The notes under the pieces were generated by a model that was not told the origin of the DNA, ran no database searches, and saw nothing but the letters and a program-made list of their open reading frames with translations. From assembly GCF_028372415.1 (NCBI RefSeq), contig NC_092872.1, forward strand, positions 93,712,075 through 93,776,074: 64,000 nucleotides of DNA, in the 5' to 3' direction. Of this stretch, positions 1-64,000 are shown one piece after another. This DNA comes from Notamacropus eugenii (taxonomy: Eukaryota > Chordata > Mammalia > Diprotodontia > Macropodidae). How positions within the stretch are numbered: position 1 is the stretch's first letter; each line of letters begins with the position of its first letter. A program made the position numbers and the translations under genes.

Positions 1-842
1 ATCATATCAACAACAAAACTAACAGAAACCACATGATTATCTCAATAGATGCAGAAAAAGCTTTTGACAAAATACAACACCCATTCCTGTTAAAAACACT
101 GGAGAGCATAGGAATAAAGGGAACTTTCCATAAAATAATAAGCAATATCTACTTAAAACCTTCAGCAAGCATTATATGCAATGGAGATAACTAGATGCAT
201 TTCCAATAAGATCAGGGGGGAAATAAGGATGTCTATTATCACCACTAATATTCAATATGGTACTAGAAATGTTATCTGTAACAATTAGAGAAGATAAAGA
301 AATTCAAGGAATTAGAATAGGCAAAGAAGAAACTAAGTTATCACTCTTTGCACATGATATGATGATATACTTAGAGAATTCCAGAGAATCAAGTAAAAAA
401 CTGCTTGAAATAATAAACAACTTTGGCAAAGTTGCAGGTTACAAAATAAACCTGCACAAATCTTCTGCATTCCTATATATTAGTAATAAAGCCCAACAGC
501 AAGCAATAGAAAGAGAAATCCCATTTAAAGCTAGGGTAGATACTATAAAATATTTGGGAGTCTACTTGCTAAACAAACCCAGGGACTATATGAACATATC
601 TAGAAGACACTTTTTGCACAAATAAAGTCAGATCTAAGTAAGTGGAAAAACATCAGTTGCTCAAGGACAGGCCAAGCCAATATAATAAAAATGACAATTC
701 TACCTAAATTACTTTACTTATTTAGTGCCATACCAATCAAACTATCAGAAAATTATTTTCTAGAGCTGGAAAAAATAATATCAAAATTCATTTGAAAGAA
801 CAAAAGGTCCAGCATATCAAGGGGAGTAATGAAAAGAAATGC
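1..842 (+). mobile_element. L1 LINE fragment, reverse-transcriptase part of ORF2
   Basis: The translation matches the middle of L1 ORF2. It holds an IDAEKAFDK block near 45-75, a GCLLSPLIFNMVLEML block near 227-275, then a 122-codon open run (257-625) and a segment ending KNKRSSISRGVMKRNA. The element enters from the left edge of the window and stops abruptly at about 842. It is dead. There is a one-base frame change near 188-192, a stop in place of Gln in the RQGC block near 225, a further frame change near 605, and TGA in place of Trp near 793. The catalytic FADD motif reads FAHD (near 347-358), which by itself should abolish polymerase activity. The match to L1 is clear; the subfamily is not. 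Confidence 0.93.
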
Positions 843-1400
843 TAGGGAAGGTGACCTGATCATAGTTACCAGAGAAGGAAGCACTGACATCTGGGTTTTC
901 AAAGCCAGGGGCAGGGTGGCTTTAGCTGCTTTCCAGAGTCATCATCTGGACAAACAAACACTTCTAGTCAGTAAGCCCCAAAGTAATCACCAGACATGAC
1001 TTCCTCTGCCTGACCATAATTCAACAGACAGCTACAACTGTCTGACCATAATTATTAGAGAGGGAAGCACAACATCTGGGTTCTCAAAGCTGAGGGGACT
1101 CCTTAGTGGCTTCCCAGAGTCCTCATCTGATCAAACAAACACTCTTACAAAAACTAAGCCCCAAAGTAAAACCTCACCCTGAGAGTATTTATACCACTTT
1201 TAGAGCCAGAGGGCATCCCAACCCTTGAGAATCAGTGCCTCATTAACTATATGCTATATGGTTGTCACATAGTATCTATTATATTGCATATTTATATTTG
1301 CGTATGTATCTATATGCATACAATTTAATAAGGTAGTAACAAAGTGGCTTTCTTTGTGTTCCCTTATATAATTTTTTCTGTTTTTTCTATTCATTTAAAA
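843..1400 (+). mobile_element. LTR-like fossil (possible solo LTR piece)
   Basis: Directly after the L1 break lies sequence unlike any LINE or SINE here. Two diverged direct copies of about 140 bases are followed by a TATA-like box (tatttata near 1188) and an AT-rich stretch. Tandem repeats upstream of a TATA box are typical of an LTR U3 region. I cannot place the ends, see no internal retroviral genes, and cannot name the family. It could instead be an unrelated tandem repeat. Confidence 0.35.
862..1183 (+). repeat. Two-copy direct repeat of about 140 bp
   Basis: The copies run about 862-1005 and 1047-1183. Both contain gaagcac, acatctgggtt, ctcaaagc, cagagtc, catctg, acaaacaaacac and taagccccaaagta in the same order and spacing. 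They are visibly diverged, so the duplication is old. Confidence 0.7.
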
Positions 1401-1649
1401 AAAAGGTTTATTGATTTGTTTTATATTTATTACCCTCTACCTTATTCTTAAGCCTTTTATTGGGAAACCTCATCACCCTGCAAGACCCCATCAGGCTTGG
1501 TATTCTGCTTCATCACTACCTTATGTCTCTTTGATTGGAGGGTGGAACCATTAAGTCTGACACCTTCATTTAAGGAGGTTTCTAACCTGGCTACATCACT
1601 TTAGGGCTTGCCTGACTTTTCCACCATGTCCCTAGATTGGGTACTTTCC

Positions 1650-1835
1650 CTGACTGTACTCCCTTCCCTTCTGCTTTTTTCAGTTTTGTTTTATCTTCCC
1701 CCATTAGAATGTAAGATCCTTGAAGTAAAGGACTGTGGGTTTTTTTGTTTTCTTTTGTTTTGTATTTGTATCTCCAGTACTTAGCACAAGGCTTGGCACA
1801 TTGTAAATGCTTAATAAACATTTTTTGACTGACTG
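1650..1835 (+). mobile_element. L2 LINE 3' end
   Basis: It has the typical L2 tail order: a 'aagatccttgaag..aaggactg' block, 'tttgtatctccagtacttagcac', 'ggcttggcacattgtaaatg', then 'cttaataaac' and a short gactgact tail. 1401-1649 and 1836-2059 hold nothing I recognise. Confidence 0.75.
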
Positions 1836-2059
1836 ACCAAACAACCCATCATCCCCACCCCCAGCTCATGTTTTCTTTTAAAGAAGAGATTTGACTTCTT
1901 GCACCTTTAAGTCACAAAGGAGATACTCATAGGGTATTTTAGTATTTTTATATCAGATACTTTTTTGCATCTGTTTCCCAATGACACTCCCTCATAAATC
2001 TCTATTTTAAGTTTATGAGGCTCAGGTCTATAATCCTTAAGGAATGTCTGATATATCTC

Positions 2060-2235
2060 CCTTAGTGCTTATAGGATCATAGGATTTAGACCTGGAAAGA
2101 GCTTTAGAGAGAAAATAGCTCAACCCTCTAATTTTATAAATGAGGAAACCAAGGCCTGGTTGTTAATTAATGCATTTGGAGCTTCAAGCTTCCCTCTCAG
2201 AAAGTGGGTGTCGTTTCAAGGTCATCCAGTGTAGA
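2060..2235 (-). mobile_element. MIR-family CORE-SINE, antisense
   Basis: It reads 'ggatcataggatttagacc', then 'attttataaatgaggaaacc' and 'aaggtcatcc', the usual antisense MIR layout. It is eroded at its distal end. An AT-rich tatgtatata run follows at 2330-2425. Confidence 0.6.
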
Positions 2236-2569
2236 TGAAGTAAAGGCAAACAGCAGATATACATAGACAACAGCAATTGTGCTTCATCTTAAAGAAAGCA
2301 GAAAGTGAGAAGTAGAATTTGTTAGGGAAAGTATATGTCTACGTATGTATATATACACAGGCATATGTGTATGTTTATATATATGTATATGAGTATCTAT
2401 ATATCTATATCTACAAATAAATATATCTCTGCTTAATTGCAGCTGGGGTGGGGAGCGGAAGGGGTAAAAAAGAACAAAGTAAAAAGTCCATAGCCAAGAA
2501 TCAAAAAAACTAACAAGGAAGCAAAGAAAAGATGGACAGCTCTCAACACAACTCATAGTATTTATTACA

Positions 2570-3630
2570 TATGCTTTATTGAAATGGAAATTTATTGCTA
2601 TGCTTTGAAATCTCTCTTACGTTCTGCTATGCACATGACAATCTTTTTTTCTTTTTCTTATTTCATATTTAAATTTTAATATTTAAGTTTATAATGTGTT
2701 TCTTTTTCTTTTCTTATTGTGTATTTAAGAAAAAAAATCTAAAAAAGTGTAAAGTCCCAGGATCATTAGTAGAGAGCAGCAAAGCAACAGATAGAGCCAG
2801 GGGTCAGAACCAAGGAGTCCAAGAATGAAGTAGGAAGGCAGGCTAGGAAGTTCATTCGAGATGCAAGAGCTGATGCAACAAACAATAGTTGATATAAGGC
2901 CAAAGGTAAAAATTCAGTTAAATTGAGAGTAGACCTGGAAAAGACTAACTACTAACTGAGTAGGGAGGAAAAAGACTGACATTCAGTAATAAATTCATAG
3001 ACCTGTTTAAAAACAGATATAGCTATATCCCTAGAACCAGAAAGCATCTACCTGTGGTTCTGGAAGAAACTCAAAGATGAATCTTTGGAAATGTGGGTCA
3101 AAGTATGCCATTTGTCATCACAAATAGCTACCTTTTTGGAGGATTGATTGTCTCTATAAAAATAATTCCAGAAGGGAATAAGGAATTACATACCTTTGAA
3201 TTTTCATCATACAAATACCTGCTGATAGAATCTAGAAGGTAGCTTCATTATAATGATACTAAATCCTTTTGATTTAGTTACTGATTCTGCTAATTAATGA
3301 GGATTAGTCTTGAACTCTGCTCTAAAATGAAGAAGAGACCAGCAACATTCCAGCATCATTCTCAGATGAGCTTCTGGGTCATGCCATATGCTATACAAGT
3401 GGCACATTCCATTCGTATAACTAGGCAGGAAAAGTATAGTCACCAGTTAAGACACCATCCATGAACAATATAGCCAAGAGTGGATGAGGCAACTCTATGA
3501 GGAATAAGTGAGGAGAGTTAACATTCCTGGAAACTATCATCCCCAAAGGAGGCTTTGACCCTATGAAAGGCAATTGTGGGCACACTTAACTGAATTTTTG
3601 CCTATATTACAATGCAACAGTTCATGGTAA
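2570..3630. other. Unassigned single-copy-looking DNA
   Basis: It opens with two T-rich near-copies (about 2646-2680 and 2700-2735, both tttctttttctt then tatttaa). The remainder shows no repeat family and no convincing coding frame. Confidence 0.4.
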
Positions 3631-3632
3631 GG

Positions 3633-3822
3633 AGAGACAGACAGACAGACAGACAGACACAGAGACAGACAGACACAGAGACATACAGAGAGACAGAGAG
3701 ACAGAAAGAGAAAGAGAGAGAGGAAGGAAAAAAGGAAGGAAGGAAGGAAGGAAGGAAGGAAGGAAGGAAGGAAGGAAGGAAGGAAGGAAGGAAGGAAGGA
3801 AGGAAGGAAGGAAGGAAGGAAG
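3633..3822. repeat. Purine-strand microsatellite: (ACAG)n then (GGAA)n
   Basis: About 90 bases of acag/agag repeats pass into about 23 near-perfect ggaa units. Nearly every base on the + strand outside the ACAG part is a purine. The long open frames on both strands here are artefacts of the repeat. Confidence 0.97.
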
Positions 3823-4054
3823 ACAATTACAGATTTTTAGCTTTCTGGCACTGCTTCAAAAAAATCAAATGGCAAAGCAAATGCTAACCAAAATTCAAGT
3901 AAGATTCTCTCACAGGCTGGAAAAGACTGGTTTAAAAGTGACCTTGGCTCTTTTTTTAGCTGGCACTGATACATCTTTTATGATAAAGTCCTGGAAACCT
4001 AGAAGACCTTTTAGTCAGACAAATGAGGGACCACAAGTAAAAACTGATCTTAAA

Positions 4055-4245
4055 TCATAGATCATCTCAGAATATTAAAACTGGAAGGAACCTTCAGGAT
4101 CATCTAGTCCAGTTATCTTATTTTACAGATGAAGAAACTGAGGCCCAGAGAAGTAATCTGACTTGCCCATGACCTAGTGATGGAACCAGAGCTCTTGGAA
4201 TCAGATCTCCTGCCTCCTAGTCTAGTGCCCTCTCATCATTATTTA
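4055..4245 (-). mobile_element. MIR-family SINE, antisense
   Basis: It reads 'aaactggaaggaaccttcag', 'catctagtcca', 'ttttacagatgaagaaactg', 'aggcccagagaagtaatctg', and 'cctcctagtctagtgccct' at the far end, so it is nearly full length. Confidence 0.85.
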
Positions 4246-4294
4246 TCCCATTGTACATTTGACAGACAACTGCACACTGACTAAAGTAGCATTA

Positions 4295-4543
4295 CTCAGT
4301 TGAAAGGCAACTTGTTAATGGTGGATAAAGGGCTGAAGTTAGGAAGACTGAGTGAGATTCACATCTTGCTTCAGACACATCACGTGACCATGGGCACTCT
4401 CCTCTCCTCTCCCAACCTTAGTTTCCTCCTCTATAAAACAGGGTTAATAACAGCAGGGTTATTGTGAACACCACATTGGATGATATATGTAAAGGAATTT
4501 GCAAACCTTAAGATATGTAAATGTCAGCTATTATTATCACCAA
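4295..4543 (+). mobile_element. THER1/MIR CORE-SINE
   Basis: A tRNA-like head remnant (gtggataaagggctgaagtt) is followed by the CORE (cacgtgaccatgggcact, ttagtttcctcctctataaa) and the MIR tail (ttgcaaaccttaag, tcagctattattat). It is almost complete. Confidence 0.75.
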
Positions 4544-5860
4544 AGAAAGAAACTGGCTCAGTTAGGGAAATAAGCCAGAAAGAAATGAAAAGCGTTAAGG
4601 TTTTGTGGGAGTTGAGTTCTTTCCAGCTGCCTTCTAATCTGTGCCATTTCAAATCTATGTCAGGCAAGAGTGGAGTGGGTTTTTATTATTGTGTGATAAG
4701 TGTTATCATATCTTATTCATGTATGGCTTACTGCTTAGGGTGACATTGATGGCCACAATGTTTGTTTGGAAATTCTTCCCACAGTTCGTTTATGACAGGA
4801 AGAATACAACTGGCCCAAGAGAGCCCTGGACAAGTTACTGAGCTTGTCAAGTGAAGACTAATGCACTAAACAAAATCCAGCATTACTGAAGCACTTCTGA
4901 TGGGAGAATTGGTCATTTTCTTTGTATTCACTTTAGGAAAACAAACGAAATCCACCTCCCTCTGAGTTTCATTGATTGTTTGGTCCTTGGGTGTGTCTTT
5001 AGTGACTTACGCCTCAGTCTAAACCTGCATCCAGAGCATAACCAAGCTATGAGGGCTTTGTTGACTCTCAACAGAAGGCAAGTTTGTTCTATGTGTCCCA
5101 GAGAGAAACTGGCTAAAATTGTAACATGACTCCAGCACCCAGAAGAGAAGAATCTTCAGGCTTGAAGTTACTGCTGCTTTTGACTAATTTCTGGAAGCTT
5201 CATAATAATTTAGTGTAATAGTCCATCCAATGAAGCTATCGCCTTTGAAACAGCTCCAATATTCTACAAGAAGACATTTCTGCACAAGGATTGCAATGAT
5301 TTACCAAGAGATCTCTGTTCTACTGTAAGACTTCTTGAAGGGTCAGTTATTTCTTATGAGGAACTACCTACTACTAATTTAACTTGAGTACTTACACAGG
5401 GTCATACAGCAAGTCTGAGGCAAAATTCAAATCCGTTTTCCAGACTCTAAGTTCAGCGTTCTCTTCATTGGATCATTAGTTGTGCCTGTTAGAGTAGAGT
5501 CAAGCATTTCTTATTGAACATGGTTTCCAGATTCATTATCCTGTTTGTCTCTTTGTGTGTATATATAAACATATACAAACATGCACACATACATGTAGAG
5601 ACATGCTAATAAATGTTTAAAAACAGGCTCCCCCAAAATGTATGCAGAGCACAGTTTTATGTTTAATCTTTAAGTCTAACATCTTTCTCCACCACTTTAT
5701 TAAATCTTGAAAATCAACAAAATAACAGACATCTAGATGATAGAGATAGAAAATCATGTTGGTACGCGTATAGGTTCAGAAATATGACTGCTAATGTGGA
5801 AAACCCTCCCAATAATGTAGATGGGAAGCCCATCTGTAATTGAAAAGAGAGAGTTGTCTA
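4544..5860. other. Mostly unassigned DNA with one MIR scrap
   Basis: A worn antisense MIR piece lies near 5390-5475 (cagggtcatacagcaagtct). The rest shows no family, no long open frame and no splice-flanked exon that I would defend. Confidence 0.4.
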
Positions 5861-5864
5861 AGCT

Positions 5865-5985
5865 AAAGTATTGAAAGGTTATATGAATTGGCCATGGCCA
5901 CATAGTTAGTGTCTTTGTCAGAGGCAATTCTGAAATGAAGGTCTTTTTGACTCCAATCCTTGGTCTAATATCCCTTACTGTATTG
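5865..5985 (-). mobile_element. MIR fragment, antisense
   Basis: It reads ggccatggccacatagttag, then gaggcaattctgaaatgaag and tttgactccaatcc, the antisense MIR order with much erosion. Confidence 0.5.
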
Positions 5986-6140
5986 TACACCATCTCATCA
6001 CTTATCAATATAGATAATTTACCTTTTGAGATTATTACAATTGTATCTCTATCTCTATGTTGATATATATATATAAATACAATAAGATAATCTATATCTT
6101 TCTGGCTATATAGATACAATAGGATATCTACATGGAGAAA

Positions 6141-6153
6141 GATAGATAGATGT

Positions 6154-6218
<65 letters not shown>

Positions 6219-6292
6219 GATAAATAGATAGATGATAGATGGATAGATAAATGATAGGTAGATAGATAGATAGATAGATAGATAAACAGATA

Positions 6293-6330
<38 letters not shown>
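6141..6330. repeat. (GATA)n followed by (GA)n
   Basis: The gata/taga tetramer is repeated, with interruptions, to about 6296. A pure ga dinucleotide run then extends to about 6330. Confidence 0.97.
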
Positions 6331-6332
<2 letters not shown>

Positions 6333-6376
6333 AAGAGATACAATAGAAATATCTTGAATTTGAAGTACAAAATGTA

Positions 6377-6438
6377 GGGTGTCCCTAAACTCTTAATGGA
6401 GTTTAAAAAGCTTAAAAACTTTACACTTTAGAACACCC
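6377..6438. mobile_element. Mariner-like palindromic MITE
   Basis: The 62-base segment begins gggtgtccctaaac and ends tttagaacaccc, and its arms are imperfect reverse complements around a central aaaagctt-like core. TA lies just before it. The arms resemble the terminal repeats of very short mariner-derived elements seen in other mammals. Only the ends survive; there is no transposase. Confidence 0.6.
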
Positions 6439-6439
6439 A

Positions 6440-6809
6440 GTTTTGTATAGAACTAAGTTACTTGCTCCCCTGCTACATGCCGAGCTGACCACCCTCATAA
6501 TTAGGGCTGTAAGGCAGCAAAAGAAGCGAATTCACTGAGCACCATACCAAGGTTTTGGTGTGGAATTTGTATGCAGGGTTACTAGGGGGAAGAAACTCAA
6601 TGAGGACATAGACACTTAGTATCGTAGTCAACACAGACAGTACCCTTTCCTATCTCATATAGAATTTACTGTTTTGAAGAGGACAAGCCACAGTGACAAA
6701 TGTCATGCCATAAGAGGACAGATATTTTTAGCTCTTTCATATCATGGTCTGGCAATCAGGCTTGACGAAAAGTTCAAGCTCTTTAGCCTCTATTAGTTTG
6801 TAATATAAT
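6440..6809. other. Unassigned DNA
   Basis: It has moderate GC with no repeat family recognised and no coding signal. Confidence 0.35.
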
Positions 6810-6960
6810 AGAATGTTAGCTTTGAAATTGGAGGGCTTGTGTTCAAATGGTGACATTGGAAAGGTCACTTTCCGTGTCTGGCTTTAGTGTCCTTATCTGT
6901 AAAATGAGGGGATTGGACTAGAGGATCTTGAAGGTTTCTTCTAACCCTAAATCTGTCCTT
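6810..6960 (+). mobile_element. MIR SINE
   Basis: It reads agctttgaaattggagggct, tgttcaaatgg, gtgtccttatctgtaaaatg, then aggggattggactagaggat, a sense MIR lacking its head. Confidence 0.8.
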
Positions 6961-6989
6961 TTCTTACCTCTTTAGTCTTATTTTATCAG

Positions 6990-7215
6990 TTTTTCTTTAT
7001 ATGCTCTCCATTCCCCTTAGACTGGTCTCCTCACTGTCCACCACAGGTTTATCTCCACATCTATGTTTTTGCTTATGTCTTCCCTCCACATCCTTCCCAT
7101 CATGATCAAAATCATAACCATTGTTCTACTTTCAGCTCAAGTCCTACTTCTTCCCTGAAGCCTTCTCTGATGAATATATTCAACATTGCTTTTTCCATCC
7201 CCTCCAAACTTCTAC
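6990..7215 (+). mobile_element. L2 LINE 3' region
   Basis: It contains 'tcagctcaagtcctacttct', 'tccctgaagccttctctgat' and 'ttccatcccctccaa', the usual L2 order. It is cut off by the MAR1 piece that follows. Confidence 0.7.
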
Positions 7216-7216
7216 A

Positions 7217-7320
7217 ATGCTTGTTGTTCAGTTGTTTCAGTTGTGTCCAAGTCTCTATGACCCCATTTGGGGTTTTCTTGGCAGAGATACTGGAGTGGGT
7301 TGCCGTTTCCTTCTCTATCT
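7217..7320 (-). mobile_element. MAR1-type SINE, RTE-tail half
   Basis: It opens ttgttgttcagttgtttcag, then ctatgaccccatttggggtt and ggcagagatactggagtggg, which is the antisense RTE-type tail. The tRNA-like half is missing. Confidence 0.85.
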
Positions 7321-7640
7321 ACAGTTCTTACTGTGCGTTTGTAACACCATTCATTCAACAAGTATTTGTGGACCATAATTATTACCACACATTTCTACTT
7401 GATTCAGGCATTACATTGTTTGCTAATTCTTTTTAATATGAAAGTGTTGAGGAAGCTATACTTCATTGCTAGCAGGAAATCAGGGTGAAGTTTGCCAATT
7501 CCTTTAAGCCACTCTGAGTCTTCACAGATGAAGCCTCTGGAATTATTTATATAGACAAGGAGAATGACCTATCAAAAGGAATTTTATCACTCTAGTACAA
7601 AAGGTAGACTGAAATCAAGAAGTGGCATCTGAAGCAGAGG

Positions 7641-7878
7641 GTTGCCTGGGGGTGCAGAGAATAGAGCGCCAGCCCTGGAGTCAGAAGGACCTGAGTTCAA
7701 ATATAGCCTCAAACATTTACTGGCTATGTGACCCTGGGCATGTCACTTAACCCTGTTTGTCTCAGTTTTTTTATATGTAAAATGTGATGGAGAAGGAAAT
7801 GGAAAAACTACTGCAGTACCTTTGGCAAGAAAATCCCAAATGGAGAGCTGGACATGACTAATCAACCAAACAACACCA
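7641..7878 (+). mobile_element. MAR1-type SINE
   Basis: The degraded head (gggggtgcagagaatagagc) is followed by cctggagtcagaaggacctg, the CORE (tatgtgaccctgggcatgtc), and the RTE tail (gagaaggaaatgg, caagaaaatcccaaatgg, ggacatgactaatc). It is essentially complete. Confidence 0.88.
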
Positions 7879-7879
7879 C

Positions 7880-8730
7880 CTGGGTAGCCCAGAGAGAACA
7901 GGGTTTAAATCCAAACATGCAGAGGAAAAGTTAAAGAGACAGGCAATACCTAAGGACTTCTCTGGCTGTCTGTATACCTGAATTACAAAGAGCTGACATA
8001 GCTTCTGGGACTAAGGAGATTCAGGGAATAAAAGAGCTGAGATTCCTGTCCCGTGGGGATACAGCTGTATGGTAGCTGCAGTTGGGTGGAGAACCTGTAG
8101 GTAAGAGGACTAGAAACTACATGGAAAGCAAATCAGTGAAAATGTAGAAGGCAGCACAATAAGACTCCAGTAGTTTACCCATCTGAGAAGGTTATCTCTG
8201 ATGTTGGATGACATCACCAGACCCAAAGTGGACATCAATAGTTCTGTGAGGAAGTATGCAGAAGTATGATTGGAGAAAGAGGGTGCTTCCAGTACAGACA
8301 CAGCCCTAATGTATGTTTCCCCCTAAACATATGTGTTTTTCTAATCATACATGTGTAGGTTAGATTAGAACACTTTCTGTATAGGTGTTCCTTTTTCCAC
8401 CAGTGGTATGAGAGGTTTCTGGAGCTTCTGTTTATATAAGGAAAGATGCTATCTTGTAATTAATATTACTACGATATTAAGTATACTTTGAACTCATGTG
8501 TTGTCTGATTAGTCAAGTAAAAGACATATCAGTGAGAATTTATTAGCTGTAGCTTTAAGGGGTTACTGATCCAAAGTATGCCTTGAATCTAGGGTAGCTT
8601 ATTAAGGAAGTCCATGTTTGAGGAGAGACCTTAACTATATAAAATTGGAAGTCTCGTAACTGATAGTTTTTCTACCTCTCCCAGTGATTGTTTAGTCCAG
8701 CCAGGCATATAGCAAATGTCTTCTTGGACT
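7880..8730. other. Unassigned DNA
   Basis: There is no repeat family I can name. Short open frames exist on the minus strand near 8110-8301 without homology I recognise. Confidence 0.35.
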
Positions 8731-9062
8731 TTAAAACCATCTTGGTGGTTCCACTACTCAGTCATGTCTGACTCTTTGTGACCTCATGAGCCATAGTAAG
8801 CCAGACTCTTTTATCTTCTGCTATCTTTTGTCCAGATTCATGTTCATTGTTTCCATGACACTATCTCTCCATCTTATCCTCTGTCATCCCCTTTTCCTTT
8901 TGTTTTCAATCTCTCTCAACATCAGGATCTTTTCCAATGAGTCCCATCTTCTTATTTGGTGGCCAAAGTATTTAAGCTTCAGTTTCAGTATTTGTTGTTC
9001 AAGGCACTCTCAAAAGTCTTCTCTGGAACCACAATTCAAAATCATCAGTATCGATACATAAC
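8731..9062 (-). mobile_element. RTE (Bov-B-like) LINE 3' end, antisense
   Basis: It starts with the RTE tail in antisense (ctcagtcatgtctgactctt, then tgtgacctcatgagcc). It continues with 'tcttttccaatgagtcccat', 'tggtggccaaagtatttaag', 'cttcagtttcagta', 'ggcactctcaaaagtcttct' and 'accacaattcaaaatcatca'. This order matches the Bov-B/RTE 3' region as I remember it. It is the likely source family of the tail carried by the MAR1 SINEs here. Confidence 0.8.
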
Positions 9063-10117
9063 ATTTGAATTGGTTGATTTCAAACAGTAATATGAGAGAA
9101 GCAATTATGTGTAATTTCCACTTTTAGAGGTTCCAGGTAACTCTAGAGAGAGTAATCAACCCTTACTGGTTGTTATTAGGTAGGACTCAGGAGAAATTTC
9201 TGAGACAAATTATCAAAGTCATCAAAGCAGACAGCACAATCCCATGCTTGTATCCAAAGGATAACAAAAGTAGGTCCCTAGGACCAGGAGAAAATCTCTC
9301 AAGGGTCTGAAGCACAGTAAGATGACATCTTTTAACTTCTCTACTGTCCTCATCTAGGAGAGAGCAGGGGGATGTCAAACCCTTGTCTGCTCATCCCGGG
9401 AATAGAAGGGCAGCAGTGCCCTAGATAAAGGATCCCAAGACAAGTGGAAACGAGGAAACTCAACTTGCAATAAATCACTGTAGACAGATTCTATTTGGCT
9501 TCTGTGACCTTTTGCAGTCATGTTTCTTTTGTTACATATATTCCTGGATAAAAAGCCTCGATTCCATTCCTCGGCTCCTTCCCTCTCCCCCTCCTCACCC
9601 CCACTCAAGCACTTGCCAAGGAGCCTGTCAGATGGTGGGTGACAACAAGGGAAGAGGTAACATCTGTGACTCAACATTAAGTTAAGTGATTGCACCTTCC
9701 TTCTCTGTTCAATGCAGCATCTCTGCCTGCTCAGCGATAAGCCCTTTACAAACAGTATCACATATCTCCAGTGTTAGAATCGACCCAGGTTTTTGGAGGA
9801 CATTTACAATAATTTTTCTGCTCAAAGTCAAAGCATCTTTATCAGATTTTGTTTACTCCAGAGTGATGAGACAATCGTCACTGGGCATGGTATTTCACAA
9901 GGAATTCTCACCAGCAACTGACTTGCTTACCAGGATGTATGTGCTAGGGGCCTGGAGGCAGGGAGGGGGGCCAGGGATGAAAGCTGGGATGAAAGTTTAG
10001 TCAGGTTCTGACTAAACAAAAGAGACCGTGCTTCAGGGGTGCAGGAAGACTTTAGCCAATCAGAACCAGTTTTGGACAGACAGGTGAAGGAACTGACCCA
10101 AGGCCCTTCTAATGAGT
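9063..10117. other. Unassigned DNA, relatively GC-rich
   Basis: No repeat is recognised. Open frames of up to 128 codons occur on the minus strand (9375-9761) but resemble no protein I know and lack splice context. Confidence 0.35.
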
Positions 10118-10290
10118 CAGCCAGCATGTATTAATGACATACTATGTCCAGGTATTGTGCTAAGGTCTAGAGATAGCTAAAAGAAAAACATGCCTTAACC
10201 TCCAGGAGTTCACATTCCCATTAGCAGTAAAGCTGACATTAAAACCTGGACATTCTGATTTTCAGAGACAGCTCATTCCACTACACCTTG
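10118..10290 (+). mobile_element. Ancient LINE/SINE repeat with 'tactatgt..aggtattgtgc' signature
   Basis: It reads cagcatgtattaatgaca, tactatgtccaggtattgtg, ctaaggtctagagata, then a 'ccaggagttcaca' block and an antisense MIR end. It is one of about a dozen members of this old family in the window. Confidence 0.55.
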
Positions 10291-10689
10291 TTGCCTCACC
10301 AAGTTGGAGAATATCATGCAGCACATGCATTTCTAGAGGGTTTATATGATATTCTGAGAGTCATAAACAAGTTTTGTTTTTTTTTCTGAATGCAATTGTT
10401 ATGCAAGGTGGATGAAGGAATGATATCTATCCATGGGTCTGCATTTACATTCTCCCCCAAGTAGTCATGTTGCTCCTGAGGGCCTAGAAAGACCCAGAGG
10501 TGGCCTGAAGGATGGAATGGAATGAGAGGGTGAGTACATTGACATCTAAAAGCAAAAGTGAGCAATGAACTAAAATATTCATCTCTTTGTTCCTGGCCAT
10601 CCGACAAAATAATTCTGCACACTCCAGAACTAGAGAGAAGAGAGAGAAGTGGATAGTGAAGATGATAGTGAAGGTGGAATTGACGGCAA

Positions 10690-10785
10690 AGATCATTGGC
10701 ATGGATATAGCATTTGATACTTAAACAGCATTTTATACACATTATTTCATTTGATCTTCATAACAACTTTGGAAGATAGCAGATA
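10690..10785 (-). mobile_element. MIR/MIR3 3' end, antisense
   Basis: It reads tatagcatttgatacttaaa, then ttatttcatttgatcttcat and aacaactttggaagatagc. Between 10291 and 10689 I see nothing. Confidence 0.6.
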
Positions 10786-10796
10786 CACACAGACAT

Positions 10797-11330
10797 ACAA
10801 GTGTTTAAAAAGTTTGAGAGACATTAATTTCTCACTATCCATATAGGGATACTATGACATTTAAAAGGTTTGAGAGACATGATATCTGGGTAATTAATAA
10901 TTTTATTAGTAATGCTAGCATATTGTCAATAAAGTGAAACAGTGACACTCTTGAATGCCAAAGGCCAGTTGTGGCACTGGGTTCACAGTTTATATGCCCT
11001 TGGAAGATTAGGTGTTCCTGTAGGTTCCTGCAGTCAACTCTGATTGGTTAACAATTAATGAGAACGAATATTACAAGGAGAGGTGGATCTATTCCTGGGG
11101 GAGGAGCAGAGGTATAACTTTGAACATGTACTTCCAAACTACCTCCAGCTTTGGGGAAAGCTGGACAAAGAACTTATATCCCCCACCCAAGCCTGAACAG
11201 AAGACAAGGGGCTAGGAGTTTTACCTTAGATTAAATTCCTTCTAGGGTTGGGTGGGGTAGCAACACATACGGTGGGGAGAATGTTGATCCTATCTGCTAT
11301 CATCAGTCCTGTCCTTCATAGGTTAAGCCT
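10797..11330 (-). mobile_element. LTR-like fossil, probably a solo LTR
   Basis: Read on the minus strand, a CCAAT motif (aaccaatcag near 11050-11041) is followed by a TATA box (catataaa near 10998-10991) and a polyadenylation signal (aataaa near 10908-10903). That is the order expected in an LTR. No internal retroviral region adjoins it. A short motif (aaaagtttgagagacat) occurs twice, near 10808 and 10865. The ends are not sharply defined and the family is not named. Confidence 0.45.
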
Positions 11331-11640
11331 TGACATGAGGACTTTAGAAAAAAGGAGAGCTCTGGATCTCCCCAAATCATTGGTTATTAAAAATAATTTC
11401 TCTCATATATTTGTTATATAAAGAAATATAAGTAAATATATTTGTATATATATATACATATTTGATAAGATGTAATTTATATGTAACAGAATAGGTTTAT
11501 GTATCATATTAAAATTTTATATTGCTATAATATTATAGTAATGTAAAAACAAAAATATTACACATATATTCTCAAGGTGTTGGTAGAGGCTTGAGAAGTC
11601 ATCAGAATAGGAAACTCCTGGTATGGAAATTCACTCCATT
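11331..11640. other. AT-rich spacer
   Basis: It is dominated by tata/aaat stretches (11395-11570), with no element recognised. Confidence 0.5.
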
Positions 11641-11910
11641 AATGCAAATCTGTAACTCCTAATCTTAAAGAGTTGCCTGGGGGCACTGAGAGGCTACATG
11701 GATGCCCAAGCTCACACAGCCAGTATATCAAAGGCAGAATTGGAAACAATTCTTTCTGACTCCAAATCTATCTTTCTGTTCAGTATTCTTGCTGCCTCTC
11801 AGTATAACTATTATTTTCCTCAGTTTATAGGTCACAAAACCTATAGATCACGAAACCGAGGTACGGTCAAAGTGACTTGCTCCAAATCATAGGAATGGAA
11901 TTTGAATCCA
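11640..11910 (-). mobile_element. Two worn antisense MIR pieces
   Basis: The first is ggatgcccaagctcacacag, then aaggcagaattggaaacaat and ttctgactccaaatc. The second is cagtttataggtcacaaaac, then aaaccgaggtacggtcaaag and tgacttgctccaaatcatag. Both follow antisense MIR order. Confidence 0.5.
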
Positions 11911-11984
11911 TCTAAATTTAGAGCTCTTACTACAATTCCTCTTTGAAAGAGGTAAATTAGAAAGAAAAATGAGTGCTCTAATAG

Positions 11985-12062
11985 AAGAAAACAAGCATTT
12001 ATTAAGTGCCTACTATATATCAGGCACTGCGCTAAGTACTTTACAAATATATCTCATTTGAA
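11985..12062 (+). mobile_element. Ancient 'tttattaagtgcctactat' repeat
   Basis: It contains aacaagcatttattaagtgc, ctactatatatcaggcactg and cgctaagtactttac. Confidence 0.6.
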
Positions 12063-12186
12063 AATATTTGGTAATCTAGGTTAATTTTCACTCATTTGGA
12101 GGAGGAATGAATCTAAAAAGATCCAATATAATTCCTAGAATGTCATTTCTCTTTGTATCTCCCAATATTAATTGTGTTCATCCTTC

Positions 12187-12486
12187 CTTGTCGAAGAAAA
12201 CCATGACATCACAGAAGTAATGACATGACTTGCACTTGGCTTTGTTTTGAGTGAGGGAGGGCTGTACAGGTCACCAGCCTCACTTCTCCTCCAGAACCAT
12301 CTGAATCCAGTGACCAGATATTTATCAGGATGACTGGGAGATGACCCAGGATGAGGCAGTTGGGGTTAAGTGACTTACCCAAGGTCACACAGCTAATGAG
12401 GGTCAAGTGTCTGAGGTGAGATTTGAACTCAGGTCCTCCTGACTCCTGCACTGCTGCTCTATCCACTGCACCACCTAGCTGTCCCT
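12187..12486 (-). mobile_element. Composite SINE: WSINE1-type head plus LINE-derived 3' end
   Basis: Read on the minus strand, it opens gggacagctaggtggtgcag, tggatagagcagcagtgc, aggaggacctgagttcaaat, then the CORE (gctgtgtgaccttgggtaag). It then passes into a body (catcctgataaatatctggt, cactggattcagatggttct, gaggctggtgacctgtacag) and a tail (catgacttgc.. read backwards) ending ttcgacaaggaagga. The head is shared with other SINEs here. The tail is shared with the antisense LINE at 30018-31600. It is the only copy in the window with head, body and tail together. Confidence 0.75.
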
Positions 12487-12622
12487 AGGTCATTCTGGGT
12501 CTTCTCCAGTCCTCCTGATGAATATCTGGTCACTGGATTCAGACGGCTCTGGAGGAGAACTGAGGCTGGTGACCAGAGCAGCCCTCCCTCCCTCAAAACA
12601 AAGTCAAGTGAAAGTCATTTCC
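12487..12622 (+). mobile_element. Body of the same SINE, opposite orientation
   Basis: It starts right where the previous copy ends and repeats the body in the other direction (gatgaatatctggtcactgg, gaggctggtgaccagagcag, ccctccctccctcaaaacaa). It has neither head nor tail. Confidence 0.75.
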
Positions 12623-12879
12623 AATATTAATAGCCCTTATCACAAGGAATTCTGATTCACTAAGCCTTCTGTGGTTTCATGAACTCAGATGAGAGATTCA
12701 ATGTTGATTCTACAGTAGCATAACTAGAAGTTTGAGATGAAAGAACTTTAAGGTCTCTTCAGCTTCTGATCCCTCAGGGGCAGGGTAAGGAGGGAGAAGA
12801 AAGGCCAACAGACGATCTATGTCATTGCTACCCCATCCCATCGTTGAAATGACTCAGAGAAGGAACTTCTGCAGCCTCA

Positions 12880-13230
12880 GTTGAGTTCAATTTCAAACAG
12901 AGGGTTACATTTGGAGTCAGAATACCTGTACTCAAATCCTGATTCTATCACTTCTACCAATGTGGTAGGAGACAAGTCTTTGAACTTCTGAGGGCTGTTT
13001 CCTCAATTGTGGCATAAGAGAGTTGGACTAGATTCAATCAACAATAAAGAAGCATACATTAATTGCCTACTGTGTGCCAAGTACTTTCTATAAAGAAAGG
13101 CAAAAGCCAATTCTTGTTCTCACAGCGTTCGCGGAATAGGGGAGACAATGGGTAAACAATTACATACAAACAAGGTATAGACAGAATACTCAGCAGAGAG
13201 AAAGCATTAACATCATAGGGACCAGGAAAG
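12880..13230 (+). mobile_element. MIR fused to ancient repeat, copy 1 of a local duplication
   Basis: A sense MIR (agagggttacatttggagtc ... gttggactagattc) joins the 'cctactgtgtgcc' repeat (gcatacattaattgcc, ctttctataaagaaaggcaa, gggagacaatgggtaaacaa). The same join with the same internal shortening recurs at about 14295-14540. Confidence 0.75.
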
Positions 13231-13834
13231 GGTTCTTGTGCAAAGTAAGTTTTTATCTAGGATTTCTCAGTCTGAATCTATGATCCTTTGTAATCTGGAA
13301 GCTATTTCTTGAATCTAACAGTTCCTTTTATCCACTATATAGATGCATTCTCTTACAATCTGTCTTCAGTGGCGATGTATACAGATGGCTATGTGGAGCA
13401 TTACCTGCCCACAGGACCTCCCAATGGCACTTACCTTTCTTTCTGCCCAATGAGTCTGAAGCTAAAACAGATGGTGACCAAAATGAAATCATTTGCACAG
13501 GTGAATGGAGGAACAATATTCCTCCATGTAGAACATGATTCTAGCCATGTGAAATTGGAATAAAGGAAACCCAATCACAGAAGAAAGGGAAGTTAGATTC
13601 ATGACTTATTCAGATTACTTTAAGTTCTATCTCTCATAGTGGCCTACAGAGACAGATTACAAAGTGTTTCATGACAACAATCTCACACCCCAAATATCCC
13701 TAACTTCCCATAAAAAGTATAAAAGCAACATTATGCATTGGTCATTCACAAGTTGATCTGTCTTTTGTGAGACAACATATCTCAACTAGTGTTATCTCTG
13801 GGGATTTAGGAACAATTTCTATAAGTTTATGTCA
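13231..13834. other. Unassigned DNA
   Basis: An open frame of 84 codons (13309-13563) has no recognisable homology and no splice context. A TATA-like run (aaaaagtataaaagc) sits near 13710. Nothing else is recognised. Confidence 0.35.
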
Positions 13835-14215
13835 TATCACATCAATAAGCTCTTATTTTGTGCCAGGCATTCTGCAAGGTGCTAGGGATATCAAAACAAG
13901 CAAAAAGAAAGACAGTTCCCGTCCTTTAAGAGCCTACATTCTAATGGGGGAATGACAATAAATGAAAAGAAGCTAAAAGGAGGGGAGAAAAATTTACCTG
14001 ATGGGGGAGACATCCCTGAAATAAAGGTTCTAAGAAGAAATGACCAATCAGAGAAGGGGTCCCAGGACCAAACTATCTTCTAGGATGAGAAGTGTGCTGG
14101 AACACAGTAGACGAGGCAACCTCTAGAATGAGAAGTGTAATGGAGCATGGTGGAGAAAGAGGTCTGGTGACCTAGGAGCAGGACCCAAAAAGGAATAGAG
14201 TGAAGTCAGACTTAA
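13835..14215 (+). mobile_element. Ancient repeat with short tandem duplication
   Basis: It reads aataagctcttattttgtgc, caggcattctgcaaggtgct, agcctacattctaatggggg, then a purine-rich body. A motif near 14080 (tctaggatgagaagtgt) recurs near 14121 with a few changes. It resembles 19975-20460 in order and composition. Confidence 0.55.
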
Positions 14216-14294
14216 ATACTTTAGTTAAAGCAAAACAAAACAATTTGTTTCTCTCCATACATGATATGTTACTTCCTATCCACCATGCCCATGA

Positions 14295-14540
14295 TGTTCC
14301 CTTCCATCATGTGACAGTGGGCAAATCTTTGCACCTCTGAGGTCTGTTTCCTCAATGGTGAAGTAAGAAGAGTTGGACTAGATTCAGTCAACAGTCAACA
14401 AGCATATATTAAGTGACTACTATGTGCCAACCACTTTCTATAAAGAAAGACAAAAGACAGTTCTTGTTCTTATGCCATTTGCATAGTAAGGGAGACAATG
14501 GGCAGACAGCTATGCACCAACAAGGTATAGACAGAATACA
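14295..14540 (+). repeat. MIR plus ancient repeat, copy 2 of a local duplication
   Basis: It matches 12945-13198 across both the MIR part and the repeat part (agttggactagattcagtca, ctttctataaagaaagacaa, gggagacaatgggcagacag, caaggtatagacagaata), offset by about 1.35 kb. Confidence 0.8.
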
Positions 14541-14559
14541 CCCCCAGGTTATCCTGTAG

Positions 14560-14705
14560 TTATTCTTACTCTTTTCTGTATATATTATATGTGTGCATGT
14601 TCTCTCTCCTGATACAAATAAGGTCTTGAAGGGAAGGACTGTTCTATTTTTGTTTGTATCTCTACTACTTAGTGCTGAATCAATAGTTGTTGATGTATTC
14701 ATCGA
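14560..14705 (+). mobile_element. L2 3' end
   Basis: It contains aggtcttgaagggaaggact, gttctatttttgtttgtatc and tctactacttagtgctgaat, in L2 tail order. Confidence 0.6.
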
Positions 14706-14714
14706 TCAACCTGA

Positions 14715-14930
14715 AAAACTGTTCAATTCAAACTCTTCGTTTTATAGATAAGGAAACGGAGGCCTAGAAAAATCTTCATACAATCAGAGGATTTACAGCT
14801 AGAAGGAACTCAGAGTTCTAGTCTAACCCTCTCATTTTACAGATGAGGAAACTGAGTCATAGGGTAACTTGTCCACAGTCATTGGTAATAAGCAAAGCTA
14901 GGCTAAAAATCAGATGCTTTGATTCCAAAT
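14715..14930 (-). mobile_element. Two overlapping antisense MIR pieces
   Basis: tttatagataaggaaacgga at 14740, then a second start (atttacagctagaaggaact) with cattttacagatgaggaaac, gaaactgagtcatagggtaa and a worn 3' half. Confidence 0.7.
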
Positions 14931-15179
14931 TTGAAGTTCAGGGACCAGGTGAGCCTGTCTCACACCCATTCCAGACTTGGGTCTCCTCTACTGAATCCTC
15001 TGGGTTCCTTCCTGCCCGCTTCCCCCCATGTGGATCTAACCAAGAAAATGCTAAAGATGAGCCTTTTCTCTGATTCAGTTGCAGACCCTAATGAAATGGT
15101 AACTCACTCTCACCCAAAATAGGCTTCCTTCCCCCACCCCCCAGAGGGCTACATTTCTAGCTCTCCTAAGACGATAGAG

Positions 15180-15585
15180 TCAGAAAAATGAAGTTTTTAT
15201 GCAGCATAACAATGTTACCCATGGCATCCTCTATTTAGAATGTTAATTCTATACCTTAGAAACTACCTGAAAGTCCCAGAGCTCCAGTGAATCATCCTTC
15301 CTCACCAGCCTGTTATTCCTGCAGCACTTCATAAATAATTACTTTCTAACAAGGACCTTGATGATGAAGGTGCACTTTAAGATTATCCAGCCAAGGGAAG
15401 GAAATGCGAGCATTTTGTGTCAGTTTGTGAAATAAACGCTAGCTTTTCCTCATTGTATGGTGAGGAGGGGGAGCAACTTGGCTAATTATTCTCATTATTA
15501 AAGCTGACAAAAACATCATTTGCATCCTCACTGGATCCTTCTCTGAATCTCTAAGGGACCCTTTTTTCTTCCTGTATTATATATG
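15180..15585. other. Repeat-free stretch, possible conserved non-coding DNA
   Basis: It has no repeat signature. It includes an octamer-like atttgcat near 15518 and several well-spaced taat motifs. Only its single-copy look supports this; conservation is untested. Confidence 0.3.
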
Positions 15586-15639
15586 AAGGTTCTGATCCCA
15601 AATGCTTCTGTTCACCTTGACATGCCTATCATTTCCCTC

Positions 15640-15815
15640 ATTCATTCCTTCATTCATTCCTTCTTTCTTTCACTCCATTCATTCACTCATTCATTTATTC
15701 AAGTACTTATTAATCATCTGCTATGTCCTGGGCACTCTGCTATGTACAAGAGATTTAACAGAAAAACAAAACAATTCCTGCATCCCTGAAACCCACATTC
15801 TGTTTGAGAGATGGG
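15640..15815 (+). mobile_element. (CATT)n-led ancient repeat
   Basis: An imperfect cattc/ttcatt run (15641-15705) leads into caagtacttattaatcatct, gctatgtcctgggcactctg and acccacattctgtttgag. Confidence 0.6.
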
Positions 15816-15964
15816 GGTGGTAGATGTATTATCCCTTATTGAGTATGACCTTGGTTAGTTGAATATCTCTTTTCCTTCATAGAAAACCAATCTCATAGAA
15901 AAAAAGAAAAACCCATATTTCTTGCCTCTCCTTCCTCCCTCCTCCCACTCACTTCTCAAACCTT

Positions 15965-16545
15965 TGCATTTTGGTTTCTAAGTAACTCAAACTGCCCTCT
16001 CCCATGTCACCAATGCTCTCATTGCCAAATCAGATGCTTCCCATCTCCCACAGGTCTTATCGGTTTTTGACCTCTCTATAGCAACTGATACTGTTAACCA
16101 CCCTTTTCTCTTTAGATACTCTTTCTTCTGTGGGTTTCTATGGCACTCTTGTCTCAGCTCTCTTCTTACTTAGCTGCTTTTCAGTGTTCTATGCTGAATC
16201 ATCATCCTTGTTCTCCCTGTGCCCAAATGTGGTTATACCTCAAGGTTCTGTCTTGTACCTCAAGGCTCTGTCTTGGGACCTTCTCTCTTCTCTGTCTCTC
16301 TCTCTTTTTCTCTTTTGGTTAGGCAATTGGATTTAAGTGACTTTCCCAGGGTCACACAGCTAGTAAGCATCAAGTGTCTGAGGCTAGATTTGAAGTCAGG
16401 TCCTCTGGACTCCAGGGCTGGTGCTCCATCCACTGTTCCATCTGTAGCCGCCCCCTTATTCACTCTAGCCTCATATATTGGACATGTCCAACATATCCAT
16501 AAACAGAATTCATTATTTTTCTACCTAAACCTACCCCTCCTAGTC
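15965..16545 (+). mobile_element. L2 LINE reverse-transcriptase relic
   Basis: Translation shows the L2 pattern TNALIAKSDASHL..LSVFDLSIATDTVNH (family consensus as I recall: LLDLSAAFDTVDH), then VPQGSVLGPSLFS, the RT block before the catalytic motif. A 20-base tandem duplication (cctcaaggttctgtcttg, then again with c) lies at 16239-16278 within that block. A WSINE1 copy sits inside at 16318-16447, after which L2 wording resumes (catgtccaacatatccat, acagaattcatta). Confidence 0.75.
16318..16447 (-). mobile_element. WSINE1-type SINE
   Basis: Read on the minus strand it is ggggcggctacag..ggaaca, gtggatggagcaccagccct, ggagtccagaggacctgact, cctcagacacttgatgct, gctgtgtgaccctgggaaag, ending ccaattgcctaac then an a/g-rich tail (aaaagagaaaaagagag). 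It has no RTE tail, which separates it from MAR1. Confidence 0.8.
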
Positions 16546-16638
16546 ATTGAACATACAAAGACAAAAATAGAGATAGTCCTTAACCCAAGTGAGCTTACAT
16601 TCTATTTGGCAGTGAAGGCCCAGGGAATTGTCTTAGAT

Positions 16639-16839
16639 CAGGAGTGGGGATCTGTGTCTCAAGGCCACATGTGACCCTCTAAGTCCTCAAGTGTAGCTCT
16701 TTGATTGAAGCGAAACTTCACAGGACAAATCCCCTGAACAAAAGGATTTGTTTTGTAAAACTTGGACGCAGTCAAAAGGCCACATCCAAGGATCTAGAAG
16801 GTCACATGTGGCCTTGAGGATGCAGGTCTCCCACCCCTC
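16639..16839. mobile_element. hAT-type MITE, about 200 bp
   Basis: The ends are inverted copies: caggagtggggatctg..tcaaggccacatgtg at the left, cacatgtggccttgagg..ctcccacccctc at the right. The middle is also near-symmetric (ggatttgttttgtaaaac). Flanking 8-base repeats (cttagatc at about 16632, cttaggtc at 16840) differ by one base, as expected for hAT. No transposase is present. Confidence 0.8.
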
Positions 16840-16929
16840 CTTAGGTCAGCTTAAAGGTTAAGTTACCTACTTAGGGTCGTACAACTAGTGAGTGCTATTG
16901 GTGGGTTTCGAACTCAGCTTCCTTCTGTC

Positions 16930-17340
16930 TTTTGTTGGACAAAAGCTCTTATTTAAATAGCAGTTTACAAAGTGTTTTCCTGAAAACATGCATTATCTTC
17001 ATTTTGCAGACGAGATGATTGAATTCTGAAGAGGTTTAGTGACATGACTTTCCCAGTGTCGCATGGCTTTGCACTTAGTCGTTTCAGTTATGTCCGACTC
17101 TTTGTAACCCCATTTGGTGTTTTCTTGGCAGGGATACTAGAATGGTTTGCCGTTTCCTTCTCTAGCTCATTTTACAGATAAGAAAACTGAGGCAAACAAG
17201 GTTAAGTGACTTGCTCAGGCTCACACAGTTAGGAAGTATATGAGACCAGATTTGAAATCATGCAGCAGTCTCCAAACCCAGGACTGTCTATGCCACCTAG
17301 CTTCCCTGTTGTATGGCTAATAAATGATCAAGTCTGGAAT
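16930..17340 (-). mobile_element. Antisense MIR interrupted by a MAR1 SINE
   Basis: The MIR reads aatagcagtttacaaagtgt, cattttgcagacgagatgat, agtgacatgactttcccagt. It is split at the atggct site and resumes at 17311. The interrupting MAR1 copy is listed separately. Confidence 0.65.
17069..17308 (-). mobile_element. MAR1-type SINE
   Basis: Antisense order: cacttagtcgtttcagttat, gtccgactctttgtaacccc, ggatactagaatggtttgcc, cattttacagataagaaaac, ggttaagtgacttgctcagg, tgccacctagcttccctg. Flanking repeats gtcgcatggctt (17058-17069) and gttgtatggcta (17308-17319) look like its target-site duplication. Confidence 0.88.
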
Positions 17341-17544
17341 CCTTTACAGTGATTTAGACCATGGTGCATACTTATACCAGAGTTACTTTGGGAGGGTGGC
17401 CTTGTGTAGCAATGAATAAGAAGAGACAGTGTAGAGGAAACAGTACCCTAAGAGTGACTTCCTTAAACATCCCCAGATATAAAACATCCCTGTCTCTCTA
17501 ATGTTCACTTTCTTGCAAGGAACTATTACATATAAGGAATGTGT

Positions 17545-17720
17545 AGACAGCTAGATTGTTCAGTTGATAAGAGTGCTGAGCTTGGAATCAGGATGATCTA
17601 GATTCAAATGCTGACCCTAGGCAACTCAATTTCTCTGGGCTTCTGTTTCTTCATCTGTAAGATGAAGAGGTTGGAGTAGTTGGTCTCTAATGTCCTGTCT
17701 GGTTCTAAGTCTATGGTCAT
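17545..17720 (+). mobile_element. MIR SINE
   Basis: It reads acagctagattgttcagttg, gagcttggaatcaggatgat, ctgtttcttcatctgtaaga, tggtctctaatgtcctgtct. Confidence 0.75.
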
Positions 17721-17929
17721 ATGCCCTAGAACTAGAGTTTTGGTTTCCAAATCACCCTTGAGCCTCTTACAAGTGAAGGAAGTGAGAGTAGGCCTTTTGT
17801 TTGTGAGTAGTACAACCAAGAGTCCTTGCATACTAGATTTAAGTTCTAGTCACTTCACAAATGTGTTTGAATCCTTCCACTGGCAGACAATTCTACATTC
17901 TTCCTCCACCCCCAAGAATTCAGAGTATT

Positions 17930-18140
17930 AAGATTGATTCATAGAAGGCCCTTATAAATACCATCTAGTCCAAAATACCATCTAGTCCAAAACCTTCATT
18001 TGGCTAACAGAGAAACCAAATCTCCGAAAGAGGAAGTAATTTCAGGGTCACATAATGAAAGTTAGTGTCAGCCAAGAGTAGAACCGAGGTTTCCTGACTC
18101 CCAGCTGGGTGTTTATTCCACCACACTAAGGTATTTGTTA
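17930..18140 (-). mobile_element. MIR-family SINE, antisense
   Basis: It contains cttataaataccatctagtc (the phrase taccatctagtccaaaa is doubled at about 17960-17993), aggtttcctgactcccagc and attccaccacactaagg. Confidence 0.65.
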
Positions 18141-18242
18141 CATGAATGGAAGAACTGCTCAGGGTCAGGATTTAAATCTAAATCTTGATTCCAAGCTCAG
18201 CACTCTATATACTACATGACCTAGCAAGCATTCATTAAGGGT

Positions 18243-18440
18243 CTAACTATATCTAGAAGACCATCTCCAATCACCTTGATCTATATCTTGCCACTGGACC
18301 CAGATGGCCTTGGAGATGAAAGTGAGGCTGGTGACTTTACACAGTCCTTCCTCACTTAAATCCAATTCACTTGCAAGTCATGGCATCACCTCCCTGATGC
18401 CATGGTCCTCTTTGAGAACAAAGGACAAATAACAGCATTT
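18243..18440 (+). mobile_element. Body and tail of the LINE-tailed SINE
   Basis: It reads gaccatctccaatcaccttg, atctatatcttgccactgga, gaggctggtgactttacaca, gcaagtcatggcatcacctc, ggtcctctttgagaacaaag, gacaaataacagc. It lacks a head. The tail matches the end of the LINE at 30018-31600. Confidence 0.75.
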
Positions 18441-19440
18441 CTGGCTCCCAACAAGAGTATCATGAGTCTAGTCTTAACTTCCTCTGAATTAGAAATCTTC
18501 TTCTTTGCTTTTCTTTCACCTCTTAATCACTTCCAGCTTGTTTAAAAAGTGGTCAGAGGCATCACCACACAATCTGAGAGGTCCTGGGGACCTCTCAGTT
18601 TGTTTTCCTGGCAATAGCTACTTCTTTCAGAATTTTTTAAGAGAAGAAAAGCACCAGTTTAATGGTAAGTGCTTGATTTTGTAAAAAAAAAGTTTGTACA
18701 GTCTCAATATGGATGTGGTCTGATCTTCTACCCCTAGGTCAAAGTTTCCTCTTCCTTCTTTCCCATCATCTCCTTTCCAGGACTATCGGCAAACAATCCC
18801 CAATCTCCCAGGAGTCCCCATTCAAAAAAAATTCGTTTCTGGCAGATTCTGGGCGGTTGATAAATTCAAGTCAAGGATACATATAATTTCACTTTTCAGG
18901 GACTGAAGAAGCTGATTCTTGCCCTTGTTTATTTTTCAGTCGCTGTTGTTCCCATCAATGAGATCTTTTGTGAGGCTCTCAATTCTTTTTCTTCTTCAAA
19001 GAAGAGTGACAATTTTGTTTTTTAAATTGCAGGTTAATTTCCTGCCAACACAACTCATTTCCGTGGCGTGCCAACTATAGAACACATCTGCAAATGGATG
19101 TCTCTCCGAACTCCCCATTAGCATCCTTGGATCAGTCTCTTCCTGCTTTCTACAGAGCACCTGTAGAGAGAAAGGAGAGAACTCCTATACCAGGGCCTAG
19201 CTCTTTTATGTAACAGGTGGAGGAATGCCAGGTAAGTCTTGAGGCTGTGGATTATCATTGGCAATTGGAGGCTTGGTGAAAGGTGTGGGAAGTATAAACT
19301 TTGCAACCAGTTGGGTCCCCACCAGAGGATAGGTAACCCATAGTACTATTAAGTGACACCCAAGGTAGAGGGATGGAGATAGAATGAACAAAAAAGACAA
19401 TTATTGATGTAGGTTCAAGTATGCCTAGTTTCTTATATTG
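18440..19440. other. Repeat-poor stretch with two splice-flanked intervals
   Basis: No repeat family is recognised over about 1 kb. Two short intervals (18631-18664 and 19156-19231) lie between good acceptor and donor sequences on the + strand. Neither gives a long open frame. An unannotated non-coding transcript and plain chance are both possible. Confidence 0.3.
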
Positions 19441-19544
19441 TCATCAAGCAAAATAAAATTATCTTTTTTTATCAGAACTCATGAAGCACTTTTCTTAGCA
19501 TCTCATAAAATTGAGATATTTTAGTTTGCATTACAGCTATTTAT

Positions 19545-19632
19545 GTGAAGACAACAAGCATTTATGAAGCATTTACTGATATGCTAAGTGCTAGAATTAC
19601 AAAGAAAGGAATACCCTCACAGAGTTCACCCC
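19545..19632 (+). mobile_element. Ancient 'gcatttatgaagcattta' repeat
   Basis: It reads acaacaagcatttatgaagc, gatatgctaagtgctagaat, taccctcacagagttcac, and is followed by a short tg run. Confidence 0.5.
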
Positions 19633-19974
19633 CGTGTGTGTGTGTTTGTGTATGTGCGTGTATCTTCCTCCCATCTTCTAAATCAGTGAGACAAAATGAA
19701 AGAAAGAAATGAAGCTACTGAACCTATATTAGGATCCCTATGGTTGCATATTGACTTAGAAAAACACTTATTAATATTTTGTCTATATTCTACTGTATTT
19801 TTATTTATTTTGTTATATGTTTCCCAATTACATTTTCATCTGGCTGCAGACACTTAACCGTTTTGCAGCTCCAGGCCATGTGTTTGATACCCCTGTCCTA
19901 GATTATAAAGTCTGCATTAAGGGCTATCTATTTTGTATGTCTTTGTATTCTCTCCATAATAGGAAGGGTAGAGA

Positions 19975-20460
19975 ACAGCAAGTATTTAAGTGCTTGTTAC
20001 GTGTCAGGCCCCTGGCTATGGGCTGGTGACTCCAGTCCATGGAGCCTCTGCCTTCACGGACCTTGCATTTTATTCAATAAGCTAACATCCAAAAAGGAAC
20101 TGAAAAGTGAATGAGGAGGGGAGGGGAGAAGAAGATATCAGGGACTGGAGCATGGTTTTAAAGTTCGAAGAAAGTCAGGAACAGGACTAGGAGGAGAATG
20201 AAGGCAGGTCAAGCTTGACCTCTCCACAAAATGGAAGATCCAGGAGGAATCACCAATAGGAGCAGGCTGGAGAGGAATATTCCATGCTGAATGGGTTGAG
20301 ATGGGCTGGGAGGTTGTTTCAGGATGAGAATGTCTAAGACACTGAGGAAAATTCCAGGATGAGCCAGCAAGTAGAGAGACCATAGTTTTGAAGTCCAGAG
20401 GAAATCAGGAGCATGATCAGAAGAGGGAATAGTGATAACAGTGAGGGGAAAAGAGATACT
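19975..20460 (+). mobile_element. Ancient repeat with internal duplication
   Basis: It opens agcaagtatttaagtgcttg, ttacgtgtcaggcccctgg. A block near 20145 (gcatggttttaaagttcgaa) recurs near 20380 in worn form (accatagttttgaagtccag), each followed by gaaagtcagga/gaaatcagga. It is related to 13835-14215. Confidence 0.5.
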
Positions 20461-20504
20461 TAATACATTTTTGATGGATTAGGCCCAGTCAGGTTTATGT
20501 CATT

Positions 20505-20690
20505 ATGCTTGTAGTCAGAAGACCAGTTCAAATGTTCCTATCACCGTGACTTTGAACAACGTATTGTATTTAACTTATCTAAACTTCATTTGTCTCAGCG
20601 GTTAAATAAAAATACCATCTCCCCTTCTGGGGTATATTGTTAAGGAAATTTCTTCTTTAGCCTCAAAGCAATATGTAAACACGTAATGCA
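20505..20690 (+). mobile_element. MIR/THER1 SINE, worn
   Basis: It reads agtcagaagaccagttcaaa, gtgactttgaacaacgtatt, acttcatttgtctcagcggt, cctcaaagcaatatgtaaac. Confidence 0.55.
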
Positions 20691-21104
20691 TTAGCTTTCA
20701 GAAGGTCAATTGGACATAGTGACAGAAAGTGGAGAATACCTTGTGATTCATGACTCATGGCTCTGAGCCACAGCCAAAGGAGGTCCTGGAGGAGGGGAAC
20801 GTCCTTAACCCCTGATTCTAGTAGATGCCATCTTTCTTCCATGGCCTATCTGTCCTCAGCTTGACTTTTATACTGACCAAAGGGATTTTGTAATCTGCCC
20901 CATCTCGTGGTAACGCCTGATGAATCACCCTGAGATCTGAACTCCACCAGCATAAGCTGCCTCCTAGCCCCAGAAGTAGAAAAAGAAATCTCTTGTTACC
21001 CTATACTTTATGCTGGCTTCATTGTTTCGCTCTTCCTTCTCCCACTTCTCCCCCATTCATTCCCAAAGGAGGTACTATTTCATAGCTTTCATCCTAACCT
21101 TATT
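20691..21104. other. Unassigned DNA
   Basis: No repeat or coding signal is recognised in this stretch. Confidence 0.35.
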
Positions 21105-21347
21105 TGTTGTTGTTGTTGAATCATGTCTTACTCGTCATGACCCCATTTGGGATTTTCTTGACAAAGACATTAGAGTGGTTTGCCATTTCCTTCTCCAGAT
21201 CATTTTACAGATGAGAAAACTGAGGCAAATGAGATTAAATGAGTTGCCCAAAGTCATTCAACTAGTGTGTGTGGCCAGATTTGAACTCAGGAAGATGAGT
21301 CTTACTGACTCCAGGCCAGTCCCTATCCATTGTGCCTCTTAGCTACC
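21105..21347 (-). mobile_element. MAR1-type SINE
   Basis: Antisense order: ttgttgttgttgttgaatca, gtcatgaccccatttgggat, gagtggtttgccatttcctt, cattttacagatgagaaaac, agtgtgtgtggccagatttg, gactccaggccagtcccta, ctcttagctacc. It abuts the L2 piece that follows. Confidence 0.88.
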
Positions 21348-21835
21348 TATATCCTCCAGACTCTATTCAATAGTCCCTTATAACCTAGCCTCCTATCTTT
21401 CCAGTCTTCTTGCACCTTACTTGCACCCCAATCAGTTCAATGACCCTGACTGTTCCATGAGCAAGGCACTTCATCTCTCAGCTCTGGAAATTTTCTCTGG
21501 CTGTGCTCTCAACCTGATATGCTCTTTCTCCTCCTCACTGCCCCTTAGCTTTCCTGACTTCTTTTAAGTCCTAAATAAAACTTCACTTTCTACAGGAAGC
21601 CTTCTCCAACCCCTGTTAGTTCCAACACTTTCTGCCTCTGATTTCCTATTTATCACTTACATACTTTGTTTGGCACATGTTTGTTGCACATTGTCTCCCT
21701 CATTCCATTCTAAACTCTTGTAGGGCAGGGACTGATTTTTGCCTCTATTTTGCATCTATTTTATATTCCCAGTGCTTAACACAGAGTCTGTTACAAAGCA
21801 CCCATGTGATAAATGTTTATTGATCAATTAGTTGA
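21348..21835 (+). mobile_element. L2 LINE 3' region, about 490 bp
   Basis: It has L2 order throughout: ccttataacctagcctccta, tctttccagtcttcttgcac, gaagccttctccaacccctg, ctcttgtagggcagggactg, ttcccagtgcttaacacaga, tgataaatgtttattgatca. It is the longest L2 3' end in the window. Confidence 0.85.
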
Positions 21836-21939
21836 AAAGAGGAAAGAATTTAACTTCATCGATTGAATATAGGATCATTAAGCTTCAGAGCTAGGATGAT
21901 GCCTTAGAGGTCACCTTGCCTAAGTGCTCAATTCAATAG

Positions 21940-22170
21940 GCAGTGCATGAGTTGAGAAAGTCCTTGCCTTGGATTCAGGACTGGGTTCAAATCCCTCTTC
22001 TGCTCCTTACTACCTGTATGACCATGAACAAGTCCCTTAACATCATTAAGTCTGTTTGTGAAACTGTAAAATGAGGGCAAGAATATAAGTAGTACCTGTC
22101 TTAAAGGGTTGTTGGAAGGATCAGTTGAGATAATGCATAATATCTCTTGCAAACTTTATTGTACTATGAA
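21940..22170 (+). mobile_element. THER1/MIR SINE
   Basis: It reads ggcagtgcatgagttgagaa, cttggattcaggactgggtt, cctgtatgaccatgaacaag, tgtgaaactgtaaaatgagg, gggttgttggaaggatcagt. Confidence 0.7.
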
Positions 22171-22433
22171 AATGTCTGTTTTTAGGAGAAGAGGAAATGG
22201 AGATCAAGAGAGGTGACATAATTTATGTAAAGTCACATTACTAGCCCAGTAGCTGCCTCTTATTCCTAGAGGAGATAACCAGGATTAAGGACAAGTTCCA
22301 CCAAAGCTTTATATCCTCAAAGAACTCTAGGTCCCAAAGATCCTTTGGCCATGGGACCTTTAAATATAAGAAAATTATTGATCGAGTGCTTTTATCAATC
22401 AACAAGTCTTGTTATTATAGTGTGAGATAGAGA

Positions 22434-22655
22434 GGCACCATGAAGTGGTGGAAAGAATTTGCCACTCCAAGTCAAGAAGATCTGAGTTCAAATATTGCAT
22501 CCACTACATACTAGCCATATGACCACAGATGCATCACATAACTGCGCAGGACCTCAGGCAACTCTTAAAGACTATAAATTGTAAAGTGGACATTGATCAC
22601 CATTGGTAGGGTGAGTACACTCAGAGGGAGTTCTCTATGACAATGCAATTACATT
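22434..22655 (+). mobile_element. THER1-type SINE
   Basis: It reads gaggcaccatgaagtggtgg, tcaagaagatctgagttcaa, tagccatatgaccacagatg, ggcaactcttaaagactata, gggagttctctatgacaatg. The ggcaact..aagactata segment separates it from plain MIR. Confidence 0.7.
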
Positions 22656-22661
22656 TCTAGA

Positions 22662-22757
22662 AGGGAAGGAAGGAAGGAAGGAAGGAAGGAAGGAAGGAAG
22701 GAAGGAAGGAAGGAAGGAAGGAAGGAAGGAAGGAAGGAAGGAAGGAAGGGAAGGAAA
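22662..22757. repeat. (GGAA)n microsatellite
   Basis: About 22 units, with single-base interruptions only at the ends. Confidence 0.98.
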
Positions 22758-22990
22758 AATGTAATAGGAATTAAGGATACAATGAAGACAATGAGACAGT
22801 TCCTCTCCTCAAGGTTCTTATATTCTAATTGGAGGGTATGATAGGGGAAATGGGAGCCAGGAAAAAGAATTTTTGGTTTGGTTAGTCAAAGGAGCTATCA
22901 GTAGAGCCTCAGGGCAGGCGATGGTCAAGATCTTTCCAGTAGCAATGGGAGAATTGAATTGATCACTGTTCCCAGAACAAGAATAAAAGT
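22758..22990 (+). mobile_element. Ancient repeat body
   Basis: It reads attaaggatacaatgaagaca, gttcctctcctcaaggttct, tatattctaattggagggta. Its expected front half has been replaced by the GGAA run. Confidence 0.5.
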
Positions 22991-23024
22991 TAAAAAGTGT
23001 GTGGGGTTGGGAAAAAGTTGAAAC

Positions 23025-23110
23025 TCATAGGATCATAGATTTAGAGTTTGAAGAAACCTTAGACGTCATCTAAGCAATCACCATCACTTTTTAAATGAAA
23101 CAACTAACCA
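23025..23110 (-). mobile_element. MIR-family start, antisense
   Basis: It reads cataggatcatagatttaga, gtttgaagaaaccttagacg, tcatctaagcaatcaccatc. Confidence 0.5.
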
Positions 23111-23205
23111 GCATCATTTTTATTATTAAATGTTCTGTCACAAACTTAATATTAAGTATCTATATAATAAACTGGATTTAGTTTGGAACTATTTACATTT
23201 GAATA

Positions 23206-23580
23206 AATTAATTTTAAGTTTTAAATAATATTTTATTCTCCCTCAGTTACATGTAAAGACAATTTTTAACATTCATCTTTCAAAAATTTTGAGTTCCAAT
23301 TTTCCTCTCTCTCCCTCATATTTCCCCTCCCTGAGATAGTAAGCAATTTGATATAAGTTATACATGCTCAATCATGCAAAACGTATTACCATATTAGTCA
23401 TGTTGAGAATGAAGATACAGACCCAAAGAAAAAAGAAACCCAGAAAAAAATATAAGAAGTGAAAAAGAGTATGTTTCAATCTGCATTCAGACTTCATCAA
23501 TTCTTTGTCTGGCTACGGAGAGCTTCATGAGTCCTTTGGAATTGTCTTGAATCACTGCAGCGTTGAGAATAGCTAAGTCA
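23206..23580 (-). mobile_element. L1-type LINE 3' UTR, antisense
   Basis: It begins with the antisense end (ttattctccctcagttacat, gtaaagacaatttttaac), then gttccaattttcctctctct, tacatgctcaatcatgcaaa, gagtcctttggaattgtctt, gagaatagctaagtcattca. Same family as 36706-37292 by shared wording. Confidence 0.65.
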
Positions 23581-23589
23581 TTCACAGTA

Positions 23590-23710
23590 TCACCTTCATT
23601 CTAAAGATGAGGAAGCAGATGTTAAGATATCCAAAGATCACACATGTAGTGAGTGTCATGGTGGAGATTCAAATCCAAACCTCTGCCTCCTAATTCTTCC
23701 CTCCTGCATT
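23590..23710 (-). mobile_element. MIR fragment, antisense
   Basis: It reads attctaaagatgaggaagca, ccaaagatcacacatgtagt, gatt..aatccaaacctctgcc. From 23711 to 24148 nothing else is recognised. Confidence 0.5.
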
Positions 23711-24148
23711 AAATACTGCCATCAATTCATTTCAGTTGAGGAAAATATTTCATGTGTCTAGTGTCTTCAGAGCACTGTTGTAGGCAACATTTGCCATGAA
23801 TCACTCAGCTTGGTTTCAATTCCATCATAACTTCATCATATACCCCCCCCAAGATAAACTCATTACCAGATTAACTCATTATTTGGAAATGCATCATTAT
23901 AGAGTCTTTCATTTTTGCCACTTATACCTCATCAGTACCCTCAGTTGCAGAAGCCTCTCTGATTGGAGGGCAGAGCAAAACAAAAAACTCCCCCTAAAGC
24001 CTTTGTAGAAGTCTCAGATTCTCAACATTTCTTCACTTTTCACCAGCAGCTCTGCTGGGTTTTAACACTACCATCGTCTTCATCATACCACTAAACTGTG
24101 TACTGCCCCCTCTCCCTTTAGCTTCCTTTTAATGTATTGTCTTCCTAT

Positions 24149-24400
24149 GGGCAGCTAAGTGGTGCAGTGGATAGAGTATGGATTCTGAAGTCATGAAGAT
24201 CCATCTTCTTGAGTTCAAATCTAGCCTCAGATACTTAATAGCTGTAGGGCCCTGGACAAGTCACTAAATCCTGTTTGCCTCAATTTCCCTATCTGTAAAT
24301 TGGGTAGAAAAGGAAATGGCAAACCAGTCCAATATCTTTGCCAAGAAAACCCCAAATGGGGCCACAAAGATTCAGACACAACTGATATAACTCAACAGCA
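24149..24400 (+). mobile_element. MAR1-type SINE, full length
   Basis: It reads gggcagctaagtggtgcagt, ggatagagtatgg, gagttcaaatctagcctcag, gggccctggacaagtcacta, gaaaaggaaatggcaaacca, gccaagaaaaccccaaatgg, ttcagacacaactgatataa, ctcaacagcaa. Confidence 0.93.
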
Positions 24401-24454
24401 AAGTTGCCCCTAGACTTCTGAGTCAATACTTCAGTTGTCCTTAGTTTTCAATAT

Positions 24455-24690
24455 ACAGTGTAAAGAAGATTCGATTTGTAGCCAGAGTGCCTTGATTCAG
24501 ATCCTTGCTGTTATTCACTAGTTGTCTAATCTTAGGTAACTGAGTGAACCTCTCTGGGCTTCAGGTCCCCCTGCTTTGAAACATAGAGGTCACAAGAACA
24601 AAGAGAACGTTGCGTACAGTAACAACATACTGTTTTATGAACAACTTTGAGTGACTAAGTCATTTTGACTATTATAAATGCACAAGTGAA
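24455..24690 (+). mobile_element. THER1/MIR SINE
   Basis: It reads tcgatttgtagccagagtgc, cttgattcagatccttgctg, ctctctgggcttcaggtccc, aacaacatactgttttatga. Confidence 0.55.
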
Positions 24691-24771
24691 AAGATAAAGG
24701 ACATATGAAAAAAGATGCTATCTGCACCCAGAAAAAAGAACGGATAAATAGGTGTATAGAATGGTTTTATA

Positions 24772-24778
<7 letters not shown>

Positions 24779-24832
<54 letters not shown>
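24779..24832. repeat. (TA)n
   Basis: About 26 uninterrupted ta units, flanked by tgtgtgt and acacatatgtatgtat. Confidence 0.98.
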
Positions 24833-24838
<6 letters not shown>

Positions 24839-25086
24839 GTATGTATTATGTATGTATATGCACACACATATTTGTGTCCAAGGGTATCTATTTCTAGGAC
24901 AGGGGGGAGGAAAATAAAAGAAAATTACACGATAACTTTATCATATACTTAAAAGGAACAGCAAGTCATGCATAACAGATTTACAGTTTCATGCGCAATC
25001 ATCTCTTTTTCTATTCTACGTCATGGAAATTGTAGTATTACTTAATTTTATTATTACTTAAGTTCAGAATAAAAAAAATTTTTAAT

Positions 25087-25150
25087 GTAGAGTTTGGACC
25101 AAATGACCTCTGGGGTAGGTCACTTCCAACTCTGAAACTATGCCCCCATG
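25087..25150 (+). mobile_element. CR1/L3 LINE 3' tip
   Basis: It reads gtttggaccaaatgacctct, ggggtaggtcacttccaact, ctgaaactatg, the final 60 bases of CR1/L3. Confidence 0.7.
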
Positions 25151-26365
25151 ATCTCCTTCTAAGGACACCCTAGGTTTAGGTTTGGAAATCCTTCAGATGT
25201 CTGGGGTTCGAGGAATGTAGAATGATTTGACTTTATGATAGAGGTAGTAGTGGCCTAGGTCACTGGAAAAGTGCGTTGGCACTTTGCCCTACCGAGAAGA
25301 GTTTGGCCTTTCCATTCGTGTTGCATATCCCTGGAGAAATCTGCCCCTGCTGAGTTTGGCTGCCAGTAAGCTATGGAGTGAAGGTGAAATCTGGCCTTAT
25401 TCCCCAAAGCAGTCTTCATAGCAGCCTCAGACTTTGAAGTCCAGCTCTCAGCCCCGCAGAGTGTGTTTCTCTTTCATGCAAATTGTGACTTTTCCTGGGA
25501 GAAGGTGATAAGCATTTTTAAATAGCAGAGTAACCTATGGGGGGAAAGAAGGAGGAGGGAGTTGGAGTGGGGTGAGGGAAGTAAGAGAAAGGGAGAGAGA
25601 AGGGAGAAAGAGAAATAGGCACAGAAAGAGCAGAACCTGTGGCGATAAGGAGAAATTTCCAGAATGAGAAAAAAGATGAAAGAAACACAGAGAGACCACC
25701 TATCTGTCTCTCCCACGAAATAACTCCTTTTGCATTCTTCTCCGGATACCTTTAATTTCCATGAGATGAAATCTAGTCCTTTGAATGATTTTGCCATGGC
25801 TAGGTGACAGTAGAGTGAGGCTGAAGGCAGCAACATTGGCATATTTATTGGTTCAAAATAGACTCCTTTGAGAGCCCATCAAAATAATTTTTTTTCAAAA
25901 TTTAATTTAATGCAAGCGCTCTCCAAATTAAATTCTTTTATTTCAGTTTAGCCCCTGAACAATTGCTACAATTTTGTGGTAAAGAGCTTTGGATTTCCAA
26001 TTAGTAAATTAAGAGTCAGGCAATCTAACTGAACTTGTTCCATTGATGAGACAGGAGAGAGAAGGGATGGAGGGGGAGCTAGGCTCTCTCTCATTTGTTT
26101 CCTGGAGGAGCAGATACCCAACTGAAAGAGGGAAAGAAAGTTAATTTTGGAAGTGAAACTTTAAAAAATAATCATTTGTTTTAAAAGGAACCCTCCCCCA
26201 CTCTCCAACTCCTTTCATTCTGCCTCACCTGGAAACATTGTGCAGATTCTTTCCTTCTGAAGATCTTATTACAGAAGTTGACAAATCTTAGATAGTAGAT
26301 CAATATGGCATCTAGAAATTATATTGAGATTTTTGACAATAATCATTTGACAGTATAATGAGAAT
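25151..26365. other. Repeat-poor interval with an AT-rich, TAAT-bearing core
   Basis: 25530-25620 is purine-rich (ggagggag, gaaagggagagag). 25860-26080 is AT-rich, with several taat/atta motifs (aatttaatttaatgc, ccaattagtaaattaa), and looks single-copy. Conservation with other mammals is untested. Confidence 0.3.
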
Positions 26366-26369
26366 TTTA

Positions 26370-26580
26370 CGGAAGCACCATGGTATGGTGGATAGAGCAT
26401 CAAAACCTAGAGTCATAGGACCTGGGTTCAGATTCAAGCTCTTTTAATTCCTATGTCACCTTGGACAAATCACTTCTCTGGGCCTCAGTTTCCTCATCAG
26501 TAAAACAAGGAAGATTGACTAGATGACTTCTCAGTTCCATTCTAGTTCTAAACCTATGATCTTATAATAAAGTACGTTTC
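26370..26580 (+). mobile_element. MIR SINE, donor of the local duplication
   Basis: Complete sense MIR: accatggtatggtggataga, ctagagtcataggacctggg, ggacaaatcacttctctggg, cctcagtttcctcatcagta, gactagatgacttctcagtt, cattctagttctaaacctat. Bases 26431-26552 recur downstream. Confidence 0.9.
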
Positions 26581-26779
26581 TATGTTAAACATCTTACATA
26601 TCATGTATGGTAGAGTTTTTATTGGACATCCAAGGGACCATGTTTGTTTTGGCTTCCTTTGAAGTAGAGTTTGGGATGAGGAAGGCATGTGAAAGAAAGC
26701 AACCATGTCTCAGAGAGAGACATTAGATTTGGCTTCTTGGACTCATCTTCTTATTTTCTACTTCATAAAATGTTAAAAA

Positions 26780-27060
26780 TAGAAGAGACCTAAGAGATAA
26801 TCTAGTTTACTCATCTGTCTCCTACTCATTTTGAAAAATGAGGTCATTGAGACCCAGAGAGGTTAAATGACCAAGGTCATATGGTAAATTAGAGGCAGAG
26901 TCAGGATTCAAGCTCTTTTAATTCCTATGTCACCTTGGACAAATCACTTCTCTGGGCCTCAGTTTCCTCATCAGTAAAACAAGGAAGATTGACTAGACGA
27001 CTTCTCAGTTCCATTCTAGTTCTAAAGTTCAGGTCTTCTGTCTTCAAAGTAGATAACGAA
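26780..27060 (-). mobile_element. Antisense MIR split by a 122-bp templated insertion
   Basis: The antisense MIR reads tttgaaaaatgaggtcattg, agacccagagaggttaaatg, gaggcagagtcaggattca. It is broken, then resumes gttcaggtcttctgtcttca after 27026. The break is filled by 26905-27026, a copy of 26431-26552. Confidence 0.85.
26905..27026 (+). repeat. 122-bp direct duplication of 26431-26552
   Basis: The two segments align end to end without gaps and differ at one base (agatgac versus agacgac, at a CpG in the second copy). The junction carries a gattcaag overlap. There is no poly(A) and no flanking duplication, so it is not a retroposition product. Confidence 0.95.
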
Positions 27061-28195
27061 AGTCTTTGGTAAAATTTTCAAATAAACTAAGGATCTCATT
27101 GGGAGCCCCCTTTCTCTGAGCATGTCACCCCACTTCTGTCCCCTAGCAAATTCATGCTGTCCAGGGTTCCCACTGCCAGCTTACAGCCAAGACTGATTAT
27201 TCTAATCAAGACCTTTTGCTTTACATCTTTGCTTATTTGACATCAAAACTCAATTGTCTTGCTTCCCATTTTCTGAAGACTGTGTGTGTGTGTGTGTGCG
27301 TGCGCCTGCATGTTTATTTTCTGCAGCCAGTCTGATAAACTCCTTCACACCAAAAAGTTTATGGTTAATAACAACTGAACATGTTCCTTTCTTAGAGAAT
27401 ATTTGCATTTTAATTAGGCCATTCAATAACTCAGCTCGTAAGAGTGAATAATGTGGGGATTTCTTCATAGTAACCTGCCTTTCCAAGAGTATTTAAACAC
27501 TGTTCCCCTTCAGGCATTCAGTGGTCCAGCTACACCAGTCTTCTTAATGTTCATCATATGTGACAGTCCATTGTCCATCTTTATGTCCCTCCCCCATCCT
27601 CTGAATGTTACTTCCACCTGTCAGAATCCCTAGGGTCCTTCAAAGCTTGGGTCACATGCCCTTTCCCACATGGATGCCATTTCCTATTTCCCCCAGATGC
27701 TATTGTCTCCACTCTACCCAAATTATTTTGTGTTAATTGTGTGTGTATGTATGTGCATCTGTGTATGTATGTGCATCTCTGTGTGTGTGCATCTGTGTGT
27801 GTATGTGTGTGTGGTGTGTGTGTATGTGTGCGTGTATGCGTGTGTATGCGTGTATATGTGCATCTGTATGTGTATGTATGTGCGTGTGTGCGTGTGTGTG
27901 TGTGTGTGTGTGTAGGAGACCCTGGCCAAATCTATACTGATGCTGGTGTCAGCTTGAATGCCTCTGCTACTCATTTCCATTTGTTTTCTCTCACTTCAAG
28001 GAAACCCACTGCCTCACTTTCCCATCAGTATGAAATTTCTCCTCAAAAATCAGAGAACTTCATAAATTAAACTTACAAATACCTCCTTTCAAAGGAAAAT
28101 CTCCAAACAAAGTAACAAAGACTAGCAGAAGCAGATGCAGAGAAACCCTTGCCTTTCTCATCGCTCAGGTTTAAAGTCAAATGGAAAGGTCATAG
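27061..28195. other. Single-copy-looking DNA with GT repeats
   Basis: It contains (GT)n runs at 27283-27304 and 27735-27914. Between them, 27320-27470 is repeat-free, with atttgcattttaattagg near 27402. No gene is recognised. Confidence 0.4.
27735..27914. repeat. Imperfect (GT)n, about 180 bp
   Basis: gtgtgtatgt, gcatctgtgt and gcgtgt variants end in a pure gtgtgt run. Cysteine/valine-rich open frames across it are repeat artefacts. Confidence 0.97.
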
Positions 28196-28199
28196 AATC

Positions 28200-28375
28200 A
28201 CAGTAGTTTTTGAGCAAAAAACCCCACAACAACCTTAAAGATCATCTGCTCCAGCCCTATACATTTTCCAGAAGAACAAACTAAGGAGGTTAAGTGACTT
28301 ACACAAAGTCATACAGGAAGTAAGTGGGAAAGTCAGGAATAGAGCTCAGATCTCCTGACTCCTAGTCTATTACTG
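28200..28375 (-). mobile_element. MIR-family SINE, antisense
   Basis: It reads acaaccttaaagatcatctg, ggaggttaagtgacttacac, aaagtcatacaggaagtaag, gctcagatctcctgactcct. 28376-28990 holds nothing I recognise. Confidence 0.75.
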
Positions 28376-28994
28376 GTAATACCTACTTTAATGATCCCGG
28401 GGTCTCTGTAGTGTTATAAGACAATGGTATGAGGCCTAGATTGTCATACTACATCATGAGAGCTAAATCATGACAGCCTGTCTCTGTAGGCATAGCTAAG
28501 ATCGTCTTCATATTTTTAAATATAATAAAAGCTTTATTTCTTAGCTGTGATCTATACAAAAATAGGTGAAAAGCTAGATTTGGTCTGGGGCGCTCTAGTT
28601 TACCTTCCCCTGTTATTAGAGTGTTAGAGTAAAATTATAATGCTCATAATGCTCATCCTTGAGCAGGCAGACTTTAGGGAGGCAACAGGATACTAAAAAG
28701 TCTCTCCTGCTGCATAGCAAAATCCTTCATACCTATAACATGCTCATAAATTTTAGTAGGAACAATCAAAAAGGGTCAAATCCAAGGAAAATAATATCTC
28801 AGTTTCTTATCAAGAATATATTGATTTCATCAGGATTCTGCCAGAAGCTCAATGCAGACAGTTTTACAGCACATTTTTTTTTCTGATTTGTACCATGTCA
28901 ACAAATATTAAAATACTTGTCATTGGTGGAGAGGTCACCCTCACCCTGAGGCATTTGTGATAGGGTTTGAGGGCTAGATTATTGTTTCCTCAAA

Positions 28995-29150
28995 TTCTCC
29001 TTACTGTCTGACTTTTGCATGGTGTCTTCCTGTTAGAATATAAGCTACATGAGGGAAAGGATAAATTTTGCCTACCTTTGTATCATTAGCACCTAGCATT
29101 GTGTCTGGTATATAGTAAGTACTTAATAAATACTTCTTGACTTGTTGCCT
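28995..29150 (+). mobile_element. L2 3' end
   Basis: It reads cctgttagaatataagctac, atgagggaaaggataaattt, catt..agcacctagcattgtg, agtaagtacttaataaatac. Confidence 0.75.
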
Positions 29151-29199
29151 GAATTCCATGATTGGGATCATTTCTTGAATTTTTTTTTGCTCCTTCTTA

Positions 29200-30015
29200 A
29201 AGGGCAAAGATGCCTAAAGAGAACAAGAGTTAAGTTTTTTTCAGTTATTGACATCACGGGGTGAATGATGACAATTAAAAGGAAGTAAAGACTGGATCTG
29301 GGTGAGAAAGTAGGGGGATACTGAATAACTCAAAAGAAGGAAGCATTATTGACAAGGAAGTAAAGAAGGAGGAAAAGTCTAGACACTAGACACAGATTCC
29401 TACTGTTCAATTTTGTCAAAGGTCAGCCCTGCAAGTGGTGCCCAGGGCTCATCTGAGGACCAAGAGGGATACAAAAAAGTGTTAATAACGTTAAGGTAAT
29501 TAGATTCTATTTAGTGAATCAAGACTGAAATGCGAGAGACTGTTACCATAGATAATAATAAAAGATAGTCAGACCTCTCATTGATCTTTTACAGAGGAGG
29601 TTCTATAAATCTTCTCTGAGGAAACTGGACAATAGTGACAAGCAGGATGCACAGGTATGGGAAAATAATGATCCCTCTTATTAGAGGAAATACCCATATC
29701 AGTAATATCACAGATATAGCAAAATCTAAAAACCACAACAAAAAAAAACTGTACACTGCCCTGGGGTAGACTGAGTGTGCTGAGTTAGAAGTATTCCCTC
29801 CTTCTCTCTCCCTCCCCAAATAAGTCATACTTCTCTCTGTCGGATGCCTTCTATGCATTTACTTCATTGTAACTCCTATTATATAGTTATTTGCATACAT
29901 CTACTAGACCATAAGATTCTTTGCTTCAAGAACTCTATCTTTCTCAAACTGGGAATTGTCCATACTGGTAAATCCTCCCGTATTTTGTTCAAATCACAGA
30001 TCTTTCCCTTTATTG
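29200..30015. other. Unassigned DNA
   Basis: No repeat family and no coding signal beyond short chance frames. Confidence 0.35.
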
Positions 30016-30017
30016 TT

Positions 30018-31600
30018 GAAATGGTTGTTGTCCTTTGTCTTCAAAGAGGACCAAAATGACATCACCATTGTAAAGTGAAATTTCAGTGCATCCCATTGTG
30101 GCTCATCAGACCAACACGAGCTCAGAATGCTCTACCACAGGTTGGGCACAGATAGTCCATATGAATATTTGGAGTGGATATCCCAAATTTGCACATCCTG
30201 TGTTTACTTTGTGCTATTTTGATTCTGCTTTGCTCAAAGAGCATAGTATCTTTTCTTATGTGGGCACGCCATGTTGAGTGGACCTGTGCTAGTATCTCCC
30301 ATGTTGCACGGTCAAATCCAAAGTTCTTGAGAGAGACCTTGAGAGTGTCCTTGTATCGTTTCTTCTGGCCACCATGTGACTGCCTGCTCCATGTAGGTTC
30401 TCCATAAAATAGTCTTTTTGACAAGCATACATTTTGCATTTGAACAACATGGCCAGCCCATTGGAGTTGCAATCTCTGAAGTATAGTTTGAATACTTGGC
30501 AGTTCAGCTCAAGCAAGGACTTCTGGGTCTTGTACTTTATCCCGCCAGGTGATCCTCAGAATCTTCCTAAGACAGTTCAAATGGAAACAATTCAGTTTCC
30601 TGGCATGGCACTGGTAGACTGTCCATGTTTCATAAGCATAGAACAATGAGGTCAGCACAACAGCTCTGTAGACCTTCAATTTGGGAGTCAGTCTAATACC
30701 TCTTCTCTCTCAAATCTTTCTTTGGAGCCTCCCAAACACTGAGCTAGCTCTGGCAATGTGTTCATCAATCTCATTGTCAATGTGTACATCCCTGGAAAGT
30801 AGACTACCAAGTTAAGTGAACTTATCCACAGCATTCAAAACTTCTCCATTTGTTGTAACCAATGGTTCCAAGTATGGATGGTGTGGTGGTGGCTGATGGA
30901 GCTCCTGTGTTTTTTTGGTGTTAATTATTAGATCAAAATTAGCACAGGCAACAGAGAATTGATCCATACTTTGTTGCAACTCTGCTTTAGAGGCTGCATT
31001 GAGTGCAAAATCATCTGCAAACAAAATCATGTACCAACACTCCCTCCATTTTGATCTTGGCTTGTAACCTTTTCAAATTGAAGAACTTACCAGTACTACG
31101 GTAGTTGATCTTGATGCCATGTTCATCCTCAGTGAAAGTATTTGTCAACATGACTGAAAACATCATGCTAAAAAGCATGGGAGTAAGCACACAACCCAGT
31201 TTCACTCCACTGGGACTAGGAAAGCACAAGAGCATTGCCCATTATCCAGAACCCAGGTAAGTATGACATCATGAAATTGATGTACAGTATTGATGAACTT
31301 CTCCAGGCAACCAAATTTTGACATAATTTCCAATAAACCCTCATGACTAATAGTGTCAAAGGCCTTGGTCAGATCTACAAACACTGTGTACAGACCTCTG
31401 TTCTGCTCCTGGAATTTCTGCTGGAGTTGTTGGGCAGCAAACACCGTATCGACTGTTCCTTGGCCCTTTCTAAAGCCACACTGGCTCTCAGGTATATGAC
31501 CATCTTTCAGGTGTCATTGTTGAAATAAGGCCTTAATTGATGTCATTGCCTCTTCAAAGCCCATTGAATCCAACAGTCTCCGTACTTCATGATGGTGGGA
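30018..31600 (-). mobile_element. LINE 3' half with reverse transcriptase (probably Dong/R4-related)
   Basis: Read on the minus strand from about 31600, translated blocks appear in LINE order. They are GFRKGQG-like then FVDLTKAFDT (about 31380-31350), KLGCVLTPMLFSMMFSVML (about 31205-31145), FADDFALNA (about 31024-30998, catalytic Asp pair intact), INTKKTQELHQP, then the thumb and C-terminal part LQWAGHV and GGQKKRYKDTLKVSLKNF. It ends in CPTCGRAF and a His/His stretch resembling a C2H2 finger (about 30150-30090). The frame changes near 31205-31235 and 31011-31030, and stops interrupt it at several points (for example TAA for Tyr at 30812), so it is dead. It is 5' truncated and lacks the endonuclease. 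The 3' end reads ggtcctctttgaagacaaag then gacaacaacc. The clade is uncertain: Dong/R4 or an RTE relative. Confidence 0.8.
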
Positions 31601-31869
31601 GGGGGGAAGGAAGGGGAGACATTAGAGGCAACAGCAATTCAGTGATGGTACTACTATTGGAAGTTATCAGTCTTTCTCTTTGAAAGCATCTCAGGTTCCT
31701 CAAAACAGAATTGCAAAGAGAATAAAGTTAGCTTATTCCTAAACCCAAAAACCAGTGTCTAAAACCTCAATTTTGGGGTCACAGGTTACAAAGAACCAAA
31801 TCCATCTGTGTTTTCACAGTTAGTCAACAACATAAACAGGGCATAAAAGATACCACCAAACCCAAAACT
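31601..31869. other. Unassigned spacer
   Basis: Unassigned. A g-rich patch (ggtgggagggggg) sits just outside the LINE's truncated end. Confidence 0.35.
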
Positions 31870-32180
31870 TCTAGGATGAAATATAAATTCCTTCAGCATT
31901 TAAAGCCCTTCACAACCACCCCCATCCTACCTTTCCTCCTTTATTACACAGTGCTCCTCTCTATTGTGAATTCCTCCATAGTCCAGCCATATTGTCCTTC
32001 TTCCTTTTCTTTACCCAAAACCCTCCATGTCCCCAAACCCTCAAATCTAGTTAAAATGTAAACCCCTTGAAGGCAAAAATTGTTTTGTTTCCCTGTTGTC
32101 TTTATATTTCTTGAATAGTTCCTGCACATATTTTATTAAGTATATAGTAGGTACTTAATAAGTGCTTATTGATTGATTAC
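31870..32180 (+). mobile_element. L2 LINE 3' region
   Basis: It reads gatgaaatataaattccttc, agcatttaaagcccttcaca, ttaaaatgtaaaccccttga, aggcaaaaattg, tagtaggtacttaataagtg, cttattgattgatt. Confidence 0.85.
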
Positions 32181-32379
32181 CACATCATTGTTCATGAAGC
32201 ATATTTTTAAAAGCAATTTAAACTTTTCAAAGCTTATATGATATTAATAAATCATATTTTATAGAATATTAAAGTTTACAAAGTAACCTTGCAAGAAATG
32301 TCAGGTCATTGTTAGAAGTCTATATGAAGGATCTGTGATTTCATGAGAACTCCTTCTGCCTACATAGAACAACAACTTC

Positions 32380-32500
32380 TCTATGACTTAGGAAAGACAG
32401 GTTAAGTGACTTGCCCAGGGTTACATAGCCAGTAAGTATCAGAAGTAAGATATCAATCTGAATCTGCCTGACTCCAACATGAGAAAATCTATTACCTCAG
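32380..32500 (-). mobile_element. MIR-family SINE, antisense
   Basis: It reads aggttaagtgacttgcccag, ggttacatagccagtaagta, tgaatctgcctgactccaac. Confidence 0.75.
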
Positions 32501-32544
32501 ATCATGTATTTAGGCTTACATGCTGGAATCTTGGGGTGCTGATT

Positions 32545-32676
32545 GGTCAGCAATAAACATTTATTAAGTACCTACTGTGTAGTAGGCATTATGCTAAATT
32601 CTGGGGATACAAAAAGAGGCAAAAGATAGTTGCTGGCCTCAAGGAATTAACAATATGATGTGGGAGACAGCAAGTG

Positions 32677-32736
<60 letters not shown>

Positions 32737-33195
32737 CAAGATAGATGTAAGGATAAATAAGAAAAGAAAGCACTAGAATTAAGAGAAGTTGAGGAAGACT
32801 TTCTGTAGAAGGTGAGATCTTAGCTGGGACATAAAAGAAACCAGTAGGCAGAAATTAGGAGAGAGATTATTCCAGTGTGGGAGAGAGTCAAAAAAAAAAT
32901 GACCAGAACTGAAAGATGGAATGTCTTGTTCATAAAATAGCCAAAAGGTCATTGTCATTGGATAGAAGAATACTTGTAAAGGTATACAAAGACTGGAAAG
33001 GTAAGAGGGGCTAGGTTATGCAGGGCTTTGAAAGTCAAATTTTATATTTGTTCTTGGAGGTAATAGGGAGCCACTGAAGTTTACTGAATTGGGGGGAGGG
33101 GGCGGGGAGTGACATGGTAGGAACTAAGCTAAGTGGGAAATTAAAGAAAATCACTTTAATGGTTGAATGCAGAATGGTTTGGAGTGGGAAGAGGT
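32545..33195 (+). mobile_element. Ancient repeat, longest copy, with internal (TA)n
   Basis: It reads aacatttattaagtacctac, tgtgtagtaggcattatgct, caaaagatagttgctggcct, then (TA)26 at 32681-32733. It continues with gaagactttctgtagaaggt, gagatcttagctgggacata, ggaatgtcttgttcataaaa, gactggaaaggtaagagggg, taatagggagccactgaagt. Copies of the same family include 45115-46060, 13835 and 61270. Confidence 0.7.
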
Positions 33196-33404
33196 GTTCA
33201 CCATATCTACTCTAACTTATACTGTAACCCTTCTGTAGCCCAGCAACCTTCACACTATATCCCTTTCTATCCCCTCTCCCCAATACATATTTTCTACACT
33301 TCTTCATCTGGAGTTAGTCATCATATCAAGTAACTGCTGCTGTTTCTCTCCCAGTCCGATTTAGTTATTTTTCTTTGCCTCATTAAAGGGACCATCCCCT
33401 GGCT

Positions 33405-33692
33405 ACCTTTTAAACACGCCTGTTCACTGAATGGTTGCTACCTCACCCTAAATGGGTACTGAATAGGCCTTGGCCTAAAGGGACCAAGGTCTCCCAGTGC
33501 ATCCTGAGCCATCTCCAGTCATCTTGTTGAATATCTGGTCACTGGATCCAGATGGCTCTGGAGAAGTGAGGCTGGTGACCTGCACAGCCCTCCCTCACTC
33601 AAAACAAAGCCAAGTGCAAGTCATGTTATCATTTCTCTGAGGGCATGGTCTTCTTTGGCAATGAAGGATGAACACAACAGCAACAACAACCC
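33405..33692 (+). mobile_element. LINE-tailed SINE body, long form
   Basis: It includes the upstream part (ggccttggcctaaagggacc, aaggtctcccagtgcatcct) seen also at 39985, the body (ggtcactggatccagatggc, gaggctggtgacctgcacag) and the tail (catggtcttctttggcaatg, aaggatgaacacaacagcaa). It lies just upstream of the RACK1 retrocopy. Confidence 0.75.
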
Positions 33693-33770
33693 TATCTAGA
33701 AAGGATGTATCAATCAATTACCCTGTGACTCCCCTCAATATTTCTATGGATTCCCTGATCAAAACATGTC

Positions 33771-34923
<1,153 letters not shown>

Positions 34924-34929
34924 CTTGCC

Positions 34930-35060
34930 TCCCTGGCCACCCCTTCACTATTAGAATTCAAGTTTTTTGAAGTAAGAAACTGTCTCCATTTGTATATTTG
35001 TATCCCTAGTGCTTATGACAATTATGACAATGCCTGGCACATAATGCCTGGAACATAAGT
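34930..35060 (+). mobile_element. L2 3' end
   Basis: It reads attagaattcaagttttttg, tttgtatccctagtgcttat, aatgcctggcacataatgcc. A short c/t-rich run (ccctccctcc) follows to 35120. Confidence 0.65.
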
Positions 35061-35149
35061 GTTCCTCCCTCTTTCCCTCCTCCCACCCTCCCTCCTTCCC
35101 TTCCTCCCTTCTGTCTTTCCTCCCATCCTTCTACCAGGCTGCTTCTAAT

Positions 35150-35425
35150 GTATACATTATTTTTATTAAAATTGTTTTGATATATTTTGATTTTACATCA
35201 ACCTCCTTTCCAAATATATCCATTTCCTTCCTGGGGAGCCATCCATTATAATAAAGAATAATAAAGAAAGGGGGAAAAAGTAGTCCAGCAAAACCAATCA
35301 ATACACCAACTGAACCTGTCAGTACATGCAACGTTGCATTCCCAAAGTCCCTAGCCTCTGCAAAGAGGGGCTCCTTTTTTCTTCAAGGTCAACCTTGATC
35401 GTTATAATTACAGTGTAATCATTAT
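35150..35425 (-). mobile_element. L1-type 3' UTR fragment, antisense
   Basis: It reads ttttgattttacatcaacct, tggggagccatccattataa, gtagtccagcaaaaccaatc, gtcagtacatgcaacgttgc, ctctgcaaagagg, cttgatcgttataattacag. I recall this wording as a common marsupial LINE 3' UTR. Confidence 0.6.
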
Positions 35426-35429
35426 TGCT

Positions 35430-35920
35430 AATTTACAAATAAAAAAGTTGAGCCTCAGAGCAGTTCAGCAAATTTCCATGGTCAGTAAGTAGTAAGTGGC
35501 AAAGGCAGAATTCAATCCCAGGAATCTTGAGCTCAAATCTCATACTTTCCCAACTATGTACCTTTTCCTTGTTTGATTCAAGCTTACCCCCCACCAGCCT
35601 TGTGCGTTCCATAGGGGAAGAAATTATCATCCTTATTGTACAGATAAGAAGACTGAGGCACAGAATGGAGAGGTGGTAAGATGTGCCTAAAATAATGTGG
35701 TAAGAACTCTTATCTCTGGCATCCAATCGTGTGTACTTTCCATGTAGAATGGTAGAAAACAAAAGGGCTGGGTTTAGAATTAGAGGATTTGGGTTTGAAA
35801 TCTTCCTCTGCCACTCACTACCTGTGCAATCCTGGATAAGTCATTTAATTTCTCCAGCCTTCTTCCATAAAGTGAAGGAATTGGACTAGATGACCTTTCC
35901 AAAACTTTATTATTTGGGAC
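35430..35920. mobile_element. Three MIR-family pieces in mixed orientation
   Basis: Antisense at 35430-35560 (aaaaaagttgagcctcagag, ccatggtcagtaagtag) and 35630-35700 (tgtacagataagaagactga). Sense at 35760-35920 (gggctgggtttagaattaga, ggataagtcatttaatttct, ggaattggactagatgacct). Confidence 0.7.
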
Positions 35921-36149
35921 TTAAGCACATTTTTCTACCTTGAATTCTCTAATAGCCCCTATTATGTTCATCAAGAAAGGAGCAGCATTAGACATAAGTG
36001 GGTAGCATGACTTGGCCAATGACTAAAGACAGAAAGGAACTATGGACTTTACATTTTCAATCCCTTCTTCTACCTAATAGCTATCTACTGACTATAGGTT
36101 TATATATAGCTTTATATGTTTTCCATATCACCTTATATTTACTAGGAGG

Positions 36150-36540
36150 GAAAAATTAGCAAAATAATGAATTACAATTCTACTTTCACTTATATTATCA
36201 AGCTTTTAAAAAAAATTCTGAATAACTTTTATACCTTGATTACATGTGTTGATTGAGAGTAGGTCTTTGTAGTGAAATGAAAGATGATTGCAATTCAAAC
36301 GCATATTCATTAATTCATGGCCACTAATTGCTCTAATCAAGGTAGAACTTCGTACTTGAAACAAATAATCAGTCTTAATAAGAGACATTTAAACAAAAAC
36401 ACAGTTCATTGATTTGATGATTTTTCTTGCCCAGTGTAGTCATTCCCCAGTGCTCTCTCCTTAGCTGTGAAAGATGATACAGCAGTAATGCTGGAAACTT
36501 TGTGTTAGCCATCAGCTAATCAACTAGAAGTTCCTCTCAC
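36150..36540. other. Repeat-free, TAAT-rich stretch (candidate conserved non-coding element)
   Basis: It is free of repeat signatures and dense in homeodomain-type motifs (cattaattcatgg, cactaattgctctaatcaag, tcagctaatcaac). Conservation cannot be tested here. Confidence 0.3.
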
Positions 36541-36705
36541 CCAGCACTTCAGCACATCTTCAAAATGATAACCCAGGAGTCTTTAAGTGTGGTGGGAATC
36601 ACCAAAGTAAGATTTTCAAAGGGGCATAAGAAGGAATGTCCATTCAAAGTCTTATTCTTATCATAGGATACATGGAAATCCAAGGACTTAAATGTTATTT
36701 TAGAA

Positions 36706-37292
36706 ATGCCCATTAATTGGGAAATGGTTGAACTAACTGTGATATAAAAATGTAATGGACTACCATTGTACTATAAGAAATGATGAGCAAACAGATTTCA
36801 GAGAAACCTGGAAAGACTTACATGAGCTGATGCTGAGTGAAGTGAGCAGAAAGAGGAGAACATTATACGTAGTAACAGCAACATTGTACAATGATCAACT
36901 GTGATAGACTTAGCTCTTCTCAGACAAACAATGAGACAAGATGATTCCAAAAGACTCAGGATGTAAAATGCTATCCATGTCCAAAGGAAGGACTGATGAT
37001 TCAAAAAATGCAAATTGAACCATATTATTTTCACTTTGTTTTTTTGCGTTTTTTTCCTTTTGCTCCATTTCTTTTTTCCCACCACAACTTATGTAGAAAT
37101 ATGTTAAACATAATTGCACATGTATGACCTATATAAGACTGCTTGCTGTCTTAAGGAGGGAGAATGGGAAGGGGGAGGGGAATAAAGGAAGGAGAAAAGT
37201 TTGGAACTCAAAATCTTATAAAAATGAATGTTGAAAATGCTCTTCACATGTAATTGAAAAAAATTAGCTACAATTTACACAAAAAATAAAAT
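36706..37292 (+). mobile_element. L1-type LINE 3' UTR
   Basis: It reads cccattaattgggaaatggt, tgtaatggactaccattgta, aacctggaaagacttacatg, agctgatgctgagtgaagtg, gatagacttagctcttctca, gcttgctgtcttaaggaggg, ggaactcaaaatcttataaa. It ends in an a-rich tail near 37285. Same family as the antisense piece at 23206. Confidence 0.75.
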
Positions 37293-37661
37293 CAAGAAGG
37301 AGTCTGGGATCTTAAAAAAGGGTTATTTTTAACAGAATGCCAGTTCTGGTAGGTTTTACCTGAAAGCTGTAATGGTGTCAAGTATGGACCCAGAGATAGA
37401 CTGTATATTTATTATCAGAAGACAAGCTAGATGACTTCAGAAAGACATATCATTAGAAGGCTAGCCACCAGATGATAAACTCTTTTGGTCGCAGAGATTC
37501 ACAAAAAATATCTACTAAAAACCAAAAGAAGGTATAATCTTCATTGGTAAAGATAGTACTCATATCTAGGAAAACCCTTGAAGTATTGATATAAGCAGTT
37601 TATTGTCTAATGAATCTTTGAAAATTATTCATTCATGTGTTGTGTGCCTTGATAACTATTA

Positions 37662-37900
37662 GCCAGTGTGGCTTGGTGGATAAAGAACTGTCCTTGAAGC
37701 CAGAAAGACCTCACTTCAGGTCCTGCTCCTGGAACCTATTGACTGCATGACCCCAGGCAAGTGGCTCAACCTCCCAGTGCTCCACACAGCTCTCTCAGAT
37801 TGTGAGTTGCAGAAAAGATGCCAATATTCATTGATAGAGAGAAGTTCCTCATCTGGAAGTTCCCTTTACCAGTGAAATCACAAGATTAGGATCAGTCCTT
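37662..37900 (+). mobile_element. THER1-type SINE
   Basis: It reads agtgtggcttggtggataaa, gaagccagaaagacctcact, tgcatgaccccaggcaagtg, cccagtgctccacacagctc, agattgtgagttgcagaaaa, agtgaaatcacaagattagg. Complete. Confidence 0.8.
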
Positions 37901-38155
37901 ATCTTAACCTAATTCACTAGCCCTACTCTCTATCCTTACTTCCTATGCCCAGTCATGTTAAACCACTTGTAACATATATTTGCTGGTGTCCTTCAGAGTC
38001 ATATGACAGTCTTTCTGAGGTCAATATCTGAGATCTTTCAGACATGAGTAGGAGGATGAAAGTAAGATCAATTGTTCTCTCCACACTATTTTTACATATG
38101 TGCATGAAACTATGAGCTGTCAGTGTCTGAGGGTCATTCTCTCATATTCATAGGG

Positions 38156-38235
38156 AAGAAGGAGAAGAAGAAGAAGAAGAAGAAGAAGAAGAAGAAGAAG
38201 AAGAAGAAGAAGAAGAAGAAGAAGAAGAAGAAGAA

Positions 38236-38331
<96 letters not shown>

Positions 38332-38410
38332 GAAGGGGGAAAAGGAGGAGAAGAAGGAGGAAGAGGATAAGGAAAAGGAGGAGGAGGAGGAGAGGAAGGA
38401 AAAGAAGACT
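38156..38410. repeat. (GAA)n then (GAAA)n purine tract
   Basis: About 26 pure gaa units (38163-38240) pass into about 22 gaaa units to 38331, then mixed gga/gaa. One strand is all purine for about 250 bases. The long lysine/glutamate and serine/phenylalanine frames are artefacts. Confidence 0.98.
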
Positions 38411-39336
38411 TTCTGTTCCTCACATCTTGTTGATAACTCACAAAAACAAACTTCATGTTGTAGGCCGCTGCTCAGCTCACCTATGCCAAAGGCTCCTCTG
38501 GTCTGTTAAAAGGAATATGAGTGTTCCTGGCTCACTAGAAGTCTGAATGAGGCTGTGAAAGTCACAATTAGGCTAAATCACAGCAGGGGAGCCAGCCCAT
38601 ATTGGAACAGGGTTTTTGGCTCTCCCTCCTCAGAGCCTGGTTAACTGAATAAATCCTTCAGAAGAACCGCAAATCAGCATTTCATCCTGAAAAGCATTTG
38701 GCTGTGACAGAACTCACAGAGTCCCTCTGTCACGAACCACAAATTACAGCTGATTTTAAGGCAAAGGGAAGGAAACACTGCCTCACTTTGCTCTCCGTTT
38801 TTGTTGTTATTGTCACTGTTCATGAGTTGCCATTTCTGGATCACCAGCTCCTCTCAAGGTCTTACTCTTACTGAATCAGGGAAGTCTGAGGGGAGCCAAA
38901 ATCATGGCCTTTGATAGCATATTATAACCAAGAACGTATTGATTTCATTCAACTAATCTCCCTCCCCCAAACCCTTCAAATACATATTTGACTGTTAAAA
39001 TGACCCTGGAAGAATCAAGGAAAATGATGCAATAATGACTGTGTGAATTCATTTAGTTACTTGAGCCAATGACATTTTCCCCCACACCAGTAGCTTCCTG
39101 GCCAATCCCAATTCTGAAAGGCATTGACAACTATTTCAATGTCCTAGGATTACACTCGACATTGTCATGGCTGAGGTATGAGAGAGGTGTGCCTCCTAGG
39201 CTGAAAGGCCAGACAGATTGGAAATTGCTAAAATTTTTGGATTATATTTCTAGTGAAATAAGAAAATAAAATCATTTCAGGTACAAGCAAAAGCACAAAA
39301 GAAAGTACATCTATAATCTCATTTCAAACTAGTTTT

Positions 39337-39368
<32 letters not shown>

Positions 39369-39984
39369 TCATATATGATGTATTTCCAATGTTTCGTTGC
39401 CATGAATTCAAACTGCACCAAAAAACTCAGTCTGCAAAACTCAGTATGAAAACCCCTCCATGCCAAATGTTTTAACACGTTACCATTGTTTCTGAAATCC
39501 TGTGAGATAGAGATCTAACTTTTTTCTTCGGAAAATAGAATGCACAATAAATAACAACCTTTAGATAGTACAAATGGGTAGACAGCGTCAGAATTGGTTC
39601 CACAAAGTGCTACAAATAATACCTCAAAATGATGCCCCTGCTTTGATGGCCTTAATTGTTAGTCAATGTAGGGAGAGAAATCACAGGGAAAAAAGAATCT
39701 TATATTTACTCTTCAAGTTGTCAAGTCAGAGGGGAAGAAATATAAGATATAGGAGAATGGAACAGTATAGAAGGTAGCAATTTTTCTTCTGCTCTTGAAA
39801 GACAAAAATATAATGGGCTTAGGTGGCAGCAGGAATCAGAGGTTAGATATAAGAAAGAATTAAAGGTGATTGGCCATTGGAGGAGACTGAGAATAGGATT
39901 TTTGTGGTTTACCCTTTGTTAAAAAAGAAGGGTGATATCTTAACTTGCAACGAAACTGGATTTAAGTGAAGGAATTCTGTGAGG
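38411..39984. other. Repeat-poor interval
   Basis: 38520-38960 is single-copy in appearance, with balanced composition. A (CA)n run lies at 39343-39368. The rest holds no gene or element I can name. Confidence 0.4.
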
Positions 39985-40185
39985 AGTCATTAGCCTTACG
40001 CTCTGCTCTGGAGTCAGCTGCGTCCAGAGGCAAGGCATAGATCAGGATGGCTGGTGATGACCCTGGGTACTGTGGGAGACTTTGGCCTTTCTAAGCTAAG
40101 GTCTTTCCCAGGTTTCCCTTTGTCTGAGACAACACCCACAATCAATTTCTTAAGCAAGGATGGATGACTCTTTGTTTGCTTTTTA
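39985..40185 (-). mobile_element. LINE-tailed SINE body, antisense, long form without tail
   Basis: It reads ctctggagtcagctgcgtcc, catagatcaggatggctggt, gtgggagactttggcctttc, taagctaaggtctttcccag, gtctgagacaacacccac. Confidence 0.65.
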
Positions 40186-40196
40186 TTAGTTTAAGA

Positions 40197-40308
40197 TAGG
40201 GGTGGTGAACCTGCGGCCTTGAGGCTACATGTGATCTTCTATGTCTTAGTGTGGTTGAAGACCTAGAGGGCCACATGTGAGCTCAAGGTTGCAGGTTCCC
40301 CACCCCTG
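40197..40308. mobile_element. hAT MITE, 112-bp deletion derivative
   Basis: Its ends match those of the 200-bp element at 16639 (taggggtggtgaacctgcgg, ccttgaggctacatgtg; gggccacatgtgagctcaag, gcaggttccccacccctg). The middle ~90 bases are missing. Flanks gtttaaga (40189-40196) and gtttaaac (40309-40316) match at 6 of 8. Confidence 0.82.
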
Positions 40309-40499
40309 GTTTAAACCAAGTGTTAGGGAGTTTGCCCCAGCTTTAATGCAACATTACTCTGGGCAAGTCACTGATATTTGATGTCTCAGTTTTCCTGGAA
40401 ATAAAAACTGGGGGGAGGGAAAGGAGGCAGAGAGATAATAGGGAAGGTGCTGCTAACTATTCAAGTATAATAGGATTAAACTTGAAATTGTTCTGCGAA

Positions 40500-40650
40500 G
40501 AGTTGTGGTGCAATCAAAAGAATCCAAATCCCCTAAGTACTACCTGTATGATCTTGGGTGAGTCATTTCTTTCTGTATCTCTGTTTCCTCATCTGGAAAA
40601 GGAGAGGGCTGAGAAAGATGGCATTTTGGTTCTAAATCTGTGTTCCTAAG
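40500..40650 (+). mobile_element. MIR SINE
   Basis: It reads agagttgtggtgcaatcaaa, gtatgatcttgggtgagtca, ctgtttcctcatctggaaaa, ggcattttggttctaaatct. Confidence 0.75.
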
Positions 40651-40790
40651 CAAATGAAGTTGTATCATCATGAATTTCTTCTGCATTTGGGTTCTTGGAT
40701 TTTTATATCTGTCAGGTGAACAGTCCTCTACATTTTGTGTTAAAAATTTAATAATTGTATTTATTCCCCTTTCCCTTATTCTGTTAGATG

Positions 40791-40795
<5 letters not shown>

Positions 40796-40845
<50 letters not shown>
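40796..40845. repeat. (CA)n
   Basis: About 24 uninterrupted ca units. 40850-41410 beyond it holds nothing recognised. Confidence 0.98.
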
Positions 40846-40848
<3 letters not shown>

Positions 40849-41413
40849 CATTTCAAACCTGGCTTTTTTTTTTTTCAGAAAGCAGAGACTATTTGGCACC
40901 ATTGGCTTCTCACATGAGCCCAGTACCCTATAAGAAGTAAAGTTGCTTCCCAGCAGAGGTCTTAACAAGGTGAAGAACACAAAGCTGGCAACGAGCCTGG
41001 GCTGGGAATCAAGGCCAAGCTCAAGCCCCTGAGACATAGAGCCAGCAAGCATTTTAGTATTGCCCCTGCTTAAGTTTCACTGAACTCTGTTAAGGACTGG
41101 CAAGGTCGCTTGGGTCCCTACCTGATACTCTGGGGTAATCAATGCGAGCACAAGGAGAATAGACATATGTTAGGAAGACATAACAAAGCTTTCAGGATAC
41201 TTTTGGGCTAATTAACAGAGCCTGGGGGAACTCATGACATTGGAAGGACCCTGGAATAGTATGTCAGTCAGATGGGAAAGAAAACCTAGGTAGAGAGAAG
41301 ATGTTTTTCCATCTTCTAGGAAAGCTTCTATAACAATGAATAGGTAGAAAGGGTCCCTGAATGCCAGGCCTAGTAACATAGACTTTCTGGATACATAAAT
41401 ATACTCTGAGTAG

Positions 41414-41661
41414 GAAATAAGTGGCACAGTGGATAGTGTGTTGGGTCTGAAGACTTAAATCTTCCTGAGTTCAAATCTGGCCTCAGACACTTACTAGTTG
41501 TGTGACCCTGGGCAAGACATTTAATCCAGTTTGCCTCAGTTTCTTTATCTGTAAAATGAGCTGGAGAAGGAAATGGGAAACCACTCCAGTATCTCTGCCA
41601 AGAAAATCTCAAATAGGGTCACAAAGAGTCAGACACAGCTGAAAAGATTGAACAACAATAA
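41414..41661 (+). mobile_element. MAR1-type SINE, full length
   Basis: It reads aataagtggcacagtggata, gttcaaatctggcctcagac, gtgaccctgggcaagacatt, gctggagaaggaaatgggaa, accactccagtatctctgcc, agagtcagacacagctgaaa, ttgaacaacaa. Confidence 0.93.
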
Positions 41662-41734
41662 GGAGATATGACAGCTGGCAGAGGCAGTGCTGGTCAGAGA
41701 CAGGGTTGTGAAGTAGGCAAAGGCATTCCCCTAT

Positions 41735-41975
41735 AGAGAGGTAGTGTAGCATATGGAATAAATACTGGACTTTGAATCTCACTTCTGGGGATTACCGGCT
41801 CTATGAACACGTTAGTCATTTTCACGCTTCTAGGTCTTGACTTACTTATCTATGGATTGGGAATAATAGAGAATTTCTGATAGGGTTATTGTGAGGACCA
41901 GACAAGATAACAAGTAATATAAAGCACTTTGCACTGCAAAAAGCACTATAAAAACATTGGCTATCATTATTTCAA
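41735..41975 (+). mobile_element. THER1/MIR SINE
   Basis: It reads agaggtagtgtagcatatgg, tactggactttgaatctcac, ggttattgtgaggaccagac, aaagcactttgcactgcaaa, ttggctatcattatt. Confidence 0.75.
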
Positions 41976-42252
41976 GATGTTTCCTGGATATAATAAGATG
42001 CCCCTAGCCCTTCAGGTGCCCCCACTTCCCTAGACCCCCCCCCAAGAGACTCATATTCTAATTCCCTTTCCAAGTCTACCTTTCTGTCAGAACCTCATCA
42101 AAGAACCCCAACTTCATCCCATGCTTTGGCACTGGTAAAGTATTCCTCTGGAACTGGATCTATAGAGGAGAGTTATGGAGAGCTGCTTCCTAGCCCCAAG
42201 AAGTCAGTCTCCAGGCTGAGACAGATTAACAGTGGCCTGTCAAAGACCCAAG

Positions 42253-42510
42253 GGCAGCTCAGTGATGCATTGGATAGTGCCAGACCTGGAGCTGGGAAGA
42301 CTCATCTTCCTGAGTTCAAATCTGGCCTCAGATATTTACTGGCTGTATGACCTTGGACAAGTCACTTAACCCCATTTGCCTCAGTTTCCTCATCTATGAA
42401 ATGAGCTGGAGAAGAAAATGGCAAACACACCGGTATTTCTATAATGACAATCCCAAATGGAATCATGAAGACTTAGACATGACTGAAAAACGACTTGACA
42501 ATGTGACAAT
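42253..42510 (+). mobile_element. MAR1-type SINE with target-site duplication
   Basis: It reads ggcagctcagtgatgcattg, ctgagttcaaatctggcctc, ctgtatgaccttggacaagt, gctggagaagaaaatggcaa, agacttagacatgactgaaa. Flanks caaagacccaag (42241-42252) and caaggacccaag (42511-42522) match at 11 of 12. Confidence 0.93.
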
Positions 42511-42522
42511 CAAGGACCCAAG

Positions 42523-43139
42523 AAAACTATGAACAAATCTGAAACTGGAACATGAATGAAAACTTCACCTCCTAACTCCAGACAAACTACCACCCAAGGG
42601 AATGATAGTGAGATCAGAAATCGATTTCAAATCCATCTGAATGTAGCTGGATTTGCGTTAGACCCAGGGGACCCACTGTAGCTAAAGAATTACTTTACTC
42701 ATAGAAGAACAAGGGATTGGGGCTGAGGGATATCGAGCAGTCTAGAGAAATGCTAATGTTCAGCCCCCAGCAGTTGTATTATTGGAAAATGAAATAAATG
42801 ACATTTTTTGCACTGTAGCAGCAAAGTCAATATTGATTCTTAAGTGGAAAAGGAAAGTCGTCCTCTATCAAATGAGAATCTATTTTCAAGAACAAGGTGG
42901 AGCAGAGAATGAACAAACTTCACTCCCTTCAAACCACTATTCATCTTATGAAGTGTTTGGCTATCTTTTTTTGAAATGAAAAAATCTATAGGCTCAAAAC
43001 TTTTGAACATTATCTCAATAGGCTCAAAACTTTGGGTATTTTCTCAATCAGTTTCTTCCCCCAAACTCCCATAGATCCCAGCAGATTAGAATAAAGCCTT
43101 ATAAACTTGGTGCAAATTCAGAGCAAGCATTAGTTCCAA
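42523..43139. other. Unassigned DNA with a small tandem repeat
   Basis: taggctcaaaacttt occurs twice (about 42990 and 43019), each followed by tctcaat. No other structure is recognised. Confidence 0.4.
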
Positions 43140-43290
43140 ACAGCAGAAAAATCCCTGACTTTGGAGTCAGAGAATATGGGTTCAAATCCTGCCTCTGGTA
43201 CTTACTGTTCATGAGAATTTGGGAAAGTTATTTATCCCCCTGGGGGTATAGTCTCTTTCCTCTGTAAATGAAGGGAATAGGCAAGATGAT
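43140..43290 (+). mobile_element. MIR SINE
   Basis: It reads tgactttggagtcagagaat, atgggttcaaatcctgcctc, atgagaatttgggaaagtta, tcctctgtaaatgaaggg. Confidence 0.8.
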
Positions 43291-43929
43291 ATAGGAAAAA
43301 TGATTTATTATATACTATTTGGAAAAAAATATTATACTGTTTAAATCCAACTCTATGTGATTAAAGGTTATCTGTACTCAAAATGTTGTTCTGACCCCAG
43401 TAACTCTCTAGGAATGCTGGAGATGGCTTCAAAGTATTTTGGGTTTCCTCAGGCCCTGCAACCACCCAAAGCGTTCTTGTTTTGAAGTCCTTATGCTCAG
43501 GATTTATTTCAGGTCCACCCAAGCTTGTGTTTGAGGTTCACTGGTACTTGAACTTCACCCAAAATTTATTAAATGTTTACAGTTACTCATATCTATCTCC
43601 ATCTACCTTGCTTTCAAGTTGTCCTCTCAGCAAAATTGCTTAACTGTGTAGGGGTGGTTCATGTGTGGGCAGCTCAAAAGACCTAATAAATTTCTTTCTA
43701 AAACTATTTCAGATTTAGGGGTTTGTTCTCATGAGCAGCAATGTCTTCTGAGGTCACCTGCAGATATGGGTTTACCATAATATGAGCTTTTTTGGTCAAA
43801 TGACAGAGAAAGAAAATGCATACAGAGACTAACTAGAGAATGCGTAAAATTAGGCAAGTGTTGAAGTAGAGCATCAGTGACACTGGGAGGGAGGTGGGGA
43901 AGAGACATTGATATATAAAAATCATCCAT

Positions 43930-44180
43930 AATAATAGCATTTATATAGAACCTTAAGGTTTGCAAACAGTTTCACATATGTTGTCTTACTTGGACTTCAC
44001 AACAATTATGTGAGATAGGTGCTACTATTATCCTCATTCTATAAATAAGAAAACTGGGGCTGAGAATGAATGATTTGCTCAAGCTCACGCAGCTAAGAAG
44101 TACCTGCGAAAGGATTTGAACTCAACCTTTCCTGGCTCTAAAATCAGCATTCTATCCACTCTGTCACCTAATTTCCTATT
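43930..44180 (-). mobile_element. MIR3-type SINE, antisense, full length
   Basis: It reads aatagcatttatatagaacc, ttaaggtttgcaaacagttt, tattatcctcattctataaa, ctcaagctcacgcagctaag, tttgaactcaacctttcctg, gcattctatccactctgtca. 43291-43929 before it is unassigned. Confidence 0.8.
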
Positions 44181-44189
44181 ATACACACA

Positions 44190-44455
44190 CATACACACAT
44201 ATAAAATCAGATGACATATTATATATGATATGATATATATACACAAGTGTGTATGTATTATATTGTATTGTAATGTAATGTAACAATACAATATGGGACA
44301 ATATAACATAATAAAATATAATATAACATAATATATATAATGTAACAATATAATATAATGTAACACAATATATAACATACTATACTATAATAAAACATAA
44401 CACAATATAACATAACTTGACACAAAATAATGTAACATAATATAAGGTATACTTT
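44190..44455. repeat. AT-rich imperfect minisatellite
   Basis: Variants of tgtaacaatataat and aacataatata are repeated for about 250 bases after a short (ca)n/(ta)n lead-in. Confidence 0.85.
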
Positions 44456-45114
44456 TTACAAATTCACATACGGTTAATGCCAAAATTTTGGGGTCCTCAT
44501 GGTACCCAGCTATTTGTTTTGTGATGTCAAAGTATCTATGCTACATCTTGTGAAGATTAAAAGTCTTTAGGGTACAGTAAGAAAAAAAAGAGGCAGTTGC
44601 TAAACCTGACCATGAGTACACAAAGGTCTTGTGAATATTTTCTTACTTATCATCCTTGAAAATAAAAATAACCAAAGAGAGACATTATTAATGGAAAGAT
44701 GGTGGTGTTTTGAATTAGACTTCTGTGTTATGAATGCTGTTTCAGGAAGAGTTTTCCTGGTACAATCAAATACCTCCTCCCATTCACCAACTCTCTGAAT
44801 CTTAAACAAATAACTGATGAGACATTGTGGAGGACTGAATACCACTAAATAAAGAGACAATTCTCATTGGGTGGGGAGGAAGGTAGTTGCATTTAATGTG
44901 ATTTGCATCACAGCTAGGGGGCTCCATAACCACAGGCCTGACTCTGGGCAATAGTAGGGCACTGTCAATCAAGTTCTCTTCCCTACTTGCCATGAACTGC
45001 ACCTAACATGGAAGGATTCTGGGGGTTGGGAGTGGGGGCTCAGCCATCAATCTTTCAGTCTCAGAGAGCTGGTTTCTTCTCTCCCCTTACTTCCATTCCT
45101 TTCAATTCAATTCA
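44456..45114. other. Unassigned DNA
   Basis: No family or coding signal is recognised. Confidence 0.35.
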
Positions 45115-46060
45115 TCAAGTCTGTTTAAAGTCCTTACTATGTCTACATTGTGCTAGTATCTAGAAATACAAAATTAAGTAATCTCCATCCTCAAAGAAAG
45201 GGGCAGCTAGGTGGTGCAGTGGATAGAGCATAGGCCCTGGAGTCAAAGTTGTACAGTGGATAAAACATGGAGCCTGGAATCAGGAAGACTCCTCTTCATG
45301 AGTTCAAATGTGGCTTCAGACACTAGCTGTGTGACCTTAGGCAAGTTGACCCTGTTTGCCTCAGTCCCTCATCTGTAAAATGAGCTAGAGAAGGAAATGG
45401 CAAATCATTCTAGTACTGTCACCAAAAAAAAAAAACAAAACAAACCCAAATGGGGTCACAAAGTCAGACATGACTGAAATAACTCAACAACAATCCTCAA
45501 AGGGTATATATATATAATCCAATGAGAGAGAAAGCATACATGGAGAAATCAATACAATCCATCTACATAGATTGATAGACATATATCTACCTATAGAGAC
45601 AGATATAATACAAAGCAGTTGTTGAGGAAGTAGATCTGAAGGAATTGAGAAAGGCCTCAATTGGAGTCAAATTGGATGTCTGTCTAGATACAACAGGGAG
45701 ACACTGAAGCCAGAGCAATGTAGTGACACGGTCTAAACTATACTTTAGAGTGTCAGTTTAGAAGTGTATAGAATAACAGATTGGAGAGGAGGTAGGTCAG
45801 GTTCAGGGAGACCATTTAGTTTATTGTAACAGCTAAGGCAATGGGTGATAAAGGTCTTAATTGGGGGGAGGGATAAGTGAGAAGACAGATATAAATGATG
45901 ATGGGGAGGTAGGATGGGCCAGATTTTACAGATGACTAGATATGGGCAGGTCACAGTATGAGGGACAGGGAAGAGACAAGGATTCCTCCCAATCTGTAAG
46001 CTAGAAGAATGGGTTGTGCCTTCAACAGAAACACTCTTCGTGTGTGCTATCAATCATCTA
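45115..46060 (+). mobile_element. Ancient repeat split by a MAR1 SINE
   Basis: It reads taaagtccttactatgtcta, cattgtgctagtatctagaa, ctccatcctcaaag. It is interrupted at 45197-45492 and continues ctcaaagggtatatatatat, gaaaggcctcaattggagtc, gggagacactgaagccagag, gattggagaggaggtaggtc, attgtaacagctaaggcaat. Confidence 0.65.
45197..45492 (+). mobile_element. MAR1-type SINE with duplicated head
   Basis: It reads ggggcagctaggtggtgcag, tggatagagcataggccctg, gagtcaaag. A second head (ttgtacagtggataaaacat, ggagcctggaatcaggaaga) precedes the CORE and RTE tail. The duplicated part is about 43 bases. Flanks atcctcaaag at 45187-45196 and 45493-45502 are identical. Confidence 0.93.
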
Positions 46061-46976
46061 GTTAATCTAGGGATTTTGTGTATGATTATGCAATCAAAGT
46101 CTTGGCTAGGCCCAAACTCTGCTTGAAAAGCTCAATTTCATGACATTACTATGTGATTTATTGATTCATTTCTAACTCAAGGCCATTTTGTAGAAAACCT
46201 TAATTAGAATATTAGACATGGGTAAAGTGGAGAACATCCTTGTACCCAATAGGTTCATGGTCCCATCCTGACTGATTTTGCTCAGGTTAGGCATCCGTGC
46301 CTCCTGCTTGGACAGGCACAAACCCAAAAGCTTTAGCACAGGATTCACTCACACCAAAAACCTGGCAGAGGTTCAGTGTCCAAGTTGTTGATGGAGTAAC
46401 TCAGATGGCTTCTGTCATTCTCTCCTAAGGTACCACAAGGTCTGAAGGCAGACTCCATCTGGTGTTGAGTTCTGGTCCAGGTGCCATCTCTGTTCCTTGC
46501 TTCCCCAGGTTATTTCAAGTACTCTATTTGAGTTCATCCATTTCTTATCAGCAAGTTTGCACTTATACCTGTGTGTACTGAGGGGAGGATACAGGAAGAG
46601 GTAGATTTTCTTTTATTTCTTTCTTTATTCATTTCTTTTTCGGTGGGAGAACAGGAATATCCCTACACAGAATAAACAGCATGGAACTTAGACCTTAACC
46701 CAAATGACTAGGGGGAGAAATAATGATGATGATAGCTAACATTTCTACAAAATTTTAAGATTTGAATATATATAAAGAGAGGGAGAGACAGAGAAAGAGA
46801 GAGAGAGAAGAGAGATAAATGATTAATTCAGCCTGGAAACTGAAACATAGACTTTATCATAGCATAAATATTAATTCTACAAGATTATGCACTCCTCACC
46901 TGAAGAAGATGCCTGAACCAAGTAAGCAGGACCACTAAAGAGGTAAAAGCAAAGAAAAAGGGTAAAAGGAGGTATG
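46061..46976. other. Unassigned DNA with a short (GA)n
   Basis: A gagagaga run lies at 46780-46815; nothing else is named. Confidence 0.4.
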
Positions 46977-47216
46977 AGGCAGCTAGGTGACACAGAGGAT
47001 AGTGTACTGGACCTGGAGTCAGGATGGCTCATTTTCCTGAGGCCTCTGACACTTCTTAGCTATATGACTGTGGGCAAATCACTCAGCTCTGTTTGCCTCA
47101 GAGCCTCATCTGTAAAATGAGCCAAAGAAGGGAATGGCAAACCACTCCAGTATCTTTGCCAAGAAAATCCTAAATGGGGTCATGAAGAGTTAAGCATGAC
47201 TGAAAAATGAGTAAGT
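46977..47216 (+). mobile_element. MAR1-type SINE
   Basis: It reads ggcagctaggtgacacagag, gacctggagtcaggatggct, tgactgtgggcaaatcactc, ggaatggcaaaccactccag, tggggtcatgaagagttaag, catgactgaaaaatga. Confidence 0.92.
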
Positions 47217-47363
47217 GAAGAAGTCAAGAGAGCTGAAGAGAATTTTTTTCTTAAAAAGTCATACTCCTGTAACCAAGCACTTTGCAGCACCCTTCATTCT
47301 GACTCTAAATGTCTGATTTTGTCCATAGTAGTCTGATGTCTCACCTTGTCCTGTTTGCTCCAG

Positions 47364-47423
47364 CACCCACAGATGGATTTTCTCTGCACAACTTAACTTA
47401 CCTCAGCCTGAGGGAGTTTCTGG
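47364..47423 (+). other. 60-base splice-flanked interval (candidate exon)
   Basis: A pyrimidine-rich acceptor (cttgtcctgtttgctccag) precedes it and a donor (tgg then gtaaga) follows. The 60 bases are open in two frames; one reads PTDGFSLHNLTYLSLREFL. It lies in repeat-free DNA (47217-47640). No known protein came to mind, and chance is the main alternative. Confidence 0.2.
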
Positions 47424-47790
47424 GTAAGATCTACATTACATGGAAAGACTCTCATCAGCACAGGATCGTGAGGTTTAATCAACCCAGCTGAGGCTCATAG
47501 ACACTCAATCATCCCCCATTAAGGAAGTTAGTGGTTCACGTTTACACACACGTGTCAGAGTATTGCCTGTCCTCCAGTCCTCAAGACATTTCTGGTCTTG
47601 TGACAAAGGGTGTTAGGAGTGCTGAAAGGTACTTTAGAGATTAAATAATCATTTATTAAGTACCTTCTGTGTAGGTGTGGAAGACAATGTGGAATAATAG
47701 CTAGAGGGCAGACCTCAAAGACCTGTGTTCTAGTTTCATCTTTGACATCCTGGCTGCGGGACCTGACAGCTCACTTGACCTCTTGGTGCT

Positions 47791-47971
47791 TTTTTGTTGT
47801 GGTTCATTGACCACAACACACCAATACTATCCATGGAATTTTCTTGCCAAAGATGCTGATGTGGTTTGCCATTTGACGTCACACAGCTAGTAAGTGTCTG
47901 AAGCAGGGTTTGAACTTTTTTCTGGTTGACTCCAGACCCAGTGCTCTATCCACTGAGCCACCTAGCTGCCT
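47791..47971 (-). mobile_element. MAR1-type SINE, first of two at the site
   Basis: Antisense: ttgttgtggttcattgacc, ggaattttcttgccaaagat, gtggtttgccatttgacg, cacacagctagtaagtgtct, ctctatccactgagccacct, agctgcct. The middle is shortened. Confidence 0.85.
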
Positions 47972-47981
47972 TCTTGGTGCT

Positions 47982-48061
47982 CTTCTTGTGACCTCATGTG
48001 GGACTTGCTTGTGAAAGATACTGGAATGGCTTGCCATCTCCACTAAACTACTTAGCTACTT
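47982..48061 (-). mobile_element. MAR1-type SINE remnant, second at the same site
   Basis: Antisense: cttcttgtgacctcatgtgg, gatactggaatggcttgcca, tccactaaactacttagcta. It has large internal deletions. Confidence 0.65.
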
Positions 48062-48199
48062 TCTTGGTGCTCTAGGCAACTTTAATTCTTAAAGGTGATG
48101 ACTGGGGATTTCAAACAGGAATGGGATAGAGCCTATGGAAAAGCAAAAAGATGGGAAATTGAGATACTTATTGATGACGAAGATTTGAGGAACTAGGTC

Positions 48200-48460
48200 C
48201 TGGAAGATAGTTGACATTTGTATAACACATTAAAGTTTGCAAAGTACTTTATATGCAGTATCATATTGTATCCTCATAATAACCCTGCGAGATAAATACC
48301 ATGAGTATTGTTATTCATATTATGCACATAAGTAGACTGAGGCTCAGAGTGGTTAAATGATTTTCCCAGGAACAAATGTCTAGACTGAGGCTCATCAGAT
48401 CATCAGATCATTAATCAAAAATAATTCAAATCCAGGTTTCCCCTAAATCCAAATGCTTCT
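48200..48460 (-). mobile_element. MIR3-type SINE, antisense
   Basis: It reads tgacatttgtataacacatt, aaagtttgcaaagtacttta, ataaccctgcgagataaata, aagtagactgaggctcagag, caaatccaggtttcccctaa. Confidence 0.75.
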
Positions 48461-48569
48461 CCCTTTTCTTTATGAAAACTATTATTTTGTAGAATTTTAG
48501 GCAGAAGAGTTTCCAGGCATCCAAATGACAAGGCCATCATTTCCTGTAAACAGAAGGGGAAAGTGCTTT

Positions 48570-49030
48570 GTAACTCAAGTGTCATCTAGCCCAACCATCT
48601 CATTGGACAGATGAAGACACTGAGTCTAGGAGAAATGACCTGGTTTGTCTAAAGTCACATAGTTGGTGTCTGAACTAGAATTAGAATCAGGCATCTAGGC
48701 TTCTGGTTCAATCAAGCCTCATTGCTAAATCTAGCCTCTCTGCTCTTCCTTGAATAAGACACTCTGTTTTCTAACTCCTGGCATTTTCAGAGGCTTAAAT
48801 GACTTGAAGTGACTCATGAAGATGAGTCTTCCTGACTCCAAACCCAGTGCCCTATCTGCTCCATCTAAGTGCTCTAGCAGGGTTCAAGTTCTACTTTGCT
48901 ACTTTAAACTGGTCAAGTTAGGCAAATTCAGCCTCCTATTTGGGCCTTTCTTTCCCCATCTACAATATAGAAAAGTTTGACTAAAATAAATCTCTAAGGT
49001 CAATTCCACTTGTAAAGTCTATGATCCTGT
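48570..49030. mobile_element. MIR pieces and a MAR1 head fragment
   Basis: Antisense MIR 48575-48720 (gacagatgaagacactgagt, gtctaaagtcacatagttgg). Antisense SINE head 48790-48880 (agtcttcctgactccaaacc, cagtgccctatctgctcc). Sense MIR 3' half 48890-49030 (ttgggcctttctttccccat, tctctaaggtcaattccact). Confidence 0.6.
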
Positions 49031-49039
49031 CTAAATCGG

Positions 49040-49300
49040 AAAGACAGAGTAGGATAGATAATACACAGCTAACTGCAGGGTCAAGAAGACCTGGGTATAA
49101 TTCCCGTCTCTGATATATACTGACTGTGTGACTCTGGGTCAGTTATTTAACCTCTTAGTGCTCAGGCAATTTTCTGCAACCATAAATTGCAGAGTGTCAT
49201 TCTGCACTGGCAGAGAAATATTCTCACTGGGAACTACCTATACCAATGGAATCACAGGTATGTCCTTTTCCCCATCCTTAACCCTCCCAAACATATCAAT
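49040..49300 (+). mobile_element. THER1-type SINE
   Basis: It reads tacacagctaactgcagggt, caagaagacctgggtataat, tgactctgggtcagttattt, cctcttagtgctcaggcaat, aaccataaattgcagagtgt, accaatggaatcacaggtat. A (TA)n run follows at 49306-49340. Confidence 0.8.
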
Positions 49301-49305
49301 ATCTA

Positions 49306-49344
<39 letters not shown>

Positions 49345-49479
49345 TACATGTATGCATACTTATCCAAGGAAACTAGGACTCTGTCTCCTCTTTTGTAAAA
49401 TGAAGGAAGACATGATGATTTCAGAGATCCCTTCCCTTTCTAAAACTAATTCTGGCATTTATTCCCCATAGAACACATC

Positions 49480-50270
49480 CTCCCAAGCCCCTCACAATGT
49501 AAAATGGAGCCCTTCACAGTGACAGGCTCAGAGCCAGTGAAGAGGAGGTGTTGGGTGGTGTTTCATTCTGTCAGCTTCTCTTCTCTAAAGGGCAGCATTG
49601 TCACTCACAGTTTATCTCACTGTGAACTTTCCTTAATGGTTCAGTTGGATTCAAGCTCAGATTAATCATAGTGGGTAATAGACAGCACAATAAAGTCATC
49701 ACTAATTAATTGGCAGTGTCACAAGAAACCATATTCTCTAGTACAGAAGGTCTGGTTCAAAATTGGTTTTGTTCCTTTCTGTAGCCTAACAATGAATTTG
49801 CTGTTTTCTTGGTATGGATGTCATGGTTAATGATGAAGCTTATTTTCCATGAAGAGGAAGAATAATTGTGAAAATCCATAGATGAATAATATTTGGTTTT
49901 AATTCTCAAACCAAAGGTTTCCCTTTAAGTAGAAAATTTTGTCTTGATTACAGAAATCATGAAAACATCTTTGCATTTTTAAAATGAGTTTTCATATCTC
50001 ACACAACAAGGTCTGGATCTACAGTAGTTAGCATCTCATCGGGATGGGGGAAAGGAAGTACGTGTCAACTAAAATTCAGAGATCAGAAGAACTTTGATAT
50101 CACTCTGAGACATATTCATGGACTTAAGAGTGTCATAATCTGTTATAAAAAGAGCCGCAATTTCATTGTGGGAGCATGCTCAGTGTGTGGAAACACCAGA
50201 TCATTTGTTTATTTCAAAGTAGAAGAGACTTCAGAGGCCAGCTAATTCAGTCGTGTGCTAGAGATAGCTC
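49480..50270. other. Repeat-free stretch (candidate conserved non-coding DNA)
   Basis: About 790 bases without repeat signature, with motifs such as cagattaatcatagtgggt, cactaattaattggcag and gtcatggttaatgatgaagc. No long open frame. Confidence 0.3.
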
Positions 50271-50494
50271 CTACCTTTGGTGACAACAGATTGTTAAATT
50301 TTCAATGCGAGTATTTATACCTTGGAAATCCACAAAATATAAACTAGGGCTTGATTTATTGTTTTGTGGATCATTAAGACTTAAAAGAGTGATGGAGAAA
50401 ATATTAATCATGAAGATGAATCTTAAAAATGTATCATTCATACATTTATTTTCTGGAGAGCTGGTTGTTAAATATTTACCAGTCCACTCCTTTC

Positions 50495-50610
50495 ATTTAT
50501 AGATGAGGAACTGAGGCCCAGAGATATTCAGTAATTTGTCTAAGGTTACAGAGGGGTAAGTAGCTGAGCTCAGATTTAAACATATCTTTTGACTCCAACT
50601 GTAGTACTTT
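50495..50610 (-). mobile_element. MIR fragment, antisense
   Basis: It reads tttatagatgaggaactgag, gcccagagatattcagtaat, gctgagctcagatttaaaca. Confidence 0.65.
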
Positions 50611-50639
50611 TTATATTGTACTAACAGCATCTAATATGA

Positions 50640-51050
50640 ATTCGAGATCAGAAAACCTATTCTGAAGTCCCAGTACTATCACAACCTTTGCGACCATAAA
50701 TAAGTAACTTCTCTGAATCTCAGTTTCTTTATCTGTAAACTGAGGATAACCATGCTTATACCACTTACCTCCTAGGTTTATATGGGGAATTAAACAAGAT
50801 ATAACTGAGGTCCTGATTAGTGTGAGTAATGAATCCCCTGGAGTAGTCCAATGTATTCAGGTTCACACTATTTGCAGTTAAAATGATGTAAAATGTACTA
50901 ATTGGTTTCAGTCCAATGGAAATATGGAGTGAGAATTCAAATAATTTGGCTACTTCAGGGGATTCATAATTCACACTAATTGGGATCTGGTTGATATGAA
51001 AGTGCTTTGCAATTTTAAAACATTTTATGCATACAAACTATTGTTATTAC
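50640..51050 (+). mobile_element. MIR SINE split by a MITE
   Basis: It reads ttcgagatcagaaaacctat, tctctgaatctcagtttctt, tatctgtaaactgaggataa, ggggaattaaacaagatat. A break at 50803-50992 is followed by gatatgaaagtgctttgcaa, tacaaactattgttattac. Confidence 0.85.
50803..50992. mobile_element. 190-bp MITE with about 45-bp inverted ends
   Basis: The left end (aactgaggtcctgattag, then tgtgagtaatgaatcccctg and gagtagtcca) and the reverse complement of the right end (aaccagatcccaattag, then tgtgaattatgaatcccctg and aagtagcca) match over about 45 bases with few differences. gatat flanks both ends (50798-50802, 50993-50997). There is no coding capacity and I cannot name the family; a Tigger/pogo or hAT origin is possible. 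Confidence 0.82.
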
Positions 51051-52196
51051 TATTCTGCTGAAGTCTTTCTTTGATAGCTCCTTGTGGTGTGGACATCATC
51101 CTGGGTTCTCTATGACTAGGAGAGCAGACCACAATCTCCTGAAGATTCCACCGGGATGGACAAACTTAGAATATGAGCTGAGATGTAGATTATATGGATG
51201 TCTATCATCCCAGATCAGTCTACCGAAGATTGGAGATATCCAGTAGGTCACAAAGATCATTTACAAAGGCATAAAGGGGTTGGCAAAGATAATCATCATT
51301 AATGAAATCATGGATCCTTTGAAGTACTGAAGTATTCATATAATGGTCATTTTCCTGAATTTGACTTCCCCAACTGTGCAATGAAGTCAATTATTGCTTT
51401 TTTGGGTAGCCCTGCGATTTGGCAAACTCCTTCCAACAATGTAGACCTGAAATTCATCTGCTACTTACCTACATACCTCATGCTAATTAGGATATTTTAG
51501 ATTAATTAGGATACTAGGTTTACTCCTTCCATATCATCAGAAAGCTGAATGGTTACTTCCCACAGAGGAGAGATTGATGGCCCTCTTTAAAATTTGATTT
51601 ATTCCATTTTTTATAGATGCAAGGCATTGGTTGTCCATCGATAGGAGAATGACTACACATCTTCTATGTCTGACCAAGCTCTAAGAGCTCCACAGAGCCT
51701 GCGTCAGGTACATATGTATAGGTAAGCCATGCCAACGTACAAATGAAACTACTTTTAGAGATTCACAATGGGATGATTGAGATGGAATATCTAAGACACA
51801 AAGATATTCACAGAGTCAGAACTAGATGGGATCCTTCCACAAATAAAGCAAAAGCAAGGTAAATTACTCGAGAGTGTTTAATTAAAATTTACAGGTGATA
51901 TATTCTATTCTCTTTTCGTTTCTTATCTCAGTGATGTTTGAGTAATGAAGTAAATTTTAATATCCTATAAGACAGATTTCAGACCATTAAATTATATCCT
52001 AACCAGGAGAAAAGAAACTGAACCTCAAATAATAAAAATTAATAAATGGAAATAAAAATTTCTTACAACCTTACCTAAACTGAACTTCACAGGGCTCTAA
52101 TATTCAGTCATGACTGAAGGTTATACTAGGTGGAAAACACAGTACTTAGTTGCCTTGGGAGAATCTAAAAGAAATAAATGTGTCCTTCACTTTCTT
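51051..52196. other. Unassigned DNA
   Basis: No repeat family or coding signal is recognised in about 1.1 kb. Confidence 0.35.
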
Positions 52197-53045
52197 TGTA
52201 AAAAAAATAATTTATTCATTTTTAATTTTCAACATTCACTTTCACAAGATTTTTGAGTTCCAAATTTTCTCCCTATCTCTCCCCTCCCCTACCCCAAGAC
52301 ATTGTGCATTCTGATTATACCTTTCCCCAATCTGCCCTTCCTTCTATCATCCCTCTCCCTTCTCGTATCCCCTTTCCCCTCTATTTTACTGTAGGGCAAC
52401 ATAGATGTCTATACCCCATTGTTAGTGTATCTAATTTCCCAGTTGCATGTAAAAACAATTTTTAATGTTTATTTTTAAAATATTGTGTTTCAAATTCTCC
52501 CCCTTCCTCCCTTCCCATCCACTCTCATTGAAAAGGCAAGCAAATCAATATAGATTATACATGTGTAATCATGCAAAATGCTTCCATAATAGTCATGTTG
52601 TGAAAGACTAACTATATTTCCCTTCATCCTATCCTGCCCCCCCATTTATTCTATTCTCTTCTTTGACCTTGTCCCTCCTCAGAAGTGTTCACTTCTTATT
52701 ACTCCCTCCCCAATCTGCTCTCCCTTCTATCATCCCCTCTTCCCTTATCCCCTTGCTCCCTACTTTCCTGAGGAGTAAGATAGATTTCCATACCTCCCCT
52801 TAAGCCAAATTTGATGAGAGTAAGGTTCACTCATTCCCTCTTACCTCCCACTCTTTCCCCTCCACTGTAAAAGCTTTTGCTTGCCTCTCTTATGTGAGAT
52901 AATTTACACCATTCTACCTCTCTCTTTCTCCAGCAAGTATAGATTTCTCTCATCCCTTAATTTTATTTTTAGATATCATCCCTTTATATTCAACTCACCC
53001 TGTACCCTCTGTCTATATCTATCTATCTGTATATATATATCTATC

Positions 53046-53093
<48 letters not shown>

Positions 53094-53117
53094 ATATATA
53101 TATGTGTTCTCTTCAAC

Positions 53118-53219
53118 TACCTTAATACTGAGAAAGATCTCATGAGTTACAAATATGATGTTTCCATGTACCTTAATACTGAGAAAGACTCATGAGTTAC
53201 AAATATTATGTTTCCATGT
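53118..53219 (-). repeat. 51-bp tandem duplication in the outer 3' UTR
   Basis: taccttaatactgagaaag ... tttccatg occurs at 53118-53168 and 53169-53219 with three differences. The nested copy has one unit only (about 54940-54990). A (TA)n/(GA)n run is adjacent at 53027-53098. Confidence 0.92.
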
Positions 53220-53304
53220 AGGAATGTAAATAGCTCATCTTTAATAAGTCCCTTATGATTTCTCTTTCCAGTGCACCTTCTCATGCTTCTCTTGAGTTTT
53301 GGAT

Positions 53305-53792
53305 TCAAAAGTCAAATTTTCTATTTAGCTCTGGTGTTTTCATCAAGAATGCTTGAATGTCCTCTATTTCATTGAATGTCCATTTTTCCACCAAAGGATT
53401 ATATTCAGCTTTGGTGGAGAGGTGATTCTTGGTTTTAATCCTAGCTCCTTTGACTTCCTGAATATCACATTCTAAGTCCTGCAGTCCCTTAATGTAGAAG
53501 CTGCTAGATCTTATTTTATTCTGATTGTATTTCCACAATACTTGAATTGTTTCTTTCTATCTGCTTGCAAACTGGAAAGTTTCTCCTTGACATGGGAAGT
53601 CCGGAATTTGGGTATAATATTCCTAGGAGTTTTCCTTTTGGGATGTCTTTCATGAGGTGATCTGTGTAGTCTTTCAATTTCTATTTTACCCGCTGGTTCT
53701 AGAATATCAGGACTATTTTCCTTGATAATTTCTTGAAAAATGATGTCTAGGCTCTCTTTTTTTTTTTTTACCATGGCTTTCAGGTAGTTCAA
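53305..53792 (-). pseudogene. L1 ORF1p relic, RRM-like and C-terminal domains (outer element)
   Basis: ORF1p is the RNA-binding trimer-forming chaperone of L1. Two overlapping frames cover it. 53792-53511 gives the RRM-like domain (ESLDIIFQEII, IEIERLHRSPHERHPKRKT). 53538-53305 gives the C-terminal domain (SSFYIKGLQDLE, WTFNEIEDIQAFLMKTPELN). One frameshift separates them. The natural stop at 53305 agrees with the usual ORF1p end. Confidence 0.82.
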
Positions 53793-54026
53793 TATTTTTT
53801 AAAATTATCTCTCCTGGTTCTATTTCCCAGATGAGTTGTTTTTGCAATTAAATATTTCATATTGTCCTCAATTTTTTCATTCTTTTGATTTTGTTTTATG
53901 ATTTCTTGATTACTCATAGAGTCATTACCTTATATTGGCTTTATCTTAATTTTTAAAGAATTATTTTCTTCAATAAACTTTTGGACCTCCTTTTCCATTT
54001 GGACAATTCTGCTTTTAAGGTGTTCT

Positions 54027-56898
54027 CTTTTTTTTATTGTCTGAGCTTTTTAATGTTTATTTATTTATTTTTAGTTTTCAATATTCAAGTCCACAAATTT
54101 TGTGTTCTAAATTTTCTCCCCATCTTTCCTCTCCCCCATCCCAAAACTCTGAGCATTCTGATTACCCCTTCCCCCAATCAGCCCCCCTTCTATCATACCC
54201 CTCCCTTCCCCTATCTCCATCTTCTCTCTTGTCTTGTATGGCAAGATAAATTTCTATAACCCATTACCTGTATTTCTTATCTCCCAATTGCATGCAAAAA
54301 TAATCCTCAACATTTATTCTTAAAACTTTGATTTCCAAATTCTCTCCCTTCCTTCCTCCCCACCCATGCCCACTGAGAAGGCAAGCAATTCAACATAGGA
54401 TATATATGTGTACTTTTGCAAACTACTTCCATAACAGTCATGTTGTGTAAGACTAACTATATTTCCCTCCATCCTATCCTGCCCTCCATTTATTCTATTC
54501 TCTCTTTTGACCTTGCTCCTCCTCAAAAGTGTTTACTTCTAATTGCTCCCTGCTCCCATTTGCCCTCCCTTCCATCATCCTCCCCACACCACTTATCCCC
54601 TTCTCCCTTACCTTCTTGTAATGTAAGATAGATTTTCATATCAAATTGAGTATGCATGTTATTCATTCCTTAAGTCAAATGTGATGAGAGTGAGCTGCAC
54701 TTTTTCCCTCTCACCTCCCCCCTTTTTCCCTGCACTGAAAAATCTTTTTCTTGTCTCTTTTATGAGAGATAATTTGCCCCACTCCATTTCTCCCTTTCTC
54801 CTCTCAATATATTCCTCTCTCACCCCTTCATTTTATATTTTAAAATATCATCCCTTCCTATTCAACTTACCCTGTGCTCTCTGTATGTGTGTATATGTGT
54901 GTGTATGTATGTATGTATGTATGTATGTATAATCTCTCCAACTACCCAAATACTGAGAAAAGTTTCAAGAGTTACAAATATTATATTTCCATGTAGGAAT
55001 GAAAACAGTTCAACTTTAGTAAGTCCCTTGTGATTTCTCTTTCCTGTTTACTTTTTCATGCTTCTCTTGATTCTTGTGTTTAAAAGTCAAATTTTCTATT
55101 CAGCTCTGATCTTTTCATCAAGAATGCTTCAAAGTCCTCTATTTCATTGAATGGCCATTTTTCCCCTGAAGTATTATACTCAGCTTTGCTGAGTAGGTGA
55201 TACTTTGTTTTAATCCTATTTCCTTTGACTTCTGGAATGTCATAATCCAAGCCCTTCAATCCCTTAGTGTAGAAGCTGCTAGATCTTGTGTTATCCTGAT
55301 TATATTTCCGTAATACTTGAATTGTTTCTTTCTAGCTTATTGCAATATTTTCTCTTTGACCTAGGAACTCTGGAATTTGGCTACAATATTCTTTGGAGTT
55401 TCTCTTTTTGGATCTCTTTCAGGAAGTGATTGGTGGATTCTTTCAATATTTATTTTACCCTCTGGTTCTAGAATATCAGGGCAGTTTGCCTTGATAATTT
55501 CATGAAAGATGATTCTAGGCTATTTTTTTGATCATGGCTTTCATATAGTCCAATAATTTTTAAATTGTCTCTCCTGGATCTCTCTTCCAGGTCAGTTGTT
55601 TTTCCAGTGAGATATTTCAGATTATCTTCTATTTTTTTCATTCTTTTGGTTTTGTTTTGTGATTTCTTGGTTTCTCATAAAGTCATTAGCTTCCATCTGA
55701 TCCATTATAATTTTCAAAGAAAATTTTCAGTGAGCTTTTGAACCTTCTTTTCCATTTGGGTAATTCTCTTTTTAAAGCATTCTTCTCCTCATTGACTTTT
55801 TGGATCTCTTTTTCCAATTGAGTTAGCCTATTTTTAAAGGTGTTATTTTCTTCAGCATCTTTTTGGGTCTCCTTTAGCAAGCTGTAGACTCACTTTTCAT
55901 GATTTTCTTACATTGCTCTCATTTCTCTTCCCAATTTTTCTTCCACCTTTTTTTAAATTTGATTTTCAAAATAATTTTTGAGCTCTTCTATGGTCTGAGA
56001 CCTTTGAGTATTTATTTTGGAGGTTTTGGATGCAGAGGCCTTGACTTTTATTCCTTCCTCTGATGCAGGTCATTGTTCTTCCTCATCCAAAAGGATGGAA
56101 GAAAATACCTATTCACCGAGAAAGTAACCTTCTATAGTCTTATCTTTTTCCCTTTTTGGGGCATTTTCCCAGCCAGTTACTTGACTTTTGAGTCCTTTCT
56201 CAAGAGGGGGGTGTACTCTGGGGACTTGTAAATTCTGAGTTCCTCCAAGATGGCACAATTAAGGGAAAGGAGTTTACTCCTGTCCTGGCCTGCGCTCTGT
56301 TCTGGGAGGTACCAAAGCTTTTCTGCCCAGGATCTTCAAGTAAAATTCCTTTTCCAGAGCCTCCACCAGCTCCTCTACTCCAGCACTCTTCCTCAACCCA
56401 GGGCTGCCACTCAGGGCTGAGACCCAAATCAGTGGCTTAATTCCCCCTGGGTTTTAGGCCCAAGCTCCAAAAATGGATGCTGCTGCTGCCATCACCAGGG
56501 GCCATGGCCCTGCTCCCTTCTCACACAGATGAAAAAGCTTTCTCAATGACCTTTGAAGCTCTCTTTGACATTTGTGTGTTGAGGGATCTGAGAACCACAG
56601 CTGCTGCCCAGCATTCTGACTCTGAGGTCTGTTCCTGTCCTGTTTCTGCCAGTGCTGCACCACCAAGGATGAACTGGGTTCCATGGGTTGTGCTCTGCTC
56701 CACACCTTGTGCTATAGACTTTTCTTGTCAACCTTCCAGGCTATCTTGGGCTGGAAATCTCTTTTACTCTGTCATTTTGTGGCTTCTGCTGCTCTAGAAT
56801 TTGTTTAGAGTCATTTTTTACAAGTATTTTATGGGCTGTGGAGGAAGAGCTAGAATAGGTGCATCTTTCTGCTTTGCCATCTTGGCTCTGCCCCCTCC
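54027..56898 (-). mobile_element. Inner ORF1-only L1 (HAL1-like), near full length, about 2.87 kb
   Basis: It starts on the minus strand at 56898 with ggagggggcagagccaagat then ggcaaagcag, the standard L1 5' start. It runs through about 900 bases of 5' UTR, then a broken ORF1 (about 55950-55085), and then directly into the same 3' UTR as the outer copy, ending in poly(A) at 54035-54028. Flanks aaggtgttct (54017-54026) and aaggcattct (56899-56908) match at 8 of 10 and sit at the same point of the outer ORF1. There is no trace of ORF2. Confidence 0.85.
55686..55880 (-). pseudogene. L1 ORF1p coiled-coil segment (inner element)
   Basis: The 64-codon open run MLKETQKDAEENNTFKNRL..LEKEIQKVNEEKNALKREL has leucine heptads, as in the ORF1p coiled coil. 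Downstream ORF1 matches the outer copy but is interrupted in every frame. Confidence 0.75.
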
Positions 56899-57660
56899 AA
56901 GGCATTCTTCTCATTGGTTGTTTGGACCTCTTTTGCCATTTGTATTAGTCTATTTTTTGAAGTGTTATTTTCTTCAGTATATTTTTGGGTCTCCTTTAGC
57001 AAGCTGTTGACTCATTTTTCATTATTTTCTTGCATCACTCTCATTTCTCTTCCCGATTTTTCCTCTCCTCTTATTTAATTTCCAAAATCTTTTTTGAGCT
57101 CTTCCATGCCCTGTGATCAATTCATATTTTTCTTGGAGGCTTTGGATATAAGAGCTTTGATTTTGTTGTCTTCTTCTGATTTATGTTTTGATTTTCTTTG
57201 TCATCAAAGTAAGATTGTGTAGTCTGAGTTTTTTCCCCACAGTTCATTAATTTTCCCAGCCAATTACTTGACTTTTTAGTTCTCCTTTAAGGTAAGATTC
57301 TGCTTTCAGTGTGGAGGGTGTACTGTCTCAAGCTTCAAGGGTTTTGTGCAGCTGTTTTCAGAGATACTTCTAAGGACCTGTAAATTTTCAATTCTACCAA
57401 GATGTTATGATCAAAGGAGAGGTGTTTACTCCATTCCTGGCTTGTACTCTGGTCTATAGTGACCACAAGCACTCTTTTCTACATTGGAATTGTTTGTTCC
57501 TTCTTAAAGTCTGCCAAAGTATTCCATGATAATCTTAAGAACATTTCCTGTCTGACTAAAGGAATTTAAGTTAATATATGTTGTATCCCATCATGGGAGC
57601 TCCAACAGGATCTCATAGGTCAGGTCTTCCTGATTCCAGATCCATCACTCCCATCTATTG

Positions 57661-57845
57661 GATGTTGTTGTTTGTTCTTCACTCTCAAAGACAACTAATG
57701 ACGTCAGGGAAATGATATCTGGACTTGCAAGTGAATTGAATGTATGTGAAGCAGAGCTGTTCAAAATCACCAGCTTCATTCTCTTCTGCGGAGTCAATGG
57801 AGAGCATTGCCAAGAGAGGTCAAGATGACTGGGGATTGCCCTGTC
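57661..57845 (-). mobile_element. LINE-tailed SINE body and tail
   Basis: It reads gttgttgtttgttcttcact, ctcaaagacaactaatgacg, tcagggaaatgatatctgga, cttgcaagtgaattgaat, gtcaagatgactggggattg. The tail wording equals that of the LINE at 30018. Confidence 0.78.
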
Positions 57846-57929
57846 TGCAGATCTATTGGTACCAATAACATAAGAATGCCTTAAAGTTTATTTGAGTTTT
57901 CTGGATGTAACCTATACCACTTTACCTTC

Positions 57930-58165
57930 TTGAATTCTTCCTTCAAAGCACAATTAAAGCCTTTCCAGATCTCACCAGTTGTTAATGATCTCCCCCTCTA
58001 TTTATATAATTTTAAATATACTTGGTATCTACTTATTGGTGTACCCATTGAACACTTCCAGCGATGTAATTTTCTTGAGGGCAGGGACAGTTTCATTTTT
58101 GAATTTGCATTCCTGGCCCCTCCCAGAATGCCTTGCATTTTGTTGCTGTTTCGGTTGGGGAAGGA
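57930..58165 (+). mobile_element. L2 3' region
   Basis: It reads cttcaaagcacaattaaagc, ctttccagatctcaccagtt, ttttcttgagggcagggaca, cctcccagaatgccttgcat. Confidence 0.6.
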
Positions 58166-58224
58166 AAGGAACTAGCCTTATCATTTCATTGATGTAAAGA
58201 AAACCTCCTGAGGAAACTAGCTCT

Positions 58225-58700
58225 ACTAAAGCCATTTAGATCTGTTTTGCAACACAGAGAGGTACCTGGTGGCACTAGGAGGTTAAATAACATGTCCATG
58301 GTCACTCAGTATCTCAGAAGTGAGGTTTGAACCATGTTTTCCTGATTCCAAGGCCAGGTTTCTAACTACCACACCATACCTACTCTCTGCCTTGTACACA
58401 GCTGGTACTTAGTAAATGGCAGCTGAATTGGTAAGTGGCATTCTGCAAACGACAAGAGCTAACATTTATGATAGTGCTTTAAGCTTATAAATTACTTTAC
58501 TTTACTTATGTGTTTCATTTGATATTCACAACAAACATGTGGAGTAGTTACTACTATTATTCCTTTTACAAAGGAGGAAAGTGAAAGTGAGAGAGGTTAA
58601 GAGACTTACCTAGGGTCATACAGCTATGAAGCATCTGAAGTAAGATTTGCACTCAATTCTTCCTGATTCCAAGTCCACTAGGACACCTAGCTGCTTCATC
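58225..58700 (-). mobile_element. MIR and MIR3 SINEs, both antisense
   Basis: 58255-58385: ggttaaataacatgtccatg, tttcctgattccaaggccag. 58440-58695: agctaacatttatgatagtg, ttaagcttataaattacttt, acttacctagggtcatacag, cactaggacacctagctgc. Confidence 0.75.
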
Positions 58701-59400
58701 AAAATGAACAGATGCTTGAGATATCATGGAACTTGGGCATGTGACTAGCTTGGTGGATTTCTCCACATAGCATAGCTATACCTAACTATCAGTCAGTGGT
58801 AATTAGCCTGGATGGGGCCCCTTCTCTTGTCCACATCCACATTCTGTCTTTTCTTTCCATGTCCACTTAATACAGACTTAGCAAAAAAAAAAAAAACCAA
58901 CCCTCAGACCAGACTAATTAATTAGGATGTAAAAGGAAACAATTCAAAAGTCTTTATGTTTGGATCTATTGGGATGTGTGACCTCTTGAAGTCATCTCAG
59001 CTGATTAACTGTCACGGGGAAGAAACTTGTCATCACAAATACATTGGCAGCAGAAAAGGAAATTTCTCAAGCAATGGCACTTATTTTTGATATAATAAAA
59101 CACATCAATAAAACTAGACAGAAAATCATCTCCTCCCTAAAGCAGGACATTTAAATGCTCTATTTATAATCAATGTGAATTTGAAAGCATCACCAGATTG
59201 GAAAGTTTTTAGTGAACTAGGGCCCCAACCTGAAGACACAAGCTAGTTAAAGTGGACAGTTGAGGCCAGATCCCACTTAACTGGAACCTGAACTACTCAT
59301 AAATTCATTGGATTTTTGAGGAAACATGTTTTATGCACTAATTTTTTGAGGCTGTGAATGAAATATAAATAAGCTGTTGTCTAAGATGAAAGAATAATAG
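58701..59400. other. Repeat-free stretch (candidate conserved non-coding DNA)
   Basis: 58900-59330 lacks repeat wording and contains gactaattaattagg, cagctgattaactgtcacgg and ataaaacacatcaataaaac. No gene frame. Confidence 0.3.
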
Positions 59401-59429
59401 AACCGAAAGAAATCTCTTCTATTCTTCAC

Positions 59430-60045
59430 TCTAAAGTGAGTACTTTAGAGATGGGGAAACTGAGGCCAGGAAGAAAGAAAAGATTAAACTCAATACTATA
59501 TAGCTTGCTTGAAGCAGAGCTGAATCTTCAACTCTTTTCATATATTTAGGACTATTGAATTTTATTTTATAGGAACATAGAGTTAGAGCTGGAAGGGATT
59601 GGAAGGAGCTAGCTATTCAAGTCAATGAATTCAATCTTTCATTTTATACACAGGGAAACTGGGTCCCAGAGATTAAGTAATTTGCCCAGGGTCACACAGT
59701 TAGTGGGATTCTAACCCAGGTCTCCGGGACTCCAAATCCAGCATCTTATGTACTATGCCATACTATCTTGGTTTTTCATATATAGTATTCTCTTTTGATA
59801 GCTTAAATGTAGTAATCCAATTAAGTAATGCACTTCTTCTGTATCTATAATTTGGAACTCCTAGTGATAAATGTTCCTTTACTGAAGCAAATTTATATTT
59901 ATCCTACAACTTAAAATATTGGAGAGGTTGAGACATTGAGCCTTCAAGTGACTTGCTCAGAGTCAGAGTTAGTGTCAGAGACAGAATTTTAGCCCAGGTC
60001 TTCCTGCCTCGTAGGCTATCTCTTTATCCAAAACACCACATCATT
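59430..60045 (-). mobile_element. Three antisense MIR-family SINEs
   Basis: 59430-59540 (gagatggggaaactgaggcc), 59570-59770 (agagttagagctggaaggga, gtaatttgcccagggtcaca, gtctccgggactccaaatcc), and 59925-60045 (agtgacttgctcagagtcag, gtcttcctgcctcgtaggc). 60046-60360 is unassigned. Confidence 0.75.
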
Positions 60046-60369
60046 TCTCCACTATATTTGTTCAATATATACTACACCCCCTCCACCAAATATGGCTCAT
60101 ACAAAAATAGGGCATAGCCTATAATGTCTTTTTTTAATTTGAATCAATAATGTAACATCCTACACTTAGTTCAAAAAAATTGACTGTATAAATACGTAAT
60201 AAGGAAGCCATATCTAGACATTGGTCCATGTAAATAAGACCTGGAGAATTCAGTTGACTAGATTTTCAATATTGGCCAAGAGCATGACATTACCAAAAAG
60301 GTTAATGCAATTTTAGAATAAATTATGAAAGATGTACTGTACTGATGTCCTCTGCTTTGAATAGATCGC

Positions 60370-60865
60370 ATCTATTCTATTTGTTCAGGTTTAAAGATCA
60401 CATTTCAAGAAGAGCACTGATTTGATGGAATGTGTTCAGAAGACAGTAACCATAATAGTGAAAGAATTAAAAATCACTCCATATGAGATCAGCTAAAGAA
60501 ACTGAAGAAGCTTAGCCTATAGAAGAGACAACTTAGAGAGTATATGACAACTATCTTTAATTACTTAAAGGGCTGCTGGGTGAAAGAGTAATTAGGCTTG
60601 GTCTCCTTGAACTAAGAGGAAAGAACTAAGAGCAATGGGTGGTAGTTACAGTTACTATTGGCTTGTTATAAGGAAGTGAGCCTAGTGGTTAGCGATATCC
60701 AAAAAAGGGAATGGACTGTGTTGGAAGGGAATGGGCTACTCCTCACTGGAGGGTCTTCAAGCATAGGTGACCACTCTTCAGGAAAGTTATAGAGGAAATT
60801 CAAGAGTGATTTGACTAAATGAACTTCGAAGTTCCCTCTAACTTTGAGATTCAGAGTTTCTGTAA
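60370..60865 (+). mobile_element. CR1/L3 LINE 3' end
   Basis: It reads ctgaagaagcttagcctata, gaagagacaacttagagagt, taagagcaatgggtggtagt, gggaatgggctactcctcac, tggagggtcttcaagcatag, ccctctaactttgagattca. Order is as in CR1/L3. Confidence 0.85.
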
Positions 60866-61234
60866 TTTGGTGGTTGGTAGAAAAGTTGCCCATTATGAAA
60901 AGATTGGAAACAAGAGAATAGTCATGAAAGTGATGAAGACAAAGAACTATGAGAATAATACAAAAATGAATAAAACATCTTTCTTTGGATGGAAATTTCA
61001 AACAAACCTTTCATGGTAAACATATTTTTAGATAGCAGTTTTGTATAATTATTTTTCACTGTATATCTACACAATTTTTTTCCTTTCGAAGAGCTTTCAC
61101 TTTAGGGGTTCCAACTCGATTCAGCTCACTAAAGTCCCCTTTATTCAGTATAATTGGAGACTGGAATGTTCTGGAGAATTTAATAATTTGGTTAATAAAA
61201 TTTATTCCACATACCTCAGAATGAGCCATGTTAC
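60866..61234. other. Unassigned AT-rich DNA
   Basis: Nothing is recognised here. The open frames found are below 80 codons. Confidence 0.35.
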
Positions 61235-61545
61235 AAATGATAGTTCACATTTCTATAGTATGAATGAGTATCATTAAGCACTTACCATGTGCCCAGCACT
61301 GTGCTAAGCCCTGGAGGTACAAGTACAAATGTGATAGAGTCCCTATCCTCAAGAAACTTACATTTTAAGATGGGGAAACAACACATCAGGGAAATGTTGG
61401 TCAGAGAAGGGATTAGAAATTGCAAAGCACGTTTTTCACAACCTTGTAAGGTAAGTAGTACAAACATTATTATTATCCCAATTCATGGATGAAGAAACAG
61501 AGGCTGCAAACAGTAAAGTAACTTGCCCACATTTAGCCTGGGAAA
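61235..61545 (-). mobile_element. MIR3 SINE, antisense, split by an ancient repeat
   Basis: MIR3 start (gttcacatttctatagt), then a sense ancient repeat at about 61270-61410 (cattaagcacttaccatgtg, cccagcactgtgctaagccc, gaaacttacattttaagatg), then MIR3 again (ttgcaaagcacgtttttcac, catggatgaagaaacagagg). Confidence 0.65.
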
Positions 61546-62394
61546 AGGAAGACACATTACTAAGAAGCACCATGGATGAAATTCAACCAGAGGTCTTGGG
61601 TTGAAGTCCAGAACTCTTTCATATATAGTGTATTAGATCTCTTGCTCGGACCATAGAAACTGGTGGATTGTTGTAATTGGGGTGGACATTATTATGCCTG
61701 GGTGATTCAGGAGATCATATCACTTTTGAAATCACAAAAAGAATGGAGCTGTGATGGATTGAATGGTTTAGACCAGGAGACAGCCTTATAAAATACAACA
61801 AAGAACTGGAAAGTATGGAAAACCTTGTAAACATTTACAATGCTTCATTCACAAACATCTCGCTTGATCCTCCCCATAATCCTTTGATATGGGTGCTAGC
61901 AGGTTTACAGTCTCAAGTAGACCACCTTGTCACAGGCCCACATACCAGCAGTCACAGATGCAGCTACATATTGAATAGATCAGTTACTTATTATATCACA
62001 CTGCTTGTTGGCATAAATGCACAGGGTCTTTAGGGACTGAAGTAAAAGAAAAAAGAATTAGAGAAAATGAAGAAATCTTAGAAATTCTGGGGGAAGGTGG
62101 GGTGAGTAGTAGCTCATGTTTACACAGCATTTGAAGGTTTACAAAGGCCTTCTCTCACAACAACCCCGTACCCAACAGCAGTGAACAAATGTTTGATGAA
62201 CTGAATTGTGTTGAATTGAATTGTAAAGTCTTATAAGCAGGTTCAAGAAACTAATGTCACAAGTACAAGTTGAGGAAACAAAATTAGGTGACTGTCCAAA
62301 AACTATTTGATGGTTTTTGAAAATTATTGGCTCGATATGAGTAAACAATGTGATATTCCAGTGGAGAAGCTTAAGGGATCTTGGCCTTTATTGA
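61546..62394. other. Mostly unassigned, with two MIR3 scraps
   Basis: Antisense MIR3 starts at about 61815-61900 (cgcttgatcctccccataat) and 62105-62170 (gctcatgtttacacagcatt, ctcacaacaacccc). The rest is not recognised. Confidence 0.4.
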
Positions 62395-63185
62395 CAAACT
62401 TAGTATCCAGGAATATCAAGATTACAGTCTCACTAAACTCTACCCCAGTTGGTTTATATCTGGAGTCTTGGAGTCACTTGTAGACACTTGTAAACTGGAG
62501 GACATCCAGATGAAGACACCCAAGATAATGTAGCCTGGAGAAGACCTAGACAGAGATCATCCTTAAGTATTTGAGGGACTGGCACATGGAAGGTACTTTC
62601 ATTTAATTCTGCTTGACCACAAAGGACACATTCAGAAATAAGGGGCTGAAGGTACAAAGAGGCAAATTTAGTCTTTGTGTCAATAAATCAATTAACGTTT
62701 ATTAACTCTGGAAGGAAAGGGCATATCAATTGTATCAACTGATATAGTTTTAAAAAGAAATTTATTATAACTTATCATAGTTTCTCCTACCTGTGCAAGT
62801 ACATTTTAAACATAGATAATTACAAGCAGATATTATAATTACTATATTTACAACATGAATTTTTTATCATACTATTTTCTTTGCGTTTTTATGGATAATA
62901 AAATTAATCACATCAATTGATGTAGCTTGATACTTTGAAGTCCATTTAAATTCTCTACTATGTGCTAGATACTGTGCTAAGTGCTAGCATATGGAGGAAG
63001 GTCAAGGGAAAAATTCCTAATGATTAGAATGACCTAAAACTGGTTGCTGTGAGAAGTGGAAAATTCCCTTTATTTGGAGATCTTCAAGCAAAGTCTAGAG
63101 AAACTACATGTTGGGTAGATTGGAGAAGTTCTTTCCAAGGTATGGATTATACCAGAGGGCCAACAAGGCCAATTTCAACTATGAC
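62395..63185 (+). mobile_element. CR1/L3 LINE 3' end split by later DNA
   Basis: First part to 62690: agtatttgagggactggcac, aggggctgaaggtacaaaga, ggcaaatttagtctttgtgt. Second part from 63006: aaggtcaagggaaaaattcc, taatgattagaatgacctaa, ggagatcttcaagcaaagtc, ggccaatttcaactatgact. The interval between carries an ancient-repeat end (ctactatgtgctagatactg) and AT-rich DNA. Confidence 0.75.
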
Positions 63186-63650
63186 TTTGTAGTACAGATA
63201 CTACTATTCCCATTTTACAGATGAGGAAGATCAAGATCCGAGAGATTCAATGACTTAGTATAGTTACACAGATAGTAACTACGTGAGGAATAAAGTGATA
63301 GTGGCCCAAGATGGAGGGGAAGATGGAAAGAAAGTGGGATTGACACAGGAAAGTCATTGCATAGTTTCAATGTAGAGCATGACATAACATTTTCCTCAAA
63401 TATAATGTAAGTATAAATACATTTTAGTCATAAAATGACCTTTTATAGTATCAGAATAATAAAGTTAGAATTAGAAAGAACTTATGCGACCTTCTAGTCC
63501 AACTCCTTTGTTTTATAGATAAGGAAACAGAAGACCAGGGAAGGAAGGGGTGTGACCCAGGTCACACAGGCATTAAGTGGCAAAACCAGTTTGACTGTAG
63601 GTCTGCTGACCCCAAGTCCACCCCTAAATGCAGCTTCTTTCCATTGTGCT
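63186..63650 (-). mobile_element. Two antisense MIR-family SINEs
   Basis: 63190-63310 (cattttacagatgaggaaga, tcaatgacttagtatagtta) and 63455-63645 (gaattagaaagaacttatgc, ccttctagtccaactccttt, cccaggtcacacaggcatta, tgctgaccccaagtccac). Confidence 0.78.
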
Positions 63651-64000
63651 ATGCTGTGTTTCCTTCTTTGGAGTCAGGAAGACCTTGTCTTTGGAATTAG
63701 TCAAGTCCCACCTCTGACATGCATTAATTGCACAACCAAAGAAAAGTCTCAGAACCCTAGCAAAATCTTCTAGGTCTGTAATTTACAGATAGATGCTGAT
63801 TTACATACAGGGTGAAGGGACTTTCCATAACTGATGAATTCACAAAATTTGCAAGCATACATTCATAATACATACTGTAAAGTCCTGAAATAAATCAGAG
63901 CCATGAGTTGAAGAATAAAGTATCTTTAACTGAGATAACAGGGTAGCAAGTCTGTCCCCCTGGGGGGTGTCCCAAGAGTACAGGACACAATGGATTTCTC
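63651..64000. other. Right edge, unassigned
   Basis: The last 150 bases contain two aataaa-type motifs (63889 and 63915) and a small palindrome (cccctgggggg near 63958). They could be the end of an LTR fossil running out of the window; that cannot be settled here. Confidence 0.25.

Follow-up and report, generated by a model that had tools for sequence, protein, structure and literature searches.

A HAL1-type element nested within ORF1 of an older relative in Notamacropus eugenii

A 64,000-nucleotide stretch of Notamacropus eugenii DNA (the window) very probably holds a full-length HAL1-type (half-L1) element that inserted into ORF1 of another HAL1-type copy, which is older, 5'-truncated and oriented the same way, a reading to which we assign a probability of about 93%. 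The element type is well known and the nesting is of an ordinary kind, and the locus leaves current views of L1 and HAL1 unaltered. It is a clear example, at a single locus, of a half-L1 lineage that was still producing copies once an earlier one had inserted. Moreover, it cautions that the order of two old insertions need not be reflected in their divergence from an ancestor.

Anatomy of the nested pair and its junction

The inner element consists of a 5' region, an ORF1 remnant, a GA-rich 3' UTR of ∼1 kb and eight A, and it lies in the same orientation as the outer element (Table 1). Its first bases form the motif GGAGGGGGCAGAGCCAAGATGG, which we take to be an L1 5' end; this motif has no other match in the window at up to 3 mismatches and was present in none of 100 shuffles. 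The original prediction had placed an L1-type 5' end at 56898 and a poly(A) at 54028-54035, and both were found there, its coordinates for the inner element being correct within a base or two.

Table 1. Features of the nested pair, numbered from the first letter of the window
Feature	Position	Strand	Remark
Inner element, full-length HAL1-type copy, 5' end to poly(A)	54028..56898	-	
L1-type 5' end motif GGAGGGGGCAGAGCCAAGATGG of inner element	56877..56898	-	
Inner ORF1 remnant	55080..56176	-	Start approximate; interrupted by stops and frameshifts
Inner 3' UTR	54036..55079	-	Adjoins ORF1 directly; no ORF2 detected
Poly(A) end of inner element	54028..54035	-	8 A
Outer element, 5' piece: 5'-truncated 5' region and N-terminal ORF1 remnant	56899..57484	-	Outer end approximate; from blastn and alignment
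Outer ORF1 remnant, N-terminal part	56899..57270	-	Start approximate
Outer element, 3' piece: C-terminal ORF1 remnant and 3' UTR	52197..54027	-	Outer end approximate; from blastn and alignment
Outer ORF1 remnant, C-terminal part	53308..54027	-	53511-53792 matches Pfam Transposase_22 and solved LINE-1 ORF1p
Outer 3' UTR	52197..53307	-	Adjoins ORF1 directly; no ORF2 detected
Target-site duplication, 5' copy AGAATGCCTT	56899..56908	-	Could reach 56912
Target-site duplication, 3' copy AGAACACCTT	54017..54026	-	Could take in 54027

Once joined, the two outer pieces show a colinear alignment to the inner copy that spans ORF1 and the 3' UTR with ordinary gaps, and this rejoining bears out the predicted nesting of an ORF1-only L1 in another such element. 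By blastn, the outer 3' piece gives a single match to inner 55783-54059 (1847 columns, 74.9% identity with gaps counted, E=0), and the outer 5' piece gives three matches to inner 56303-55774 (82, 78 and 291 columns). The first ∼590 bases of the inner copy have no counterpart in the joined outer pieces, indicating that truncation has removed part of the outer copy's 5' region. The outer ends predicted at 57484 and 52197 are plausible as positions but are not sharp boundaries; no clean poly(A) was seen on the outer copy, and the best candidate for a duplication of its own agrees at 7 of 8 bases with free sliding and without a control.

The uninterrupted inner ORF1 also served as a reference to which the two outer flanks were aligned one at a time. 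The end of the 5' flank and the start of the 3' flank fall on the same ten reference bases, and this overlap marks a short, decayed target-site duplication of the inner copy. Its two copies, AGAATGCCTT and AGAACACCTT, are identical at 8 of 10 positions; read on the plus strand, they are the aagg..ttct flanks that had been predicted at one point of the outer ORF1. The two mismatches are TG versus CA, a fit for one CpG decayed on different strands, and divergence at 2 of 10 positions is, in this tiny sample, at the level seen between the two elements. Among the 63,991 10-mers of the window, 45 (0.07%) match the end of the 5' flank at 8 or more of 10 positions, and 421 (0.66%) match the reference 10-mer at 7 or more, as the 3' flank does. 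When duplications were sought without an anchor, over a range of lengths and offsets, the result did not reach significance (521 of 3000 random pairs were equally good); thus, the inner duplication is significant only when anchored and rests on its position. The usual L1 target site is TT/AAAA, and the inner insertion site is unlike this motif.

The shared orientation of the copies and the weak result of the unanchored test would both suit an inner copy placed by local rearrangement, that is, by duplication or recombination of neighbouring copies instead of retrotransposition. However, homologous recombination inside ORF1 would not be expected to produce a copy that runs precisely from an L1-type 5' end to a poly(A), and the two flanks share 10 bp of one ORF1 site. 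We rejected local recombination on these features and consider it very improbable.

The inner copy most likely moved by target-primed reverse transcription by the L1 ORF2 protein in trans, the standard account for such elements. At this locus, an autonomous L1 would have supplied the ORF2 protein that copied the inner RNA into DNA at a nicked target. We infer the action of L1 proteins in trans because the element lacks ORF2.

Lack of a detected ORF2 and likeness to HAL1

In both elements, ORF1 gives way to the same 3' UTR without a gap at the junction, at ∼80% identity on either side. A tblastn search of the nested region with two L1 ORF2 pieces from the window (132 and 50 aa) gave no match at E≤10. 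In the 3' UTR, 25 stop-free frames of at least 25 aa were listed, and the 10 of them that were scanned against Pfam revealed no reverse transcriptase and no endonuclease; one of these ten matched two sub-cutoff bacterial families and nothing else. Both searches agree with the earlier view that neither element contains ORF2. Elsewhere in the window, an autonomous L1 ORF2 fragment is found at 227-622 (+), with matches to RVT_1 (E=1.2e-12) and to solved LINE-1 ORF2p (E=9e-37 for the best match so named), indicating that autonomous L1s have been in the host genome.

The presence of this fragment, together with the internal deletions that occur in old L1s, might point to two ordinary L1s, one nested in the other, that each lost ORF2 separately through deletion. 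However, both copies show the same gapless passage from ORF1 to the 3' UTR, and identical end points would have been needed twice. This shared junction, with similar identity on its two sides, makes separate deletions very unlikely, and we rejected them in favour of a HAL1-type pair.

The outer ORF1 piece at 53511-53792 matches Transposase_22 with E=4.1e-8 and solved LINE-1 ORF1p with E=1.8e-7. For the inner ORF1, one piece shows a weak match to solved LINE-1 ORF1p (E 0.37) and a second has no protein match up to E 1. Five inner pieces and three further outer pieces matched no Pfam family, and the longest N-terminal inner piece matched only sub-cutoff families of coiled-coil type. The weak protein scores of the inner equivalents are explained by frames that are too broken. 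At the DNA level, the C-terminal part of the inner ORF1 is 82.1% identical to the outer one over 710 columns, and through this identity the inner copy can be taken to carry an L1-type ORF1, its own protein matches being weak.

HAL1s are described as non-autonomous L1 derivatives that encode only ORF1p and that have several origins in mammals (PMC5753468). They have a poly(A) and duplications and rely on the enzymes of full-length LINEs (PMC5322556), and their machinery likely comes from L1 (PMC4161310). An active HAL1 is reported from rat (PMC8535693), and the family table in PMC3183009 includes HAL1 among the families of marmoset and guinea pig but, within the entries consulted, has none under opossum or wallaby. 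The present locus resembles HAL1 in having ORF1 only, in lacking ORF2, in its poly(A) end and flanking duplications, and in its presumed dependence on L1. Specifically, the two copies in the window both have an L1-type ORF1, now broken in both, no ORF2 and the same layout, and the inner copy also has its eight A and its 10 bp duplication. The work of Bao and Jurka in 2010 is reportedly the primary HAL1 paper. With an autonomous L1 (LINE-1) the locus shares the L1-type 5' end and an ORF1 with the Transposase_22 domain; it differs in that no ORF2 with endonuclease and reverse transcriptase was detected and ORF1 is directly followed by the ∼1 kb 3' UTR.

Relative age and decay of the two copies

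An insertion is necessarily younger than its target, and the inner copy is therefore the younger one, an order that rests on anatomy. Nested transposon insertions have been used to obtain relative ages (PMC2517846), and here likewise the interrupted element is older than the one inserted in it. However, host and guest belong at this locus to the same ORF2-less family, which gives their order but little family chronology.

Both copies are heavily decayed. They are 79.6% identical over 2132 ungapped columns, the microsatellite at 54880-54932 being omitted, and their K2P distance is 0.242±0.012. The original prediction expected the inner copy to be closer to the family consensus. In place of this consensus, we used as age proxies the stops, frame switches, polarised 3'-UTR changes, ORF1p residues and CpG counts; the first four show no such sign, and some lean the opposite way. 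Over 293 ORF1 codons, five stops are private to the inner copy, five to the outer copy and one is shared, and by eye the inner copy has ∼4 private frame switches and the outer ∼1. Compared by eye with solved LINE-1 ORF1p, the two copies differ in 15 of 45 aligned positions; at 7 of these, one of them next to a gap, the residue is kept by the outer copy, at 1 it is kept by the inner copy, and at the remaining 7 neither copy has it. CpG counts of 3 and 4 are uninformative, and the outer one takes in ∼120 bases of flank.

Changes in the 3' UTR were polarised with two internally repeated end modules (A and B) and two tail relatives as references. Unanimous calls assigned 36 changes to the inner copy and 23 to the outer (p=0.12), comprising 25 and 16 in module A and 11 and 7 in module B; majority calls assigned 43 and 34 (p=0.36). 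Sites omitted were 23 in module A (11 split, 3 other, 9 without a reference) and 16 in module B (8 split, 7 other, 1 without a reference). With a single reference set, inner and outer changes numbered 19 and 19 for A polarised by B, 14 and 10 for B polarised by A, and, with the tails as sole reference, 17 and 10 for A and 8 and 4 for B. This polarisation is weak because the outgroups are only ∼56-73% identical.

The differences between the two ORF1 remnants look neutral. They are evenly spread over the three codon positions (54/299, 50/299 and 58/297; p=0.67). Among codons with a single change, the synonymous share (26/93, 0.28) is not significantly raised above the neutral 0.23 (p=0.16). This suggests that neutral decay following insertion would account for most of what separates the copies, so that no long interval between the two insertions is required, and it may have been short.

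One TGA stands at the same codon in both copies, and a frame switch near the C-terminus of ORF1 is also common to both. These shared features hint that the source of both copies already had a broken ORF1 and that the lineage spread as pure L1 RNA cargo, a reading we consider doubtful. If true, the lineage would have encoded neither of the two proteins itself and would have resembled a SINE in the body of a LINE. A change of CGA to TGA occurring twice, together with slippage occurring twice in one A-run, would explain the shared TGA and frame switch without a broken source.

Subfamily membership and other copies

The original prediction described the outer copy as a member of the inner element's own family, and this stands at the family level but probably not at that of the subfamily. 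The 5' part of the two elements is 74.7% identical over 483 columns, less than the C-terminal part of ORF1 (82.1%; p=0.002) or the 3' UTR (80.3% of 939 columns; p=0.017), whereas the latter two do not differ from each other (p=0.37). Moreover, the alignment of the 5' part holds blocks present in one copy only. As their 5' regions are more diverged than the rest, the copies are probably members of different subfamilies.

A HAL1-type copy nested in an ORF1-only relative supports the earlier proposal that an ORF2-less lineage was still moving when the outer copy was in place. Further copies were sought to serve as an outgroup; blastn of the window found no third copy of ORF1, and the ORF2-less lineage thus rests on two copies. 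Searches of viral contigs by protein gave 8 pattern matches with no relative among them, and exact DNA patterns gave none in viral contigs and none in bacterial and archaeal genomes; nothing was found in plasmids or phages, an outcome in keeping with animal DNA. In the window, neither a tRNA scan nor an Rfam scan yielded a match. By blastn, the 3' tail has two short relatives in the window, near 23243-23412 and 37109-37272.

Lesions and 3' ends of the nested elements

The ORF1 remnants, the decayed first genes of the inner and outer half-L1 (HAL1-type, ORF1-only) copies, have in common a TGA codon (55892 inner, 57014 outer; minus strand). Close to the C-terminus they also change reading frame in the same way (near 55142 and 53367, respectively; minus strand). 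The source of both copies may have been broken, or the two may have decayed convergently. In inner and outer copies alike, the 3' UTR that follows contains two end modules with 56-60% identity, and its tail is similar to the ends of two further repeats of the window (near 23243-23420 and 37085-37272). The outer 3' UTR also carries a 50-bp tandem duplication (96%, at 53118-53220), which is absent from the inner copy. Finally, eleven bases in the inner copy, GCTCAGACAAT, may represent a very short 3' transduction.

Coordinates of repeat and retrocopy features
Feature	Position	Strand	Remark
Related end module, twice in inner 3' UTR	54650-54290 and 54275-54050	-	
Related end module, twice in outer 3' UTR	52800-52440 and 52425-52215	-	
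Eleven bases GCTCAGACAAT	54036-54046	-	between A-rich family end and last eight A, inner copy
Autonomous L1 ORF2 reverse transcriptase fragment	227-622	+	
RACK1 retrocopy	33879-34832	+	317-codon open frame, A-rich tail
SINE-like stretches, 122 bp each	26431-26552 and 26905-27026	+	99.2% identity, 474 bp apart

Other repeats and a retrocopy

The near-identity of the two SINE-like stretches suggests a recent local duplication, gene conversion or an assembly effect; the remaining repeat pairs in the same window comparison showed 69-88% identity, except two short pairs (32-36 bp). The RACK1 retrocopy, whose frame is unbroken, gave a best solved match with an E value of 1.1e-207.
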